A DNA stretch of 64,000 nucleotides from Flavihumibacter profundi. GTDB taxonomy: Bacteria; Bacteroidota; Bacteroidia; Chitinophagales; Chitinophagaceae. A model generated the notes under the pieces. It saw nothing but the letters and a program-made list of their open reading frames with translations, did no database searches and was not told where the DNA came from. Positions 1-64,000 of this stretch are shown one piece after another; positions within the stretch are counted from its first letter, which is position 1; every line of letters begins with the position of its first letter. A program made the translations under genes and the position numbers. The stretch spans positions 682,001-746,000 of the forward strand of contig NZ_JAIQXE010000002.1 of assembly GCF_020076305.1 (NCBI RefSeq), given 5' to 3'.

Positions 1-268
1 ATCATATTGGTATTTATAATTTTTAGTGACGAAGGCATCGGAGGCCCGTAAAATGGCCTTCCTTGCCTTCGACGCTTTTTAGGTCACTGGTAGTAGCAAA
101 AAATATATCCTGAACCCTGAAAATTAGTATCATTGCAGGAACTGTAAATGCTGTTTTGATTGAATTAATGTGTTGATAATCAATTAACAGTATTTAGAGC
201 AGCAGATGGTATTAAAAACAGTGCCTTTCCTGGTGTAAAAATTGCCCTGGGACTGAGGAGGCGAAGCT
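1..268 (+). other. Leader region upstream of the antiterminator gene
   Basis: No convincing gene is seen in this stretch. It holds a nested hairpin with a T-run at 25-88 (described separately) and then about 180 AT-rich bases before the first gene. A GAGGAGG sequence at 255-261 lies 7 bases before the ATG at 269. It resembles a Shine-Dalgarno site, which is uncommon among the other genes here. No clear TAnnTTTG promoter box was found by eye. Confidence 0.5.
25..88 (+). terminator. Nested hairpin followed by a T-run (terminator or attenuator)
   Basis: CGAAGGC (30-36) pairs with GCCTTCG (65-71). Inside it GGAGGCC (40-46) pairs with GGCCTTCC (55-62) with one bulged base. The run TTTTT follows at 76-80. 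An outer pair AGTGAC (25-30) and GTCACT (83-88) could close the structure. This has the form of an intrinsic terminator. It may end the gene to the left of the window, or it may be a leader attenuator that the antiterminator encoded at 269 overcomes, as reported for UpxY proteins of Bacteroides capsule operons. The sequence alone does not decide between these. Confidence 0.6.
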
Positions 269-799
269 ATGACCATGACGACCGAACAAACCACAAAATA
301 CTGGTATGCTTTATACACCAAGCCCCGCTGGGAGAAGAAGGTACATGAGCTGATGCGCCAAAGAGGGATGGAGAGTTATTGCCCGTTGAATAAAGTACGC
401 AAGAAGTGGAGTGACCGCTATAAGATTGTAGAAGAGCCCCTGTTTAAAAGTTATGTGTTTATAAGGGCGGGTGAGCAGGAAAGGAATACGGTAAGATTTG
501 TTGAAGGGGTGGTAAATTTCGTGTATTGGTTGGGGAAACCTGCTGTGGTGCGTGATGAAGATATTGAGAAAATCAAGCGGTTCTTAAATGAATATGGTGA
601 TGTTTTGGTTGAACCGATTGAAAATTTGAAGCCGGGAACAGACGTTATAATAACTTCCGGCGTTTTTATGGACCAGTCGGCCAAAGTAGTGTCGGATAGA
701 AACAAAACCGTTATTTTGGAAATAGTAAGCCTCGGTTGCCGCCTAGTAGCGCAGGTACCGAAGGAGCAGGTGATGCCGGTTGGCAGAGCTGATAAATGA
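269..799 (+). CDS. UpxY/RfaH-like NusG-family transcription antiterminator
   Basis: This is a 176-residue specialised NusG paralogue. The NGN domain begins at WYALYTKPRWEKKV (residues 12-25) and runs to about residue 110. A KOW-like segment starts at KPGTDVIITSG (121-131). Proteins of this family bind elongating RNA polymerase and suppress premature termination in long polysaccharide operons. Its place as first gene of the locus, 13 bases before the export lipoprotein gene, matches the UpxY arrangement of Bacteroides. The ATG at 269 follows GAGGAGG at a 7-base spacing; an in-frame ATG at 275 is the alternative. The family call is firm. That it acts specifically on this operon is inference. 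Confidence 0.9.
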   Translation: MTMTTEQTTKYWYALYTKPRWEKKVHELMRQRGMESYCPLNKVRKKWSDRYKIVEEPLFKSYVFIRAGEQERNTVRFVEGVVNFVYWLGKPAVVRDEDIEKIKRFLNEYGDVLVEPIENLKPGTDVIITSGVFMDQSAKVVSDRNKTVILEIVSLGCRLVAQVPKEQVMPVGRADK

Positions 800-812
800 A
801 TAAGCAACCATA

Positions 813-1622
813 ATGTATAGACGATTTTTACAACTGGCCATGCTAATGGCCATTGCTGTTTTGATAGCGGCCTGCGGTGGGGCAAAGCAAGCGAAAAAGG
901 ATTTACTGTATTTACAGCAAGGCACATTAGATACAATACCAAATCTTAATGTTCCACTCAAGGAAGGCCATATTCAAAAAGATGATATTTTAAGCATAGT
1001 GGTATATAGTGACAATCCTGAAGCCACAGCCATTTATAACCAGCCATCCACAGGAGGTGGGGCTAAAACAAGTTCTGGTGATCAGACTACTATGTCTAAA
1101 ACAGCAGGTTACCTTGTAGATCAGCGGGGAAACATCAGGTTTCAAACAATTGGACTTTTACATGTAGAAGGTATGACGAGGGCTGAATTAATGGATACAC
1201 TAAGTAAAAAGTTGACAGTATACCTGACCAATCCATTTGTTGATGTGAGGTTTATGAACAATCGAATTACTGTAATAGGTGAAGTAAGCAGACCAGGGGT
1301 CTTTAGTTTGCCAAATGAGAAAGTAAATATTCTTGAAATAATTGGAATGGCAGGAGATATAACCATTTATGGTAGAAAGGATAAAGTATTAATCATAAGG
1401 GAGGAAAATGGCAAAAGAACCTTTGGAACTCTCGATCTAAGAAGAACAGATATCTTTCAATCGCCATACTTTTATTTGCAACAAAATGATATGGTTCTGG
1501 TAGAGCCAACAAGTAAGAAACCTACAGCTACTGAACAGGAACAAATGCGTAAGTTGACCATGATTACTGCGTTTGCAACCCTCGTTTCAACATTGTCAAT
1601 CCTGATTACTTTATTTAAGTAA
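813..1622 (+). CDS. Wza-like polysaccharide export outer-membrane lipoprotein
   Basis: The 269-residue protein starts with a lipoprotein signal, and the lipobox LIAAC places the modified cysteine at residue 21. A polysaccharide export domain covers roughly 50-135, including the segment GYLVDQRGNIRFQTIG. An SLBB-type segment follows (RITVIGEVSRPGVF, about 141-154). A hydrophobic stretch at 248-269 could be the membrane-spanning C-terminal helix. Wza-family proteins form the outer-membrane channel for capsule or exopolysaccharide and work with a Wzc-type co-polymerase, which is encoded next with a 12-base gap. It is shorter than E. coli Wza, as is usual for Bacteroidota members. Confidence 0.9.
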   Translation: MYRRFLQLAMLMAIAVLIAACGGAKQAKKDLLYLQQGTLDTIPNLNVPLKEGHIQKDDILSIVVYSDNPEATAIYNQPSTGGGAKTSSGDQTTMSKTAGYLVDQRGNIRFQTIGLLHVEGMTRAELMDTLSKKLTVYLTNPFVDVRFMNNRITVIGEVSRPGVFSLPNEKVNILEIIGMAGDITIYGRKDKVLIIREENGKRTFGTLDLRRTDIFQSPYFYLQQNDMVLVEPTSKKPTATEQEQMRKLTMITAFATLVSTLSILITLFK

Positions 1623-1634
1623 TAATCTCAAAGA

Positions 1635-4040
1635 ATGCCTGAAATTAATACAGAAGAAAATAAGAGTACAATCCCCACACCGAAGGAGTTATTGCTTCGA
1701 TACCTTCCATTTCTTCCATGGATAATCCTTTCGCTAGTCGTTTGCCTTGCACTTGCCTGGGTTAAGCTAAGGTATTCTTCACCAATTTATGTTGTATATG
1801 GTAAGGTACTTGTTAAAAATGATAACCCATACGACAATAATAATGGCAAGTTCAGCAATCTATTTGGGATGCCAGATGATAACACCAATTTGAATAATGA
1901 AATCGAGATCATTAAAAGCAGGTTCATATCTGCAAGGGTGATAAGATCATTAGGCCTCGAACAACAATATGCGATTAAAGGGAAGATTTTAACTTCTGAT
2001 GCCCATCAAACGGACATTCCATTTAACTGGTATATTCAAAGCATTTCTGATTCATCAAGGGGGTATATTCTGAATATTAAGATTCAGGATGATTATCGGT
2101 TCGCGATTAATGACGATACAGTAAGCTATAATTTTGGACAATTAGTTGATTTAAAAAGCATAAAGTTTAGGTTACTGCCAAAGGAAGGCAGTCATTTTTC
2201 TAGAATTGTACCAGACCAGCAATATGTATTAACGTGGCAATCCGCCGATCGGCTTTCTTCAAGCTTAGGTGGCAGCTTGAAAGTGGTGCAACAAGAGGGC
2301 GCCAGTATTATTAATTTGTCTTATTCTGTTCAAAACATGAAAAAAGGAATTGATATCGTAAATCAGTTCATGAAAGAGTATCAACAGTCTGGTATGGAGG
2401 ATAAGAAGTTAATGGCCTACAACACTTTAGAATTTATAGATAAACAGTTGGATACTTTGAAGCAGGAACTAGGTGGTGTGGAAAAAAACCTGCAAAGATT
2501 TCGTGAAGATAACCAGGTTTTCGACCCGGAGTTACAGTCAACTCAAACTTTTACTACAATTACGGAAACCCAAAAGCAATTAACTGATTTAGGCGTTAAA
2601 CTGAAGGTGTTGGATTATTTGAGAACCTATCTGAATGATCCCCGGAATAAGGAAAGACTTGTGCCATCAAACCTAGGTTTGGAAGAGCCTTCTTTGGTAC
2701 AACAAGTAACTGCATTTAATGAGTTGCAATTGAAGCGTGAGACCGCACTAAAAACGACTACTGCAGAAAATCCAACTATTAAAAGTATTGAGGTTGCCAT
2801 AGGAAAAATCAAGCAGGACATAGATCAGAACCTGAAGAATATGCGGAATGCATTAGTTTTATCCTATAATGAACTTTCAGGTGTAAATAAGGAAGCTGAT
2901 AAGGCTATCAGGACAATGCCTGGTAAAGAAAAGCAATTGCTTGAAGTAACGAGGCGTCAGGCTATACTCCAGGAATTGTATTCTTTTTTATTACAGAAGA
3001 AGCTGGAAACTGCAATATCAAGGGCATCAACAGTTTCTGACATTAAAATATTAGAGCCGGCTTTATCCAACGGTATTCCTTCCAGTCCGAATAAAAAGGA
3101 GTTGTATACGATTGCAATATTTTTAGGGCTTGCCATACCTGCAGGCCTGATATTTTTATTAGAGGTATTAAATGATAAGGTGGTTAGCCGCAGTGATATT
3201 GAAAAAATTACATCAGCCCCAATTTTAGGTGAAGTTGGACATGTGGACAATGCAAGATCACTAGTTGTAAAAGAGAATAACAGGAGCTATATAGCTGAGC
3301 AATTCAGGATTATCCGAAGTAATCTGCAGTATATTTTACCAAAGAATGAAAAGCCGGTAATTTTAGTAACCTCATCTTTTAGCGGTGAAGGAAAATCTTT
3401 TATCAGTACAAACCTGGGTGCTGTAATGGCACTAACCGGAAAGAAAACTGTAATCCTTGAAATGGATATTCGCAAGCCTAAAATCTTGAAAGGACTTGGC
3501 ATGCAAGAAAGGCGAGGTATAACCAATTATATTGTTTCCGATATCAACGTGAATGAAATTATTTATCCGGTCCAGGGCGTTGAAAATATGTTTGTCATAC
3601 CCTGTGGTCCCGTGCCCCCAAATCCGGCTGAAATGTTATTGGATTCTAAGGTGAAGGAACTTTTTGATGAATTAAAGAAAAAGTTTGATGCGATCATAAT
3701 TGATTCAGCTCCGATTGGATTGGTGAGTGATGCGATTTCTTTAGGTAATTATGCGAATTCGGCTGTATATATAATCAGGCATAAGTATACAACTAAGAAA
3801 CATGTATTCCTTGCTGATGAATTATACAATTCAAAAAAATTACCACAACTAAGTGTTATCATTAATGATATTCAGGTGAAAGGCGGTTACAGAAGTTATT
3901 ATGGTTATGGCTATGGGTATGGTTCAGCCTATGGCTATGGCTATGGGCACAAAGCCGGTAATAATGGATATTTTGAAGCTAATAATCAACAGCAAAGTAT
4001 ATCCAAAAGGATGATGGAGTTTTTCGGCATTAAGCGTTAA
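1635..4040 (+). CDS. Wzc-like co-polymerase and BY-kinase
   Basis: This 801-residue inner-membrane protein fuses a Wzz chain-length domain to a bacterial tyrosine kinase. One membrane helix lies near residues 24-46 and a second near 488-510, with a coiled-coil-rich periplasmic part between. The kinase has Walker A at about 582-588 (FSGEGKS), Walker A' with Asp611 (VILEMDIRKP) and Walker B with Asp690 (AIIIDSAP). The C-terminus (about 750-772) is a Tyr-Gly repeat, the expected autophosphorylation cluster. Such kinases cycle phosphorylation to control polymer length and export; the PHP phosphatase at 34509 is the likely partner. The start is an ATG 12 bases after the lipoprotein gene. Confidence 0.93.
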   Translation: MPEINTEENKSTIPTPKELLLRYLPFLPWIILSLVVCLALAWVKLRYSSPIYVVYGKVLVKNDNPYDNNNGKFSNLFGMPDDNTNLNNEIEIIKSRFISARVIRSLGLEQQYAIKGKILTSDAHQTDIPFNWYIQSISDSSRGYILNIKIQDDYRFAINDDTVSYNFGQLVDLKSIKFRLLPKEGSHFSRIVPDQQYVLTWQSADRLSSSLGGSLKVVQQEGASIINLSYSVQNMKKGIDIVNQFMKEYQQSGMEDKKLMAYNTLEFIDKQLDTLKQELGGVEKNLQRFREDNQVFDPELQSTQTFTTITETQKQLTDLGVKLKVLDYLRTYLNDPRNKERLVPSNLGLEEPSLVQQVTAFNELQLKRETALKTTTAENPTIKSIEVAIGKIKQDIDQNLKNMRNALVLSYNELSGVNKEADKAIRTMPGKEKQLLEVTRRQAILQELYSFLLQKKLETAISRASTVSDIKILEPALSNGIPSSPNKKELYTIAIFLGLAIPAGLIFLLEVLNDKVVSRSDIEKITSAPILGEVGHVDNARSLVVKENNRSYIAEQFRIIRSNLQYILPKNEKPVILVTSSFSGEGKSFISTNLGAVMALTGKKTVILEMDIRKPKILKGLGMQERRGITNYIVSDINVNEIIYPVQGVENMFVIPCGPVPPNPAEMLLDSKVKELFDELKKKFDAIIIDSAPIGLVSDAISLGNYANSAVYIIRHKYTTKKHVFLADELYNSKKLPQLSVIINDIQVKGGYRSYYGYGYGYGSAYGYGYGHKAGNNGYFEANNQQQSISKRMMEFFGIKR

Positions 4041-4049
4041 TATAAAGAA

Positions 4050-4880
4050 ATGGGAGAAATATTTAATGATGAGTTGGTAATTGAAGCTGGTCATTCTGAA
4101 AAAAATTATTGGCGTGATATATGGCGATATCGAGAGTTATTTTATATTCTGAGTTGGCGGGATTTAAAAGTTCGGTATAAGCAAACCATAATAGGTGGTG
4201 CTTGGAGTATTATAAGGCCATTATTAACGACAATTATATTTACAATTGTTTTTAATAAAGTTGCCAAATTGCAGGCTGCAAGTGCATCTCCGTATGCTCT
4301 TATGGTTTTTGCGGGCATGTTGCCTTGGCAATTTTTTTCGAACTCTTTGAGTGAAGCAAGTAATAGTTTAATTGGCAATTCAAATTTAATTAGTAAGGTT
4401 TATTTCCCTCGAATGATTGTGCCAGCGAGTTCTGTAATTACAAGCATGGTGGATTTTGCGATATCATTTTTGATCCTAATTGCGATGTTCATTTGGTATC
4501 GTTATTTGCCTTCAATTAACATAATATTTTTGCCATTATTTATTTTAGTTGCATTTATTGCGGCATTTGGTATTGGCTTGTATATAACTGCATTAAATGT
4601 TAAATATCGCGACTTTAGGTATATTATTCCCTTTATAGTTCAATTTGGTTTATATATAACTCCTGTTGGGTTCAGTAGTAGTATTATCCCGGGAAAATGG
4701 AGACTAATATATTATTTAAATCCAATGGTAGGTGTAATAGATGGGTTTAGATGGTCAATCCTCGGTGATCCAATTTATTTTAAAGGTTTTATTATTTCAG
4801 TAACAGTGGCGTTGGCTTTTCTCTGGATTGGAATTAGTTATTTCCGTAAAACCGAAAAAAGCTTTGCTGATAATATTTAA
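4050..4880 (+). CDS. wzm: ABC-2 glycan exporter permease (Wzm-like)
   Basis: The protein has 276 residues with about six hydrophobic membrane segments. The N-terminal cytoplasmic part WRYRELFYILSWRDLKVRYK is typical of ABC-2 polysaccharide and O-antigen exporters. It should form the membrane channel that flips an undecaprenyl-linked glycan with the ATPase encoded 2 bases downstream. Its presence next to Wza/Wzc-type proteins is notable, because those normally serve Wzx/Wzy pathways. A second permease lies at 52354. From about here the DNA becomes clearly AT-rich. Confidence 0.93.
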   Translation: MGEIFNDELVIEAGHSEKNYWRDIWRYRELFYILSWRDLKVRYKQTIIGGAWSIIRPLLTTIIFTIVFNKVAKLQAASASPYALMVFAGMLPWQFFSNSLSEASNSLIGNSNLISKVYFPRMIVPASSVITSMVDFAISFLILIAMFIWYRYLPSINIIFLPLFILVAFIAAFGIGLYITALNVKYRDFRYIIPFIVQFGLYITPVGFSSSIIPGKWRLIYYLNPMVGVIDGFRWSILGDPIYFKGFIISVTVALAFLWIGISYFRKTEKSFADNI

Positions 4881-4882
4881 TA

Positions 4883-6127
4883 ATGTCATCTTCTATTATA
4901 ACAGTTGAGAATTTATCAAAGAAATTCATAATTAATCATGAAGCTCCTGAGCGATATACAGCATTAAGAGATGTCATATCAAAAAAAATGAGGTTTGCGT
5001 TTTCAAACAATAAATCAAAAAATCAGTTTAAAGATTTTAAGGAAGATTTTTGGGCTTTAAGGAACATCAGTTTTAATATCGAGCAAGGTGATCGGTTAGG
5101 CATTATTGGTAGGAATGGTGCTGGTAAAAGCACTTTGTTGAAGGTGCTAAGCCGGATAACAGATCCGACTGAGGGATGTATCAGGATCAGAGGGCGTGTA
5201 GCTAGTTTGCTTGAAGTGGGAACAGGCTTTCATCCTGAGCTCAGTGGTAGGGAGAATATATATTTGAATGGGGCCATTCTAGGCATGACCAGAGCTGAGA
5301 TAAGAAGCAAGTTTGACGAAATTGTTGCATTTGCTGAAGTTGAAAAATTCCTGGATACGCCAGTTAAAAGATATTCCTCAGGAATGTATGTCAGATTAGC
5401 TTTCGCTGTTGCTGCTCACTTAGAACCCGAAGTATTAATAGTTGATGAAGTTTTAGCAGTTGGTGATGCGCAATTTCAAAAAAAGTGTTTGGGAAAAATG
5501 GAGGAGATAAGTTCAAAAGGAGGCCGCACTGTGATTTTTGTCAGTCATAATATGGGCGTAGTTAATGCTTTGTGTAATAAGGGTATATTTTTGAAGCAAG
5601 GAGGACTTGTTTTTTCAGGAACTGCTGATGAGGCGGTAAGTAGATATTTGAGAGATAATAACAAGGAGGATGAGTATTTTAATAAGGAGAAAGGCAAAGA
5701 TGTGTATTTGGTAAAAGCAATTTTAGTAAATGAAGAAAATTTAAAACAAGTGGAATTTTCTTATACACAAAAGATTAGGATTAAGTGTAGTATTGAAAGT
5801 ATTGATAAAAAGTATTTCGATATTGGCGTAGCTGTACTTGATAATTATAAAAATAAAGTATTTACTTCTATACATCATATTAACGAGTCAAATACTCGGA
5901 ATAGTTTCATAGATGTTATATGTGAAATACCTCAAAAGTTTCTTGCACCTGGCGATTATTCATTAGATATCGCACTATTTAATGAAAGAGTATACTCTTA
6001 TGAGTATATTTCAGATATTTTGCCTTTTAGAATTATAGATAATGGATCGCCTATGGCAGCATATCAGGGTGTAAGGTATGGAAATGTATTTTGTAATTGT
6101 AGCTGGTATTATGAAGATAATCCATAA
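4883..6127 (+). CDS. wzt: ABC exporter ATPase with C-terminal glycan-binding domain (Wzt-like)
   Basis: This 414-residue ATPase has Walker A GRNGAGKST (76-84), the ABC signature YSSGM (164-168) and Walker B ending in VDE (187-189). About 160 residues beyond the nucleotide-binding domain (roughly 250-414) form a beta-rich C-terminal extension of the Wzt type. In characterised O-antigen exporters that extension recognises the finished end of the polymer. It pairs with the permease just upstream. It resembles the second ATPase at 49249 strongly in the ATPase half but much less in the C-terminal half, as expected if the two export different glycans. Confidence 0.93.
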   Translation: MSSSIITVENLSKKFIINHEAPERYTALRDVISKKMRFAFSNNKSKNQFKDFKEDFWALRNISFNIEQGDRLGIIGRNGAGKSTLLKVLSRITDPTEGCIRIRGRVASLLEVGTGFHPELSGRENIYLNGAILGMTRAEIRSKFDEIVAFAEVEKFLDTPVKRYSSGMYVRLAFAVAAHLEPEVLIVDEVLAVGDAQFQKKCLGKMEEISSKGGRTVIFVSHNMGVVNALCNKGIFLKQGGLVFSGTADEAVSRYLRDNNKEDEYFNKEKGKDVYLVKAILVNEENLKQVEFSYTQKIRIKCSIESIDKKYFDIGVAVLDNYKNKVFTSIHHINESNTRNSFIDVICEIPQKFLAPGDYSLDIALFNERVYSYEYISDILPFRIIDNGSPMAAYQGVRYGNVFCNCSWYYEDNP

Positions 6128-6656
6128 GCTGAAAGTCTTTTTTTTAGAATTATTTAGATATTCTTCTCATTCAGGATCTGGTGATCTTAGAATGCATAAT
6201 ACTGTTTATGTGGCTTTATCTGCAAAACTGGAAGTCAGAGGTGGAGGTGCTATAATAATTGGTGAGGGCACTGAAATTATGGATGGAGTTTTAATTCTTA
6301 CTTATGGTGGTATAATACAGATTGGAAAAAATTGTTCAATTAATGCATATGCAGTATTGTATGGGCATGGCGGCTTGAATATAGGTGATAATGTTTTAAT
6401 TGCGGGCGGCACAATGATAATTCCAAATCAACATAATTATAAGAACAAAAATAAATTAATTATTGAACAGGGATGCACATCATCAGGTATCATTATAGAG
6501 GATGATGTTTGGATTGGTCATGGCTGTTCAATTTTGGATGGTATAACAATTAGTAAAGGTACTGTCGTTGCAGCCGGGAGTGTCGTAAATAAATCTACGG
6601 AACCTTATAGTGTAATTGGTGGGGTACCTTCCAGATTAATAAAATATCGCGAATGA
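6111..6656 (+). CDS. Left-handed beta-helix (hexapeptide) O-acyltransferase
   Basis: The protein is rich in hexapeptide repeats (for example IIIGEGTEI and IQIGKNCSI) typical of the WbbJ/maltose O-acetyltransferase group. NQHNY carries the likely catalytic histidine, and IEDDVWIGHGC and VVAAGSVV form later coils. It probably acetylates a sugar using acetyl-CoA. An upstream in-frame ATG at 6078 would overlap the Wzt gene by 50 bases. I prefer the ATG at 6111 (overlap 17), which begins MKIIHKLKVFF and gives 181 residues. The next gene overlaps its stop in an ATGA junction. Confidence 0.85.
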   Translation: MKIIHKLKVFFLELFRYSSHSGSGDLRMHNTVYVALSAKLEVRGGGAIIIGEGTEIMDGVLILTYGGIIQIGKNCSINAYAVLYGHGGLNIGDNVLIAGGTMIIPNQHNYKNKNKLIIEQGCTSSGIIIEDDVWIGHGCSILDGITISKGTVVAAGSVVNKSTEPYSVIGGVPSRLIKYRE

Positions 6657-7567
6657 ATTTATTTAAGGAATTTTATTATTTATTTCGTCAACTTGGATTG
6701 TGGGATTCTGTATTCTATCAAGTGTATAAAATATATTTCAAGGCATCTAATTCAAGGGTTGCCACCAACATTCGATTAAGTTCTGACAAAAGACTAAAGA
6801 AAATTTACGAACATCTGGAATTTGCGAATGCCGAAAAGATAATTCTTGAGAACATCGTTTATTTGAAAAGAACAAATCCCTTTAGCCCGTTTCAGTCACT
6901 TTATTTAAGACCTTTTTCAAGCGATGTACAGGTTTATAATCAAATTTTTCTTCAATCAGATTACAAAAAAGCAATAGATGTTTATAACCAACTTTTCAAT
7001 AATGAGCCCTTAACTATAATGGACTGTGGCGCAAATGTTGGATTCGCTTCAATTTATTTTAGATCATTTTTCCCAAATACAAAATATATTCTTGTTGAGC
7101 CATTTAAAAGCAACATTAATGTTATAAAAGAGAATTTAAAAGGTGATATAAATGGTCGCTTTGAGATAATTGAAGGGGGGATTTGGATTCGTAATGAGAA
7201 GCTGGTAATTAACAGAGATTTTCGTGATGGAAAGGAATGGTCTGTTTCTTTAAAGCCTGCAAATAGCTTAGAGAAAGGTGAATTCATACAAGGCTACTCA
7301 TTGATTGATATTATCGATAATAATTCTAATGAAATCGGTATATTAAAAATTGATATAGAAGGAACAGAAGCAGAACTTTTTAAAGATGAGAATTATGCAG
7401 ATTCATTTTTAAAAAAAATAAGAGTATTAGTAATTGAAATACATGATGAATTTGAATGTCGTGATTTGATTTATTCTGCATTAAAAAGAAACGATTGCTT
7501 CTATTTTGATTATAATGATCTTACAATTGCATTTAATAAGCGCTTTACAATAAGTTCTGCACGATGA
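6653..7567 (+). CDS. FkbM-family methyltransferase
   Basis: The 304-residue protein has the SAM-binding motif IMDCGANVGFASIYF (near 121), the acidic end of strand 2 in YILVEPF, and the FkbM motif ILKIDIEGTEAELF (about 232-245). Members methylate hydroxyl groups on natural products and surface glycans. Given its setting, an O-methylation of a sugar residue is the likely role, but the substrate cannot be read from the sequence. It joins its neighbours by ATGA overlaps at both ends, so it should be translated as part of the operon. It is one of four FkbM proteins in the window (others at 18275, 21298 and 50453). Confidence 0.85.
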   Translation: MNLFKEFYYLFRQLGLWDSVFYQVYKIYFKASNSRVATNIRLSSDKRLKKIYEHLEFANAEKIILENIVYLKRTNPFSPFQSLYLRPFSSDVQVYNQIFLQSDYKKAIDVYNQLFNNEPLTIMDCGANVGFASIYFRSFFPNTKYILVEPFKSNINVIKENLKGDINGRFEIIEGGIWIRNEKLVINRDFRDGKEWSVSLKPANSLEKGEFIQGYSLIDIIDNNSNEIGILKIDIEGTEAELFKDENYADSFLKKIRVLVIEIHDEFECRDLIYSALKRNDCFYFDYNDLTIAFNKRFTISSAR

Positions 7568-8529
7568 GTTTAGTGAGTATAATAATGCCTGCCTACAATT
7601 CCGAAAAATTTATATCTGACGCAATAAAATCAGTTCAGAATCAATCCTATAGCCGATGGGAATTGATAGTAGTAAATGATGGAAGCACTGATGGCACACC
7701 CGCTATTATTAATAAGTTTGAAAATGAAGACAATAGAATTCACGCGATTCATAAATTAAACGGAGGGTATGTTAGTGCAAGAGTGGAAGGGTTAAAGCAT
7801 ATCTCAAATGATTCAAGATATTATCTTTTTTTTGATTCAGATGATTTGTTACATAAAGAAATGGTTGCAACCTTAGTTGCAGAATTGGAGTTTAACAAAT
7901 CTTTAGGTGCCGCTTATTGTAATCATTTGTTGATCGATGAAAGAGGGGCTATTATAGGTCAGCCATCTTATGGTCTCAGAGTTGTTCCGACATTGTTTTC
8001 AATAAAAGTATTAGAAGAGGAATATCCATATACTCCATTTATCTCAATCTTTTGTTGGACTAAAATGATCGAGCCTATGACTTTGATTCGTAAAGAAGCA
8101 TATTGCGGAACAGCTGGATGGGATTTGAGATTTGGGAAAGGCCAAGGTAATATCGGAGATGGAGTATTATTATTCGGAGAAATAGCATTGAAGTGGAAAG
8201 TTAAATATGTTAATGAATTTCTTTATTATTATAGGAAACATTCTAACCAAGCAACTTCTTCTCAATCATTAAATAAATTTGCCGTTCAAAAAGTATTAAC
8301 TGTCTGGCAGGAAAAAAAAGAAAGTGGTTTAATTGGTGATAGAGATTTTAAGGCTGCAGAAATATTTTTAAATAACAGACTTGCATTATTAAAGTATAAG
8401 GGAAGTTTTTTATATAATTTGCGTCACCAGAAAATTGAATTGGCTAAAGATACTTTTAATTTATTAATCAAGTATTTCAAGTCACTTTCTCTTATATTTT
8501 TTAGAGATACCATAATATTTAAATACTAA
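7564..8529 (+). CDS. GT2 glycosyltransferase
   Basis: This 321-residue GT-A fold enzyme has the N-terminal motif VSIIMPAYNSEKFI, the nucleotide-binding segment VVNDGSTDG and the metal-binding FDSDD. It transfers a sugar from an NDP-sugar to the lipid-linked repeat unit in the cytoplasm. The C-terminal third is basic and hydrophobic and ends in LIFFRDTIIFKY, which may help membrane association. Donor and linkage cannot be predicted. It starts in an ATGA overlap with the FkbM gene. Confidence 0.9.
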   Translation: MSLVSIIMPAYNSEKFISDAIKSVQNQSYSRWELIVVNDGSTDGTPAIINKFENEDNRIHAIHKLNGGYVSARVEGLKHISNDSRYYLFFDSDDLLHKEMVATLVAELEFNKSLGAAYCNHLLIDERGAIIGQPSYGLRVVPTLFSIKVLEEEYPYTPFISIFCWTKMIEPMTLIRKEAYCGTAGWDLRFGKGQGNIGDGVLLFGEIALKWKVKYVNEFLYYYRKHSNQATSSQSLNKFAVQKVLTVWQEKKESGLIGDRDFKAAEIFLNNRLALLKYKGSFLYNLRHQKIELAKDTFNLLIKYFKSLSLIFFRDTIIFKY

Positions 8530-8532
8530 TAA

Positions 8533-9504
8533 GTGGTTTCTAAGGTTGCAATTGTTACAGGAGTTACGGGACAAGATGGTGTTTATCTATCAAAACTACT
8601 TATAGATAAGGGATATAAAGTAATTGGGCTAATTAGAAACTCTGCAAAAGATGAAATAAAAAGATTTCAATACTTAGGCATTGAATCGAAAATTATTTTC
8701 GAATCTTGTGATTTAACAGATATCTCACAAGTAATTTATTTATTACGAAAGTATAATCCTTCAGAATTTTACAATTTGGCCGCACAAAGCTCAGTTGGTT
8801 TATCTTTTTCTCAGCCAATCGGGACAATTCAATTTAATATTATTTCTGTATTGAATGTTCTTGAAGCGATAAAAATAATTCAAATTCCTGTAAAATTTTA
8901 CCAGGCCTCGAGTAGTGAGATGTTTGGTAAGGTTTCAAATTTGCCCTTGACGGAATTTACACCTTTTCATCCATTGAGTCCATATGCTGTTTCAAAAGCA
9001 TCAGCACATTGGATTGCTAATAATTATAGAGAAGCATTTGGCATATTTACTACTTGTGGAATATTATTTAACCATGAATCTTATTTGAGAAAAGATAACT
9101 TTTTTGTTAAAAAGGTAATCTCAGATTCTATTGGAATAAAATACTTTGGGCGAAAAAATCTAATTGTTGGCAATATTGACGTTAAACGTGATTTTGGATA
9201 TGCCCCAAGGTATGTAGAAGCAATGTGGTTAATGCTTCAGCAAGATAAACCTAGTGATTATTTAATATGCTCTGGCCGATCAATTTCTTTGAGGCGAATA
9301 ATAGAATGCGTATTTGATTATTTAAATATCTCATTAACAAAACTTCAAATTTCAGAAGAATTATTTAGACCAACAGATATTGTTGATATCTACGGAGAAA
9401 ATAAAAGAGCGAAAATTGAATTAGGATGGGATTATGACTTAGATTTTGAGGATGTAATTGAAGAATTGATTAGAGAAGAGCTTAAAAATATGAATACTCC
9501 TTAA
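8533..9504 (+). CDS. GMD-like NAD(P)-dependent short-chain dehydrogenase (extended SDR)
   Basis: The 323-residue protein has the Rossmann motif GVTGQDG (10-16), SSSEM at 126-130 and Tyr151-Lys155 in YAVSK, the usual SDR catalytic set. The phrase NHESYLRKDNFF corresponds to [11 protein letters not shown] in GDP-mannose 4,6-dehydratase, so it is a GMD relative. It is shorter than and diverged from the canonical gmd at 32449. It could act on a GDP- or other NDP-hexose as dehydratase, epimerase or reductase (for example an Rmd-like 4-reductase). The start is GTG at 8533, 3 bases after the previous stop. The family is sure, the reaction is not. Confidence 0.8.
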   Translation: MVSKVAIVTGVTGQDGVYLSKLLIDKGYKVIGLIRNSAKDEIKRFQYLGIESKIIFESCDLTDISQVIYLLRKYNPSEFYNLAAQSSVGLSFSQPIGTIQFNIISVLNVLEAIKIIQIPVKFYQASSSEMFGKVSNLPLTEFTPFHPLSPYAVSKASAHWIANNYREAFGIFTTCGILFNHESYLRKDNFFVKKVISDSIGIKYFGRKNLIVGNIDVKRDFGYAPRYVEAMWLMLQQDKPSDYLICSGRSISLRRIIECVFDYLNISLTKLQISEELFRPTDIVDIYGENKRAKIELGWDYDLDFEDVIEELIREELKNMNTP

Positions 9505-9521
9505 TTTTAATTATTTATACG

Positions 9522-10751
9522 ATGACTGAACGGAGTAAAAAGAAGGTTTTAATTATAATGCCCTATGATAATATATACCCCCCCAAAAATGGTGGTATGA
9601 TTAGATGTTATAATCTATTTAAGCAATGGAGTAAATTGTATTTTGTCGATGCAATTGTACATCAGGACATAAGCAGAGTTGAAGATAGCTTCACTAAGAA
9701 TAACGAGTTTGAATATACTACCGTTTACAGTACATCGGATAAAGGAAACATTAGAAAGAATGAAACTAGTAGATTTAGAAAATATTTGAATGCAATTAGA
9801 TATAGGATTATTACCCGCAGATTCAATACAATTACAGATTCTTCTTTTCTAAAACTTTATCCAATTTTAATAACATTATTGAGAAAATTTAAATATGACG
9901 CGATTATTCTTGAAAATCTTGGGTTAATATCCCAAGTAGACTTTTTTAAAAGACATCAACCAAATGCAATAATAATATACGATGCATACAATGTTGATTC
10001 ATTATTAGAAAAGCAGATTAATCCTTCTAAAGATAATAAGGCATTGTGGCGAAAGCTAGAAGAAACTGAATCTGCTCTTCATAAAAATATTGATATACTA
10101 CTTTGTTGTAGTGAAAATGATAAGGCTATTTTTCAGAAACTAAATAGTGGAAAATTGGAAAATATATTTGTTGTGCCTAATGGTGTTGATATAGAGAAAT
10201 TTAAGTATAGAGGAGATGTGATGGTGAATTCAATGAAGAAAATACTTTTTTGTGGAAGTCTTGATTACAGACCAAATAAAGAAGGATTACTTTGGTTCTA
10301 TGAAAAAATTTGGCCATTAATTAGAGAAATGGATAGCGAAATAAAACTCGTAATAGTTGGTCGAGGGAATAAGGATGATTATAAATTGTTAATTAAGGAT
10401 AATTCAGTTGACTTTGTGGGTGAAGTTGAAGAGCTCTATCCTTATTATCATGATTGTTGCATTTCAATTGCCCCATTATTAAGCGGTAGTGGTACACGGC
10501 TGAAGATACTTGAAGCAATGAGTTTTGGAACGCCTGTAATTTCTACTGAAATTGGAGCAGAAGGAATTTTATATAATAATGGAATAAATATTTTGATTGC
10601 AAATAAGCCAACAGAGTTCGCTAATAAAATTATTGAACTAACTAGAAATGCTCAATTAATTAATGAATTAAGCTATAATGGCAGGAAATTAGTAGAAGAT
10701 ACATATTCATGGGATAAGATAGGCTTTACTCTTGGCCAAGTATTTAACTGA
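9522..10751 (+). CDS. GT4-family glycosyltransferase
   Basis: This is a 409-residue GT-B fold enzyme. The C-terminal donor domain has ILFCGSLDYRPNKEGLLWF, then SGTRLKILEAMSFGTPVIST, the usual E-x7-E-like region of GT4 enzymes. The N-terminus IIMPYDNIYPPKNGGMIRCY resembles sugar-transfer PEP-CTERM/Wcs-type GT4 proteins. It should act in the cytoplasm on the growing repeat unit. The start ATG at 9522 follows a 17-base gap. Two bases separate it from the acyltransferase gene. Confidence 0.88.
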   Translation: MTERSKKKVLIIMPYDNIYPPKNGGMIRCYNLFKQWSKLYFVDAIVHQDISRVEDSFTKNNEFEYTTVYSTSDKGNIRKNETSRFRKYLNAIRYRIITRRFNTITDSSFLKLYPILITLLRKFKYDAIILENLGLISQVDFFKRHQPNAIIIYDAYNVDSLLEKQINPSKDNKALWRKLEETESALHKNIDILLCCSENDKAIFQKLNSGKLENIFVVPNGVDIEKFKYRGDVMVNSMKKILFCGSLDYRPNKEGLLWFYEKIWPLIREMDSEIKLVIVGRGNKDDYKLLIKDNSVDFVGEVEELYPYYHDCCISIAPLLSGSGTRLKILEAMSFGTPVISTEIGAEGILYNNGINILIANKPTEFANKIIELTRNAQLINELSYNGRKLVEDTYSWDKIGFTLGQVFN

Positions 10752-10753
10752 AT

Positions 10754-11824
10754 ATGCAATCAAGATATATTCCTCAGTTAGATTCGTTACGTTTTTTTGC
10801 AGTTTTACTTGTGATGTTTTCCCATTGGCTGGGTGGATCATTCATAAATTACTTGCCAAATGGGTTTCTTGGTGTTACTTTTTTCTTTGTATTAAGTGGC
10901 TATCTTATTTCTTCTAATTTATTACGGAGCAAATTATCAATATTAAATGAGAATTCTACTGCATGGAAAGAGTTTGGAAATTTTTTTCTAAGGCGGGTTA
11001 TACGCATATTCCCATTATTTTATTTTGTTTTAGTTTTTTTGTATTTCATTATTCCTAATGTATATGAAGGAAATCAACAATGGTACTTTCTGTACTGCTC
11101 TAATTTTTTAATATTTATAAAGAAACAATGGCCAGGAATGCTTTCCCATTTCTGGTCTTTAGCTGTGGAAGAACAGTTTTACCTGTTTTGGCCAATTGTA
11201 ATTATTTTAGGAAACATTAAGCATTATAAAATATATTTTATCATATTAATATTAGTTTCCTTGATTTATAAAATGTATTCATTTCATGAATCAACTAATT
11301 TTTTTAATTTTTATGATGTTTTACCTTTTAGCTGTTTTGATGCTTTTGGCGTTGGTTCATTGTTGGCTCTTTTTGATACGTCTCCATTTATTACTGTTAA
11401 AAATGACTCGTTTTTTATTAAGTATAGAATTCTATTAAGCGCTATTGCTTCTATTTTATCATATGTCCTTGGGCTGTCTTTTTTGTTTGGACTTTTATTT
11501 TCAGTGTTTTCTGTATTCATTATTTGGGATACCAAGTACGAGAAATTGGGTTGGTTTAATAATATCGTTAAGCGTAGAGAACTTGTTTATTTGGGAAAAA
11601 TTAGCTATGGACTTTATGTATATCACAATTTTATTCCTTGGTTGTTAAGATGCTTTGCAGGAACTGAAATTTTGTATAAATATGATTTTGGATTTAGGAT
11701 TACACTTCCTTCGAGTAATCCAGTGTTTTTGTTTATTATTCAATTTGGCTTACTTCTTTTAATTGCATCATTATCGTGGAAATACTTAGAAAAGCCAATT
11801 TTGAGATTAAAGGCATTTTTGTAG
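10754..11824 (+). CDS. Acyltransferase-3 family membrane O-acyltransferase (OafA-like)
   Basis: The 356-residue integral membrane protein has roughly ten hydrophobic segments. It opens with YIPQLDSLRFFAVLLVMFSH, the classic Acyl_transf_3 start with the conserved Arg-Phe and His. FLRRVIRIFPLFYF and HFWSLAVEEQFYLFWP are further family landmarks. Such proteins O-acetylate or otherwise acylate surface polysaccharides at the inner membrane. With the hexapeptide enzyme at 6111 it gives the locus two distinct acylation routes. The DNA is very AT-rich here. Confidence 0.9.
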   Translation: MQSRYIPQLDSLRFFAVLLVMFSHWLGGSFINYLPNGFLGVTFFFVLSGYLISSNLLRSKLSILNENSTAWKEFGNFFLRRVIRIFPLFYFVLVFLYFIIPNVYEGNQQWYFLYCSNFLIFIKKQWPGMLSHFWSLAVEEQFYLFWPIVIILGNIKHYKIYFIILILVSLIYKMYSFHESTNFFNFYDVLPFSCFDAFGVGSLLALFDTSPFITVKNDSFFIKYRILLSAIASILSYVLGLSFLFGLLFSVFSVFIIWDTKYEKLGWFNNIVKRRELVYLGKISYGLYVYHNFIPWLLRCFAGTEILYKYDFGFRITLPSSNPVFLFIIQFGLLLLIASLSWKYLEKPILRLKAFL

Positions 11825-11841
11825 TGAGTTTATATTAAGAT

Positions 11842-12669
11842 ATGGTAAGCGTTCTTATAACTGCATATAATAGGGAAAAATATATTGAAGATTCTGTTCA
11901 AAGTATCTTAAATTCTAGATTTCAGGATTTTGAATTAATTATAGTTGACGATTGTTCTACTGATTCAACATATGAACTTTCAAATAATCTTGCAAATACC
12001 GATTCTAGAATAAGAGTATTTAGAAATGAGAGAAATTTGGGAGATTACCCTAATCGGAATAGAGCTGCAACATATGCTACTCGCAAGTATTTAAAATATG
12101 TAGATTCTGATGATAAGATTTTCCCTGAAACTTTAGGGATTATGGTGGAAGCCATGGAAACATATTCACAAGCCGCATTTTGTATTAGTGCCAGACCGCA
12201 TGAAAAATTGGAAATTTCACCTATTTTATTGAATCCTTATGAGAGCTATTACCAACATTTCTTTAAGGATGGTTTTATGGATAATGGTCCGCTTGCGGTT
12301 ATGATCAGAAGAGAATGTTTTGAAGCAATAGGAGGTTTCACTGGTAAGAGAATGATCGGAGATGTTGAATGTTGGCTAAAATTAGCATCCCGGTATCCTG
12401 TCATTAGAATAAATGGTGGATTGGTATTTTGGAGGCAGCACGAGGAACAGGAATTTAATAAAGGCTTTGATTATTATCTTGTGGAAGGATTGAGAGTTTA
12501 TGCAGAAGCATTAAATAGAAAAGATTGTCCGCTTAGTCAGGAGGAAATCCAGGTTGTTATTAAAAGAAAGAAAAAAGAACATTACAATTATCTTTTCCGA
12601 TTCCTTTTGAAAAGACAAGAGTTTAATAAGTCTCTTAGTCTTTTTAAACAACTTAGAAATATTCAATAG
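11842..12669 (+). CDS. GT2 glycosyltransferase, type A copy 1
   Basis: This 275-residue GT2 enzyme has VSVLITAYNREKYI at the N-terminus, VDDCSTDSTYEL, and VDSDD as the metal-binding motif. It is clearly paralogous to the protein at 13707: both share DFEL(I/V)IVDD, a NLGDY-NRN block, a GGF-GKRM-GD block, and WxRxHxEQExN near the end. Acceptor and donor are unknown. It alternates with the type B enzymes at 12703 and 15247, which suggests a duplicated gene pair. Confidence 0.9.
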   Translation: MVSVLITAYNREKYIEDSVQSILNSRFQDFELIIVDDCSTDSTYELSNNLANTDSRIRVFRNERNLGDYPNRNRAATYATRKYLKYVDSDDKIFPETLGIMVEAMETYSQAAFCISARPHEKLEISPILLNPYESYYQHFFKDGFMDNGPLAVMIRRECFEAIGGFTGKRMIGDVECWLKLASRYPVIRINGGLVFWRQHEEQEFNKGFDYYLVEGLRVYAEALNRKDCPLSQEEIQVVIKRKKKEHYNYLFRFLLKRQEFNKSLSLFKQLRNIQ

Positions 12670-12702
12670 AATTACATTTAACTTTTGAAACTGATAAATT
12701 AA

Positions 12703-13698
12703 ATGGATTTACCATTAGTCTCAATAATAATACCAGCATACAATGCTGAACAATACATAAAAGAATGTCTTGATTCGGTATTAAAACAGTCATGGCCAAA
12801 TATTGAAATTGTCGTTGTTAATGACGGATCAACCGATGGTACAAGCGAAATTGTATATAAGGTTTTACAAGGAAAGAATTTTATTTATCATGAACAACCA
12901 AATTCAGGATGTTCAGGAGCCAAAAACACTGGATTGCGCTTGGCTAATGGTGAATACATTCAATATCTTGATGCTGACGACCTTTTACATCGAGATAAGA
13001 TTTTTCATCAAGTTAATAGGTTGAAAAGATCTTCAATGGCAATCGCTGTGAGTAAGACCTTTTTTTTTCACTCAATTGATGAATTAAATGAAAATCCTGA
13101 ACTTGTAGAGATTGATCCTGAGTTTTTGTATGATACGGATGATACGTTTAGTTTTTTATTGAATTTATATGGAAGGAATGGCAGGAAGGGGATGATACAG
13201 CCGAATGCTTTTTTAATTCCCAGGCAATTGATAAAGAAAATTGGTGATTGGGATATGTCCATTACGCCTTCACCTGATGAAGATGGTGAATATTTTTGTC
13301 GTGCAATGCTTGCAGCTCACAGTATTGAATATACGCCTGATGCAATTAATTATTATCGTCGACCACTTTCGATAAGCAATAATCTTTCACAACAACGTTC
13401 TCCTAAACATGTATTGGGGGCTTTAAAATCTATTGACAGAAAAGTATCGCATATGGTAAATATTTCAAATACTTCAATTGTTAAAAATATTTTGTCTGAG
13501 CAATATGCCGATTTTATTTATCAGTATTATCCCCAATACAAGGATATATGCGAACTAGCCATGAATCGTATTATCGATCTTGAAACTTCAGAACGTCCTA
13601 TGGCTGGGGGTGAAAAGTTTAGAAGATTAGTTAAAGTAATTGGTTTCAAAAATGCTTTATATATGCGTAGCTTATTTTCAAATTTGTTTTCTGCTTAA
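12703..13698 (+). CDS. GT2 glycosyltransferase, type B copy 1
   Basis: This 331-residue GT2 enzyme has VSIIIPAYNAEQYI, VVNDGSTDG and the metal motif LDADD. The C-terminal half contains DEDGEYFCRAMLAAH and a YYRRP segment that is matched in the protein at 15247 (QDGEYFCRVLLHA, YYRSK). Both also end in a closely similar stretch (GG-(E/Q)(K/R)F-RLVK or KLTS, then FKNALYMR or FWGALRFR). It is therefore a paralogue of that gene. It probably adds one sugar of the repeat unit. Confidence 0.9.
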   Translation: MDLPLVSIIIPAYNAEQYIKECLDSVLKQSWPNIEIVVVNDGSTDGTSEIVYKVLQGKNFIYHEQPNSGCSGAKNTGLRLANGEYIQYLDADDLLHRDKIFHQVNRLKRSSMAIAVSKTFFFHSIDELNENPELVEIDPEFLYDTDDTFSFLLNLYGRNGRKGMIQPNAFLIPRQLIKKIGDWDMSITPSPDEDGEYFCRAMLAAHSIEYTPDAINYYRRPLSISNNLSQQRSPKHVLGALKSIDRKVSHMVNISNTSIVKNILSEQYADFIYQYYPQYKDICELAMNRIIDLETSERPMAGGEKFRRLVKVIGFKNALYMRSLFSNLFSA

Positions 13699-13706
13699 GA
13701 TTTAGA

Positions 13707-14501
13707 ATGCATTTAATAAATAATATTCCTCAGGTAAGTATTCTGATGACTTCTTATAACCGGGAGAAGTATATAGGTCAAGCAATTGAATCTGTATTAT
13801 CTTCAAGTTTTGAAGATTTTGAATTGGTAATAGTGGATGATGATTCTAAAGATGATACTGTTAAAATCGCAAATGAGTATGCTAGTGTTGATAGTAGAAT
13901 AATAATATACAAAAATGAGCATAATCTTGGTGATTATAAAAATCGGAATAAAGCTGCCTTTTTAGCAAGGGGAAGTTATCTAAAATATGTTGATGCAGAC
14001 GACTACATTTATCCCTGGGGTCTTGAGGTTATGGTAAAGTCTATGAAAAAATTTCCATATGCTGGCTGGGGTCTCTGTAATATTGGACAGCATTTGACAG
14101 AAATTTACCCAATATGCCTTGAACCAAAACAAGCATATGAATGGCATTATGGTAGCATGGGAATATTTGATAGATCACCATTATCTGCAATTATAAAGAA
14201 GGAAGCATTTGAAAAAATAGGGGGATTTTCAGGAAAGCGTATGGTTGGTGATTTTGAAATGTGGCACAAATTGGCTTTAATTTATAACGTAGTAATTATG
14301 CCAATGGGTCTAATCTGGTACAGAAAGCATGATGAACAAGAAATGAATCGATATTTTGATTTTATTGAGGACTATATTGATATCTCCATAGCATATTTAT
14401 CAGATGAGAGATGTCCGCTAGATCCAGTAGTGGCGAATAAAATTATACATGCTAAGAAAAAAGGAAAAATAAGACAAGTCATTAAAAAAATCTTTAAATA
14501 A
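13707..14501 (+). CDS. GT2 glycosyltransferase, type A copy 2
   Basis: This 264-residue GT2 enzyme has VSILMTSYNREKYI and VDADD as the metal motif. It shares long blocks with the product of 11842, including the NLGDYKNRNKAA block and GGFSGKRMVGD. Retention of both copies in one operon suggests the two now add sugars at different positions, although redundancy is possible. It lies 8 bases after the previous gene. Confidence 0.9.
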   Translation: MHLINNIPQVSILMTSYNREKYIGQAIESVLSSSFEDFELVIVDDDSKDDTVKIANEYASVDSRIIIYKNEHNLGDYKNRNKAAFLARGSYLKYVDADDYIYPWGLEVMVKSMKKFPYAGWGLCNIGQHLTEIYPICLEPKQAYEWHYGSMGIFDRSPLSAIIKKEAFEKIGGFSGKRMVGDFEMWHKLALIYNVVIMPMGLIWYRKHDEQEMNRYFDFIEDYIDISIAYLSDERCPLDPVVANKIIHAKKKGKIRQVIKKIFK

Positions 14502-14509
14502 TATTAATA

Positions 14510-15241
14510 TTGGGTTTGTTTTATAAACTTAAGCAGTTTAATAGACTGTTGCATAATCATCAAAGACTTACGTCATTGATGGAGGATGCAATTGCCTTAG
14601 CGCAATTCCAAATATTTTTGGATGACCAGGAATATTTCCCTTATTCATCAATGGCACTTCGACCATTTTCAATGGCATTTGTTTTGAATGAAATAGTTAT
14701 TAATCAAAGAAAAAATTTAATTGAATTTGGATCGGGACTTTCAACAATATTAATTGGTCGTCTTGCGAAAAGAAATAATCTGGATATTCATTGCGTTAGT
14801 ATTGATGAAAATAAAGATTGGATAGATTTTCTTCAAAAATTCATTGTAAAAGAGGGCCTTAGTAAATATATTGAACTAGTGCATGCATCATTAGCGGTAA
14901 GTAATAAATTTCAAGGTAATCATCACTGGTATAATATAAATACCTTGAAACACTTGCAATTAAAGAAATATGATTTTATTTTAGTAGATGGTCCTACTGC
15001 ATTTAATGATGACATAAAATTGAGTCGTTATTTCGCTTTTCAATATTTTCACGAATTGCTTGCTGATAATGCTGTAGTTTTTTTAGATGATGCTGGAAGA
15101 TCAGGTGAACTGGAAGTCTTAAATATGTGGAAGAATGATTTTGGTTTAAAATTTGATATTTATTCCGAAACTTTTGCAGTTTGCTATATAGGTGAATATT
15201 TTGAAGCCTGCCCAGTAAAAACCGGAAAAAGTACTATTTAA
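14510..15241 (+). CDS. Predicted class I SAM-dependent methyltransferase-like protein
   Basis: The 243-residue protein contains LIEFGSGLSTILIGRL, which looks like SAM-binding motif I. It also has an acidic strand-2 end in VSIDENKDW and a motif IV-like DFILVDGPT, followed by AVVFLDDAGRSGE. This resembles class I methyltransferases of the kind found in glycan loci. It probably modifies a sugar or repeat unit; the substrate is unknown. The reading frame begins with TTG at 14510, 8 bases after the previous stop; the first internal ATG is at 14579 and would cut about 23 residues. Confidence 0.65.
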   Translation: MGLFYKLKQFNRLLHNHQRLTSLMEDAIALAQFQIFLDDQEYFPYSSMALRPFSMAFVLNEIVINQRKNLIEFGSGLSTILIGRLAKRNNLDIHCVSIDENKDWIDFLQKFIVKEGLSKYIELVHASLAVSNKFQGNHHWYNINTLKHLQLKKYDFILVDGPTAFNDDIKLSRYFAFQYFHELLADNAVVFLDDAGRSGELEVLNMWKNDFGLKFDIYSETFAVCYIGEYFEACPVKTGKSTI

Positions 15242-15246
15242 AAATT

Positions 15247-16197
15247 ATGCGTAAGCTTGTTTCTGTTATTTTACCCTGTTATAATGCGGGACAATATCTT
15301 GACGCTTCAATTCAATCAGTTCTTGATCAATCGTGGCATAATATAGAACTTATTATTGTAGATGATGGTTCTACTGATAATAGTACATTAGTGGTGCGCA
15401 AGTACCTCTCTGAAACTGTAAAATTGATAGAGCAGGAGAATAAGGGTGCGTGCGCTGCCAGGAATATAGGATTAAATATATCAAAAGGTGAATTCATTCA
15501 ATTTTTGGATGCTGATGATATGCTGTCCCCCGGCAAGATTGAAGAACAAATGCTATTGTTGAATAATTTGGATTCCTCGGCAGTTTCGACATGCAAGTGG
15601 CAGAAATTTGAAAATCATACTAATATTTATAGTGGCAATGATTTTGCCATTTTTAAAGATTATGATGATCCCGTTAATTTACTAACTGAAATGTGGAATG
15701 CTGGTGAAATGATGCAAACCGCAGTATGGTTGACTCCTCGTGCATTATTGCTAAAAGCGGGGAAGTGGGATGAGGCTTTAAAAATAAATCAGGATGGCGA
15801 GTATTTTTGCAGGGTATTATTGCATGCAAATCAGGTTTTATTTGCAAATAATGGTAAGGTTTATTATAGGTCGAAAATTAGTGGAAGTATTACAGGAGAT
15901 CAATCATCTCGGGAAAAAGCAAATTCCTTGTTGAATAGTTATAAATCTTATGCTAAAAATATTTTGGAGGTAAGGGATACCACTGAAATAAGAAGTGCTA
16001 TAACAAAGCATTTTTATTCATTTGTATATATTTATTATAATCTGTTTCCTGACCTCGTGGAAGAAGCTGCATCATATATAACTCAGTTAGGTGAATTTCC
16101 TGCACATCAAATTGGCGGTCAAAGATTTCAAAAATTGACTTCATTATTTGGCTTTTGGGGAGCACTTCGCTTCAGGGAATTCATTAGAAACCGTTGA
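15247..16197 (+). CDS. GT2 glycosyltransferase, type B copy 2
   Basis: This 316-residue GT2 enzyme has VSVILPCYNAGQYL, VDDGSTDNS and LDADD. Blocks shared with the product of 12703 include GACAARN against GCSGAKN, DGEYFCR, and a similar C-terminal tail. It is the second B member of the alternating A-B-A-B run. It probably adds a sugar to the repeat unit in the cytoplasm. The ATG at 15247 follows a 5-base gap. Confidence 0.9.
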   Translation: MRKLVSVILPCYNAGQYLDASIQSVLDQSWHNIELIIVDDGSTDNSTLVVRKYLSETVKLIEQENKGACAARNIGLNISKGEFIQFLDADDMLSPGKIEEQMLLLNNLDSSAVSTCKWQKFENHTNIYSGNDFAIFKDYDDPVNLLTEMWNAGEMMQTAVWLTPRALLLKAGKWDEALKINQDGEYFCRVLLHANQVLFANNGKVYYRSKISGSITGDQSSREKANSLLNSYKSYAKNILEVRDTTEIRSAITKHFYSFVYIYYNLFPDLVEEAASYITQLGEFPAHQIGGQRFQKLTSLFGFWGALRFREFIRNR

Positions 16198-16209
16198 CCA
16201 AATAAGACG

Positions 16210-17379
16210 ATGAGAATTATTTATTTTTTGAGCCACCCCATTCAATATTTCACTCCACTCTTACAAAAATTGTCCTGCAATGTTCCTCTCTTTGTATACT
16301 ATTATTCTGATTCAAGTATACGAGGGGCGCTGGATAAAGGATTTGGGCGGCAAGTTAAATGGGATATTCCATTGTTAGAAGGCTATGATCATAAATTCCT
16401 GGCTTCTTTAAGAAATAAATCTGCTCCGGATAACCAGTTTTTTAGTTTAATTAATCCAGGCATTTTCAATGAAATTCGGAAGAGTGATGCAGGTGTTGTG
16501 ATGGTTAATGGTTGGTCTTATTGTAGTGATTGGCTGGTCATTATTTCTGCAAAACTGTTTGGAAAACGCATCTGGTTAAGGGCCGAAAATCCTTTAAACC
16601 AGGAAAAGAACATTAAAGGCGTAAAGAAATTTCTGAAGAAGCTTTTTTTAAAGTATATTTTATTTCGATTCTTTGTGGATAAGGCCCTTTATATTGGTAG
16701 TCAAAATAAACTATTTTTCGAATACTATGGTGTAAGAGATATAGATATGGTATACACTCCCTATTCGGTTGATAATTATTATTTTGATCAGGTTTATCAA
16801 ACTGAAACACCAAGGCTCTCACAACATAAAATTACCCTTAAGTTAACCGGCAAGAAAATTATTTTATTTTCTGGAAAATACATTCCAAAGAAAAGGCCAT
16901 TGGATCTTATAAAAGCTTTTCATATTGCTAACCAGAAAGATGCAGTATTGATAATGGTTGGTGAAGGGGAATTAAGAAATGAAATGGAGAATTATATTAA
17001 GGTTAATAACATTGATAATATAGTTCTGACTGGATTTGTAAATCAACGGGATATCCCGATTTATTACCTGGTAAGCGACATCTTTGTAATGTGCAGCGGT
17101 ATTGGTGAAACCTGGGGCCTATCGGTCAATGAAGCCATGAATTTTGCCAAACCTGTTATTATTTCAGATACTTGCGGTAGTTCTTATGACCTGGTCAGGA
17201 ACGAAGTGAACGGTTATGTTTATATGGAAGGCGATATACCTCAATTAAGTATATATATTACAGAGTTACTTGACAATGACAATAAACGGGTTCAAATGGG
17301 GCTGGAATCTAAGCGAATTATACAGAATTTTTCAAATGATGTTATTGTGCAGAATATTAAAAATATATTAGAAGCTTAA
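16210..17379 (+). CDS. GT4-family glycosyltransferase
   Basis: The 389-residue GT-B enzyme has an N-terminal acceptor domain beginning IIYFLSHPIQYFTPLLQKL. The C-terminal donor domain has ILFSGKYIPKKRPLDLI, MVGEGELRNEM and GETWGLSVNEAMNFAKPVI. The SHPIQYF opening is a recurrent feature of a subgroup of GT4 enzymes in surface-glycan loci. Donor sugar not predictable. Three bases separate it from the fucosyltransferase-like gene, so co-translation is likely. Confidence 0.88.
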   Translation: MRIIYFLSHPIQYFTPLLQKLSCNVPLFVYYYSDSSIRGALDKGFGRQVKWDIPLLEGYDHKFLASLRNKSAPDNQFFSLINPGIFNEIRKSDAGVVMVNGWSYCSDWLVIISAKLFGKRIWLRAENPLNQEKNIKGVKKFLKKLFLKYILFRFFVDKALYIGSQNKLFFEYYGVRDIDMVYTPYSVDNYYFDQVYQTETPRLSQHKITLKLTGKKIILFSGKYIPKKRPLDLIKAFHIANQKDAVLIMVGEGELRNEMENYIKVNNIDNIVLTGFVNQRDIPIYYLVSDIFVMCSGIGETWGLSVNEAMNFAKPVIISDTCGSSYDLVRNEVNGYVYMEGDIPQLSIYITELLDNDNKRVQMGLESKRIIQNFSNDVIVQNIKNILEA

Positions 17380-17382
17380 GTT

Positions 17383-18294
17383 TTGGCTATAGTATTTTGT
17401 AGACTGCCTAAAGCTGGTTTGGGAAATCAAATTTTCCCGTTGATGAAAGCAGCAGTTTTCGCACAATTAAATAGTATGCCTCTTAAGGTATGCGGTTATA
17501 ATCAGTTTAAAATTGGTGTATACCTCAGGCAGGAAAAATCAAAGCGGAAATATTCGAACTCATTTACTTTTCAGAAGAACCTGCTTTCAGATTTTTTGAT
17601 CCGGACCGAGCTTAGATTTGCTCAAGGTATTGAGCACGAGCCAAAGGTCGACCGTATGGATGGCAATGCATCAAAAAATTTCCTTTTTGAAGATATCCCC
17701 CATTGGGCTGATTATTTCATTAGCCTGAAACCGTATTTGCAGGAAGTTCGGCAATTATTTTATGGCTTATTAACAGAACAGGTTAAGGAAGAACTAAATA
17801 AAATTCCACCCCCTATTATTGGTGTTCATATAAGAATGGGGGATTTTCGTTCGGTGAAGTCCGACCAGGAATTCAATACCTCTGGAGCAGTTCGTACCCC
17901 CATTAAATATTTTATTGATTCCATACAATCCATTCGTTCTTTTATTGGCCATGATTTGCCAGTAACAGTATTTTCTGATGGCCATGAAAAGGAATTAAAT
18001 GATCTTCTTGCTTTGTCAAAAGTATCATTGGCTGCGGGGAAAAGGGATATTGTTGATCTCTTGTTATTAAGTAGGAGTAAAATTATTATTACATCTGCCG
18101 GTAGTACATTTAGTTATTGGGCTGGCTTTCTTTCCAATGCTGTACTGTTACATCACCCTAAGAAAATACCAGCAAGTATAAGGTCTGAATCATTTAACAG
18201 GCAATATTATGAAGGACCTCTATTTGATACTATTGAAGATAATGTTTTATTAAAAAACCTGGAAAGCATCGCTAATGATACAGAAGTTCCGTGA
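17383..18294 (+). CDS. GT11-like alpha-1,2-fucosyltransferase
   Basis: The 303-residue protein has the N-terminal GLGNQIFPLMKAAVFA motif, the HxRxGD-type motif I VHIRMGDFR (GDP-fucose binding), and ITSAGSTFSYWAGFL near the C-terminus. Together these define family GT11. It should transfer L-fucose from GDP-fucose. The donor can be made by Gmd and Fcl encoded at 32449-34490, so the exported glycan probably contains fucose. The start codon is TTG at 17383, 3 bases after the previous stop. The 3' end overlaps the next gene by 20 bases. Confidence 0.82.
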   Translation: MAIVFCRLPKAGLGNQIFPLMKAAVFAQLNSMPLKVCGYNQFKIGVYLRQEKSKRKYSNSFTFQKNLLSDFLIRTELRFAQGIEHEPKVDRMDGNASKNFLFEDIPHWADYFISLKPYLQEVRQLFYGLLTEQVKEELNKIPPPIIGVHIRMGDFRSVKSDQEFNTSGAVRTPIKYFIDSIQSIRSFIGHDLPVTVFSDGHEKELNDLLALSKVSLAAGKRDIVDLLLLSRSKIIITSAGSTFSYWAGFLSNAVLLHHPKKIPASIRSESFNRQYYEGPLFDTIEDNVLLKNLESIANDTEVP

Positions 18295-19159
18295 AACTGT
18301 AAGACAAATCCCAATAGTTCGCAAAATATTTGGCTATTATATAGCTTCATCGGGGATAGCTGATCGTTTATTTAAGAATTACGTGGTCAATGAAGTTTGG
18401 CAAAAACGCATTGATGATGTTTTAGTATGTAAAGACAATGCTTTTATCGAACGGGTAGCTAATGCTGGTACTATCCGAAAGGGGAAGCAAATCATGCACA
18501 ATGGTTTGTTGATACACTTGGGCAGTTATTATGGACCAGAGGTGTCCCGGATGATTTCTTTAAACAAAGGCGTACATGAGCCCCAGGAAGAACGAGTATT
18601 CCAGGAAGTAATCAAGCTTATTCCTGCTGGGGGCGTTATGATTGAATTAGGTGCTTTCTGGAGTTTTTATTCCATGTGGTTTAATTTAAAGGTGCCCGGT
18701 GCGAAAAACATTATGGTAGAACCTGATAAATTTAACCTTGGACAAGGAAAACGGAATTTTAGCCTTAATAGAATGAGGGGAACTTTTATTAATGCATTCG
18801 TAGGCAGTAAAGCAAGTATTGAAAACGGCACTAGGATCATTTCAGTTGACTCTATAGTTAATGAGTTTAAGCTTGATTTTGTTCACGTTTTACATAGTGA
18901 TATACAAGGTTTTGAATTAGATATGTTACAAGGTGCCCGGCAGTTATTTACACAACAAAGAGTAGGGTATATTTTTATCTCTACTCATTCCAATGAAGTT
19001 CATTATAAATGTAAAGAATTCCTTGAGTCGAACAGTTGTACAATACTATGCAGTGCTGATTGTGGCCAGGCATTTTCAGAAGATGGTTTATTAGTGGCAA
19101 GAGGTAACTGGTACCCTGGCCTAGAGCCTATTTCAATTGACTTAAAGCAGCCTGCCTAA
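18275..19159 (+). CDS. FkbM-family methyltransferase
   Basis: This 294-residue protein has VMIELGAFWSFYSMWF as a variant SAM motif I, NIMVEPDKFN after strand 2, and HVLHSDIQGFELDMLQGA in place of the usual KIDIEG motif. The Glu-Leu-Gly-Ala-Phe-Trp form is unlike the canonical Asp-x-Gly-Ala-x-x-Gly, which suggests a divergent subgroup. It probably methylates a sugar hydroxyl. It begins inside the 3' end of the fucosyltransferase-like gene, so translational coupling is likely. Confidence 0.75.
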   Translation: MIQKFRETVRQIPIVRKIFGYYIASSGIADRLFKNYVVNEVWQKRIDDVLVCKDNAFIERVANAGTIRKGKQIMHNGLLIHLGSYYGPEVSRMISLNKGVHEPQEERVFQEVIKLIPAGGVMIELGAFWSFYSMWFNLKVPGAKNIMVEPDKFNLGQGKRNFSLNRMRGTFINAFVGSKASIENGTRIISVDSIVNEFKLDFVHVLHSDIQGFELDMLQGARQLFTQQRVGYIFISTHSNEVHYKCKEFLESNSCTILCSADCGQAFSEDGLLVARGNWYPGLEPISIDLKQPA

Positions 19160-19162
19160 CTT

Positions 19163-20188
19163 ATGAAGATTTTAGTTGTTGGTTCCAAAGAAGTATATTC
19201 TATTGAAAATATATATGTAAGGAATCTACAGGACCTAGGTGCGGATGTTACCCAATTCCCTGCACAAAGTATTTTTTTTAATTACTACCAGCACTCACTT
19301 GTCAATAAATTATTATTTAAAGCTGGCATTTCAGGAATATATAAATCAATTAATAATGAATTGCTTGCATTGGCTAAGGCGGGAAAGCCAGATATTATTT
19401 GGGTATTTAAGGGAATGGAAATATATCCTAAGACACTTAGGCAATTAAAAGAGAATGCAACTCTTTTGGTTAATTTTAATCCCGATAACCCTTTTATTTT
19501 CTCTGGTTCGGGAAGTGGTAATAACAATGTTGGGGCATCAATCGAACATTTTGACCTTCACCTGACTTATAACCTGGATGTTAAGGAAAGATTGGAAGAT
19601 GAGTATGGCGCGAAAGTTGAAATTTTGCCATTTGGTTTTGAATATTCGAATGATATTCTTTCTGGTTGCTTGCAACAGAAAGAAATCAATAAAGTGTGTT
19701 TTTTGGGTAACCCAGATGAATTCAGGGTTTCTTTTATAAAAAAATTAATTGCTTCCGGAATACCTATGGATTTGTATGGCCATGGATGGGATGTATATTT
19801 TAAAAAATCTGAGGCAGGTGTTTATAATGCAGTATATGGAACGGAATTTTGGAAAACATTATATCGCTATAGAGTACAGTTAAATTATATGAGGCCACAT
19901 AACCTCAGGTCCCATAATATGCGAAGTTTTGAAATACCAGGTATTGGTGGTATTATGCTGGCACCGAGGACGCCAGACCATGAATTATATTTTACAGACC
20001 ATAAAGAGGTTTTTTTATATGATAATATAGAGGATTGTATAGGAACTGCTAAGAAATTATTATCAATGGCTTCTGAAGAGACCGACCAAATCAGGTCATC
20101 GGCAAAGAATAGATCCATATCTGAGGCATATGATTATAAAAGCCGGGCAAAATTTGTGCTTAGGTTATTCCAACAAAGGTATGCCTGA
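19163..20188 (+). CDS. CgeB-like glycosyltransferase
   Basis: The 341-residue protein matches the form of CgeB/DUF3880-type GT-B proteins. The N-terminal half is a Rossmann-like domain (KILVVGSKEVYSIENIYVRN). The C-terminal half has VCFLGNPDEFRVSFIKKL, LYGHGWD and NMRSFEIPGIGGIMLAPRTP, the family's conserved donor-binding region. Members occur in glycan and spore-coat loci and are presumed glycosyltransferases. No substrate can be given. It starts 3 bases after the FkbM gene. Confidence 0.78.
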   Translation: MKILVVGSKEVYSIENIYVRNLQDLGADVTQFPAQSIFFNYYQHSLVNKLLFKAGISGIYKSINNELLALAKAGKPDIIWVFKGMEIYPKTLRQLKENATLLVNFNPDNPFIFSGSGSGNNNVGASIEHFDLHLTYNLDVKERLEDEYGAKVEILPFGFEYSNDILSGCLQQKEINKVCFLGNPDEFRVSFIKKLIASGIPMDLYGHGWDVYFKKSEAGVYNAVYGTEFWKTLYRYRVQLNYMRPHNLRSHNMRSFEIPGIGGIMLAPRTPDHELYFTDHKEVFLYDNIEDCIGTAKKLLSMASEETDQIRSSAKNRSISEAYDYKSRAKFVLRLFQQRYA

Positions 20189-21293
20189 AAAATTAACAAT
20201 TCTGCATTTTCAGCCATTAGAGAAGTATCCGCCTATCATGAATTTGATTGAATACTTATCTGGGCAGCATTTCAATAATATTTTTATTTTGTCGAGGGCC
20301 AATAATAAGGCTGGTAAATTTATTTACAAGAATTATAATCCCATTGTTAAAATTAAGCGGTATGGAGGTGAGGTACTGGATTCTTCGAAGTTTGCCAGTT
20401 GGCTTGGATATATCTTTTTTTATACGCGAGCTTTTCTGTTTCTGCTTTGGAATCGACCTGCTAAAGTCCTTTATTTTGAAACCATTTCTTCTTTTCCTGT
20501 GGTCCTTTATAAAATGTTCATAAACAAAAAGGCGAAGGTTTATATTCACTATCATGAATATACTTCCCCCCCGGAATATGGATCGGGGATGGTGCTAATA
20601 CGTTATTTTCATAAGCTCGAACGTAAGATCTACCATGAAGCCATCTGGATTTCGCATACAAACCAGTTTAGGCTGAACCTATTTAAAGAGGATGAAAACA
20701 TTTTGGGTGAAAATTTGAAGGTAATGCCTAATTACCCGCCCCAGAGTTGGCATAAGACGATAGTTAAGAAAAATGAAGCAATAAAAAGAGTCGTTTATGT
20801 TGGCGCATTAAGTTTGACAACGATGTATACTCGAGAATTTTCTGAATGGGTCATCAAACAGAGAGGAAAAGTTACATGGGATATTTATTCTGACAATTTT
20901 TCTGCTGAAACAGCAGCTTATTTTCGCACCTTAAATACTGAATGGATCAAGTTTAAAGGATCAGTAAATTACAATGAATTGCCGGAGGTATTACGGCATT
21001 ATGATATTGGTGTTATTTTATATAATGGTCATATACCTAATTATATTTATAATGCCCCTAATAAATTGTTTGAATACTTAGTTTGCGGACTGGATGTTTG
21101 GTTTCCTGATGTTATGGTAGGATGTATGGAATATGTAACTCTACCCAATAATAGACCTTGTGTTGCTGCTTTTGATTTTGAGAAACTTGATAAAATAAAT
21201 TTGTGTACCAATAAGAATGAGGATATGATATCTTATAAAACGTATACATCGGAAGAGATTTATAGTAAACTGTATAAAGAACTAACTACCTGA
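20181..21293 (+). CDS. Putative GT-B fold glycosyltransferase
   Basis: The protein starts MPEKLTILHFQPLEKYPP from the ATG at 20181, which overlaps the previous stop by 8 bases. An upstream in-frame ATG at 20130 is possible but would overlap by 59 bases. It has about 370 residues. RVVYVGALSLTTMY and a region around YNAPNKLFEYLVCGLDVWFP resemble the donor-binding domain of GT4-like enzymes, but the match is weak and the C-terminal half is short. Function as a glycosyltransferase is inferred from fold-like motifs and position. Confidence 0.65.
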   Translation: MPEKLTILHFQPLEKYPPIMNLIEYLSGQHFNNIFILSRANNKAGKFIYKNYNPIVKIKRYGGEVLDSSKFASWLGYIFFYTRAFLFLLWNRPAKVLYFETISSFPVVLYKMFINKKAKVYIHYHEYTSPPEYGSGMVLIRYFHKLERKIYHEAIWISHTNQFRLNLFKEDENILGENLKVMPNYPPQSWHKTIVKKNEAIKRVVYVGALSLTTMYTREFSEWVIKQRGKVTWDIYSDNFSAETAAYFRTLNTEWIKFKGSVNYNELPEVLRHYDIGVILYNGHIPNYIYNAPNKLFEYLVCGLDVWFPDVMVGCMEYVTLPNNRPCVAAFDFEKLDKINLCTNKNEDMISYKTYTSEEIYSKLYKELTT

Positions 21294-21297
21294 AAAT

Positions 21298-22161
21298 ATG
21301 TTAAGCAGAATTTTGAGAATGTTGCCGATTTTCCCTGGAAAGTATAGAATTTCTAAAAAACTGCTAAAGCAATCCACACTTGATCAAAAAAATATTTTGA
21401 TTAATGGAAAATGGGGTTGTAGTTTTTTGATACCTAACCTAAAAGAGAATATAGGATTTGAGTATTTTGTAAATGGAGTCTATGAAGAGGAAACTATAAA
21501 AGAAATTGAATCATTATTACCTAATAATGGAGTCTTATTGGATATAGGGGCTAATATAGGAACAATTGCTATACCTATTTGCAAGAGAAATCCATCCATA
21601 ACTTGTTTTTGTATCGAAGCATCACCATTTGTATTTGAGTACCTTCAAAAGAATATTGAATTCAATAAACTGGAAAATATTGCAGCTTTTAATCTGGCCA
21701 TTCACCAGGAAAATGATCAGTATTTGCCTTTTACAACACCTAAGGAAAAATTTGGGAAGGGCTCATATAGTACAGCATTTGCCGGAAAGACACAAGACAT
21801 TCGAACGATAACTATTGACCGTTTAGTCAACGATTTGATTAAAAAGAGACCGGATCTTATTAAGGTAGATGTTGAAGGATTTGAGTTTCTTGCATTTGCC
21901 GGCGGGAAAGAATTACTAAAAAAAGAAGATGCCCCAGTTATTTATTTCGAGTTTGTTGATTGGGCGGAAATTAAAAATGCAAAACTTTTACCAGGGCAGG
22001 CCCAGCAACTTCTACTTGATTTTGGTTACCAATTATTTATTGTGCAGGACAAGAAATTGATTCAGATAATGATTCCATTAAAAGAAGGAAGTTGTAATAT
22101 TTTGGCGATAAAAGAGAATAACCAGAATTTGTTAAGGTCATTTTTTAAACTCACTAGTTGA
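21298..22161 (+). CDS. FkbM-family methyltransferase
   Basis: The 287-residue protein has the canonical SAM motif VLLDIGANIGTIAIPI (near residue 80), FCIEASPFVFEYL after strand 2, TITIDRLV, and the FkbM motif LIKVDVEGFEFLAFAGG. It should O-methylate a sugar or other glycan component. The stop codon shares its bases with the TTG start of the polymerase gene, so the two are probably translated together. Confidence 0.88.
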   Translation: MLSRILRMLPIFPGKYRISKKLLKQSTLDQKNILINGKWGCSFLIPNLKENIGFEYFVNGVYEEETIKEIESLLPNNGVLLDIGANIGTIAIPICKRNPSITCFCIEASPFVFEYLQKNIEFNKLENIAAFNLAIHQENDQYLPFTTPKEKFGKGSYSTAFAGKTQDIRTITIDRLVNDLIKKRPDLIKVDVEGFEFLAFAGGKELLKKEDAPVIYFEFVDWAEIKNAKLLPGQAQQLLLDFGYQLFIVQDKKLIQIMIPLKEGSCNILAIKENNQNLLRSFFKLTS

Positions 22162-23576
22162 AATATATTCCATCAATAATTCTGCTTTTCCTTGGCTTTA
22201 TTGGAGTTTTTATTCAGAATTATAATTTTATTGTAATTACAACTGCATTGTATTTGTTTTTCCTGATTTTAGAAAGGCTAGGGAAAAAAATCATCCTCCT
22301 TGAATCAGTTGCCTTTTTATATACCTTGACATGCCTTCTTATTCCGGTATTTGGATATAAGTATTTTACTTATACGAATATATTAGCAAGGATCTGGGTA
22401 AAGTATATGCCTGTGAGTAGTGATCGTTATTTCGAGTTTGCAGTGCCTGCGATATGTTTATTTAGTAGTGTATTATTACTACCTATATCCTCAAGTCTTG
22501 GTGGAATAGATGAGGGATTATTTACATTAAGGCAAGTACATAAAATTAAAGAGATTATAAAAGGGAAGGAACGATATGGTGCATTTATTGTTTTATATGG
22601 GATTTTATTCTATTTCGTATCCGATTATTTACCATCAACTCTTCAGTTTTTTGCTTTATTATTGTTTTTCTCATCTTTTGCAGGAATTTTATATGTTTAT
22701 TTTTCGCCTGCATTTAGAAGCAAAACCTTGATTTCAATATTCTTTGTATTTTTTATTTTAAATACTACGTTGAATTCAGGGATGTTTACGATTATTATTT
22801 ACATGGGATTAACCCTGCTTTCTTTTTTTTTATTAGGCAGGAAAATATCTATTTGGAAAAAGTTTATTTTCTTTTTAATTGCTGTGGTTTTGTTTTCCGG
22901 TATTCAGAAAACAAAAGTGGCTTATAGAAACTATATTTGGAACAAGGGATATGAAGGAAATAAATTTATGTTATTTGCCAATCTTTTTGTGGAAAGCTTT
23001 ACTGAAGGTGGCAAAATTGCCGAACCTGATACTTATTTTCCATTATATGTAAGGGCAAATCAGGGTTTTAATATTGCCTTGGTGATGCGTCGTATTCCTA
23101 CATACAAAGAACATGATCGCGGAGAATATTTATTTAAAACTATTGCTTCATCGGTGGTTCCCAGGTTCCTTTGGCCCGATAAACCAGAAGCTGGAGGTAA
23201 GATTAATATGGAATACTATACAGGATCGATAATTTTGGGATATTCAACGAATGTTGGTCCACTTGGAGAAGCATATGGTAGTTTTGGGGTATATGGAGGT
23301 GTGATTTTTATGGCTGCTTTAGGTTTTTTTATTAGATGGTTTTATCTTACAATTTTTAAAATCTCGAAAAAATATCCACTTTTAATTTGCTGGTTACCAG
23401 TATTGTTTTTTCAGACAGTTTATTCAGGGGAAACAGATACGTTGCAGATTATGAACTCACTTATAAAAACATCCTTATTTATTTGGTTGTTATACAAAAG
23501 TTTTCCAACAATATTCCCTAAAAATAGGCATGAAAGTAGCGCTACTCTTCCGAAGGAAGAACTTTCAATTCTTTAG
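22158..23576 (+). CDS. Wzy-like oligosaccharide repeat-unit polymerase
   Basis: The 472-residue integral membrane protein has about ten to twelve hydrophobic segments and a large soluble loop in the second half that includes YFPLYVRANQGFNIALVMRR. NVGPLGEAYGSFGVYGGVIF is typical of O-antigen/EPS polymerase-type proteins. Wzy enzymes join repeat units on the periplasmic face. That is unexpected next to a Wzm/Wzt exporter, which usually exports finished chains. The start is TTG at 22158, overlapping the upstream stop; the next gene begins 47 bases before its end. Confidence 0.78.
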   Translation: MKYIPSIILLFLGFIGVFIQNYNFIVITTALYLFFLILERLGKKIILLESVAFLYTLTCLLIPVFGYKYFTYTNILARIWVKYMPVSSDRYFEFAVPAICLFSSVLLLPISSSLGGIDEGLFTLRQVHKIKEIIKGKERYGAFIVLYGILFYFVSDYLPSTLQFFALLLFFSSFAGILYVYFSPAFRSKTLISIFFVFFILNTTLNSGMFTIIIYMGLTLLSFFLLGRKISIWKKFIFFLIAVVLFSGIQKTKVAYRNYIWNKGYEGNKFMLFANLFVESFTEGGKIAEPDTYFPLYVRANQGFNIALVMRRIPTYKEHDRGEYLFKTIASSVVPRFLWPDKPEAGGKINMEYYTGSIILGYSTNVGPLGEAYGSFGVYGGVIFMAALGFFIRWFYLTIFKISKKYPLLICWLPVLFFQTVYSGETDTLQIMNSLIKTSLFIWLLYKSFPTIFPKNRHESSATLPKEELSIL

Positions 23577-24528
23577 TATTGAAAGAGTTTTTAGCCAGGT
23601 AATTTCAGCATTTAGTACTGATATTGATTGGTCAAGGATTGAAATGCCAGCTTACGGAATTTCAACTCGAAATGCTTGGGCATCAATAAAGTTAAGGCTA
23701 CGCATTAAGTTTGATATTTTCCATGTAACTGGTGATAACCACTACCTGGTTCTTTTCCTTCCTGGTAAGCGTTCGGTATTAACTATACATGATTGTGTAT
23801 TCCTTCAGCAAAGAGGTATAAAAGGGTGGATTTTAAAGAAAATTTTACTTGACTGGCCAGTAAGAAGAGCTGCTTTAGTTTCAACTATATCGCAGAAGAC
23901 AAAAGACGAAGTAGTAATGTATTCTGGCTGCAGTGAGCAAAAGGTAAGAGTGATTGCTAATCCTGTTAACCAGTATGTTTATTTTGCGGATCGCGAGTTC
24001 CATTCAGAAGTACCCGAAATATTGTTTATAGGCTCAACACCAAATAAAAATTTTGAACGTACGATAAAATCATTGAGTGGCATCAATTGTCGGTTGAATT
24101 TAATTGGTAATTATAGCAGTGAGCAGATGGAATTGCTTAAAGAGTACAAAATAAATTATTCTGTAAAATCCAATATTTCAGATATTGAACTGGCCGAAGA
24201 ATATGTCAACAATGACATCATACTTTTTCCATCACTTTATGAAGGTTTTGGTCTTCCTGTTATCGAAGGTTTTAAAGCAGGTAGAGTGGTAATTACCAGC
24301 AATTTATTGCCAATGAAGGAAGTGGCTGAAGGAGCTGCTGTTTTGGTTGATCCTTTTGATGAGAAATCTATTAGATCGGCAGTTAATAAAGTGAAGAATG
24401 AAGATGATTATAGAAAGCAGTTGATAGGTCGCGGATTTGAAGTGGTAAAAAAATACAACCCTGACGACATCGCTCAGCAATATATTAAAATGTACAAAGA
24501 AATATATCACAATATATGTGCGGAATAG
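23530..24528 (+). CDS. GT4-family glycosyltransferase
   Basis: This 332-residue enzyme has a short N-terminal domain with SVLTIHDCVFLQQ. Its donor domain has ILFIGSTPNKNFERTIKSL and LFPSLYEGFGLPVIEGFKAG, the GT4 E-x7-E region. The start at 23530 lies within the last 47 bases of the polymerase gene. The N-terminal MKVALLFRRKNFQFFSIERV reads as a genuine GT-B first strand, so the overlap appears real. Its own 3' end overlaps the amidotransferase gene by 13 bases. Confidence 0.88.
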   Translation: MKVALLFRRKNFQFFSIERVFSQVISAFSTDIDWSRIEMPAYGISTRNAWASIKLRLRIKFDIFHVTGDNHYLVLFLPGKRSVLTIHDCVFLQQRGIKGWILKKILLDWPVRRAALVSTISQKTKDEVVMYSGCSEQKVRVIANPVNQYVYFADREFHSEVPEILFIGSTPNKNFERTIKSLSGINCRLNLIGNYSSEQMELLKEYKINYSVKSNISDIELAEEYVNNDIILFPSLYEGFGLPVIEGFKAGRVVITSNLLPMKEVAEGAAVLVDPFDEKSIRSAVNKVKNEDDYRKQLIGRGFEVVKKYNPDDIAQQYIKMYKEIYHNICAE

Positions 24529-26360
24529 CTGGATATAGTTCTTCAACAAGCAGCGAATCAAGAACTTTTATTGTCAGGAAAATGACAGATGCTATGGCAC
24601 ACCGGGGGCCTAATTCGGATGGTTTTTTTTCCGCTGGAAATATTACGCTTGGGCACAGGAGATTATCTATTATTGATTTATCATCCGCAGCAAATCAGCC
24701 ATTTTCTGACCAATCTGGAAGATGGACAATAGCATTTAATGGTGAGTTGTTCAATTTTAAACAAGTTAAGTCTGCCCTTAACCATATCAATTTCAAAACA
24801 ACAAGTGATACAGAGGTGCTTGTTGAAGCTTTGAATTGCTGGGGTATTGATGCCATTCGCAGATTTAAGGGAATGTTTGCTTTAGCTGCATGGGATCATG
24901 ACACGGCCAAACTATACCTGGTTCGTGATAGGCTAGGAGTTAAACCATTGTACTATTCATTTAAAGGCAAGGAATTATTGTTTGCATCAGAATTGAGAGC
25001 TATTATGGCAACAGGTTTATTGGACAGGAGAATATCAAACGCATCTTTGCAGCAATATTTATATTACCAGTCTATTGGCGGTGAGCAAACAATTGTGGAA
25101 GACATAAAGCAATTGGCCGCTGGTAACATCCTTGAATTTTCTTCAACTGGCGTAGAAATTAATTCATTTTGGGATATTACTGAACCTGAAGAAAAGTACT
25201 CATTTACAAATAAGGCTAACACACAAAAGAAGATTAAAACGCTGCTTTTTGAGTCGGTCGAACAGCGCTTAATTAGTGATGTGCCTTTGGGTGCATTTTT
25301 GTCCGGTGGTATTGATTCAAGTGCAGTTGTTGCGGTAATGCGGGAAGTAAGTCAAAGCCGTCCGGTTACATTTAATATTTCATTTGATGAGAAAGAATTT
25401 GATGAATCAATATATGCAGATGAAGTAGCTAGAAAATTCTCTACAGAACATCATACAATTAAATTTTCACCAAGCGACTTTTTAAGGGACTTGCCTTCAG
25501 CATTAAATGCGATGGATACACCAAGTGGTGATGGAGTAAACACTTATCTTGTTTCAAAAGCTGTTAAAGATGCTGGGCTAACCGTAGCCCTTTCTGGTGT
25601 TGGTGGAGATGAATTATTCGCTGGTTATCCTTTTTTTACGCGTTATCTTAAGTTGAAGAAATGGAAACGGCTGTGGAGCAATACGCATTTATTGAGAAAA
25701 TATGCTTCAAGTATTGTTACAACTGAAAAATGGAAATCTTTATTGAATATTAAACAAACGGATATTGCTTCTGTTTATCCCGTTTTGAGAGAAGTGCTTT
25801 CGAAAAACGAAATTATAAAATTGCTAAATTCAAATTCGATTGCTGAAGATCAACTGTTTTTGATTTTAAATGAAAAACTAAAATCAATCTGCAAATTCCC
25901 TTCATTAAGCCAGGTCAGCATTGCTGAGTACCTGGGCTATACACAGCAAACTTTATTGAAAGATACTGATCAAATGAGCATGGCAGTTTCCCTTGAAGTC
26001 AGGGAGCCGTTTTTTGATCATCAATTAATAGAATATGTTCTTCAAGTTCCAGACGAATGGAAATACCCAGCCTACCCCAAGCAATTATTAGTAGAATCTC
26101 TAGGGACTTTATTACCGCAAAATATTGTACATCGTAAAAAACAGGGCTTCACCTTTCCGTGGAAACATTGGCTGAGAAATGAGTTGAAATCATTTGGACA
26201 ACAAAATATTGATAGTCTTTGTGACCGAAAATATTTTAATGCTGATAGTGTAAGAGCCCAGTGGAATGCATTTCAAACAGGCGATGATTCTACTAAATGG
26301 ATGAAATTGTGGCTGCTAATACAAATGGAATATTGGTTAACAAAAAATCGAATAACATAA
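24516..26360 (+). CDS. asnB: AsnB-type glutamine-dependent asparagine synthetase/amidotransferase
   Basis: The 614-residue protein opens MCGIAGY, with the catalytic Cys2 of class II glutaminase domains. The C-terminal synthetase domain has the PP-loop LSGGIDSSAVVAVM near residue 264. The length fits AsnB. In polysaccharide loci such proteins usually amidate a carboxyl group of a uronic acid or amino-sugar acid instead of making free asparagine. That is inferred from position here. The start ATG lies 13 bases inside the preceding gene. Confidence 0.9.
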   Translation: MCGIAGYSSSTSSESRTFIVRKMTDAMAHRGPNSDGFFSAGNITLGHRRLSIIDLSSAANQPFSDQSGRWTIAFNGELFNFKQVKSALNHINFKTTSDTEVLVEALNCWGIDAIRRFKGMFALAAWDHDTAKLYLVRDRLGVKPLYYSFKGKELLFASELRAIMATGLLDRRISNASLQQYLYYQSIGGEQTIVEDIKQLAAGNILEFSSTGVEINSFWDITEPEEKYSFTNKANTQKKIKTLLFESVEQRLISDVPLGAFLSGGIDSSAVVAVMREVSQSRPVTFNISFDEKEFDESIYADEVARKFSTEHHTIKFSPSDFLRDLPSALNAMDTPSGDGVNTYLVSKAVKDAGLTVALSGVGGDELFAGYPFFTRYLKLKKWKRLWSNTHLLRKYASSIVTTEKWKSLLNIKQTDIASVYPVLREVLSKNEIIKLLNSNSIAEDQLFLILNEKLKSICKFPSLSQVSIAEYLGYTQQTLLKDTDQMSMAVSLEVREPFFDHQLIEYVLQVPDEWKYPAYPKQLLVESLGTLLPQNIVHRKKQGFTFPWKHWLRNELKSFGQQNIDSLCDRKYFNADSVRAQWNAFQTGDDSTKWMKLWLLIQMEYWLTKNRIT

Positions 26361-26368
26361 ATTTATTG

Positions 26369-28663
26369 ATGCTTAGAATTTTAGGAATAATATTGATTTT
26401 ATCATGCAATAGTTCGCCGTTGTTTTCACAGGAAGAATTTAATGGGCCCTTCCCTTCCTGGGCAAATGTGAAAACCAGGTTTGGGGCAATAGGAGATGGA
26501 AAGCATGATGACACAAGAGCTATTCAGAATGCAATAGATAGTCTAACGGTGGCCCCTATGGGTTTTAATATTGGAAAGGATGCATATTCTGTAGTTTATA
26601 TACCAGCTGGAACTTATGTGATATCCTCAACTTTATTACTAAAAGGGAAAATCGGTTGTTCTATAATCGGGTTTGATCCTGAAAAAACCAGGATAGTTTG
26701 GAAAGGTGGGGATATTGACACTATGCTTCTGGCAAGCGGTAGCGCTTATTTCAAAGTATCCCGGATTTCCTGGGATGCTTCTGGTAAAAAGCAAATGGAA
26801 TGTATCGGCTTGCATTGGATGGAAAAATGGAAGGATAAGACCTCTATGAGTTTTGCGACGGTCAATATTGAATTTTCGGATTTGAAATTTTTCGGTAAAC
26901 CAGATTTTGGAATATTTGGTGGAACAGTGGGTGGTGGGGGCGTTAAAGGAACAGGCAGCAATGATTCAGAAGTCACAATCAAAAGATGCTTTTTTTCAGA
27001 ATGTTCACAAGCTGGAATAAAAATCGCAGGCTATAATGCATTAGATTATTGGATATGGGATTCAAAATTTTTGAACTGTCAAATTGGTGTCTGGAATAAT
27101 AGTGGCAATTACCATGCATACAAATGTTTGTTTATTAAATCAACTTTTGCGGATTTTATTAATAGGAATAGTTATTACACTTCGGTAAGAGGATGCTTTT
27201 CTTTCGAATCGCAGGCATTTTCAGGTGATGATGGATCCAGCTGCAACCCCTTTAAAAGGATTTTTCAGGGGAATAAAGTAATCAGGACCAAAGGCATGCC
27301 AATTCAATATTATCATGTTGGCAGGATTACATTATTTGATAATTTGATTACAAAATCACTTGATACACTTCACCCATTTCTGGTTAATCAAAAGAGCTGG
27401 TGCCCCGTTTCGTACTCTATGTTATCGATTGGGAATTCTTACGGCTATGCAAAACAACCGCTACGGATTGCCAATGAAGGCGGTAAAATTTTTAGCTATA
27501 GCGATCAGTTAATTATAAATAGCATTCCGGATGTTGCAGATTTTGAAAAAAAAATGGCTGTCACACCAACTATTGTAACACGAAAAATATTCGAAGTACC
27601 ATTTCAGGCAACTACAGAGCAGATTCAAGTTATTATTAACCAAGCTGCAAAAATTAGCGGTAAAAGGCCAATTATACATTTTCCCACAGGTATTTTTAAT
27701 ATAAATAAAACAATCTCCATTCCTGCGGGCTCTGATATGCAATTATGTGGTGACGGATTGTTCAATGCTTCCGTAATAAGGGGTGTAAATGATAGTGCTT
27801 TCTTTAGAATCTACGGACCTTCCTATATTACAATGCATGATTTAGAAGTTGGGCAGTTTTCGAGCAAGCAATCTTCAAATTCAATTTTTGTATTTAATAA
27901 TGTTGATCAGCCAGGTAGTCATGCATTTATTGATGAGGTTTATTCCATAAGTCCGAATACTATTACAATGGACAAGCTGAATTTTCTCCTGGTGCAGAAG
28001 ACCAATTCTTTTTTTGCAGATGGTGACAGAGTTATTGGTGGTGATCTGGTTTCAAGTGGAAAAGGCAGTGCGGCATTATGGGCATTCGGGGCACAATTTG
28101 CAAATGTTTCTGTTGATAACGGAGGTTCATTTATTGCAAAAGACTGTTGGTGGGAGGGAAATCAAAGAGTGCCGGTTGATCTAAAGGGTAAAGGGAATTT
28201 AAGTTTGGATGGAATAATGATGGCCCCCTCAAAAGCAGACAGCAATCCAACTATACGAGTAAGTAGTTTTAATGGCCGTGTAAGTATTATGAACGGATAT
28301 ATTCAAGGCGGTCTTCAGATTGATCCCGTAAATGAGCAATTGAAAATGCTGGCTTGGAATCTGCATTTTTATCATAAAATGCAACCAGATAGGTCAATTC
28401 CAAGAAATACAAAGGCTAAAATTGCTTTTATGGGTAATACAGTACAATGCTTTATAAAGGGCGATAAACAATGCGAGAATCCGACTTCTGTGGCAGACGT
28501 ATTAGTAAATATTGAAGATCAGGCAATATTCCTGCCTGAGATGACTGCTGATGATCGATTGGCTATGCCAATTAATATCAAAGGTTACAATAAGGGAGTT
28601 TCAAATATCCTTATTTACCGCGTATCAATGGGTAACTCACAATCTGCAATTGTATTCAGGTAA
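26369..28663 (+). CDS. Secreted right-handed beta-helix protein (pectate-lyase-3-like)
   Basis: The preferred start at 26369 gives an N-terminal signal sequence MLRILGIILILSCNSSPLFS; the longer frame from 26297 lies within asnB. The cysteine may be a lipidated residue, or cleavage may follow LFSQ. FGAIGDGKHDDTRAIQNAID is the signature of Pectate_lyase_3/phage-tailspike beta-helix domains. A second such start may occur midway (residues near 415-445, PFQATTEQIQVIINQAAKI). The protein has 764 residues. It is exported and sits in an exopolysaccharide locus, so it may trim, cleave or epimerise the polymer, or bind it. No catalytic residue could be assigned. Confidence 0.75.
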   Translation: MLRILGIILILSCNSSPLFSQEEFNGPFPSWANVKTRFGAIGDGKHDDTRAIQNAIDSLTVAPMGFNIGKDAYSVVYIPAGTYVISSTLLLKGKIGCSIIGFDPEKTRIVWKGGDIDTMLLASGSAYFKVSRISWDASGKKQMECIGLHWMEKWKDKTSMSFATVNIEFSDLKFFGKPDFGIFGGTVGGGGVKGTGSNDSEVTIKRCFFSECSQAGIKIAGYNALDYWIWDSKFLNCQIGVWNNSGNYHAYKCLFIKSTFADFINRNSYYTSVRGCFSFESQAFSGDDGSSCNPFKRIFQGNKVIRTKGMPIQYYHVGRITLFDNLITKSLDTLHPFLVNQKSWCPVSYSMLSIGNSYGYAKQPLRIANEGGKIFSYSDQLIINSIPDVADFEKKMAVTPTIVTRKIFEVPFQATTEQIQVIINQAAKISGKRPIIHFPTGIFNINKTISIPAGSDMQLCGDGLFNASVIRGVNDSAFFRIYGPSYITMHDLEVGQFSSKQSSNSIFVFNNVDQPGSHAFIDEVYSISPNTITMDKLNFLLVQKTNSFFADGDRVIGGDLVSSGKGSAALWAFGAQFANVSVDNGGSFIAKDCWWEGNQRVPVDLKGKGNLSLDGIMMAPSKADSNPTIRVSSFNGRVSIMNGYIQGGLQIDPVNEQLKMLAWNLHFYHKMQPDRSIPRNTKAKIAFMGNTVQCFIKGDKQCENPTSVADVLVNIEDQAIFLPEMTADDRLAMPINIKGYNKGVSNILIYRVSMGNSQSAIVFR

Positions 28664-29800
28664 ATGAGGAAAAAAATATTGGTTTGCATTGATTGGTTTG
28701 ATCCTGCCTTTAAGGCTGGTGGTCCAGTTCGATCTTGTGTGAATCTTGTAGAAGCACTAAGTCCAAATTTTGATTTTTATATTTATACAGGTGCAGTTGA
28801 TCTTGGGGGAAGTGAACCTTTACCCGGAATTCTAACCGACCGATGGGTGCTGCATCATTCTGGTGCCCATGTTTGGTATGCTTCGAATTTATCAAAATCA
28901 AGGCCTGTAATTAAAAAGATTTTTCAGGAAATAGAGCCATGCGTTATTTATTTAAATAGTGTATTTTCTAAACGTTTTACTATAGATGTCATACTAGAAG
29001 CGCTTAAAATAGGATTTGGAGGTAAAATTTTACTTGCTGCCAGGGGTATGTTAAAACCAAGTGCACTTGCTATCAAGCCTGTTAAGAAAAGAATTTTTCT
29101 GCAATTAGCGCGCATAATGCGGATACACGAAAAAATACAATTTCATGCATCGAACCAGGAGGAAGCAGATGAAATAAAATCTGTTTTTCACTCTGCTATT
29201 GTAATAGTTATTCCAAACCTGCCTGCAACGATAAGGCAGTCACCATCTTTTCTATCTAAGCATCAGGGCAGTTTAAAAATCGTGCTGGTCGGGCGAATTC
29301 ACCCGATTAAAAATGTTTTATATGCCATTAGATTACTTCATAATTTGAGCGGCCAAATTCAATTGGATATTATTGGTACGATGGAAGAAGAATATTATTG
29401 GAGTCAATGCGTGGAGATCATAGATAAATTACCAGACCATATTATAGTAAATTGGCTGGGTGAGATCAATCCGGGACGATTACCACAGGAAATTGAAAAA
29501 TATCACTTGTTTCTATTACCTACAAAAGGTGAAAATTACGGACATGCGATCATTGAGGCACTTTCTCTCGGGCGGCCTGTCCTGATTAGTGATCGCACGC
29601 CCTGGCGAAATTTGAGTGCGATGGATGCAGGCTGGGATTGTAACCTGGAAAAGCCGGAAGAATTCATAACAGCATTAAAAAAAGCATTATCCTGGGACCA
29701 GGAAGCTTTTAATGATTGCTGCCAGCAAGCATTGAATTATGCAATTCGTACAATTGATACGAGACAATTAATTCAGCAATATCAAAACTTATTTAATTAA
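28664..29800 (+). CDS. GT4-family glycosyltransferase
   Basis: The 378-residue GT-B enzyme begins KILVCIDWFDPAFKAGGPVR, with the glycine-rich acceptor-side loop of GT4 enzymes. The donor domain has IVLVGRIHPIKNVLYAIRLL and LLPTKGENYGHAIIEALSLG. It probably adds a sugar to the repeat unit. The ATG directly follows the TAA of the beta-helix gene. Confidence 0.9.
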   Translation: MRKKILVCIDWFDPAFKAGGPVRSCVNLVEALSPNFDFYIYTGAVDLGGSEPLPGILTDRWVLHHSGAHVWYASNLSKSRPVIKKIFQEIEPCVIYLNSVFSKRFTIDVILEALKIGFGGKILLAARGMLKPSALAIKPVKKRIFLQLARIMRIHEKIQFHASNQEEADEIKSVFHSAIVIVIPNLPATIRQSPSFLSKHQGSLKIVLVGRIHPIKNVLYAIRLLHNLSGQIQLDIIGTMEEEYYWSQCVEIIDKLPDHIIVNWLGEINPGRLPQEIEKYHLFLLPTKGENYGHAIIEALSLGRPVLISDRTPWRNLSAMDAGWDCNLEKPEEFITALKKALSWDQEAFNDCCQQALNYAIRTIDTRQLIQQYQNLFN

Positions 29801-29801
29801 T

Positions 29802-31538
29802 ATGTATATACTTGGACTCAATGCTTATCATGCTGATTCATCAGCTGCAATATTTAAAGATGGTATTATGATTGCTGCTACGGAAGAAGAGCGATTTAGG
29901 CGGACCAAGCATTGGGCTGGATTCCCTTCAGAAGCGGTGAAATTTTGTTTAAAAGAAGCCGGCATAACACTTAAAGATTTGGATCATATTGCCATAGGAC
30001 GCGATCCGAAAGCAAAACTCGGAAGAAAAGTAGCTTATTTGTTGAAAAATCCTGGCGGCGGTTGGAATGCAGTATTAGATCGTTTGAAGAATGCAAAGAA
30101 AGTCGCCTCTCTGGAAGATGAATTTTATAAATTAGATCCTACAGTAGCTAAAATTGCGATTAAGAAAAAAATTCACCAGGTTGAACACCACCGGAGTCAT
30201 CTCGCATCGGCATTTTTCGCATCTCCTTTTCAGGAAGCCGCATTAGTTTCAATTGATGGATCGGGTGATTTTACTACTACTATGATTGGAATCGGGAGAG
30301 GGAATCAAATAGAAGTGTTAGATTCTATTGACTTTCCTCATTCTATAGGACTTTTTTATACGGCGTTAACACAGTTATTAGGATTCCCTCATTATGGTGA
30401 TGAGTACAAAGTGATGGGGTTAGCACCTTATGGTCAGGCACTTTATGTAGAAAAATTAAAACAGATATTGGTATTTAAAGACAATGGTCTTTTTGAATTG
30501 GACCTAAAGTATTTTAGATCCGGAAAGAGTGGTATAGTATCCTATGGAGATGATCACATTCCGGTTGTTGCGACTTTGTTTAGTGAGGAAATGGAAAGAC
30601 TGTTAGGAAACCCCAGGTCTAAAGATGAAGAGCTAACGCAATACCATAAAGACCTGGCTGCATCTGTACAAAGGATTACCGAAGAACTCATTTTTCATAT
30701 CCTGAGGCATTTGCAAAAAAGAACCGGTTTAAAACAGGTATGCATTGCCGGAGGGGTAGCACAAAATTCGGTTGCCAACGGAAAAATTACCAGGAATACT
30801 GATTTTACGGAAGTATATATTCCATCGGCAGGTCATGATGCTGGCATTTCTATGGGATCAGCTTTATATGTAAATCATGTTATTCTTGATCAAACGAGAC
30901 AACCGCCAATTTGGTCTGCATATACAGGAAGTAAATTTACGAATGAAGAGATAGAAGAATATTTGAAAAGCAGGAAAATTATTTATACCCGATACGAAGA
31001 TAGTGAGCTTTATGAAGTCGTTGCAAATAAGTTAGTTGATGCAGGTGTTGTAGGTTGGTTTAGTGGCAGAGCCGAGTTTGGACCACGCGCTTTGGGCGGT
31101 CGCTCGATTTTAGCTGATCCAAGAAGACTTGATGCGAAAGATTTGCTAAATGCAAAAATTAAACGAAGGGAAAGTTTTCGACCATTCGCTCCTTCCATAT
31201 TGCAAGAGTATGTGGCAGATTACTTTGAAATTAATGAGCCAGTCCCATTTATGGAGAAAGTATTTCCAATAAAAAAGGAAAAACAAGCAGAAATACCTGC
31301 GGTAACACATATAGATGGAACAGGAAGGCTACAGTCAGTTATAAAAGAAGTCGCTCCTCGATATTATCAGCTAATAGATACATTCCGAAAGAAAACTGGT
31401 GTGCCGATACTATTGAATACCTCCTTCAATGAAAATGAACCCATTGTAAATTCACCTGAACATGCATTGGAATGTTTTTTGAGGACAAATATGGATATGC
31501 TTGTATTGGAGAATTGTGTTATTGAAAGAAAATCCTGA
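29802..31538 (+). CDS. NodU/CmcH/TobZ-family O-carbamoyltransferase
   Basis: This 578-residue protein starts YILGLNAYHADSSAAIF and has the family motif VEHHRSHLASAFFASPF and the ASKHA-type SIDGSGDFTTTMI. It also has CIAGGVAQNSVANGK and a C-terminal domain with GRAEFGPRALGGRSILADPR. Family members form carbamoyl-adenylate from carbamoyl phosphate and ATP and transfer the carbamoyl group to a hydroxyl. The likely target is a sugar of the exported glycan. It starts one base after the GT4 stop. Confidence 0.92.
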   Translation: MYILGLNAYHADSSAAIFKDGIMIAATEEERFRRTKHWAGFPSEAVKFCLKEAGITLKDLDHIAIGRDPKAKLGRKVAYLLKNPGGGWNAVLDRLKNAKKVASLEDEFYKLDPTVAKIAIKKKIHQVEHHRSHLASAFFASPFQEAALVSIDGSGDFTTTMIGIGRGNQIEVLDSIDFPHSIGLFYTALTQLLGFPHYGDEYKVMGLAPYGQALYVEKLKQILVFKDNGLFELDLKYFRSGKSGIVSYGDDHIPVVATLFSEEMERLLGNPRSKDEELTQYHKDLAASVQRITEELIFHILRHLQKRTGLKQVCIAGGVAQNSVANGKITRNTDFTEVYIPSAGHDAGISMGSALYVNHVILDQTRQPPIWSAYTGSKFTNEEIEEYLKSRKIIYTRYEDSELYEVVANKLVDAGVVGWFSGRAEFGPRALGGRSILADPRRLDAKDLLNAKIKRRESFRPFAPSILQEYVADYFEINEPVPFMEKVFPIKKEKQAEIPAVTHIDGTGRLQSVIKEVAPRYYQLIDTFRKKTGVPILLNTSFNENEPIVNSPEHALECFLRTNMDMLVLENCVIERKS

Positions 31539-31554
31539 TAAGTTGTAATAAATT

Positions 31555-32304
31555 ATGTTGGTTTCAATTATAACAGCGACCTATAATAGTGAATTAACAA
31601 TCAGGGATACGATCGAAAGCATCGACAAGCAAACCTATAAGGATATAGAGCATATTATTGTTGATGGGTTGTCATCAGATTCTACCTTAGAGATTGTAAA
31701 ACAATTCCCACGAATTCGTAAAGTTTGTTCTGAAAAGGATGATGGACTTTATTTTGCCATGAATAAAGGTATTTCAATAGCTTCTGGTGAAGTGATAGGC
31801 ATTTTGAATTCAGATGATCTTTATGCTCATAATAGAGTTATCGAAAAAGTGGTTGATCTTTTTAGGGATCCTCAAGTTCAGGCTGTATATGCAGATTTGG
31901 AGTATGTTGAAGCCGGGAACCTTGAAACGGTTATAAGGTATTGGAGATCAGGGGGGTTTAGTTCCCAGAAATTTTACTACGGATGGATGCCCCCCCATCC
32001 CACATTTTTTGTACGAAAAGAGTTATATGATATATACGGGGTATTCAATACAAGTTTCAGATCAGCAGCAGACTACGAAATAATGCTAAGATTCCTTGTT
32101 CGATATGATATTCCTGCTACATATTTACCTGAGGTAATTGTAAAAATGAGGGCAGGTGGAATAAGTAATGCAGGACTGGCGAATAGATATCGGGCTAACA
32201 GAGAAGATAGGCGAGCCTGGCGGGTAAACGGTCTAACTCCCTATTTTTTTACTTTTTTCTTAAAGCCAGTAAGAAAGCTTCCGCAATATCTGATTAAGCA
32301 ATAA
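31555..32304 (+). CDS. GT2 glycosyltransferase, WcaE-like
   Basis: The 249-residue GT2 enzyme has VSIITATYNSELTIRDTI, IIVDGLSSDSTLEI, the EKDDGLYFAMNKGI block and LNSDD as the metal motif. The DGLYxAMNKG block is characteristic of the WcaE/PgaC-like short GT2 group found in colanic-acid and capsule loci; WcaE itself is a putative fucosyltransferase. It is the last gene of the AT-rich block. A 144-base gap then precedes gmd. Confidence 0.88.
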   Translation: MLVSIITATYNSELTIRDTIESIDKQTYKDIEHIIVDGLSSDSTLEIVKQFPRIRKVCSEKDDGLYFAMNKGISIASGEVIGILNSDDLYAHNRVIEKVVDLFRDPQVQAVYADLEYVEAGNLETVIRYWRSGGFSSQKFYYGWMPPHPTFFVRKELYDIYGVFNTSFRSAADYEIMLRFLVRYDIPATYLPEVIVKMRAGGISNAGLANRYRANREDRRAWRVNGLTPYFFTFFLKPVRKLPQYLIKQ

Positions 32305-32448
32305 AATATGAATGAAATCTCTCTGACATTTTAAGCCTTTTTAACAATATCTTTATTTTCTTACGTTATTAGTTTTTTTTCTTATAAATATTTGGAGGAG
32401 CCATACTTTAAAAGAAACGTGAAGCTCCAAGTCAATTAAACCTGAATT

Positions 32449-33564
32449 ATGAGTAAAGTCGCTTTAGTAACAGGTATTACTGGCCAGGATGGCGCTTACC
32501 TGGCTGAATTATTGCTGAGCAAAGGTTATTTTGTACACGGTATCAAACGCAGGTCTTCCCTGTTCAATACCGACCGTATAGACCACCTTTACCAGGACCC
32601 CCATGAGAAAAATGTTCGGTTGAAATTGCATTATGGTGATCTTACCGACAGCACCAACCTCATCAGGATCATCCAGGAAACGCAGCCTGATGAAATCTAT
32701 AACCTGGCAGCCATGAGCCATGTAGCGGTAAGTTTTGAGGAGCCGGAGTATACTGCAAATGCGGATGGTATCGGTACACTGCGCATACTGGAAGCAGTAA
32801 GGTTGCTGGGCCTGACCAAAAAAACCAAGGTTTACCAGGCATCCACTTCCGAATTGTACGGATTGGTGCAGGAAGTTCCCCAAAGCGAGAAAACGCCATT
32901 CTATCCCCGTTCACCATATGCTGTGGCAAAAATGTATGCCTATTGGATTACTGTAAATTACCGTGAAGCCTACGATATGTTTGCGGTGAATGGTATACTA
33001 TTCAACCATGAATCCCCATTACGTGGTGAAACTTTTGTAACCCGGAAAATTACCCGTGGGGTTGCAAAAATCGCACTTGGAATGCAGGATAAGATATTCC
33101 TGGGTAACCTTAATGCGCAGCGCGACTGGGGACATGCAAAAGACTACGTAGAAGCGATGTGGTTGATATTGCAGCAGGACACGCCGGAAGATTTTGTAAT
33201 CGCAACGGGTGTAACCACACCGGTGCGTGAATTTGTACGCATGGCATTTGCTGAAGTAGGTGTTGAAGTGGAATTTAAAGGAGAGAATGAAAAAGAAGTT
33301 GGATTTGTAGTATCCTGTTCCAATCCCGATTTTCAACTGGAAACGGGCAGGGAAGTGGTAGCTGTAGATCCAAGGTATTTCCGTCCGACCGAAGTTGAAT
33401 TATTAATCGGTGATCCCACTAAATCACGAACCAAACTGGGCTGGAAACCAAAGTATGACCTGCCTGCCCTGGTAAAGGAAATGGTAGCTGCTGATGTGGA
33501 AGCATTCCGGAAAGAGAAATTATTGAAGGATAGCGGTTATTATGTGAAGAACCAATATGAATAA
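32449..33564 (+). CDS. gmd: GDP-mannose 4,6-dehydratase
   Basis: This 371-residue extended SDR has [10 protein letters not shown] at the N-terminus (9-18), TSELYG, YAVAK, and the signature [16 protein letters not shown]. It converts GDP-D-mannose to GDP-4-keto-6-deoxy-mannose, the first step to GDP-L-fucose. The Fcl enzyme for the second step is encoded 2 bases downstream. The 144-base gap upstream and the higher G+C suggest a separate transcription unit. In the gap, TTGGAG (32392-32397) and CTCCAA (32425-32430) can pair as a weak leader hairpin. The length is normal for the family. Confidence 0.96.
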
Positions 33565-33566
33565 AC

Positions 33567-34490
33567 ATGGAATTATACGATAAGATTTATATAGCCGGCC
33601 ATCGGGGGATGGTCGGATCTGCTATCCGCAGGAAGCTGGAACAGGAGGGCTTCACCAATTTTGTAAGCAGGACTTCCCGGGAACTTGACCTGAGAAACCA
33701 GGCAGCCGTGAACCAGTTTTTTGAGGCAGAAAAGCCCGATTATGTATTCCTGGCTGCAGCAAAAGTTGGCGGGATACTCGCCAATAATACCTTCCGGGGC
33801 GAATTTTTATATGATAACCTGATGATCCAGAATAATATTATTCACGCTTCTTACCAGAATGCCGTAAAGAAGCTGATGTTCCTGGGATCATCTTGTATCT
33901 ATCCTAAAATGGCGCCGCAGCCTTTGAAAGAAGAATACCTGCTCACGGGTGAATTGGAACCCACTAATGAGCCTTACGCAATAGCCAAGATCGCCGGTAT
34001 TAAACTTTGTGATGCCTACCGGTCACAATACGGGTGTAATTATATTTCCGTAATGCCTACGAATCTTTATGGTCCCAATGACAATTATGACCTGAAGAAT
34101 TCACATGTGTTGCCGGCTATGATCAGGAAATTCCATGAAGCAAAAATGCAGGGTTTGCCTGCTGTTACTATTTGGGGAACAGGCACGCCTAAACGCGAGT
34201 TCCTGCATGCCGCTGATCTTGCAGATGCCTGCTACTTTTTAATGCAGCATTATAATGACCCCGGTCTTGTAAATATTGGTATTGGCGATGATATTTCGAT
34301 TAAGGACCTGGCTATCCTTGTAAAGAAAATTGTAGGTTTTGAAGGCAGGATCGAACACGACCTGAGTAAGCCAGACGGTACTCCAAGAAAGCTGATGAAT
34401 GTCGATAAATTGCATGCAATAGGCTGGCACCACCACATTAGCCTGGAAGAGGGGATTACTTCAGTATATAAAGAGTTTCAATCAAAATAA
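33567..34490 (+). CDS. fcl: GDP-L-fucose synthase
   Basis: The 307-residue SDR has GHRGMVG (11-17) for NADP binding, the catalytic Ser in LGSSCIYP (107-113), and Tyr137-Lys141 in YAIAK. It also has [15 protein letters not shown], typical of Fcl/WcaG. It epimerises and reduces GDP-4-keto-6-deoxy-mannose to GDP-L-fucose. Together with gmd it supplies the donor for the GT11-like enzyme at 17383. Confidence 0.96.
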
Positions 34491-34508
34491 GGTTAATTTT
34501 ACCTTTAC

Positions 34509-35249
34509 ATGTTTTCCTTTTTCCGTAGTAAATCCAAACCAACAGTAGACCTCTCCGCCATCGGCACCGATATGCACTCACACCTGCTGCCCGGCATTGA
34601 CGATGGTTCACCCGATACTAACACTTCCCTGCAATTAATAAAAGGACTGCAGGAACTCGGACTGAACAAGTTCATCACTACGCCGCATATTCTCTGGGAC
34701 CTGTACCGGAATAATTCCGAAACTATCGGCGAGGCGCAGTCGCAATTGAAGAAGGCGGCTGGCGAAGAACAACTTAAATTGCCCCTTACCGCTGCTGCTG
34801 AATATATGATGGATGACCATTTTACCAGCCTCCTCAGCCGCAAGGAGCCGCTTAGAACATTTGGTCCGAACTATGTGCTGGTGGAATTTTCATTTGTCAG
34901 CCTGCCCTTCGAATGGAAGAAGATATTATTCGATATGCAGATCCAGGGTTACCAGCCTGTACTGGCCCATCCCGAACGATATAGCTATATGGGAACCAGT
35001 ATTGCCCCGTTCCGGGAAATTGCGGACATGGGCATATTATTGCAGGTAAACCTTAATTCCCTTACCGGTTATTACGGTAAGCCCGCTCAAAGCCTTGCCC
35101 AGGCACTAATTAAAAATAAACTGGTATCATTCGTTGGTACAGATTGCCATCACCAGCGGCACCTTGATGCAATGGGCCAGTCAGCCCAGTTGATGCAAAA
35201 CCTCCAGCCACTCCTCGATAGTGGCATGCTGCTGAACGGGCGCATTTAG
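34509..35249 (+). CDS. PHP-type protein-tyrosine phosphatase (YwqE/CpsB-like)
   Basis: The 246-residue protein has the PHP metal motif DMHSHLLPGIDDGSPD (21-36, with His23 and His25), then ITTPHI, VLAHPERY and VGTDCHHQRH. This pattern defines manganese-dependent tyrosine phosphatases that act on BY-kinases. Its natural substrate is probably the Tyr-rich tail of the Wzc-like kinase at 1635, more than 30 kb upstream at the other end of the locus. Its stop codon overlaps the stop of the convergent lipoprotein gene by 4 bases. Confidence 0.92.
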   Translation: MFSFFRSKSKPTVDLSAIGTDMHSHLLPGIDDGSPDTNTSLQLIKGLQELGLNKFITTPHILWDLYRNNSETIGEAQSQLKKAAGEEQLKLPLTAAAEYMMDDHFTSLLSRKEPLRTFGPNYVLVEFSFVSLPFEWKKILFDMQIQGYQPVLAHPERYSYMGTSIAPFREIADMGILLQVNLNSLTGYYGKPAQSLAQALIKNKLVSFVGTDCHHQRHLDAMGQSAQLMQNLQPLLDSGMLLNGRI

Positions 35250-36661
35250 CGCTCCACAGCGCCGATATCCCTCCTCCCGTTAATGTTTTTATCATAAAAA
35301 TCCCTGTTTGGCAGGCTTGAAATATCAAGGCCGTTATCTACAGCTGGTGAATTATCAAGTGGTGTATATTTTGCATCCAGCTTTGCATCCCCTAATAAAT
35401 TATTGGCCACATCCTGGTACAGGTAAGGCGTATCAGGAGAAGACAGGATATTATTCTTGATCTCTAAAATACCCTGGACAGCCATGCCTATCTTAGTTAT
35501 GGCTTTTCCCTGGTTCTGGACAATCGTGTTGTTATAAATCCTGATATCGTATAAAGCTGCAGCCCCGCCGATTGTTATCCCGCCATAATTCATTCCCTTC
35601 CTCGCGTCATTATTGGAGATATTATACCTGCAGGTATTGTTCTTCATGCTGTAAGGATCACCATACTCATAAATAAGGAATCCCGCGCCGTCATTTTCAT
35701 AAGCCAGGTTATATTGCATTACGCAATTCCAGGTACCACCATCAAGGTCAAAGCCATCCCCGTCAATTCCTGTTGTTGATTTGTTCCTGGAGGAAACCGA
35801 ATTCTGGATAGTTACATTTTCTGAACTATAAGCCCAGATACCTACATTACCGCTGCCAAATTCCCAACCGTTATTCGTAGCTGAACAGGAATCAATGATG
35901 CCACCGGATACATTGGCCATTATGATACCATGGCCGGAATGCGGCTTCATGCCCTGGATGCCCCTGTTGTGCGAAGTGGAGGAATGCTCGATCAGGATAT
36001 TCCTGTTCTGCCTTCCGGGCCAGGATCCTGTCATGTCAATACCCGCATAGCCATTGCTGTCAGCAACTGCATTCCGGATGAGGATACTGTCATAACCACC
36101 GGGATAGGCCATGGAAGCTTCAACACTTTCCCAGGCAACTGTAGGCGACATATCAAGGCTTGAATTAATGCCCGCATGGCCATACCCTTTTGCTACAATA
36201 TTGTCAATTACAATATGGGAATGCCTTTTCTGGTCATCAGATTTTAAAACAATACCGGAATTGGTTAAGGTAGTCAATACTTTGCCGGAGCCCAGTACGG
36301 TCAGGTTCCTTACCAGGATGTGGTCGTTATTGTAGAGATAAATGCCGTCTTTGGTATCGCTGAAAATAGTGCCGCCCTGGATGGTGATCATGGCATCAGC
36401 GGTGCCCGATTCACTCAGGACCAGCATGCCATTTACCGTTCCGATGATATTGATAGTGTCCCCGGGGCTGAAGGAAAAATTATTGGCTTTGTCGAGGTCC
36501 CAGGCCTGTTCGGGGGATAATCCGGTATTGCTTCCACTGCCATCCGCTTTTATAAAATAGCTGGGTTTAGGCACTGCAACTACTAACGGATCAGGGTTAG
36601 GTTTAGTGGCAATTTGCTTGGTACAGGACGCAAAAAGAAGGGCTACCAGGAGGTATCTCAT
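35246..36661 (-). CDS. Beta-helix repeat lipoprotein
   Basis: This 471-residue protein on the minus strand opens MRYLLVALLFASCTKQ, a lipoprotein signal with a likely modified Cys13. Repeats such as NILIEHSSTSHN, NVTIQNSVSSRN and ITIQGG mark a right-handed parallel beta-helix (PbH1/NosD-like). It should be anchored on the outer membrane or exported to the surface. Such proteins are often polysaccharide lyases or epimerases, but no catalytic set was identified. It is transcribed against its neighbours and shares a 192-base divergent intergenic region with the MerR-type gene. Confidence 0.8.
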   Translation of the reverse strand: MRYLLVALLFASCTKQIATKPNPDPLVVAVPKPSYFIKADGSGSNTGLSPEQAWDLDKANNFSFSPGDTINIIGTVNGMLVLSESGTADAMITIQGGTIFSDTKDGIYLYNNDHILVRNLTVLGSGKVLTTLTNSGIVLKSDDQKRHSHIVIDNIVAKGYGHAGINSSLDMSPTVAWESVEASMAYPGGYDSILIRNAVADSNGYAGIDMTGSWPGRQNRNILIEHSSTSHNRGIQGMKPHSGHGIIMANVSGGIIDSCSATNNGWEFGSGNVGIWAYSSENVTIQNSVSSRNKSTTGIDGDGFDLDGGTWNCVMQYNLAYENDGAGFLIYEYGDPYSMKNNTCRYNISNNDARKGMNYGGITIGGAAALYDIRIYNNTIVQNQGKAITKIGMAVQGILEIKNNILSSPDTPYLYQDVANNLLGDAKLDAKYTPLDNSPAVDNGLDISSLPNRDFYDKNINGRRDIGAVER

Positions 36662-36805
36662 AGTTGGACTATTGGAATTTTCTTTAGGATAGTGAATCGG
36701 CTATCGAACGCAGATTTTGGTCATTGAATTGTGGGAAAGGCGCTAATTTTTTGACTGCTAATGGGTTACCCTTAGGAATTTCCCCCCAACCTTTTCTTTT
36801 CTTTA

Positions 36806-36838
36806 TTGTTTAACTTTATGTCAACTTGAATTAAACAC
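36806..36838 (+). promoter_or_regulatory. Shared 33-bp element, copy 1 (upstream of carH-like gene)
   Basis: The element starts TTGTTTAA and ends ATTAAACAC, with TTT and TCA conserved between. GTTTAA (36808-36813) and TTAAAC (36831-36836) are inverted, 17 bases apart. Without gaps it aligns to the element at 37832-37864, matching at both 8- and 9-base ends and in the middle. TAACTTTA within it is close to the Bacteroidota -7 box TAnnTTTG. It ends 15 bases before the ATG at 36854. It is likely a promoter overlapped by a regulator-binding site. Confidence 0.6.
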
Positions 36839-36853
36839 GAAAAATGTGCGGCC

Positions 36854-37735
36854 ATGAATGCTTTCACCATCAAGGACCTGGAAAACCTTTCGGGAATTAA
36901 AGCCCATACCATCAGGATCTGGGAGCAGCGGTACAATTTCCTGAAACCCCAGCGTACCGATACCAATATCCGGTATTATAGCAGCGAGGAGCTGAAAGCC
37001 TTGCTGAATATAGCTTTGCTGAATAAATACGGGTATAAGATTTCCCATATCAACCGCATGTGTGCCGAAGAGATCCGCGACCGGATCGTTACCATCGGCA
37101 ATGCGGAGGCACAGCAGGAAAGGATGGTCAACGATATGATAAAACATATGGTTGACATGGATATTGCCGGCTTTGAAGAACAGCTCGACAGTTACATTGC
37201 TGCCCGCGGAATTGACAAAACCATAACACAGGTGATCTTCCCCTTCCTGGAAAAAATCGGGATATTGTGGTTAACAAACCACATCAACCCGGCCCAGGAA
37301 CACCTGGTTACCAACCTTATCCGTCAAAAACTAATAGTAGGCATAGACGGCGCCTTTTCACATGTAAGCGTAAAGAAATCCGTGCTGCTTTTCCTTCCGG
37401 AAGGCGAGCACCACGAAATCGGCCTCCTGTATACCTATTACCTGATGAAAAGCCATGGTATAAATGTGATTTACCTGGGCGCAAACGTTCCTTTGAAAGA
37501 CGTTGAATTTGTTGCGAACCTGAAGAAACCAGACTATGTGTATACCCACCTGACCTCGGTGGCCCACAATTTTAACTTCGAGAAATTCCTGCACAATTAC
37601 TCGATCCGTTGCGGCAAACACCCCCTGGTAATTTCCGGATTGCTGACCCAGCAGTACAAGAAAAAGGCACCTGAGAACATCTATTTTAAACGCTCACTGG
37701 CAGAAGTAATGGAATATGTTGCCAGTCTCCGGTAA
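36854..37735 (+). CDS. CarH/LitR-like MerR regulator with cobalamin-binding domain
   Basis: The 293-residue protein has a MerR winged-helix domain (about 3-70; TIKDLENLSGIKAHTIRIWE) followed by a B12-binding photoreceptor unit. Trp139, Glu149 and His150 fit the W-x9-EH motif of the four-helix bundle that caps adenosylcobalamin in CarH. Glu185-x-His187-x-x-Gly190 fits the ExHxxG lower-ligand motif. In CarH the protein binds DNA as a tetramer in the dark, and light breaks the cobalt-carbon bond and releases it. Its place immediately before an ECF sigma gene and carotenoid genes supports light control of pigment synthesis. Binding of the element at 36806 is inferred. Confidence 0.92.
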   Translation: MNAFTIKDLENLSGIKAHTIRIWEQRYNFLKPQRTDTNIRYYSSEELKALLNIALLNKYGYKISHINRMCAEEIRDRIVTIGNAEAQQERMVNDMIKHMVDMDIAGFEEQLDSYIAARGIDKTITQVIFPFLEKIGILWLTNHINPAQEHLVTNLIRQKLIVGIDGAFSHVSVKKSVLLFLPEGEHHEIGLLYTYYLMKSHGINVIYLGANVPLKDVEFVANLKKPDYVYTHLTSVAHNFNFEKFLHNYSIRCGKHPLVISGLLTQQYKKKAPENIYFKRSLAEVMEYVASLR

Positions 37736-37776
37736 ACGCTGCTGAGCTAATCGATGGATAAACAATGAATTATGTT

Positions 37777-37807
37777 TTGTTTTAGGTTTTAACAAAATAA
37801 TTAAACA
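37777..37807 (+). promoter_or_regulatory. Degenerate third copy of the regulatory element
   Basis: TTGTTTTA at 37777-37784 and ATTAAACA at 37800-37807 resemble the ends of the two 33-bp elements, but the spacing is one base shorter and the middle is not conserved. It may be a weaker second binding site upstream of the sigma-factor gene, or a chance match in AT-rich DNA. Confidence 0.3.
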
Positions 37808-37831
37808 AAAAACCGTCTCATTTAAGGTAGT

Positions 37832-37864
37832 TTGTTTAAATTTGGGTCAGTAACTATTAAACAC
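37832..37864 (+). promoter_or_regulatory. Shared 33-bp element, copy 2 (upstream of ECF sigma gene), with -7 box
   Basis: The sequence runs from TTGTTTAA to ATTAAACAC with the same inverted GTTTAA/TTAAAC core and 17-base spacing as copy 1. TAAATTTG at 37837-37844 is an exact TAnnTTTG -7 box. Transcription would then start near 37851 and leave a short leader before the ATG at 37871. No TTTG was seen at the -33 position. The overlap of box and palindrome suits repression by the CarH-like protein. Confidence 0.6.
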
Positions 37865-37870
37865 AAGACC

Positions 37871-38371
37871 ATGCCTAACGTAGATTTTAATGAGATGCTG
37901 GTGGACAATGCAGAGTTTCTACGTCCCTTTGCCATTACCCTGACAAGAGACAATGAAGCTGCACAGGACCTTTTCCAGGAAACCATGTACCGTGCTATTG
38001 CCAATAAGGAGAAATACAATGTTGGTACCAATATCAAGGCATGGCTCTATACCATAATGCGGAATATTTTCATCAATAATTACCGCAGGAAGGCCAAACA
38101 AAACACCATTTTCGACCATACCCCCAATGATTTCCTGATCAATTACAACCAGGTAACCACAGCCAATGCTGCGGAAGCCAACCTGAAACTAAAGGAGATC
38201 AATGAGGCTGTGCATAAATTACCCGAAATCTTCCGTAACCCCTTCCTGCTTTATTTCGACGGGTTTAAATACCATGAAATTGCGGATATGCTGGGTGAGC
38301 CGCTGGGTACCATTAAAAGCAGGATCCATTTTGCCCGTAAACTGCTTAAGGCACAAATCCAGCGTTATTAA
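37871..38371 (+). CDS. ECF-family RNA polymerase sigma factor
   Basis: From the ATG at 37871 the protein has 166 residues; a longer frame opens with TTG at 37832 but would run through the regulatory element. Sigma region 2 includes DNEAAQDLFQETMYRA and NIKAWLYTIMRNIFINNYRR. Region 4 includes YHEIADMLGEPLGTIKSRIHFARKLL. No anti-sigma gene is adjacent, so control is probably at the level of transcription, by the upstream CarH-like protein. The pairing recalls LitR-LitS of Streptomyces, where a B12-dependent MerR protein and an ECF sigma factor drive light-induced carotenoid genes. Confidence 0.93.
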   Translation: MPNVDFNEMLVDNAEFLRPFAITLTRDNEAAQDLFQETMYRAIANKEKYNVGTNIKAWLYTIMRNIFINNYRRKAKQNTIFDHTPNDFLINYNQVTTANAAEANLKLKEINEAVHKLPEIFRNPFLLYFDGFKYHEIADMLGEPLGTIKSRIHFARKLLKAQIQRY

Positions 38372-38397
38372 GGAAGAAAATTCCCTAACTTTTCAGG

Positions 38398-39867
38398 GTG
38401 AGTAAACAAGTTATTATTATAGGTAGCGGTTTCGCCGGTATGTCGGCTGCCGCTTTCATGGCCAAAGCCGGATGGCAGGTTACCGTTTTGGAAAAAAATG
38501 ACCAGCCCGGCGGCAGGGCCCGGCAATGGAAATCCGATGGCTTCACTTTCGATATGGGGCCATCCTGGTATTGGATGCCTGATGTATTCGAAAGGTTCTT
38601 CGCCCAGTTCGGTAAATCGGTCAGCGACTACTACGAACTCGAAAGGCTTGACCCATCCTACCGGGTTTACTGGCCCGATGGCCCGATGGATATTCCCGCA
38701 GGACTTCCAGCCCTCCAGGCCTTGTTTGAATCCATTGAACCGGGCAGCGCCAGGAAACTGCAACAGTTCATGGATGAAGCCGCCTATAAGTATAGGGTAG
38801 GTGTTCAGCGACTGGTTTTTAAACCCGGGCAGTCACTCACTGAATTCCTGGATTGGGAAGTGATCAAAGGCGTTTTTAAGCTGGATGTGTTCACTTCCAT
38901 GAAGCAGCACGTGCACAAATTTTTCCAGGACCCGAGGTTGAGGCAACTGATGGAATTCCCGGTATTGTTCCTGGGTGCGATGCCGGAACAAACCCCGGCT
39001 TTGTATAGCCTTATGAACTATGCCGATGTGGTTGGCGGTACCTGGTACCCCAAAGGCGGCATGTATGCGATTGTTGATGCGATGTACCGGCTGGCCCTTG
39101 AACTTGGGGTGGAATTTCGTTTCAATGAGGCCGTTACTTCAATAGAGTTGAATGCTTCATCAGCGCGATCAGTAACCACCAGCCAGGGCAGTTATACAGC
39201 CGATGTTGTGATTGGCGGCGCCGATTACCACCATATTGAAAGTGAACTGTTGCCTGCATCCCACAGGAGCTATTCCGCGGCATACTGGGATAGCCGGGTA
39301 TTGGCGCCAAGCTCCTTATTATTCTATGTTGGCCTCAATAAAAGACTCTCCAATATCCTTCACCATACCCTGTTTTTTGATACGCCTTTTGAAGCACACG
39401 CGAAAGAAATTTACCGCGAACACCAATGGCCCAAAGCGCCTTTGTTTTATATGAGCGCCACTTCAGTTACCGATAATACAGTAGCCCCGCCGGGGTTTGA
39501 AAATCTATTCCTTTTAATGCCGGTTGCGGCAGGACTGGATGGCGATACTACAGAAGTAAGGGAAAAATATTTTGACCAGATTATCCAGCGGCTTGAAACC
39601 CATCTTGGCCAACCGGTTAAGGATGCTGTTGTACTCAATCGCTCTTTTGCCCACAAGGATTTTAAAGAGGATTACCATTCCTTTAAAGGAAATGCCTATG
39701 GATTGGCCAATACACTTAAACAAACTGCCAACCTAAAACCCAATTGCCGGAGTAAGAAAGTGAAAAACCTTTTTTATACCGGGCAACTAACAGTGCCTGG
39801 TCCGGGTGTACCGCCCAGCCTGATCAGCGGGGAAGTGGTGGCAAAGGAAGTGATTCGAAATTTTTAG
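38398..39867 (+). CDS. crtI: Phytoene desaturase
   Basis: The 489-residue flavoprotein has the N-terminal dinucleotide motif GSGFAG (9-14) followed by VLEKNDQPGGRARQW, and the C-terminal CrtI motif YTGQLTVPGPGVPPSLISGE. It desaturates phytoene to lycopene at the membrane. The start is GTG at 38398, 26 bases after the sigma-factor stop. It is the first enzyme gene of the carotenoid run. A diapophytoene desaturase cannot be excluded from sequence alone, but the crtB-crtZ-crtY context supports the C40 pathway. Confidence 0.93.
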   Translation: MSKQVIIIGSGFAGMSAAAFMAKAGWQVTVLEKNDQPGGRARQWKSDGFTFDMGPSWYWMPDVFERFFAQFGKSVSDYYELERLDPSYRVYWPDGPMDIPAGLPALQALFESIEPGSARKLQQFMDEAAYKYRVGVQRLVFKPGQSLTEFLDWEVIKGVFKLDVFTSMKQHVHKFFQDPRLRQLMEFPVLFLGAMPEQTPALYSLMNYADVVGGTWYPKGGMYAIVDAMYRLALELGVEFRFNEAVTSIELNASSARSVTTSQGSYTADVVIGGADYHHIESELLPASHRSYSAAYWDSRVLAPSSLLFYVGLNKRLSNILHHTLFFDTPFEAHAKEIYREHQWPKAPLFYMSATSVTDNTVAPPGFENLFLLMPVAAGLDGDTTEVREKYFDQIIQRLETHLGQPVKDAVVLNRSFAHKDFKEDYHSFKGNAYGLANTLKQTANLKPNCRSKKVKNLFYTGQLTVPGPGVPPSLISGEVVAKEVIRNF

Positions 39868-39899
39868 TTATCTTTTGATAAGAACCTAACCTGTTGCTT

Positions 39900-40739
39900 A
39901 TGATGAACCTGTTTCATAATGTTTGTGAGAGCTGTAGCCGGACTACCACGGAACGCTATAGTACCTCGTTTTCATCGGCCATTAAATTGTTGCACCAGGA
40001 CCTGCGGCAACCCATCTTTAATATCTATGGCCTGGTTCGCTTTGCCGATGAGATTGTTGATACCTTCCATGAATACGACAAGAGTGTTTTACTGGCAGAG
40101 TTTAAACAACAGACCTATGAAGCCATCGAAAGGAAAATAAGCCTGAACCCGATCCTGCATAGTTTCCAGCAAACAGTGAATGCGTATAATATCGACCATG
40201 AACTGATAGAGGCGTTCTTTAAGAGCATGGAAATGGACCTCGATAAAAAAGCGTATGACCATAGTGGGTATATTGAATATATATACGGGTCAGCCGAAGT
40301 GGTCGGACTGATGTGTTTGTATGTTTTTTGTGAAGGCGACAGGGCATTATACGAGCAACTGAAAATGTCGGCCCGTTCGCTTGGGGCAGCTTTCCAGAAA
40401 GTGAATTTTTTGCGCGACCTGAAGGCGGATTACAAACAGCTGGACAGGGTTTATTTCCCCGGCTGCGATTTTTCCAATTTCACGGCCTGTGATAAAACCA
40501 AAATAGAAGCAGATATCCAGCAGGATTTTGATAACGCCTATAAGGGCATCATGCAATTGCCTGTAAAAGCGCGTTTTGGTGTTTACGTGGCTTATAAGTA
40601 CTACCTTTCCTTGTTCAAGCGCATCAAGCGCTGCCAGCCACAGAATATTTTACTGGAAAGGATTCGCATCCCTAACTACAGTAAAGCAGCAATTGTGGTG
40701 CGCGCAGGTGTGAAGAACCAGTTGGGAATGATCGGTTGA
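39900..40739 (+). CDS. crtB: Phytoene synthase
   Basis: This trans-isoprenyl diphosphate synthase-family protein has two Asp-rich motifs: FADEIVDTF for the first, and FLRDLKADYKQLDRVYFP for the second. It joins two GGPP molecules to phytoene. The open frame extends to a TTG at 39894, but ATG at 39900 (or 39903) is the more likely start; about 279 residues result. It is adjacent to crtI. No crtE-type GGPP synthase gene lies in the window, so GGPP must come from elsewhere. Confidence 0.93.
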   Translation: MMNLFHNVCESCSRTTTERYSTSFSSAIKLLHQDLRQPIFNIYGLVRFADEIVDTFHEYDKSVLLAEFKQQTYEAIERKISLNPILHSFQQTVNAYNIDHELIEAFFKSMEMDLDKKAYDHSGYIEYIYGSAEVVGLMCLYVFCEGDRALYEQLKMSARSLGAAFQKVNFLRDLKADYKQLDRVYFPGCDFSNFTACDKTKIEADIQQDFDNAYKGIMQLPVKARFGVYVAYKYYLSLFKRIKRCQPQNILLERIRIPNYSKAAIVVRAGVKNQLGMIG

Positions 40740-40762
40740 TTAATGATTTAAATTGAATTGCA

Positions 40763-41311
40763 TTGGCAGAAAAGCAACTAAATAAAGATATTGTCCTGGT
40801 AGACGAACAGGATAATGAAGTGGGGACCATGGAAAAAATGGAAGCGCACCGGAAGGCCTTGTTGCACAGGGCATTCAGTGTATTCGTTTTCAATGCAGCC
40901 GGTGATATGCTGTTGCAGCAAAGGGCCCTCAATAAATACCACAGTGGCGGATTATGGACAAATGCCTGTTGCAGCCACCCTTACCCGGGTGAAACCGCAG
41001 GAGATGGCGCCATCCGTCGTTTGCAGGAGGAAATGGGATTTTCCACACCGATACAAAAGGCATTCACATTCTTATACAAAGCGCCATTCGACAACGGGTT
41101 AACGGAACACGAATTCGACCATGTTTTTGTCGGGGAATACGATGGGATAATAATACCCAATCCCGCTGAAGTAATGGATTTTTGTTACCGGTCACTGGAA
41201 GAAATTGAAGCATCCTTAAAATCGCATCCTTCCCGGTTTACAGCCTGGTTCCACCTGGCATTCCCGCGTGTGAAGGAATGGAAAAAACAAGCAGCCCTAT
41301 GCATTGGTTAA
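40763..41311 (+). CDS. idi: Isopentenyl-diphosphate delta-isomerase, type I
   Basis: The 182-residue Nudix-fold protein has TNACCSHPYPGE with catalytic Cys70, the Nudix-like GDGAIRRLQEEMGF, and TEHE at 114-117 for the acidic catalytic site. It interconverts IPP and DMAPP, raising supply for carotenoid synthesis. The start is TTG at 40763, 23 bases after crtB; no closer ATG preserves the N-terminal VLVDEQDNEVGTMEKMEAH segment. It overlaps the next gene by 13 bases. Confidence 0.93.
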   Translation: MAEKQLNKDIVLVDEQDNEVGTMEKMEAHRKALLHRAFSVFVFNAAGDMLLQQRALNKYHSGGLWTNACCSHPYPGETAGDGAIRRLQEEMGFSTPIQKAFTFLYKAPFDNGLTEHEFDHVFVGEYDGIIIPNPAEVMDFCYRSLEEIEASLKSHPSRFTAWFHLAFPRVKEWKKQAALCIG

Positions 41312-41784
41312 GTTACCTCGGGATAGTTTTGGTTACATTTATTATCATGGAAGGTGTTACCTGGTTGACACACCGTTTTGTGATGCATGGTTTTTTATGG
41401 TACCTGCATGAAGACCACCACAAAAAAGGCCCGGGATTTTTTGAAAAGAACGACTGGTTCTTTGTGATTTTTGCCATCCCGAGTATGGGCATGATCCTGT
41501 TAGGAACGCTTGAGCCGGCATACTGGTGGGTGCAGGCCATTGGCTTTGGTGTTATGGCATATGGCTTTGCCTATTTCATGGTCCATGAAATCATCATCCA
41601 CCAGCGATTCAAATACTTTACCCGCAGTAATAATATTTATATCAGGGCCATCCGCTGGGCCCATAAAATGCACCATAAGCATATTGAAAAAGAAGACGGT
41701 GAATCTTTTGGCATGTTGCTGGTACACCATAAATATTGGGAGAAAGTCAAAAAAGACCGTGAAAACACCCTTAAACACAAGTAG
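41299..41784 (+). CDS. crtZ: Beta-carotene 3-hydroxylase (di-iron, CrtZ type)
   Basis: From the ATG at 41299 the protein has 161 residues; an upstream in-frame ATG at 41278 lies deeper within idi. It has four histidine clusters: His25-x4-His30, His37-xx-His40-His41, His96-x4-His101 and His122-xx-His125-His126. This is the pattern of the membrane di-iron CrtZ hydroxylases. About four hydrophobic segments span the membrane. It hydroxylates beta-carotene to zeaxanthin, fitting the lycopene cyclase encoded next. Confidence 0.92.
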   Translation: MHWLSYLGIVLVTFIIMEGVTWLTHRFVMHGFLWYLHEDHHKKGPGFFEKNDWFFVIFAIPSMGMILLGTLEPAYWWVQAIGFGVMAYGFAYFMVHEIIIHQRFKYFTRSNNIYIRAIRWAHKMHHKHIEKEDGESFGMLLVHHKYWEKVKKDRENTLKHK

Positions 41785-41820
41785 ATTATTGGCTATCTTG
41801 ACCTCGTCATACAGCCACTT

Positions 41821-43005
41821 ATGCAGTCTACATCACTTTACCAATATAAGTATTACGATTACCGCTATGAATACGACTATGTATTTACAGGAGCCGGTGC
41901 GGCCGGTTTAAGCCTCCTGATGCGGATGTTATTATCGGGGAAATTCCGCAATAAAACCTTTTTGCTCGTCGATAAAGACCGTAAAGACCAGAATGACCGT
42001 ACCTGGTGTTTTTGGGAAAGGGGCAAGGGCCTGTTTGACGAGATCGTTTACAAAAGCTGGGACGATGTTTGGTTTCATGGTCAGGGGTTTTCAAAAAAAT
42101 TCAGGATCAGTCCCTATCGCTATAAAATGATCCGGGGGATTGATTTTTACAACCATTGCATAAATTATATCAAGCAACAGGAGAATGTGATGATTCTTTT
42201 TGAACCCATTAAAAGGATCATCAACAAAGACAGCTATGCAGCCCTGGAGCTGGAAAACGGCGAGGGATATTACGCGAAGGAGTTCATGTTCAATTCCATA
42301 TTATTTGAGGAACCGCCAAAAGACGATAAAACACAAACCCTTTTGCAGCATTTCAAGGGCTGGTTCATTGAAACGGAAGAACCGTTTTTTGATCCTTCTG
42401 CCAGTACCCTGATGGATTTCAGGGTTAGCCAGGAAAGGGGTACGACTTTCGTCTATACCATGCCTATTGATGAGCGGAAGGCGCTGATAGAATACACTTT
42501 GTTCAGCGAATCCTTACTGGATAACGAAGTATATGAGCAGGGGCTTCATGACTATATCCGGGACTTTTTGAAACCCGGAAATTACACCATTACCGAAAAG
42601 GAATTTGGGGTCATTCCCATGACCAATCACCGTTTTCCGGCTGGCGAAGGCCGGGTTGTAAATATTGGTATGGCAGGCGGGCAGACCAAATCATCCAGTG
42701 GTTATACTTTCCAGTTCATACAGCGCCATAGTGCTGAAATGCTCGAATCCATGCTGGTGCATGGCACGCCGCGGACGCAATTAACCCATTCGGGTCGCTT
42801 CCGTTTTTATGACAATGTATTGCTGGATGTGCTGACACATAAGGAATTATCCGGCGCTCAGGTTTTCACCCGACTTTTTCGCCGTAATTCTGCCCAGCGC
42901 ATTTTCCGTTTCCTGGACAATGATACCATGATGGTGGAAGAGTTGCTTTTAATTGGAAGCCTTCCTACGCTTCCTTTTTTGCGTGCTGCAAGAAGGGTGC
43001 TTTAA
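41821..43005 (+). CDS. crtY: Lycopene beta-cyclase
   Basis: This 394-residue flavoprotein has YVFTGAGAAGLSLLMRML (20-37) with the dinucleotide motif GAGAAG, then LLVDKDRKDQNDRTWCFWE, typical of CrtY. The later block VVNIGMAGGQTKSSSGYTF is the second conserved region. It cyclises both ends of lycopene to beta-carotene. It starts 36 bases after crtZ and closes the carotenoid gene run. Confidence 0.92.
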   Translation: MQSTSLYQYKYYDYRYEYDYVFTGAGAAGLSLLMRMLLSGKFRNKTFLLVDKDRKDQNDRTWCFWERGKGLFDEIVYKSWDDVWFHGQGFSKKFRISPYRYKMIRGIDFYNHCINYIKQQENVMILFEPIKRIINKDSYAALELENGEGYYAKEFMFNSILFEEPPKDDKTQTLLQHFKGWFIETEEPFFDPSASTLMDFRVSQERGTTFVYTMPIDERKALIEYTLFSESLLDNEVYEQGLHDYIRDFLKPGNYTITEKEFGVIPMTNHRFPAGEGRVVNIGMAGGQTKSSSGYTFQFIQRHSAEMLESMLVHGTPRTQLTHSGRFRFYDNVLLDVLTHKELSGAQVFTRLFRRNSAQRIFRFLDNDTMMVEELLLIGSLPTLPFLRAARRVL

Positions 43006-43071
43006 CCAACTGGTAACAGAACTAACATTTTATTTGGCTGCAATAATAGTTTGGCGGTTTATCTTGCGGCT

Positions 43072-43671
43072 ATGAATATTTACCTGATCAGGCATACCAG
43101 GCCCGCTGTTGGTAAGGGTATCTGTTACGGGCAGACAGACCTTGATGTGGTGGAAACCTTCCATGAGGAAGCCGCGGTTATCAAAAACCATTTGCCTGGT
43201 GATATTTCAAAAGTGTATTCAAGTCCCCTTCGCCGGTGCCGGCTGCTGGCAGAACATTTATTTCCCAATCCCATTGATTTTCATGACGACCTGAAGGAAT
43301 TGCATTGTGGCAGCTGGGAAATGCAGCATTGGGATGAAATACCCAGGGAGGAGCTGAAGCCCTGGATGGAAGATTTTGTGCAGGTGCGGGTTCCCGGAGG
43401 CGAAAGTTATATGGATCTTTTTACGCGTGTGGTTCTCCGCTATGAAGCAATAGCCAGCAGGGAATTGCCGGCTGCCATTGTTGCCCATGGCGGGGTAATA
43501 AGGAGCATATTGTCGCATGTAAAAGGAGTTCCGCTAAAAGATGCCTTCAATCATTTCCCGTTATATTACGGTGCGGTGGCAAAAATAAATACGGTATCCG
43601 GGGAAATAGAAATGCTTTCAAATATTGAAATAAAAGGGGAGCAGCACCGGCCCAGCGATTGGGTGAAATAA
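43072..43671 (+). CDS. Histidine phosphatase family protein (alpha-ribazole phosphatase-like)
   Basis: From the ATG at 43072 the protein has 199 residues. It starts MNIYLIRHTRPAVGKGICYG with catalytic His8, and has SSPLRRCRLLAEHL and AHGGVIRSIL. The RHTRPAVGxGxCYGQTDL pattern matches CobC-like alpha-ribazole-5'-phosphate phosphatases of cobalamin nucleotide-loop assembly. Other phosphoglycerate-mutase-like functions are possible. It lies 66 bases after crtY and may share its transcript, which is interesting beside a B12-dependent regulator. The alternative TTG start at 43051 has no support. Confidence 0.75.
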   Translation: MNIYLIRHTRPAVGKGICYGQTDLDVVETFHEEAAVIKNHLPGDISKVYSSPLRRCRLLAEHLFPNPIDFHDDLKELHCGSWEMQHWDEIPREELKPWMEDFVQVRVPGGESYMDLFTRVVLRYEAIASRELPAAIVAHGGVIRSILSHVKGVPLKDAFNHFPLYYGAVAKINTVSGEIEMLSNIEIKGEQHRPSDWVK

Positions 43672-43702
43672 TTTGTTTTCAGATAAAAAAAATTCTTGCA
43701 TT

Positions 43703-45124
43703 ATGAGGTTCCTTTGGTTATTGTTATTGCCTTTATTTTCTTCCGCGCAAATTGATCCTAAAGTGTTTGGCGCTGTTGGCGACGGGAAAGCAGATGATTA
43801 TAAACCTATCCAGGCAGCAATTGATTCAGCTATTTCGGTTAGTGGTACTGTGTACCTTCCTGGAAAATACAGGATCAGCAGATCATTGATTGCCGCGAAA
43901 TGGACGGGTAAGGAATATGTTCCTTTCACCATTAAAATAATTGGTAATGCCACCATGTGGGATACGAATAATAATTCTGTAATTACAGCAACCTTTAAAG
44001 ATGCGCCGGCGTTGGGTATCCACAGGGGAAAAGGGATTATTGTCAGCGGGCTGAATTTCCAGGGGGCATACAGGACCCCCAAGATGAGCGACAGTGCCTT
44101 TTATAATTCAGACTTTAAAACATATGGCGATCCAACCTGCCGTGACGCACAGTATTCCCCATATGCAGCAATTGTAATAGATCCCTTCCGTGATAAGCTT
44201 CCGCCCGATGGAGGATATCCGCCACTGAAAGAATATTACCGGGGATCAGCATCACAAGGCGGGTCAACAGGGATAAGGATTGAAGATTGTACTATTAATA
44301 ATTTCACCATTGGTATCATCGCTTCCCCAAATGGGCAAACTGCCAATGCCGAACTGATGACCTATGAGAATATCCGGTTTTACAACAACAAGGTTTGTAT
44401 AGCAGGCTGCCAGGCCCAGGAGAAATCCAACCGGATCATCAATGTTGGCGCCTGGGGCAGGACCCATACCTTCCTGTCATTCGGTGATTATGGTAATGGT
44501 ACGCCGGGATTTTATACTGTGGATGGGGTAAATATTGCCGGAGGGGTAGTGCAGTTTCTTAACCGGACCAGCGGTGGTTATTTCCCATTATTTGTAACCC
44601 ATGTTTTTGCTGAAAGTATCGGTAGGATTGGAAACTGGCAATCATTGGTGGGTGACCAGTTAAGCAATTCCTTGTTCGATTTCGCTTATCCCGAGAATAC
44701 GGGTATATATCCGGACGCACATTTAACCGGGTATGGCGTTACCCTTACAAACTGTAATTTCAGGTATTATGGCAGGCAGGATATTCCAATATTTTTTAAC
44801 GGGGAATATATTATACATGATTGTGTAACCTATATGCCCATCGTTTTCGGGTTAAAATCGAAAGTTGATAAACCCGGATATAACTTTGAGTACCTGCCTC
44901 CACAGGCATTGAAAATAACAGGCAACAAGTCGGTTATCAAATGCAAGGGTAGCGGTGTTAAACCCGGTGATGCTATTTTTTTTATGCACTATGCCAGTTG
45001 GCAATACATTGGAATGGCGCGGGTTGATGATGTAAAAGATGATAACATAACCATTAAATTTATCAGTAATTCAGTGAAGCCAGATGTGACTTATGGAATT
45101 GGATTATATGTAAAAAAGCAATAA
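43703..45124 (+). CDS. Secreted beta-helix protein (pectate-lyase-3-like)
   Basis: The preferred ATG at 43703 gives a clear signal peptide, MRFLWLLLLPLFSSAQ; the open frame reaches a TTG at 43673 but that would precede the signal. The mature protein (about 457 residues) starts with VFGAVGDGKADDYKPIQAAID, the Pectate_lyase_3 signature, matching the one in the protein at 26369. Polysaccharide lyase, hydrolase or binding roles are possible. The catalytic residues are not evident. It is between a phosphatase and a MarC-type gene, away from the glycan genes. Confidence 0.78.
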   Translation: MRFLWLLLLPLFSSAQIDPKVFGAVGDGKADDYKPIQAAIDSAISVSGTVYLPGKYRISRSLIAAKWTGKEYVPFTIKIIGNATMWDTNNNSVITATFKDAPALGIHRGKGIIVSGLNFQGAYRTPKMSDSAFYNSDFKTYGDPTCRDAQYSPYAAIVIDPFRDKLPPDGGYPPLKEYYRGSASQGGSTGIRIEDCTINNFTIGIIASPNGQTANAELMTYENIRFYNNKVCIAGCQAQEKSNRIINVGAWGRTHTFLSFGDYGNGTPGFYTVDGVNIAGGVVQFLNRTSGGYFPLFVTHVFAESIGRIGNWQSLVGDQLSNSLFDFAYPENTGIYPDAHLTGYGVTLTNCNFRYYGRQDIPIFFNGEYIIHDCVTYMPIVFGLKSKVDKPGYNFEYLPPQALKITGNKSVIKCKGSGVKPGDAIFFMHYASWQYIGMARVDDVKDDNITIKFISNSVKPDVTYGIGLYVKKQ

Positions 45125-45128
45125 CACC

Positions 45129-45707
45129 ATGCCCATCAATTTCGATGAACTCCTGACGGTAACCTTCACCCTGTTTGCGGTGATAGATATCCTTGGCTCC
45201 ATTCCCCTGCTGATTACATTGAAAACGAAAATGGGCAGGATCCAGGAGGGGAAGGCTACTTTGATTTCCGGTGCATTGATGATTTTGTTCCTGCTGGTAG
45301 GGGAAAAATTCCTGAATATATTGGGTGTTGATGTACGGTCCTTTGCAGTAGGCGGATCAATTGTCATATTCATCCTGGGACTGGAAATGGTGCTGGGGAT
45401 TGAATTTTTCAAGGGAAGCGCCGATGCCAAAGCGGGAACTATAGTCCCCATTGCCTTCCCGCTGATTGCAGGTTCAGGGACATTAACCACTATAATTTCC
45501 CTTAAGGCAAACTACGAAAACCTGACAGTTGCCCTGGCCATAGCCCTGAACCTGGTATTTGTATACCTGGTATTAAGGTCGCTGGACCGGATCGAAAAAT
45601 TAATAGGTCCAATGGGGTTGCTGGCCATCCGTAAGTTTTTTGGCGTGATCCTGCTGGCCATTGCCGTGAAGATATTCGCGGCCAATGCCAGTGGCCTTAT
45701 TAAATAA
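45129..45707 (+). CDS. MarC-family integral membrane protein
   Basis: The 192-residue protein has about six hydrophobic segments and starts NFDELLTVTFTLFAVIDILGSIPL, the classic MarC opening. GTIVPIAFPLIAGSGTLTT is a second family landmark. MarC proteins are inner-membrane proteins of uncertain function, often described as putative small-molecule transporters. It is 4 bases after the beta-helix gene and 5 bases before the pseudouridine synthase gene. Confidence 0.9.
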   Translation: MPINFDELLTVTFTLFAVIDILGSIPLLITLKTKMGRIQEGKATLISGALMILFLLVGEKFLNILGVDVRSFAVGGSIVIFILGLEMVLGIEFFKGSADAKAGTIVPIAFPLIAGSGTLTTIISLKANYENLTVALAIALNLVFVYLVLRSLDRIEKLIGPMGLLAIRKFFGVILLAIAVKIFAANASGLIK

Positions 45708-45712
45708 AAGTA

Positions 45713-46336
45713 ATGGAAGAGTCTGGCCACCGCTATTTTGTACTGCACAAGCCCTATAATATGGTCTCGCAGTTTGTGAGTCCCGATAATGTAAACCTGC
45801 TTGGCCAGGTCGATTTTGATTTCCCGCCGGGTACGCATGCCATTGGCCGACTCGACAATCATTCAGAAGGGCTGCTATTATTGACCACCAATAAGAAAAT
45901 GACGGCCATGTTGTTTTCATCGGCTGTTCCGCACAAGCGCGATTACCTGGTAAGGGTGCGCAATGTGGTATTGCCTGAGGCGCTTGAGAAATTGCGGCAA
46001 GGGGTAGCCATCCCGGTAAGCAATGGAGCTGAATACATAGCAAAGCCCTGTGCTGTGGAACTGGTTGAAAAGCCAGTTTGGCTGGCTAACCGGCCCAATG
46101 AATACCGCGATGATATTCCCCATTCCTGGCTGCTGATGACCTTAACGGAAGGCAAATTCCACCAGGTCCGCAAGATGGTAGGCGCAGTGCGCCATCCCTG
46201 CCAGCGGCTTGTAAGGGTAGCTATTGAGGACCTTACCCTTGGGGATTTACCCGCCGGGTGTATCCGGGAGCTTCCTGAGGCTGAAATATTCCGTTTATTG
46301 AAAATTGGGCCTTGGGCGAAGCCGATTTTGCCTTAA
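45713..46336 (+). CDS. RsuA/RluE-family pseudouridine synthase
   Basis: The 207-residue protein lacks an S4 domain and begins with YFVLHKPYNMVSQF. GRLDNHSEGLLLLT (45-58) contains the catalytic Asp48. HQVRKMVGAVRHPCQRLVR is the second conserved block. The form is closest to RluE, which modifies one uridine in 23S rRNA, but RsuA/RluB relatives are alternatives. Its 3' part contains a 14-base stretch (46246-46259) that recurs in the hairpin just after the gene. Confidence 0.88.
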   Translation: MEESGHRYFVLHKPYNMVSQFVSPDNVNLLGQVDFDFPPGTHAIGRLDNHSEGLLLLTTNKKMTAMLFSSAVPHKRDYLVRVRNVVLPEALEKLRQGVAIPVSNGAEYIAKPCAVELVEKPVWLANRPNEYRDDIPHSWLLMTLTEGKFHQVRKMVGAVRHPCQRLVRVAIEDLTLGDLPAGCIRELPEAEIFRLLKIGPWAKPILP

Positions 46337-46344
46337 TTTCGCCC

Positions 46345-46381
46345 CTCTTTACCCGCCGGGTAATACCCGGCGGGTAAAGAG
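46345..46381. repeat. Perfect 17-bp inverted repeat between rluE-like gene and tRNA
   Basis: The left arm (46345-46361) is CTCTTTACCCGCCGGGT, the loop is AAT and the right arm (46365-46381) is its exact complement. The hairpin starts 8 bases after the rluE-like stop and ends 5 bases before the tRNA. No T-run follows on either strand, so it is not a standard intrinsic terminator. TTTACCCGCCGGGT also occurs at 46246-46259 inside the gene. A REP-like repeat or an RNA-processing signal is possible. Confidence 0.75.
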
Positions 46382-46386
46382 AAAAT

Positions 46387-46458
46387 GGCCTTGTAGTACA
46401 ATGGATAGTATAAGAGTTTCCGAAGCTCCAGATCCAGGTTCGATTCCTGGCGAGGCCA
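46387..46458 (+). tRNA. tRNA-Arg (anticodon CCG)
   Basis: GGCCTTG (46387-46393) pairs with CGAGGCC (46451-46457) as the acceptor stem, with A46458 as discriminator; CCA is not encoded. The T arm has CCAGG and CCTGG around TTCGATT. The anticodon loop TTCCGAA gives anticodon CCG, which reads CGG (arginine). The D stem uses GTAC and GTAT. The first pair of the anticodon stem is an A-C mismatch. The assignment was made by hand folding. Confidence 0.9.
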
Positions 46459-46541
46459 CATCCTTTTTTGCAGAAATGCATTTTTGACCAGTTCCCGCCC
46501 GCATTATTTGAATAATAGCCTTAAGGTAACCCAGACCAGAT

Positions 46542-47507
46542 ATGAATGAACGGATACCTCAAAAACCGCCTGTAATAAGAAAAGTAGAGGGTGCCGGAAT
46601 GCCTTTATGGTCAGTTATGATTCCATCCTATAACTGCCTGAAATTCTTGAAAGATACCATTGAAAGTGTCCTCATCCAGGACCAGGGGGACTCCCTGATG
46701 CAAATACAGGTGGTTGATGATGCCAGTACTGATGGGGATGTTGAAGGATTAGTGAAGGAGATTGGAAAAGGAAGGGTGAAATTCTATCGCCAGGATTTTA
46801 ATGTGGGCAGTCTCCGGAATTTCGAAACCTGCATCAACCGGGCAATAGGAAAATTCATCCATTTGCTTCACGGCGACGATATGGTGAAGCCCGGGTTTTA
46901 TAAAGAAATGGAAACGCTGTTTCAAAAATTCCCAAATATTGGCGCAGCATTTTGTAAGAACTCCAACATGAATGAAAATGGCAATGAAATTTCAATTTCC
47001 GCCAGCATCCTGGAGCAGCCCGGAATTATACCCAATTGGCTGGAGCAGATTTCCCAGGTGAATCTTTGCCAACCTCCGGCTGTTGTTGTAAAGAGGTCGG
47101 TTTATGAAAATCTTGGCGGCTTTTATGCGGGCCATTATGGTGAAGATTGGGAAATGTGGTGTCGCATAGCCGCCAATTACGAAGTAGCCTATTCGCCAAA
47201 ATGCCTGGCGATGTACCGCATTCATGCTGGTAATATAACTACCCAATCAAATATTTCTGGCAATAGTGTCAGGGATATTGTAAAATTCATCTCAATTATT
47301 GCCAAATATCTTCCTGAAGAAAAACAACATATGATGAAACGGGAAGCAAAAAGAAATTACGCCAATTATTTTTCAGGTTTTGCTTACAAGAATTTTAATG
47401 TTGACAAGAAAAAATACCTCAATTTGGCATATAAAGCATTTCTGTTGAATCCTAATAGAAGGACAACGTCTTTACTGGCCAGAGTTTTGCTGAAATTTTA
47501 CTCATAA
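46542..47507 (+). CDS. GT2 glycosyltransferase, paralogue 1 of second glycan locus
   Basis: The 321-residue GT2 enzyme has PLWSVMIPSYNCLKFLKDTI, VVDDASTDGDVEGLV and LHGDD as the metal-binding motif. It aligns along its whole length to the protein at 51339, including SLRNFETC, QPPA(V/I)VVKRSVYE and HYGEDWEMW. It probably adds a sugar to a second glycan, exported by the Wzm/Wzt pair of this region. The gene opens the second glycan locus, 83 bases after the tRNA. Confidence 0.9.
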   Translation: MNERIPQKPPVIRKVEGAGMPLWSVMIPSYNCLKFLKDTIESVLIQDQGDSLMQIQVVDDASTDGDVEGLVKEIGKGRVKFYRQDFNVGSLRNFETCINRAIGKFIHLLHGDDMVKPGFYKEMETLFQKFPNIGAAFCKNSNMNENGNEISISASILEQPGIIPNWLEQISQVNLCQPPAVVVKRSVYENLGGFYAGHYGEDWEMWCRIAANYEVAYSPKCLAMYRIHAGNITTQSNISGNSVRDIVKFISIIAKYLPEEKQHMMKREAKRNYANYFSGFAYKNFNVDKKKYLNLAYKAFLLNPNRRTTSLLARVLLKFYS

Positions 47508-47539
47508 AATGTTGGTTTCGTTGTATTGAGCAAATCAAT

Positions 47540-48286
47540 ATGGTAATGTCGATTAAGCATATTAAAAGTGCCTGCAGCCAAAAGTTACGGCGCATTAGCC
47601 AGTCCTTCAGGAAAAAGGCGGGTATTCAGGAACATCGAATTGAAAGCCCTGGTATAATGGGCATGGATGTAAAACCGGTAAGCACGCAGTTTGGTTACGA
47701 CAGGGGCGGGCCCATTGACAGGTATTATATTGAAGGATTTTTATCGCGGCACGCAAATGATATCCATGGAAAAGTTTTGGAGATCGGGGACAATGAATAC
47801 ACGATTCATTTCGGTGGTGAAAAAGTTTTAGAAAGTGACATATTGCATATTGATCCAAAGCACCCCAAAGCAACTATCGTGGGTGACCTTTGCGATATTC
47901 CGCAGGTGCCGGAGAACAGTTTTGATTGCATCATCTTAACCCAGACCTTACACCTGGTTTATGATTTTAAAAAGGCCCTGGATACCTGCTACAGGATATT
48001 GAAGCCCAGCGGCAGCCTGTTACTTACCGTCCCGGGAATTTCCCATATAGCCCAGGATGAATGGGGAAAATTCTGGCAATGGTCGTTCACCCCGAATTCT
48101 ATCAGCAGGGCCATATCGGAATCATTTAAAAGTGGAGATGCCATAATTGAATCTTACGGAAATGTAAAAGTCGCTGCAGCATTCCTGTATGGCTTAGGCT
48201 TACCGGAATTAAAACAACATGAGCTGGAATATTCTGATGAACATTATCCATTGATCATAACCGTTGCCATACGTAAAGCAAATTGA
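47540..48286 (+). CDS. Class I SAM-dependent methyltransferase
   Basis: The 248-residue protein has KVLEIGDNEYTIHFG near residue 75 as SAM motif I, then FDCIILTQTLHLVYD (motif II) and ILKPSGSLLLTVPGI (motif III). These are the marks of Methyltransf_11-type enzymes. In polysaccharide loci related proteins methylate the terminal sugar or a phosphate and so can cap a chain for Wzt recognition. That role is plausible here but not shown. ATG at 47540 is used; the next in-frame ATG is at 47546. Confidence 0.82.
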   Translation: MVMSIKHIKSACSQKLRRISQSFRKKAGIQEHRIESPGIMGMDVKPVSTQFGYDRGGPIDRYYIEGFLSRHANDIHGKVLEIGDNEYTIHFGGEKVLESDILHIDPKHPKATIVGDLCDIPQVPENSFDCIILTQTLHLVYDFKKALDTCYRILKPSGSLLLTVPGISHIAQDEWGKFWQWSFTPNSISRAISESFKSGDAIIESYGNVKVAAAFLYGLGLPELKQHELEYSDEHYPLIITVAIRKAN

Positions 48287-48287
48287 C

Positions 48288-49232
48288 ATGCTGTTCCGGA
48301 AATTATTTAATACCAATGCGAAGGAAAACAAGGTGATCGTACTGATGTACCATCGCATTGCCAGCATGGCTTTTGATCCCTGGGACTTATGTGTAGATCC
48401 ATTGAATTTCAAACAACAAGTAGAGATACTGGAAAAGAAATACAAGGTTATTTCAACCCGGCAATTGAATGATTACCTTGAAGGAGCTTCCCTGCCATAT
48501 AATGCAGTATGCCTGACTTTTGATGACGGATACACCGATAATGCCACGATAGCAAGACCGGTCATTGAGCAATATAAAATTCCCGTTACTTTTTTTATTC
48601 CCGATTATTATATTGAAAACGGGGCATGTTTCTGGTGGGATGAATTGACAGAAATATTTTTTTCCAGGGTTGAAGCAGATGCAGCATTGAGGGAAAAATG
48701 GCGTAACTGGAAATGGCCACAACCCGCACCCGACCAGGTTTGCCAGGATTTCATCCTGGCCTGGGAGAAACTACGTCCATTGCCTTACACGGAAATAAAA
48801 AAAGAATTGGCAAAATTGCGGGAGAACCATGGAGCTGATGAGCAATTTTTAGCAGGCTACCAACCAATGACCAAAAAGCAATTGGGTGAAGCAGGAAAAA
48901 CAGGCTTGATATCACTGGCAGTGCATACCAGCACACATCCCGCACTTGACTGTCATCCTGCGGAAATACAAAAGAGTGAAATTGCTGCCAATGTAAATTG
49001 TTTGAGAAAATATGCGGGTGCTGAAACCGATACAATTGCCTATCCTTACGGGGCCTACAATGATACAACCCTGGAAGTAGTAAAGGCACTTGATTTTAAA
49101 ATGGGATTTACCACAAAAGCTGTTTCTGTGAGAAGGGATTCGCCAAAACTTCAATTGGGCAGGTTCCAGGTAAAAAACTGGAACGGAAAAGAATTTAATA
49201 CCCAGTTAGAAAACTGGTTTAAAAATTATTGA
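48288..49232 (+). CDS. Polysaccharide deacetylase (NodB homology, CE4)
   Basis: The ATG at 48288 gives 314 residues and follows the previous stop; a longer frame starts with TTG at 48264. The NodB motif TFDDG is at 77-81, with the metal-binding His213 and His217 in HTSTH and the later AYPYGAYNDTTLE. CE4 enzymes remove N- or O-acetyl groups from sugars. No signal peptide is present, so it may act in the cytoplasm on a lipid-linked precursor. It sits 16 bases before the Wzt gene. Confidence 0.88.
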   Translation: MLFRKLFNTNAKENKVIVLMYHRIASMAFDPWDLCVDPLNFKQQVEILEKKYKVISTRQLNDYLEGASLPYNAVCLTFDDGYTDNATIARPVIEQYKIPVTFFIPDYYIENGACFWWDELTEIFFSRVEADAALREKWRNWKWPQPAPDQVCQDFILAWEKLRPLPYTEIKKELAKLRENHGADEQFLAGYQPMTKKQLGEAGKTGLISLAVHTSTHPALDCHPAEIQKSEIAANVNCLRKYAGAETDTIAYPYGAYNDTTLEVVKALDFKMGFTTKAVSVRRDSPKLQLGRFQVKNWNGKEFNTQLENWFKNY

Positions 49233-49248
49233 CCTAAAAAATAAGGCT

Positions 49249-50514
49249 ATGTCTGATTTGGTTTTGGAAGTTGAGCATTTATCAAAATTATACCGGAAAG
49301 GTACAATTGGGACAGGCTCATTGCGGCAGGACATAAATTATTGGTGGAACAGGAATATACTAAAAAAGGAATCCCCTTTTTTTAGTGGACAACAGGACGC
49401 GCTTTCAAAATCTGCCCAATTCTGGGCGCTGAAGGATATTAATTTCCAGGTAAAACATGGGGAAGTTTGGGGAATTGTTGGTGCAAACGGAGCAGGGAAA
49501 TCAACCTTGTTAAAGATCCTTTCAAGAATAATAAAACCCAGTACCGGCGCAATCCGGGGGAAGGGTAAAGTCAGCAGCCTGCTGGAAATTGGTACGGGTT
49601 TTCATAATGAGTTGTCGGGGAAAGAAAATATTTTCCTGGCCGGTTATATTTTAGGAATGAAAAAATGGGAAATCCAAAAACGGCTGGAAGAAATCGTGGA
49701 TTTTTCAGGTGTTGAAGAATTTATTGATACGCCCATTAAAAGGTATTCTTCCGGGATGTATGTCCGGTTGGCTTTTGCTGTTGCTGCGCACCTGGAGCCT
49801 GATATCCTGATTGTTGATGAAGTGCTTGCGGTGGGTGATATTGATTTCCAGAAAAAATGCCTTGGTAAAATGAAAGAGGCATCCAATGACAGGGGAAGGA
49901 CAATTCTTTTTGTCAGCCACAATATGCAGGCGGTGAACCAGTTGTGTTCTAAGGGCATTTGGCTGGATCGCGGTAAGATGGCGTATATAGGTGAAGCGCA
50001 GGAAGCAGTGAATGCTTATATGAGTAATTACCAGTCAAACATCTGGAAGCAAAATTGGCCGGTGCCTGAAGAGGCGCCAGGTAATGACCAGGTACGGCTC
50101 ACGTATATTGAATTAATCCCCCGGTTTTCAGGCGCCAGTGAAACAATTGATATCCGCACCCCGCTGCAGGTTAAGTTCAGGTTTTTTAATTATTTACCCA
50201 ATGAATTCCTGGTGGCTGAAATGGTATTGTTTACAACTTCCGGGGAATGTGTATTTGATGTATCACATGCACCTGAAAAATTTTCAGTAGGGTGGGTTGA
50301 GGGTGAAGTGCAGATCCCGGGTAAGTTCCTCAATGATGGTTCGTATTCCATCGGCCTTGCAATTTTCAACCGTGAAAAGGAAACATTATTATATAAGGAC
50401 GATTGCCTGCAGTTCACTGTAGCGGATTACAGTGAAAACAATGACTGGTATGTCAAGTGGTGGGGAATTGTCCGCCCGGATTTCCCTTTTGCGATCCGGC
50501 AGGTGAATGATTAA
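49249..50514 (+). CDS. wzt: Second Wzt-like ABC exporter ATPase
   Basis: The 421-residue protein has Walker A GANGAGKST (78-86), signature YSSGM (166-170) and Walker B with Asp190-Glu191. A C-terminal extension of about 165 residues is the probable glycan-binding domain. Its N-terminal half is very similar to the ATPase at 4883, but the C-terminal halves differ. The permease partner is at 52354, separated by an antisense FkbM gene and a GT2 gene. The 3' end overlaps the minus-strand FkbM gene by 62 bases. Confidence 0.92.
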   Translation: MSDLVLEVEHLSKLYRKGTIGTGSLRQDINYWWNRNILKKESPFFSGQQDALSKSAQFWALKDINFQVKHGEVWGIVGANGAGKSTLLKILSRIIKPSTGAIRGKGKVSSLLEIGTGFHNELSGKENIFLAGYILGMKKWEIQKRLEEIVDFSGVEEFIDTPIKRYSSGMYVRLAFAVAAHLEPDILIVDEVLAVGDIDFQKKCLGKMKEASNDRGRTILFVSHNMQAVNQLCSKGIWLDRGKMAYIGEAQEAVNAYMSNYQSNIWKQNWPVPEEAPGNDQVRLTYIELIPRFSGASETIDIRTPLQVKFRFFNYLPNEFLVAEMVLFTTSGECVFDVSHAPEKFSVGWVEGEVQIPGKFLNDGSYSIGLAIFNREKETLLYKDDCLQFTVADYSENNDWYVKWWGIVRPDFPFAIRQVND

Positions 50515-51268
50515 GTTGGATAACAAGCGAAAAACCTTTCCAGGAGATTTGAAAATCAAAATCCTGCAAAGCATTGAACAAAGATTTGGTGCAGCCTTTA
50601 CGCATCCGGTCGTGAAGTTCAATAACAAGCACTTTTGTAATCGATAACCAATGGTTGTAATTGGATGCAAATAATTCTTTCTCCGCGCCCTCTATATTTA
50701 TCTTGCAGATATCAATGCTTTCCAGTTTATAGGTGTTGATCAGTTCGTCAATCGTAATGGCAGGAACGGGATTTTTCACTCCTTCTGCAGTTGGCTCAAC
50801 CATGTAACCCCAGTTGCCAAGGTTTACATCAACAACTTTTAAAGCAGTTTTTTCATTCCAGATTGCCCCGAAAACAGGATAGATCTGAGGATAATTACTA
50901 GTATTCTTTACCAGCATTTCATAATTGGAAGCCTCCGCTTCCACAGAAATTATTTTTGCATTGGGGTATTTTTTTGCAAAAAAGATGGCGCCAAGTCCGA
51001 TATGCGCACCGCAGTCAATAATTGTTTTTGGGTCGTCATTAACCTGGATATCATAATCCATTCCAGAGAAAATATGATAGAACATGGGTATGTCGGTGGT
51101 ATTATTCCTAAGGAATAAAGGAAAATCATAGCCCTTCATTTTTATCTGTAGAAGCTTGTTGCTGCTTTTTCTTTTGCGCAACAGGAAAGCAATCCCATCT
51201 TTCCCGAATAGCCTGTAGTGGTATATTGCTGCATGCCAGGAACGGATAATTTTTTTTACCGGATTCAT
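50453..51268 (-). CDS. FkbM-family methyltransferase (antisense)
   Basis: The 271-residue protein on the minus strand has TIIDCGAHIGLGAIFFA as SAM motif I, IISVEAEASNYEML after strand 2, and ICKINIEGAEKELFAS as the FkbM motif. It probably methylates a sugar of the second glycan. It is the only minus-strand gene in the glycan run from 46.5 to 54.2 kb. Its last 62 bases overlap the end of the Wzt gene in convergent orientation. The last few residues (NHSPAGSQKGNPGGQFPTT) fall in the overlap and may be an extended tail. Confidence 0.85.
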   Translation of the reverse strand: MNPVKKIIRSWHAAIYHYRLFGKDGIAFLLRKRKSSNKLLQIKMKGYDFPLFLRNNTTDIPMFYHIFSGMDYDIQVNDDPKTIIDCGAHIGLGAIFFAKKYPNAKIISVEAEASNYEMLVKNTSNYPQIYPVFGAIWNEKTALKVVDVNLGNWGYMVEPTAEGVKNPVPAITIDELINTYKLESIDICKINIEGAEKELFASNYNHWLSITKVLVIELHDRMRKGCTKSLFNALQDFDFQISWKGFSLVIQLNHSPAGSQKGNPGGQFPTT

Positions 51269-51338
51269 CTGAAATATTAATGCGATGGATTTTGCATATT
51301 ATTGAAGTTAATTTAAAAACGGTTATTTTTTTCATGAT

Positions 51339-52349
51339 ATGAGTGACAGGATACCGGAGTCGCCGCCAGTTGTTTATCCCATTCCAGATAATACAAACAG
51401 GCCCTTATGGTCTGTAATGATTCCTGCGTATAACTGTATCAATTATCTCCGCGCAACAATTGAAAGTGTTTTATGCCAGGATCAAGGGGAAGGCCTGATG
51501 CAAATTGAAGTGGTTGATGATTGCAGTACAGATGGTGATGTAGCGCAACTGGTTCTTGAAACAGGGAAGGGAAGGGTCGCTTATTTCCGCCAAAATGAAA
51601 ATGTCGGCAGCCTGCGGAATTTTGAAACCTGCCTGAACAGGTCCAGGGGAATATATATTCACCTCCTGCATGGAGACGACCTGGTATTGCCGGGATTTTA
51701 TGCTGAAATAAAAAAACTATTCGATGCTTTCCCCGAAATCGGCGCTGCATTTACAAGGTATGCCTATGTGAACAGTGAAGGAAAGAAAACACATAATGGC
51801 AGGCTTATCCAGGATTTTGAAGGGGTCGTTGACAATTGGTTATATAAAGTGGCATCTTCCCATGGCCTGCAGCCCCCTGCAATAGTGGTTAAAAGATCAG
51901 TCTATGAACAGTTGGGTGGATTTTTTGCAGTACATTATGGGGAGGATTGGGAAATGTGGGTGCGAATTGCAAAGCATTACCCGGTAGCATACTCACCAAA
52001 GATCCTGGCCTGGTACCGGGTTCACCCGGCCAATATCAGCAGCAGTTTCTTCAGGACCGGGCAAAGCCTGGAAGATGTAAAGAAAGTGATCGGGCTGATT
52101 GCAGAAATGATCCCTGAACAGCAAAGAAGCCAGGTTGTGCGGGCGGCAAAGAACCATTTTTCAAGTTATCTGGCTGAGAAATCAGTTGCCGATTTTGGGC
52201 GTGATAAAAAAAAATACATGGAATTTGCGTACAAGGTTTTTCGTTTTGACAGCAACCCCAGGACATTTAAGGCATTTGGGTTTTTGTACCTGCGCTATGT
52301 ATATTCGTTGGTGAAGGGGTCCGCCAGGCGGTTATTGAAAAGACAGTAA
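51339..52349 (+). CDS. GT2 glycosyltransferase, paralogue 2 of second glycan locus
   Basis: This 336-residue enzyme has PLWSVMIPAYNCINYLRATI, VVDDCSTDGDVAQLV and LHGDD. It is a close paralogue of the protein at 46542, with the same SLRNFETC and HYGEDWEMW blocks and a similar C-terminal tail after the catalytic domain. The two may add successive or alternative sugars. It is transcribed divergently from the FkbM gene across a 70-base gap and is followed by the permease gene 4 bases later. Confidence 0.9.
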   Translation: MSDRIPESPPVVYPIPDNTNRPLWSVMIPAYNCINYLRATIESVLCQDQGEGLMQIEVVDDCSTDGDVAQLVLETGKGRVAYFRQNENVGSLRNFETCLNRSRGIYIHLLHGDDLVLPGFYAEIKKLFDAFPEIGAAFTRYAYVNSEGKKTHNGRLIQDFEGVVDNWLYKVASSHGLQPPAIVVKRSVYEQLGGFFAVHYGEDWEMWVRIAKHYPVAYSPKILAWYRVHPANISSSFFRTGQSLEDVKKVIGLIAEMIPEQQRSQVVRAAKNHFSSYLAEKSVADFGRDKKKYMEFAYKVFRFDSNPRTFKAFGFLYLRYVYSLVKGSARRLLKRQ

Positions 52350-52353
52350 ACTA

Positions 52354-53208
52354 ATGAGTAAGAAAGTCAAATCAGAATGGGATTGGGAAATAAAACCGCA
52401 AACCAGCTGGCTGGGAAGTTCCCTTAAAGAACTTATTGCCTATAAGGATTTGTTATTCGGGCTGGTGAGGAAAGACTTTCTCGGCTCCTACCAGCAAACG
52501 CTATTAGGTCCGTTCTGGATCCTGCTGCAACCATTACTTTCTGTCCTGGTTTATATGCTTGTTTTTGTGAAGATCATCGGGTTAAAAACCAATGGTGTGC
52601 CTTCCTTTCTCTTTTTCCTTTCCGGCATTAGTTTATGGAACCTGTTCTCTGATATGTTCTTCAGTACGTCTAATGTTGTAGTTGCGAATGCAGGTGTTTT
52701 CAGCAAGGTATATTTCCCGCGTTTAATTGCACCCCTTGCCGCAGTGATTTTAAACCTGGTCAGGTTCCTGATCAATGCCTTGCTGCTTTTTGCAGTGCTG
52801 GCCTATTTTGCTTTCAGGGGCGATGTCCAGGTTCATTTAGCCGGATTGTTACAATTCATAATACCCGTATTGATAGTAACCGGTATTGCATTAGGTTGTG
52901 GACTTATCTTTTCCATCATAACCGTGAAATACCGCGACCTGAATGGGTTCGTGCAAATACTGATGCGATTGTTCATGTTTGTTTGCCCGGTTTTTTATTC
53001 CATGACCCTGGTGCCGGAAAAATATAAATGGATGGTGGATATAAATCCTTTGTCGGCACAGTTTGAATTATTCCGGTATTCCCTTTACGGGATAGGGTTG
53101 TTTAGTGCTGCATGGGTATTGTATGGACTCGCGTTTATGGTAGTTATCCTAATGGCTGGCGTACTATTATTTAATAAAATGGCAGAACGTGTCGTTGAAT
53201 TGGCCTGA
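52354..53208 (+). CDS. wzm: Second ABC-2 glycan exporter permease (Wzm-like)
   Basis: The 284-residue protein has about six membrane segments. The N-terminal cytoplasmic part ELIAYKDLLFGLVRKDFLGS and the block QQTLLGPFWILLQPLLSVLVY match ABC-2 exporters of O-antigen type. It should pair with the ATPase at 49249. It differs clearly from the permease at 4050. The next gene starts 20 bases before its stop. Confidence 0.93.
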   Translation: MSKKVKSEWDWEIKPQTSWLGSSLKELIAYKDLLFGLVRKDFLGSYQQTLLGPFWILLQPLLSVLVYMLVFVKIIGLKTNGVPSFLFFLSGISLWNLFSDMFFSTSNVVVANAGVFSKVYFPRLIAPLAAVILNLVRFLINALLLFAVLAYFAFRGDVQVHLAGLLQFIIPVLIVTGIALGCGLIFSIITVKYRDLNGFVQILMRLFMFVCPVFYSMTLVPEKYKWMVDINPLSAQFELFRYSLYGIGLFSAAWVLYGLAFMVVILMAGVLLFNKMAERVVELA

Positions 53209-54169
53209 TAGAAATATAAACCTGGTATCTGTCATCATTACTTCCTATAATCATGGCCGTTATATAACAGGCGCCATTGAAAGTGTTTTGAAGCAGTCCT
53301 ATAGCAATATTGAAATTATTGTGGTAGATGATGGTTCGACGGATGATACGGCGGGTATAGTGGGAAAATTTCCCCAGGTAAAATATGTATACCAGGAAAA
53401 CAAGGGACTACCTGCTGCACGGAATACCGGGATAGAAAAAAGTACGGGGGAGTTCCTTGTTTTTCTTGATGCGGATGATTGGCTATTGCCCCAGGCAATT
53501 TCGGTTAATATCGGGTTATTACTGGAAAGGCCGGAACTTGCATTTGTAGCAGGTGCCCACCAATTCTATATTGAAAAGGATAATTTGTTCCAGCCGGTAG
53601 TTAAGGAAAGCCGCGAGGATTATTATTGCCGGCTCCTTGAAGGGAATTTTATCGGAATGCATGCTGCCGTGATGTACCGGAATTGGGTCTTTAAGGAATT
53701 TCGTTATGATCCTTCCCTTAAAACCTGTGAAGATTATGACCTGTACCTAAGGATAGTACGGAAATACCCCATGCATTACCACCAGGAGATCATAACTGTT
53801 TACCGGATTCATGATACCAATATGTCCGGGGAAAGTAAAAACATGCTGGAAGGTGCCCTGCGGGTACTTAAACGGCAGGAGAAAATTATTTCAACGGAAA
53901 AGGAAAAGCAAAGTCTCCGGAAAGGTGTCCTGAATTTCAGTTCATTTTACATGGAAAAACTGGAGAAAAGCTTTTACCTGCGCTTATATTATACAGGGCA
54001 AAATATTGGGTTGGAAGAGTTGCTTTACCTGAAAAAGCATGATGCCGGAATTTTCGGCAGGTTTTGCCAGCATAACCTGGCGTACTTACTGGAACATCCG
54101 GAACGGGTTAAGGTTAGAGGCTGGCGCAGGTTTATCCCCAAAAAGTCACAATTAAAATCCCTGGTTTAA
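53189..54169 (+). CDS. GT2 glycosyltransferase
   Basis: The 326-residue GT2 enzyme has VSVIITSYNHGRYITGAI, VVDDGSTDDT and LDADD as the metal motif. Its C-terminal half is rich in charged residues and has no obvious membrane helix. It starts with GTG at 53189, inside the end of the permease gene, so the two are probably co-translated. It closes the second glycan locus; a 111-base gap with an inverted repeat follows. Confidence 0.88.
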   Translation: MSLNWPDRNINLVSVIITSYNHGRYITGAIESVLKQSYSNIEIIVVDDGSTDDTAGIVGKFPQVKYVYQENKGLPAARNTGIEKSTGEFLVFLDADDWLLPQAISVNIGLLLERPELAFVAGAHQFYIEKDNLFQPVVKESREDYYCRLLEGNFIGMHAAVMYRNWVFKEFRYDPSLKTCEDYDLYLRIVRKYPMHYHQEIITVYRIHDTNMSGESKNMLEGALRVLKRQEKIISTEKEKQSLRKGVLNFSSFYMEKLEKSFYLRLYYTGQNIGLEELLYLKKHDAGIFGRFCQHNLAYLLEHPERVKVRGWRRFIPKKSQLKSLV

Positions 54170-54208
54170 AAATGTCCTTATTTTTTTGCAGGTATCTGTT
54201 TTCTTCCT

Positions 54209-54237
54209 ACTTTAACGTTTTAGTTAAACGTTAAAGT
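54209..54237 (+). promoter_or_regulatory. Perfect 12-bp inverted repeat upstream of inositol operon (candidate operator)
   Basis: ACTTTAACGTTT (54209-54220) and AAACGTTAAAGT (54226-54237) are exact inverted arms around TAGTT. Each arm contains AACGTT. It lies 43 bases before the first inositol gene. The form suits a LacI- or DeoR/GntR-type operator, since each is common on sugar operons, but no regulator gene is in the window. No T-run follows, so a terminator is less likely. A CCCGGG-TTG-CCCGGG repeat lies just downstream, near 54246-54260. Confidence 0.5.
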
Positions 54238-54280
54238 AACTGTCACCCGGGTTGCCCGGGGGTTACCACTTTCTACCGAT

Positions 54281-55237
54281 ATGCTTGTATCTCCTGCCTT
54301 GTTATACCAACATTGCTATGGCCGTTATGCCATTGCCGCTGTAAATGTTTTTACTATGGAGCAGGTGCATGGCCTGTTTGCCGCAGCGCAAAAATTCCAG
54401 TCACCGGTAATAGTACAAATCACCCCTGCCGCCCGCAACTATGCCCATCCGGCCATGCTCATGGCCATGGTAAAAGCAGCGGAGACAATTTATCCCGATA
54501 CGGTCTACGCAATCCACCTTGATCACGGTACTGAGCCGCATGCTTTTGATGCTATCGGGCAGGGATATACATCAGTAATGATCGATGCATCGCACGATCC
54601 GTTTGAAAAGAATATTGCCCGCACTAAAGCCGTGGTGGAAAAAGCACACGAACGGCAGGTGGTTGTTGAAGCAGAACTCGGGGTGCTGAGCGGAGTTGAA
54701 GATGACCTGGAAATTGCCGATAAAGACGCACTCTATACCAATCCGAAGCAGGCAAAGGAATTTGTTGAACGCTCCGGTTGCGACAGCCTTGCCATTGCAG
54801 TGGGTACCAGTCATGGTGCCTATAAATTCAGCGGCGGGCAAGGCATCCAGTTTCATATACTGGAAAAAATACAGCAGGAATTGCCCGGGTATCCATTGGT
54901 GTTACATGGCAGTTCACTGGTTGATAAAAATGAAGTGGCCCTCATTAATAAATACGGCGGCAATTTAAAAGAAGATGCAGCAGGGGTAACAGATGCAGAA
55001 TTGCAGCAGTCCATCAAATATGGAATTTGTAAAGTGAATATTGCCACGGACCTGCGGTTACTGTGGACAAGGATACACCGCGAGTTTTTTTCGGGCACGC
55101 CTGAATTGTTCGACCCGGTTATCCCCGGAAAAAAATATATGGAAGCCTATACTGAATTTATAGGTAAACGCTTTGCCGTTTTGGGTTCAGCCGGCAAAGC
55201 CTCATCATTTAAATCAACTCATCATGCGCAGAAGTAA
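54281..55237 (+). CDS. iolJ: Class II aldolase, probable 6-phospho-5-dehydro-2-deoxy-D-gluconate aldolase (IolJ-like)
   Basis: The 318-residue protein has IHLDHGTEPH with catalytic Asp81 and zinc ligand His82, the acidic VEAELGVLSGVEDD, IAVGTSHGAYKF, and LVLHGSS. These are the class II fructose-bisphosphate aldolase marks. Heading the inositol operon, it should cleave DKGP to malonate semialdehyde and dihydroxyacetone phosphate. Fructose-bisphosphate or tagatose-bisphosphate aldolase is the alternative. The next gene overlaps its 3' end by 14 bases. Confidence 0.82.
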   Translation: MLVSPALLYQHCYGRYAIAAVNVFTMEQVHGLFAAAQKFQSPVIVQITPAARNYAHPAMLMAMVKAAETIYPDTVYAIHLDHGTEPHAFDAIGQGYTSVMIDASHDPFEKNIARTKAVVEKAHERQVVVEAELGVLSGVEDDLEIADKDALYTNPKQAKEFVERSGCDSLAIAVGTSHGAYKFSGGQGIQFHILEKIQQELPGYPLVLHGSSLVDKNEVALINKYGGNLKEDAAGVTDAELQQSIKYGICKVNIATDLRLLWTRIHREFFSGTPELFDPVIPGKKYMEAYTEFIGKRFAVLGSAGKASSFKSTHHAQK

Positions 55238-56111
55238 AAAGTATCCCCTGGTAAGTGAAGGCACTGAGGGGTTTGGCGTGTACCAGCAGGTTTTGGCCAA
55301 GGATGCGGGCTGGCAGCACCTGAATATGGAAGCCCGGCTTATGAAAAAAGGTGAAGTATGGCAGGGTGAAACCGGCGATAATGAATATGCCATTATTTTA
55401 TTAAGCGGGAACTATTCAGTTGTTACAGATAAGGGAAGCTGGCAAACGACCAATGGCCGGACCAGTGTATTCAAGGGGATAGCACACACATTGTACCTGC
55501 CAAGGCATACCAGTTTTTCGCTTACGGCTACCAGCGATGTGCTCGATATCTCTTACGGTTGGACAGCCAGTGATATGGATTTCCCGGCCCGGTTTAAGAC
55601 ACCAGAGGAAGCCGCCATAGAAATCCGGGGTGGTGACAATGCAACCCGGCAAATCAACAGCCTGGTGGAACCGGGATTTGCCTGCCAGAAAATTATTGCC
55701 GTTGAAGTATATACCCCTTCCGGCAACTGGAGTTCCTTTCCCGCGCATAAGCATGATGAAAGAAAGGTAGATACCAATGGGAACGTCCTTGAAGCCAACC
55801 TGGTAGAAACTTATTTCTACAAAATAGAAAAGCCCGAAGGCTTTGCCATCCAGCAGGTATATAATGATGACCGCAGCCTGGATGAAATCATGAAAGTGAA
55901 AAACAATGATGTCGTGCTGGTGCCAAAAGGCTATCACCCAGTTGTAGCCGGGCATGGCTACCATTGTTATTACCTGAATTTCCTGGCCGGCAGTGACCAG
56001 TCACTGGCGAATACACCAGATCCCGACCAGGTATGGATTTTTAATTCCTGGAAGGGAAAGGATCCGCGCATCCCCCTCGTAACAGCAGCAATGAACACGC
56101 CGTCCTTATAA
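55224..56111 (+). CDS. iolB: 5-deoxy-glucuronate isomerase
   Basis: The protein begins MRRSKKYPLVSEGTEGFG at the ATG 55224 and has 295 residues; a longer frame from 55173 lies inside the aldolase gene. It is a bicupin. FPAHKHDERK carries the metal ligands and PKGYHPVVAGHGYHCYYLN is the second-cupin region typical of IolB. The enzyme isomerises 5-deoxy-glucuronate to 5-dehydro-2-deoxy-gluconate. It sits between the aldolase and the kinase for the next steps. Confidence 0.92.
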   Translation: MRRSKKYPLVSEGTEGFGVYQQVLAKDAGWQHLNMEARLMKKGEVWQGETGDNEYAIILLSGNYSVVTDKGSWQTTNGRTSVFKGIAHTLYLPRHTSFSLTATSDVLDISYGWTASDMDFPARFKTPEEAAIEIRGGDNATRQINSLVEPGFACQKIIAVEVYTPSGNWSSFPAHKHDERKVDTNGNVLEANLVETYFYKIEKPEGFAIQQVYNDDRSLDEIMKVKNNDVVLVPKGYHPVVAGHGYHCYYLNFLAGSDQSLANTPDPDQVWIFNSWKGKDPRIPLVTAAMNTPSL

Positions 56112-56132
56112 GCAAATGAAAAAAATATTTTA

Positions 56133-57131
56133 ATGGATATATTAACTATTGGCAGGTCTTCCATCGATTTATATTCCCAGGATATCGGGGCTGATTTTGT
56201 GGATATCACCGGCTTTAATGCCTTCGTTGGCGGGTCGCCGTTGAACATTGCCGTAGGCGCGCAACGCCTGGGCCTGAAGACAGCCTTGCTGACTGCAGTT
56301 GGACAGGATAAGGTAGGGGATTTTATCCTGCATTTCCTGGATAAAGAAGGCGTGAATACTTCATTCATACCAAAAGTACCTGATGCAAGGACCAGTGCTG
56401 TGGTTTTAGGTATTGAACCACCCGACCGTTTCCCGCTGGTATATTACCGTGATAATGCTGCCGATACGCGTATAACCATTGATGATGTTATAAAAGCCGG
56501 GATTAAAAATTTCAGGCTGGTTGAAATTTCTGGTACTGCTTTGAATAAGGAGCCTTCACGCAGTGCTGTTTTCTATGCTGTTGAACAGGCCGCTGAGCAA
56601 GGCGTGCAGGTTGTGCTGGATATTGATTTCCGGGCAGACCAATGGTCCGATATACGTTCATTCGGATTGATGGTAAGGGCTATTTTGCCTAAGGTTGATA
56701 TTGCACTGGGTACTGAAGAAGAAGTGCTTGCGGCAACCCTTGTAGATACCGCTTCAGTTGCCATTGCGCACCAGCAGATTTCAGCACCAGAAGTAAAAGG
56801 TGACCTGCAATCAGCCATACAAAAAATATTGAATACCGGGGTGAAAGTACTGGTGGTGAAAAAAGGTTCGAAAGGAGTTACGATTTATAAGAAAGGCGAA
56901 GCTCCTGTAGATGTACCCGGATTTCCAGTGGAGGTTTTAAATGTGCTGGGTGCAGGTGATGCATTTGCAAGCGGGTTTATTTATGGCCATCTGCAGGGAT
57001 GGGACTTATACAAAGCCTGCCGCATGGGGAATGCAAGCGGGGCATGGGTGGTCCAAAAACCAGGCTGTGCAAATGATATGCCTTCCCTGCAGGATGTAAT
57101 GGCATTGGTTGAATCCAGGGGTGGATTTTAA
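56133..57131 (+). CDS. iolC: 5-dehydro-2-deoxygluconokinase
   Basis: The 332-residue PfkB-family kinase has an N-terminal sugar-binding part with FVGGSPLNIAVGAQRLG and the PfkB signature LGAGDAFASGFIYG (272-285), with Asp276 as catalytic base. Its product, 5-dehydro-2-deoxy-gluconate 6-phosphate, is the substrate of the IolJ-like aldolase. It has no C-terminal aldolase-like fusion, which some proteobacterial IolC proteins carry. It starts 21 bases after iolB. Confidence 0.93.
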   Translation: MDILTIGRSSIDLYSQDIGADFVDITGFNAFVGGSPLNIAVGAQRLGLKTALLTAVGQDKVGDFILHFLDKEGVNTSFIPKVPDARTSAVVLGIEPPDRFPLVYYRDNAADTRITIDDVIKAGIKNFRLVEISGTALNKEPSRSAVFYAVEQAAEQGVQVVLDIDFRADQWSDIRSFGLMVRAILPKVDIALGTEEEVLAATLVDTASVAIAHQQISAPEVKGDLQSAIQKILNTGVKVLVVKKGSKGVTIYKKGEAPVDVPGFPVEVLNVLGAGDAFASGFIYGHLQGWDLYKACRMGNASGAWVVQKPGCANDMPSLQDVMALVESRGGF

Positions 57132-57186
57132 TAAGGATGATACCCGAATAACAATAAACAGTTTTACAATAATAAAATAACAGGCT

Positions 57187-59049
57187 ATGGCCATCAAAAC
57201 CAAACGATTAACCACTGCGCAGGCAACCATCTTGTTTTTACAAAACCAGTATGTATCCCGCGATGGAAAGGAACAGCCATTTTTTGCCGGATGCTTTGGC
57301 ATATTCGGTCACGGGAATGTTGCAGGCATCGGGCAGGCATTAGCGCAATACCCATCCTTTAAATATTACCAGTGCCGCAATGAACAGGCGATGGTCCATT
57401 CCGCCATTGCCTATGCCAAAACAAAAAACCGCCTGGGCGCTTTTGCCTGCACCACATCAATTGGTCCGGGTGCAACCAATATGATCACCGGGGCAGCAAC
57501 GGCGACCATTAACCGTATTCCCGTCCTGCTGCTGCCAGGAGATATTTTTGCCACAAGGCAGGTAGCGCCAGTGTTACAGCAACTGGAAGCCAATTATTCA
57601 CAGGATATTTCGGTGAATGATTGCTTTAAGCCCGTATCAAAATACTGGGACAGGATCAATCGTCCCGAGCAAATTATTACTGCGTTGCCGGAAGCGATGC
57701 GGGTACTCACCTCACCGGTAGAAACCGGGGCTGTAACCCTTTGCATGCCACAGGATGTACAGGCAGAAGCCTTTGATTTTCCTGCCAGCCTATTCGAGAA
57801 AAGGGTATGGCCCGTGCAACGCCTTCGTCCAGATAAGCAGGCATTGCTAAAAGCGGTAGCAGCCATCAAAGACGCCAAAAAACCGATAATCATAGCAGGT
57901 GGTGGTGTGCTGTATAGTGAAGCAAGCGCTGAGTTGAAAAAATTAGTGAATGCAACCGGCATTCCTGTTGCAGAAACCTTTGCCGGTAAAGGAAGCCTTC
58001 GATATGATGAGCCGCAAAACTTAGGTGCAGCGGGCGTTACAGGCACCCCGGGAGCAATTGCAATGGCTGCAGCAGCTGATGTGGTCATCGGCATCGGAAC
58101 CCGGTACAGTGATTTTACCACCATTTCAGAAGCAGCGTTTCAGAATAAGTCGGTAAAGTTTGTCAATATTAATGTGGCTGAGTTTGATGCATTCAAACAT
58201 TCAGCAATTCCGCTGGTGGGTGATGCCAGGGAAGTTTTGAAAGAACTGAATTCATTGCTGAAAGATTATAAAGTACCTGCTGCATATCGCACACAAGTTG
58301 TGAGATACAATAAGGAGTGGGATGAGAAAGTGGAATCCGTTTACAGGTATAGTCATGGTGTACCCATGAGCCAGGGTGAAATCATTGGCGCTGTAAATTC
58401 CGCCAGTGCGGATAAGGACATCGTGTTATGCGCTGCCGGAAGTTTACCCGGCGACCTGCACAAACTATGGCGGACAAGGGATCCCAAAGGATTCCACCTG
58501 GAATACGGATACTCCTGCATGGGCTATGAAATTGCAGGCGGGCTTGGCGCCAAGATGGCCGATCCTTCCAGGGAAGTGTATGTGATGGTAGGAGATGGCA
58601 GTTACCTGATGCTGTCGCAGGAAATTATTACTTCCATCCAGGAAGGTATAAAGCTCACGATAATACTCATCAACAATAATGGTTATGCCAGTATTGGAGG
58701 ATTATCAGCATCGCTTGGAACCGAAGGTTTCGGCACAAGGTACCTGTACAGGAACCCTAAGACCGGGCAACTAAATGGTAAGCCATTGCCCGTTGATTTG
58801 GCCGCAAATGCAGCCAGTATGGGAGCAACCGTAATTAAGGCAGAAAATATAGCAGCGTTGAAAACCGCATTGGAAGAGGCGAAAAAGATGACAAAGACTA
58901 CAGTGATTTATGTGGAAGCAGACCGCGAGCACCGTGTTGGCGGTTATGCATGGTGGGAAGTGCCTGTTGCAGAGGTGTCATCCAGTAAAAAAGTAAAAGA
59001 AGCCTACGCGAAGCTGGCAAAAAACAAAAGCACACAGAAGAATTATTAA
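57187..59049 (+). CDS. iolD: 3D-(3,5/4)-trihydroxycyclohexane-1,2-dione hydrolase
   Basis: This 620-residue thiamine diphosphate enzyme has the proton-relay Glu66 in YYQCRNEQAMVH. The C-terminal TPP-binding motif starts with GDG at 469-471 and ends with the NNNGY segment about 30 residues later. It hydrolyses the ring-opened diketo-inositol to 5-deoxy-glucuronate. The start ATG at 57187 follows a 55-base gap after iolC. Length and motifs are normal for IolD. Confidence 0.95.
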   Translation: MAIKTKRLTTAQATILFLQNQYVSRDGKEQPFFAGCFGIFGHGNVAGIGQALAQYPSFKYYQCRNEQAMVHSAIAYAKTKNRLGAFACTTSIGPGATNMITGAATATINRIPVLLLPGDIFATRQVAPVLQQLEANYSQDISVNDCFKPVSKYWDRINRPEQIITALPEAMRVLTSPVETGAVTLCMPQDVQAEAFDFPASLFEKRVWPVQRLRPDKQALLKAVAAIKDAKKPIIIAGGGVLYSEASAELKKLVNATGIPVAETFAGKGSLRYDEPQNLGAAGVTGTPGAIAMAAAADVVIGIGTRYSDFTTISEAAFQNKSVKFVNINVAEFDAFKHSAIPLVGDAREVLKELNSLLKDYKVPAAYRTQVVRYNKEWDEKVESVYRYSHGVPMSQGEIIGAVNSASADKDIVLCAAGSLPGDLHKLWRTRDPKGFHLEYGYSCMGYEIAGGLGAKMADPSREVYVMVGDGSYLMLSQEIITSIQEGIKLTIILINNNGYASIGGLSASLGTEGFGTRYLYRNPKTGQLNGKPLPVDLAANAASMGATVIKAENIAALKTALEEAKKMTKTTVIYVEADREHRVGGYAWWEVPVAEVSSSKKVKEAYAKLAKNKSTQKNY

Positions 59050-59070
59050 TCAAATAAAACCAGCCCAGAA

Positions 59071-60645
59071 ATGAATCAGGCTCTGCTAACGTTTGTCTTG
59101 TTTACGGTTTTTGTAGGAATCTATTCCTGGTACAAAATGCGCAAGGAAAAATTCGGATCCGCCACCAGTTATTTTTTAGGCGGCCGAAGTCTTGGTGCAC
59201 CCTTGATTGCCATATCCATGTTGTTAACCAATATTTCCACGGAACAACTGGTAGGTATGAACGGGTCATCTTACAAGAACGGGTTTATTGTAATGGCCTG
59301 GGAGGTAACGAGTGCTATAGCGCTGGTCATTGGTGCCGTTTATTTCATTCCCCGGTATTTAAAAATGGGACTAACCACCATTCCCCAGTACCTCGAATTG
59401 CGTTTCGATAAATCAACACATACCATAGTAAACCTTTTGTTGATTGTTTCTTTTGTCGTTACGCTATTACCAGTTGTTTTATATACTGGCGCACTCAACT
59501 TTGAAACATTGTTTGATATTTCAAAAATGTTCAACATTACCCGGGACCAGTCGATCTGGTACCTGATTGTTATTATTGGTGTTTTGGGTTCAGTGTATGC
59601 TACGTTTGGCGGACTAAAAGCGGTTGCTTATTCTGATGCAATTTATGGCATCGGGTTATTCATTGGCGGTTTAATGGTTCCGGTATTCGCATTGATGCAG
59701 ATTGGCCATAATGATATTGGAGAGGGACTGAGCAAGGTCTACACATCAGCACCGGAAAAATTCAATTCTATTGGTAGCAGTACTTCAGTTTTGCCATTCA
59801 GTACACTATTCACCGGACTGGTGGTGAACCAGATATATTTCTGGTGTATGAACCAGGTGATTGTTCAGCGGGCCCTGGGTGCCTCAAATTTAAAGGAAGC
59901 CCAAAAAGGCTTCCTTATCATGGGCCTGTTTAAAATATTAATGCCCATTATTATTGTATTGCCTGGTGTAATTGGCTTTTATTATTTCAAGGATACCCTG
60001 TTTGCCAACCAGGATACTGTTTATCCTGAACTGGTGAAAAAAGTATTGCCAATAAGCCTTGTAGGTTTTTTTGCTGCAGTAGTAATGGGTACCGTGCTAA
60101 GTACATTGAACGGTGTGTTGAATAGTGCTGCAACTTTATTTAGTATTGGCGTATATAAACGGCAAATTGACCCGGCAGCCAATGATAAAAAACTGGTCAG
60201 GATAGGTAAAATGACCTCACTTACCCTGGCGGTATGTGCAATGGGACTGGCCCCGTTGGTGGCTAAAGCCCCGGAAGGAATGTACCAGCTATTACAACAA
60301 TTGAACGGGATATTCTTTATCCCAATTGCTTCTATATTAATTGGCGGTTTCTTCATCAAAAGTATTTCAGCCCAGGGTGCCAAGGCAGCTATTTTTACAG
60401 GCCTGGCATTTTATATCCTCACTTCATTTGTGTTTAAAGTGAACCTGCATTTTATCCATGTATGGGGCATTGAATTCCTGCTGAATATCGGGGTGATGCT
60501 TGCTGTATCTGCTGTGTACAAAAATAAAAACCAATACACTCCTACATATACCGGTGAAGTGGAAATAACGCCCTGGAAGTACACAAAACCTGTATCAATA
60601 TTTTTAATAATTGTTACTGTACTTGTATTTTATTTATTGAGTTAA
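59071..60645 (+). CDS. Sodium:solute symporter (SSS family), probable inositol transporter
   Basis: The 524-residue protein has about 13 hydrophobic segments and starts like SLC5/SSS proteins. SATSYFLGGRSLGAPLIAIS and LLTNISTEQLVGMNGSSYKNG are family landmarks, and TIPQYLELRFD follows. It should use the sodium gradient to import a sugar or inositol. Operon position, between iolD and iolA, points to inositol as substrate. That is inference, since SSS specificity cannot be read from these motifs. Bacillus uses MFS transporters for the same task. Confidence 0.85.
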   Translation: MNQALLTFVLFTVFVGIYSWYKMRKEKFGSATSYFLGGRSLGAPLIAISMLLTNISTEQLVGMNGSSYKNGFIVMAWEVTSAIALVIGAVYFIPRYLKMGLTTIPQYLELRFDKSTHTIVNLLLIVSFVVTLLPVVLYTGALNFETLFDISKMFNITRDQSIWYLIVIIGVLGSVYATFGGLKAVAYSDAIYGIGLFIGGLMVPVFALMQIGHNDIGEGLSKVYTSAPEKFNSIGSSTSVLPFSTLFTGLVVNQIYFWCMNQVIVQRALGASNLKEAQKGFLIMGLFKILMPIIIVLPGVIGFYYFKDTLFANQDTVYPELVKKVLPISLVGFFAAVVMGTVLSTLNGVLNSAATLFSIGVYKRQIDPAANDKKLVRIGKMTSLTLAVCAMGLAPLVAKAPEGMYQLLQQLNGIFFIPIASILIGGFFIKSISAQGAKAAIFTGLAFYILTSFVFKVNLHFIHVWGIEFLLNIGVMLAVSAVYKNKNQYTPTYTGEVEITPWKYTKPVSIFLIIVTVLVFYLLS

Positions 60646-60669
60646 TGAAGCCTTTAAAATAATTGATTT

Positions 60670-62142
60670 ATGAAAATCTTACAGAATTACATCAACGGAC
60701 AATGGGTGGACAGCAATAGTACTGAAACCGCCAATGTAGTTAATCCGGCTACACAGGAAGTGCTGGCCAGGGTTCCTTATGGCAGCGAAACCAGGAAGGA
60801 TATTGACCTTGCTGTAAACGCAGCCCAACAGGCATACCTTGAATGGAAGAATGTGCCGGTGCTGAAAAGGATACAGCCGTTGTTTAAACTGAAACAGTTG
60901 CTGGAAGAAAACCGTGATGAAATCAGTCGCCTTATAACCCTGGAATGTGGTAAAACACTGGCTGAGTCAAATGGTGAAATACAGCGGGCAATTGAGAATG
61001 TGGAAGTGGCCTGCGGTACGCCCATGCTGATGCAAAGCGAGTTCCTGGAAAACGTAGCAACTGGTATTGATGAGTTCATGATCCGCCAGCCATTAGGTGT
61101 AACGGCATGTATCGCGCCATTTAATTTCCCGGCAATGATCAGTTTTTGGTTCCTGCCTTATGCAATCGCAACCGGCAATGCCATGATCGTTAAGCCTTCA
61201 GAGAAAGTGCCGCTGACGATGATGAAAATATTTGAATTGTTAAGCCAGCTGGATTTGCCAAAAGGGGTGATCAATATGGTGCATGGCGGAAAAGCATCAG
61301 TTGATGGTTTGCTGGAGCATCCCCTGGTGAAATCGATCAGTTTTGTAGGCAGCACCCCGGTTGCCAGGTATATATATGCAACCGGAACGGCCAATGGTAA
61401 AAGGGTCCAGGCCCAGGGTGGCGCAAAAAATCCAGTTGTGATTTTGCCGGATGCTGATATTGAAATGACTTCGCAGATCATCACCGACAGTGTATATGGT
61501 TGCGCCGGCCAGCGTTGCCTTGCTGCTTCCGTGGTAATTACGGTTGAAGATAACGGCAAGATCAAGGAATCCCTGTATGAAGCTGCCAAAGCGAGGTCTG
61601 TTGGTTATGGCTTAAATGCAGGCATTGATATGGGCCCGGTAATCAGTCCGGAAAGTAAGTCCCGGATTGAACACCTGGTGGATAAAGGCGTAGCAGAAGG
61701 CGCAAACGTTTTGCTTGATGGCAGGAATAAAAAAATCAGTGGTTTCGAGCAGGGGAATTTCATCAGTCCCACGATCCTGGAAAACATTTCACTTTCCGGT
61801 GAGCTGATCAAGACTGAAATATTTGGCCCGGTAATGAGCCTCCTGCACATGAAAACTGTTGATGAAGCCATAGCGTTTATAAATAGCGGCGTTTATGGCA
61901 ATATGGCCTGCCTGTTTACCAATAGTGGCAGCAATGCCCGGAAATTCCGCAATGAAGTAATGGCGGGCAACGTAGGCATCAACATTGGTATTGCCGCTCC
62001 CATGGCCCAGTTCCCATTCAGTGGCTGGAAGGATAGCTTCTTTGGCGACCTGCATGGACAAGGCAAGCATGCCATTGAATTCTTTACCCAAACAAAAATT
62101 GTGGTGGAACGCTGGCCGAAAGAATGGGCAAGAAAATTCTAA
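60670..62142 (+). CDS. iolA: CoA-acylating malonate/methylmalonate semialdehyde dehydrogenase
   Basis: The 490-residue aldehyde dehydrogenase has catalytic Cys283 in [10 protein letters not shown] and the GGAKNP block (250-255) that replaces the usual glutamate general base. This is a mark of the MmsA/IolA group. It oxidises malonate semialdehyde to acetyl-CoA, carbon dioxide and NADH, the last step of inositol breakdown. A role in valine degradation (MmsA) is the alternative, but the operon argues for IolA. It starts 24 bases after the symporter gene. Confidence 0.92.
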
Positions 62143-62182
62143 TGGGGAGCAACAAAAAAGAAGAAATAAATAAACGAATAAT

Positions 62183-63091
62183 ATGAAGAAAATAAAAATT
62201 GCCAATGCGCCTTGTAGCTGGGGTGTATTAGAATTTGAATTGGAAGGCGAGGCGATGGGCTACCAGCAGGTATTGGATGAAATTGCCGCGACGGGTTATG
62301 CCGGTACAGAATTGGGAGATTGGGGATTTATGCCAACTGACCCTGGCCAGTTGCGAGCAGCTATCCAGCAAAGGAACCTGGAACTTTTGGGTGCTTTTGT
62401 TCCGGTGGCTTTGTCAGATGAATCGGCCCATGCTGAAGGAATTGAACGCGCGTTAAAGACTGCCGGGTTGATGCATGGCGCGGGATATGCAGATGCCTTT
62501 ATAGTATTGGCAGATAACAATGGAACAGTCCCTGAGAGAACCCGCAATGCAGGCAGGGTCCAGGCAGGCCAATTGTTGCCATTAGCGCAATACAAAACAA
62601 TTGCAAAAGGTGCAGACGCATTGGCTTTGGCAGTAAAGGAAAAATATGGCATGCGTACTGTATTTCACCACCATGGTGCAGGTTATGTTGAGACCCCGCA
62701 GGAAATTGACTGGTTGCTGGAGTTTACAGATCCGCAATTGGTGGGATTGTGTTTCGATACCGGCCATTACCGTTTGGGTGGTGGTGCAGATCCTTTAGCC
62801 GCCCTGGAAAAGTATTATTCCCGGGTTTGGCATGTGCATTTCAAGGATTTCAATCCTGAAGTTGCCATGATGTCTGCAGTTAATAACTGGGATTATTTTG
62901 AATCAGTCAGGAATGGTATTTTCTGCGAACTGGGAAAAGGAGATGTTCCCTTTGAAGCCATCAGCAAGTTCCTGGACAGCAGGAACTACGAAGGCTGGAT
63001 TGTTGTGGAACAGGATGTTTTACCCGGTATGGGAGCGCCGAAAGTTTGTGCGCAACATAACCGTGATTTCCTGAAAAGTATCGGCCTATAA
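62183..63091 (+). CDS. iolE: Inosose dehydratase-like TIM-barrel protein (IolE-like)
   Basis: The 302-residue protein belongs to the xylose-isomerase-like (AP endonuclease 2) family. It starts KIKIANAPCSWGVLEFE and has FHHHGAGYVETPQEIDWLL, GLCFDTGHYRLGG and WHVHFKDF, with the metal-binding Glu/His/Asp set typical of IolE. The C-terminal IVVEQDVL is also a match. It should dehydrate scyllo-inosose to diketo-inositol. IolI-type isomerase is the alternative. iolG follows after 32 bases. Confidence 0.88.
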   Translation: MKKIKIANAPCSWGVLEFELEGEAMGYQQVLDEIAATGYAGTELGDWGFMPTDPGQLRAAIQQRNLELLGAFVPVALSDESAHAEGIERALKTAGLMHGAGYADAFIVLADNNGTVPERTRNAGRVQAGQLLPLAQYKTIAKGADALALAVKEKYGMRTVFHHHGAGYVETPQEIDWLLEFTDPQLVGLCFDTGHYRLGGGADPLAALEKYYSRVWHVHFKDFNPEVAMMSAVNNWDYFESVRNGIFCELGKGDVPFEAISKFLDSRNYEGWIVVEQDVLPGMGAPKVCAQHNRDFLKSIGL

Positions 63092-63123
63092 ATAAAATAA
63101 AGTCTTATAACAATTACCAGTAT

Positions 63124-64000
63124 ATGAAAAAAGTTAACATAGCCATTTTGGGCATTGGCAGGATCGGGAAGATCCATTTAAAGAATATGCTTCGGCATTT
63201 TTCCGGTGTGAATGTAGTTGCTGTAGCTGATGTCAATTTCCCAGCGGATGAATTTAAAAAGGAATTCCGCGACATATTTTTTTCGAGCCAGCCTGCAGAT
63301 GTGGTTTCCATTCCCGAGGTAGAAGCAATTGTGATTTGCACTCCTACCAGTTCGCACGCGGCTATGATTGAAATGGCCGTTAAAGCGGGGAAACATATTT
63401 TTTGTGAGAAGCCGGTAGACCTTTCCCTTGAAAGGACCAGGGCCCTGGTTGAAATGGCAAAAGCTGCAGGTGTGAAACTGATGCTAGGGTTCAACCGTCG
63501 CTTTGATCCTGATTTTATGGAAGCGCGCAAGAATATCCAGGCAGGAAGGATAGGGGATATCCAGGTAGTAAAAATTACGAGCCGTGACCCGGGTTTGCCT
63601 CCACTGGATTATATAAAAAATTCGGGTGGCTTGTTTATGGATATGGCCATCCACGATTTTGATATGGCCCGTTACATGATGGGTAAAGAAGTAAAGGAAG
63701 TGTATTCAAAAGGTTTGGTATTGGTTGACAAGCAGGTGGCTGATGCGGGAGATATCGATACGGCGCTGACTACCCTCGTTTTTGAAGACGGTACTTATGC
63801 GGTTATCGACAATAGCCGTAAAGCCATTTATGGGTATGACCAGCGTATTGAAATATTTGGCAATAAAGGGATGATCCAGGTAGACAATAACCTGCACAAC
63901 CGCAATATTATTTCGGATGCAAATGGTATTCATCATGCCCTGCCACTCGATTTCTTTATGGATCGATATGCTGCATCCTACCTCGGCGAAATGCAGCATT
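63124..64000 (+). CDS. iolG: Inositol 2-dehydrogenase, 3' end beyond the window
   Basis: This Gfo/Idh/MocA oxidoreductase begins MKKVNIAILGIGRIG at the ATG 63124, with the NAD motif GIGRIG (10-15). EKPVDL (95-100) carries catalytic Lys96. GLFMDMAIHDFDMARY has the paired Asp163 and His167 typical of inositol dehydrogenases. The frame is open to base 64000, giving 292 residues; about 45 residues are probably missing. It oxidises myo-inositol to scyllo-inosose, the first step of the pathway. Related Gfo/Idh enzymes could use other polyols. Confidence 0.9.
   Translation, partial: MKKVNIAILGIGRIGKIHLKNMLRHFSGVNVVAVADVNFPADEFKKEFRDIFFSSQPADVVSIPEVEAIVICTPTSSHAAMIEMAVKAGKHIFCEKPVDLSLERTRALVEMAKAAGVKLMLGFNRRFDPDFMEARKNIQAGRIGDIQVVKITSRDPGLPPLDYIKNSGGLFMDMAIHDFDMARYMMGKEVKEVYSKGLVLVDKQVADAGDIDTALTTLVFEDGTYAVIDNSRKAIYGYDQRIEIFGNKGMIQVDNNLHNRNIISDANGIHHALPLDFFMDRYAASYLGEMQH

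Follow-up and report, generated by a model that had tools for sequence, protein, structure and literature searches.

What does the inverted repeat that stands ahead of a CarH-like B12-type regulator gene, and again ahead of the adjoining ECF sigma factor gene, do in Flavihumibacter profundi, and which protein reads it? The window (the whole stretch of 64,000 nucleotides analysed here) carries on its plus strand, in this order, a carH-like gene, an ECF sigma gene, crtI, a crtB-like gene, idi, a probable crtZ and a crtY-like gene. The features of the locus are as follows.

36807..36837, plus strand: predicted operator O-carH, TGTTTAA-N17-TTAAACA, ahead of carH (at about -45 in Flavihumibacter)
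36854..37735, plus strand: CarH-like regulator, 293 aa (Pfam: MerR DNA-binding domain, B12-binding helix bundle and, scoring under the Pfam gathering threshold, B12-binding domain)
37777..37807, plus strand: predicted distal operator O2, GTTTTA-N16-TTAAAC, one mismatch, positioned as in relatives
37833..37863, plus strand: predicted proximal operator O1, TGTTTAA-N17-TTAAACA, ahead of the ECF sigma gene
37871..38371, plus strand: ECF sigma factor, 166 aa (Pfam, NCBIfam)
38398..39867, plus strand: crtI-type phytoene desaturase, first gene past sigma (NCBIfam CrtID, 751 bits over a cut-off of 640)
39894..40739, plus strand: crtB-like phytoene synthase (Pfam SQS_PSY)
40763..41311, plus strand: idi, isopentenyl-diphosphate isomerase (NCBIfam)
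41278..41784, plus strand: probable carotene hydroxylase, crtZ-like (position and look of the sequence)
41821..43005, plus strand: lycopene cyclase, crtY-like (Pfam Lycopene_cycl)

The frame at 41278..41784 has no Pfam or NCBIfam match, and its crtZ-like name is what we take it to be from its position and sequence. On the other side of carH, a beta-helix protein gene on the minus strand (35246-36661) separates it from a CpsB/CapC-like gene (34509-35249); in many relatives the CpsB/CapC-like gene and carH are close neighbours. The sigma gene ends at 38371 and crtI starts at 38398, which leaves a gap of 26 nt, and the gap is shorter than 40 nt in 36 of the 68 named relatives' loci described below. 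Because these gaps are so short, the crt genes probably belong to the sigma operon, and the predicted operator would then probably control them through co-transcription as well. A target promoter shared by the sigma factor's genes was sought by eye in the sigma-crtI gaps, where no constant second box was seen; TTTCTAAC recurs ahead of crtI in the gaps of L050, L051, L053-L055 and L082 and is possibly part of a target promoter of the ECF sigma factor.

Copies of the element in the window and in relatives

The earlier note had described two ungapped copies at 36806-36838 and 37832-37864. Both are present, with 24 of 33 aligned columns identical, and each holds the core GTTTAA-N17-TTAAAC with the spacing of 17 that had been claimed for it. 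The unit of 33 bp with shared TTT and TCA did not survive in that form: the conserved unit is about 31 bp long with a spacer of N16 or N17, the TTT is part of a -7-like box and the TCA is not conserved. The degenerate third copy is also there, 55 bp above O1, and corresponds to the distal site of relatives, its spacer being N16.

The pattern of bases shared by both copies, with up to 3 mismatches allowed, occurs at 2 places in the window, just those copies (mean of 0.00 in 100 shuffles). The bare 6+6 core with N15-19 is not special in this genome, as it occurs at 6 places in 4.87 Mb versus 5 for the reversed control; a 6+6 core at window position 12621 lies inside a glycosyltransferase-like gene and was not counted as an operator. 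With one extra base per arm (TGTTTAA-N16/17-TTAAACA), the pattern is found at 2 places in the genome, both of them the window copies, and nowhere in the reversed control. When this extended pattern was searched in 13 genomes of the same genus, 23 of 26 exact matches were ahead of carH or sigma, with 1 match in total in the reversed control. The 3 other matches, one each in G004, G005 and G009, are near-identical in sequence, the one in G004 (L031) lying inside an oxidoreductase-like gene, and were not counted as operators. Over 60 genomes there were 57 exact matches versus 11 in the reversed control; by a hand count, 41 of the 57 map to carH or sigma loci, including one within the carH gene itself, and one could not be assigned.

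The earlier note had proposed a search of Bacteroidota genomes for the element at carH-like and ECF sigma loci, and had staked its reading on conservation there. A sigma gene linked to carH and downstream of it is present in 68 of 80 named Chitinophagaceae-type loci; the remaining 12 were dropped because no sigma gene follows carH in the stretch, and in 5 of these the contig ends less than 300 nt below carH. The sigma-proximal site occurs in every one of the 68, perfect in 57 and with a single mismatch in 11, at 31-42 nt ahead of the sigma ATG, and shuffling each locus once produced no site at 0-1 mismatch; comparison thus shows that both the element and its position are conserved. A distal site with 0-1 mismatch lies 55-57 nt above the proximal one in 36 of the 68 loci. 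The copy ahead of carH is perfect in 10 of the 68 and has one mismatch in 12, and 9 of the 10 perfect copies belong to L049-L057, a Flavihumibacter-like group. The copy ahead of sigma is the rule, and the carH copy is perfect mainly in that group. A blind search of the same upstream regions for 6-bp inverted repeats returned TGTTTA..TAAACA in 54 of 56 non-redundant loci. Over the 56 loci the arms are TGTTTAA and TTAAACA, with a spacer of 17 in 39 loci and 16 in 17.

Beyond the family, 60 loci of the order and class were divided into 37 with a sigma homolog in the stretch, one of which belongs to the same family, and 23 without. The site was found at most 150 nt above sigma in 36 of the 37 (reversed control 1/37), and near carH in 5 of the 23; for the other 18, all outside the family, the region from 350 nt above carH to 800 nt below it is free of the site. 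At the class level the site therefore goes with sigma-linked carH loci, and the CarH proteins of the loci that lack both may act elsewhere or read another site. In 40 class loci, hand-picked to span families, 24 have a site near carH or sigma, and 59 sites at 0-1 mismatch were counted versus 9 in the reversed sequences. Three class-level loci (L300, 3092; L305, 3112; L309, 3003) repeat the site ahead of a folE-like (GTP cyclohydrolase I-like) gene just past sigma, which is followed by SDR- or photolyase-like genes (names given by the look of the sequence). The folE-like and photolyase-like neighbours in these three Bacteroidia loci suggest a wider light regulon.

Overlap of the sites with a -7-like box

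A -7 box overlapping the left half-site had been claimed for both copies, and this was borne out. The left arm of O-carH overlaps the -7-like box TAACTTTA (36811-36818), and that of O1 overlaps TAAATTTG (37837-37844), the right arm of O1 lying in the inferred leader. The same overlap emerges from comparison of the 56 non-redundant loci, in which the left arm GTTTAA runs on into a TAAnTTT-like box, mostly TAA(C/A/T)TT(T/C)(G/A); a TTG lies 22-23 nt above the box in a minority of them. The -7 consensus given in the parts of PMC7366714 available to us is TAnnTTTG, which was deduced for Bacteroides fragilis and has been confirmed for Flavobacterium johnsoniae, a species in which no -33 motif was identified. 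A sigma-70 scan gave no promoter at either window site and no excess over shuffles. A protein on the proximal site would cover both the -7-like box and the inferred leader and would thus be expected to keep the housekeeping polymerase out. Cooperative binding is suggested by the presence of the distal site.

The recurrence of bare 6+6 cores by chance in this genome would agree with a chance origin of the element, or with an RNA-level feature such as a leader hairpin. Both are hardly conceivable and were rejected: the element is conserved and exceeds its shuffled and reversed controls, and the left arm of a hairpin, which overlaps the -7-like box, would not be transcribed.

Presence of the site with and without carH

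The spacing of 16 or 17 is promoter-like and the element stands ahead of the sigma gene, as would be expected if it were the autoregulatory promoter of the ECF sigma factor, with -35 and -10 boxes 16-17 bp apart; the class-level association with sigma (36/37 loci, versus 5/23 lacking a sigma hit) also speaks for this reading. Within the family, the two genes can be told apart. Of 294 Chitinophagaceae genomes 207 are sigma-positive, and 125 of these, chosen by the analyst to include nearly all of the listed carH-lacking genomes and part of the carH-linked ones, were examined for a site at the sigma promoter. A site with at most one mismatch was found in 78 of 80 genomes with a carH ortholog versus 2 of 38 without (Fisher p 2e-25, a value not corrected for the kinship of the genomes). 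Seven further genomes with a CarH of 40-45% identity were kept out of this comparison; 5 have the site, and G334 and G207 do not have it at sigma. Reversed sequences of the 125 sigma promoters gave 0/125 at 0-1 mismatch.

Among the exceptions, G302 and G133, carH-positive members of one genus, have 2-3 mismatches at sigma; G302 was classed as carH-positive on a carH fragment at a contig start and counted as a miss. G036 and G048, which have no carH ortholog, carry a site with 0-1 mismatch; the contig of G036 begins 325 nt above sigma, and the site in G048 is perhaps a relic. Eight genera hold both carH states, and six of them separate cleanly. Another, g35, is a tie, its carH-lacking member being one mismatch off and so equal to one carH bearer; in the last, g7, two of six bearers of the more distant CarH are also without the site.

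The site also persists where the gene order is different. When carH is present and not adjacent to sigma, the site is still found at sigma, in 13 of 13 cases. Comparison likewise places it at some loci where no sigma was detected nearby: of five such carH-crtI loci, four carry it, ahead of carH or between carH and crtI, and one, L168, has none. In G334 the site lies between divergent carH and crtI genes and is absent from the unlinked sigma gene. The within-family contrast between carH-bearing and carH-lacking genomes points to a site that follows CarH more than the sigma gene, and thus to CarH rather than the sigma factor as its probable reader.

These observations led us to reject an ECF promoter, which is very improbable: four loci without a detected sigma have the site ahead of carH or crtI, and close sigma orthologs in carH-less genomes mostly lack it. 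Moreover, the right arm ends a few nt ahead of the ATG in several loci (e.g., TTAAACAAAATG in L087), too close to leave room for an ECF -10 box and a start site downstream, and the element is symmetric and doubled. The co-occurrence of carH and site is a correlation, which a different regulator travelling with carH and binding the element could also produce. We consider such a regulator improbable, as the site is kept where carH and sigma are apart, occurs in divergent and sigma-less gene orders that have carH in common, and has arms that fit the known CarH half-site. Since the site is conserved in relatives and mostly gone without carH, it is probably the DNA switch of CarH. Of the proposal in the earlier note that one operator serves a regulator of both itself and the sigma factor, the shared operator over both promoters stands, most likely read by CarH; the part on self-control is narrower, as 10 of the 68 named loci have a perfect copy ahead of carH and 12 are one mismatch off.

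More distant members of the protein family were also surveyed. Most distant CarH paralogs in the Chitinophagaceae (about 31-42%) have no site nearby. At the loci of a second CarH paralog in this range, which many genomes possess (L149, L151-L153, L155-L157, L159-L162, L164, L165 and L276-L283) the stretch holds no such repeat, and the Gly of ExHxxG is lost in many distant CarH homologs. At L213 (G049), a sigma gene 83% identical to that of the window adjoins a 31% CarH paralog and the best operator match has two mismatches and lies at another place; a regulator swap is possible there. Genome searches also returned carH-like frames with one in-frame stop (G186:C8, G309:C95, G370:C47 and G637:C6).

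The CarH-like protein, its proposed switch and known systems

The window protein joins a MerR DNA-binding domain to a cobalamin-binding region, as in CarH/LitR class I. Its best PDB hits by sequence are Thermus CarH (E about 1e-23), and its AlphaFold model (mean pLDDT 89.5) has as first match 5c8e, Thermus CarH on DNA, at a TM of about 0.56 with the domains shifted. The Rossmann B12-binding model scores 26.1 on it, below the gathering score of 32.1, and the NCBIfam CarH equivalog scores 110, below the cut-off of 400. Residues were counted on the 80 named loci, as the 107-row CarH alignment has some genomes twice. The W-x9-EH and ExHxxG motifs, with the equivalents of Trp131, Glu141, His142 and His177 (the lower-ligand His), are found in 80/80, and the Gly of ExHxxG in 79/80; the residues that correspond to cobalamin contacts of the dark state are thereby retained. 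Set against the wing motif TxTNIR, operator counts were 100 with and 22 without the site, against 22 and 39, a trend only under a crude motif rule.

In the window protein, Leu (residue 140) occupies the position that is His132 in Thermus CarH. This position reads L, V, Q, M or I across the 80 named loci and is His in none of them, in 0/20 order-level rows and in 1/40 class-level rows; two family rows outside the named set have His there. A His four residues past the Trp is present in 71 of the 80. In the portions of PMC10442372 that we consulted, His132 of Thermus CarH becomes the cobalt ligand after photolysis, and most of the H132A protein remained a tetramer under light; an earlier report cited there had full-length H132A Thermus CarH still coming apart in light. 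The absence of His132 makes light release by the Thermus route doubtful here; the switch may instead involve another ligand, loss of the adenosyl group by itself, or B12 sensing alone. The cobalamin adenosyltransferase family PF01923 is present in the genome, so that the cell is probably able to make adenosylcobalamin from cobalamin.

The CarH-like protein could accordingly read the operator but sense cobalamin or redox state, or act as an activator, and not be a light-released repressor. In favour of this is the replacement of His132, a residue tied to light-triggered tetramer breakdown in the Thermus protein (PMC10442372, in the part seen). We judge it unlikely, since the sites cover the -7-like box and leader, the usual place of a repressor, the neighbours are carotenoid genes and, in some class-level loci, folE- and photolyase-like genes, and the earlier report has H132A falling apart in light even though PMC10442372, as far as its available text goes, found most of it tetrameric.

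In its general features the locus resembles those of CarH of Thermus thermophilus and Bacillus megaterium and of CarA/CarH of Myxococcales: domain architecture, W-x9-EH and the His of ExHxxG, a carotenoid neighbourhood, an operator overlapping promoter elements and the half-site TnnACA. From the accessible part of PMC9304148, the operators known for CarH contain that half-site in 11-bp direct repeats and pseudo-repeats arranged in tandem, some having only one or two full repeats, and direct rather than inverted repeats, the latter once proposed, are suggested as the feature recognised by Myxococcus CarA. The arms here are, unlike those, inverted, with centres 22-23 bp apart; each arm, read TAAACA, fits TnnACA, and direct 11-bp TnnACA pairs occur in 1 of 56 loci with 0.6 expected, i.e. 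at chance, so that it is the inverted arrangement that is conserved. A further difference from Thermus CarH is the replaced His132. In 19 pairs of sites, which with one exception come from outside the family, the two members lie 33.5-35.5, 39, 41-43, 53-57, 63-66 or 85-87.5 bp apart. Of five periods tried, 10.5-11 bp gives a phasing of R 0.54-0.57, with p roughly 0.002-0.004; four pairs from within the family, spaced 36.5-37 bp, fall out of helical register. This is a weak sign, suggestive only, of same-face binding.

The locus also recalls LitR-LitS of Streptomyces coelicolor, in which a B12-type MerR regulator lies beside ECF sigma and crt genes. There, in the sections of PMC12705666 seen, litS is transcribed in light under the positive control of LitR, and transcription from the crtE promoter is carried out by the LitS holoenzyme; unlike that system, sigma and crtI here are 26 nt apart in one probable operon. 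The earlier note had found both element and arrangement unfamiliar in Bacteroidota. The gene content has been described, in a merR-rpoE-crt cluster of Echinicola (Bacteroidota), in a report that, in the part available, gives genes and their order without an operator or light control (PMC8683446); the element itself was not found in the open-licence literature, nor was any CarH operator from Bacteroidota. The site thus appears to be a variant of the CarH kind of operator that is new to that literature, and not a standard member.

Taken together, we consider it quite probable, from sequence comparison, that the element is the operator of the CarH-like protein, through which that protein would block the sigma-crt operon and also, in Flavihumibacter, the carH gene. 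We infer, in addition, binding by CarH, repression, and switching by cobalamin and light. In the dark, cobalamin-loaded CarH on O1 and O2 would bar RNA polymerase with the housekeeping sigma from the sigma-crt operon; in Flavihumibacter, CarH would occupy the carH promoter too, giving negative autoregulation. Light would break the adenosylcobalamin and release CarH, allowing joint production of the sigma factor and the crt enzymes, and the sigma factor may thereafter regulate other genes. With moderate confidence, we further propose that the Bacteroidia CarH proteins form a distinct branch of B12 regulators, which would read an inverted repeat (often in two copies, in rough helical register) in place of tandem direct repeats and switch without His132. 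Their targets would be an ECF sigma-carotenoid operon and, for some lineages, also a cluster of folE and photolyase genes.

The element offers a defined and testable candidate operator for B12-type regulators in Bacteroidota, one that departs from the direct-repeat rule of Thermus, Bacillus and the myxobacteria, and it predicts targets from sequence alone. A CarH that lacks His132 also poses the problem of how such a protein would respond to light, and the element may serve as a compact operator for optogenetics in Bacteroidota.
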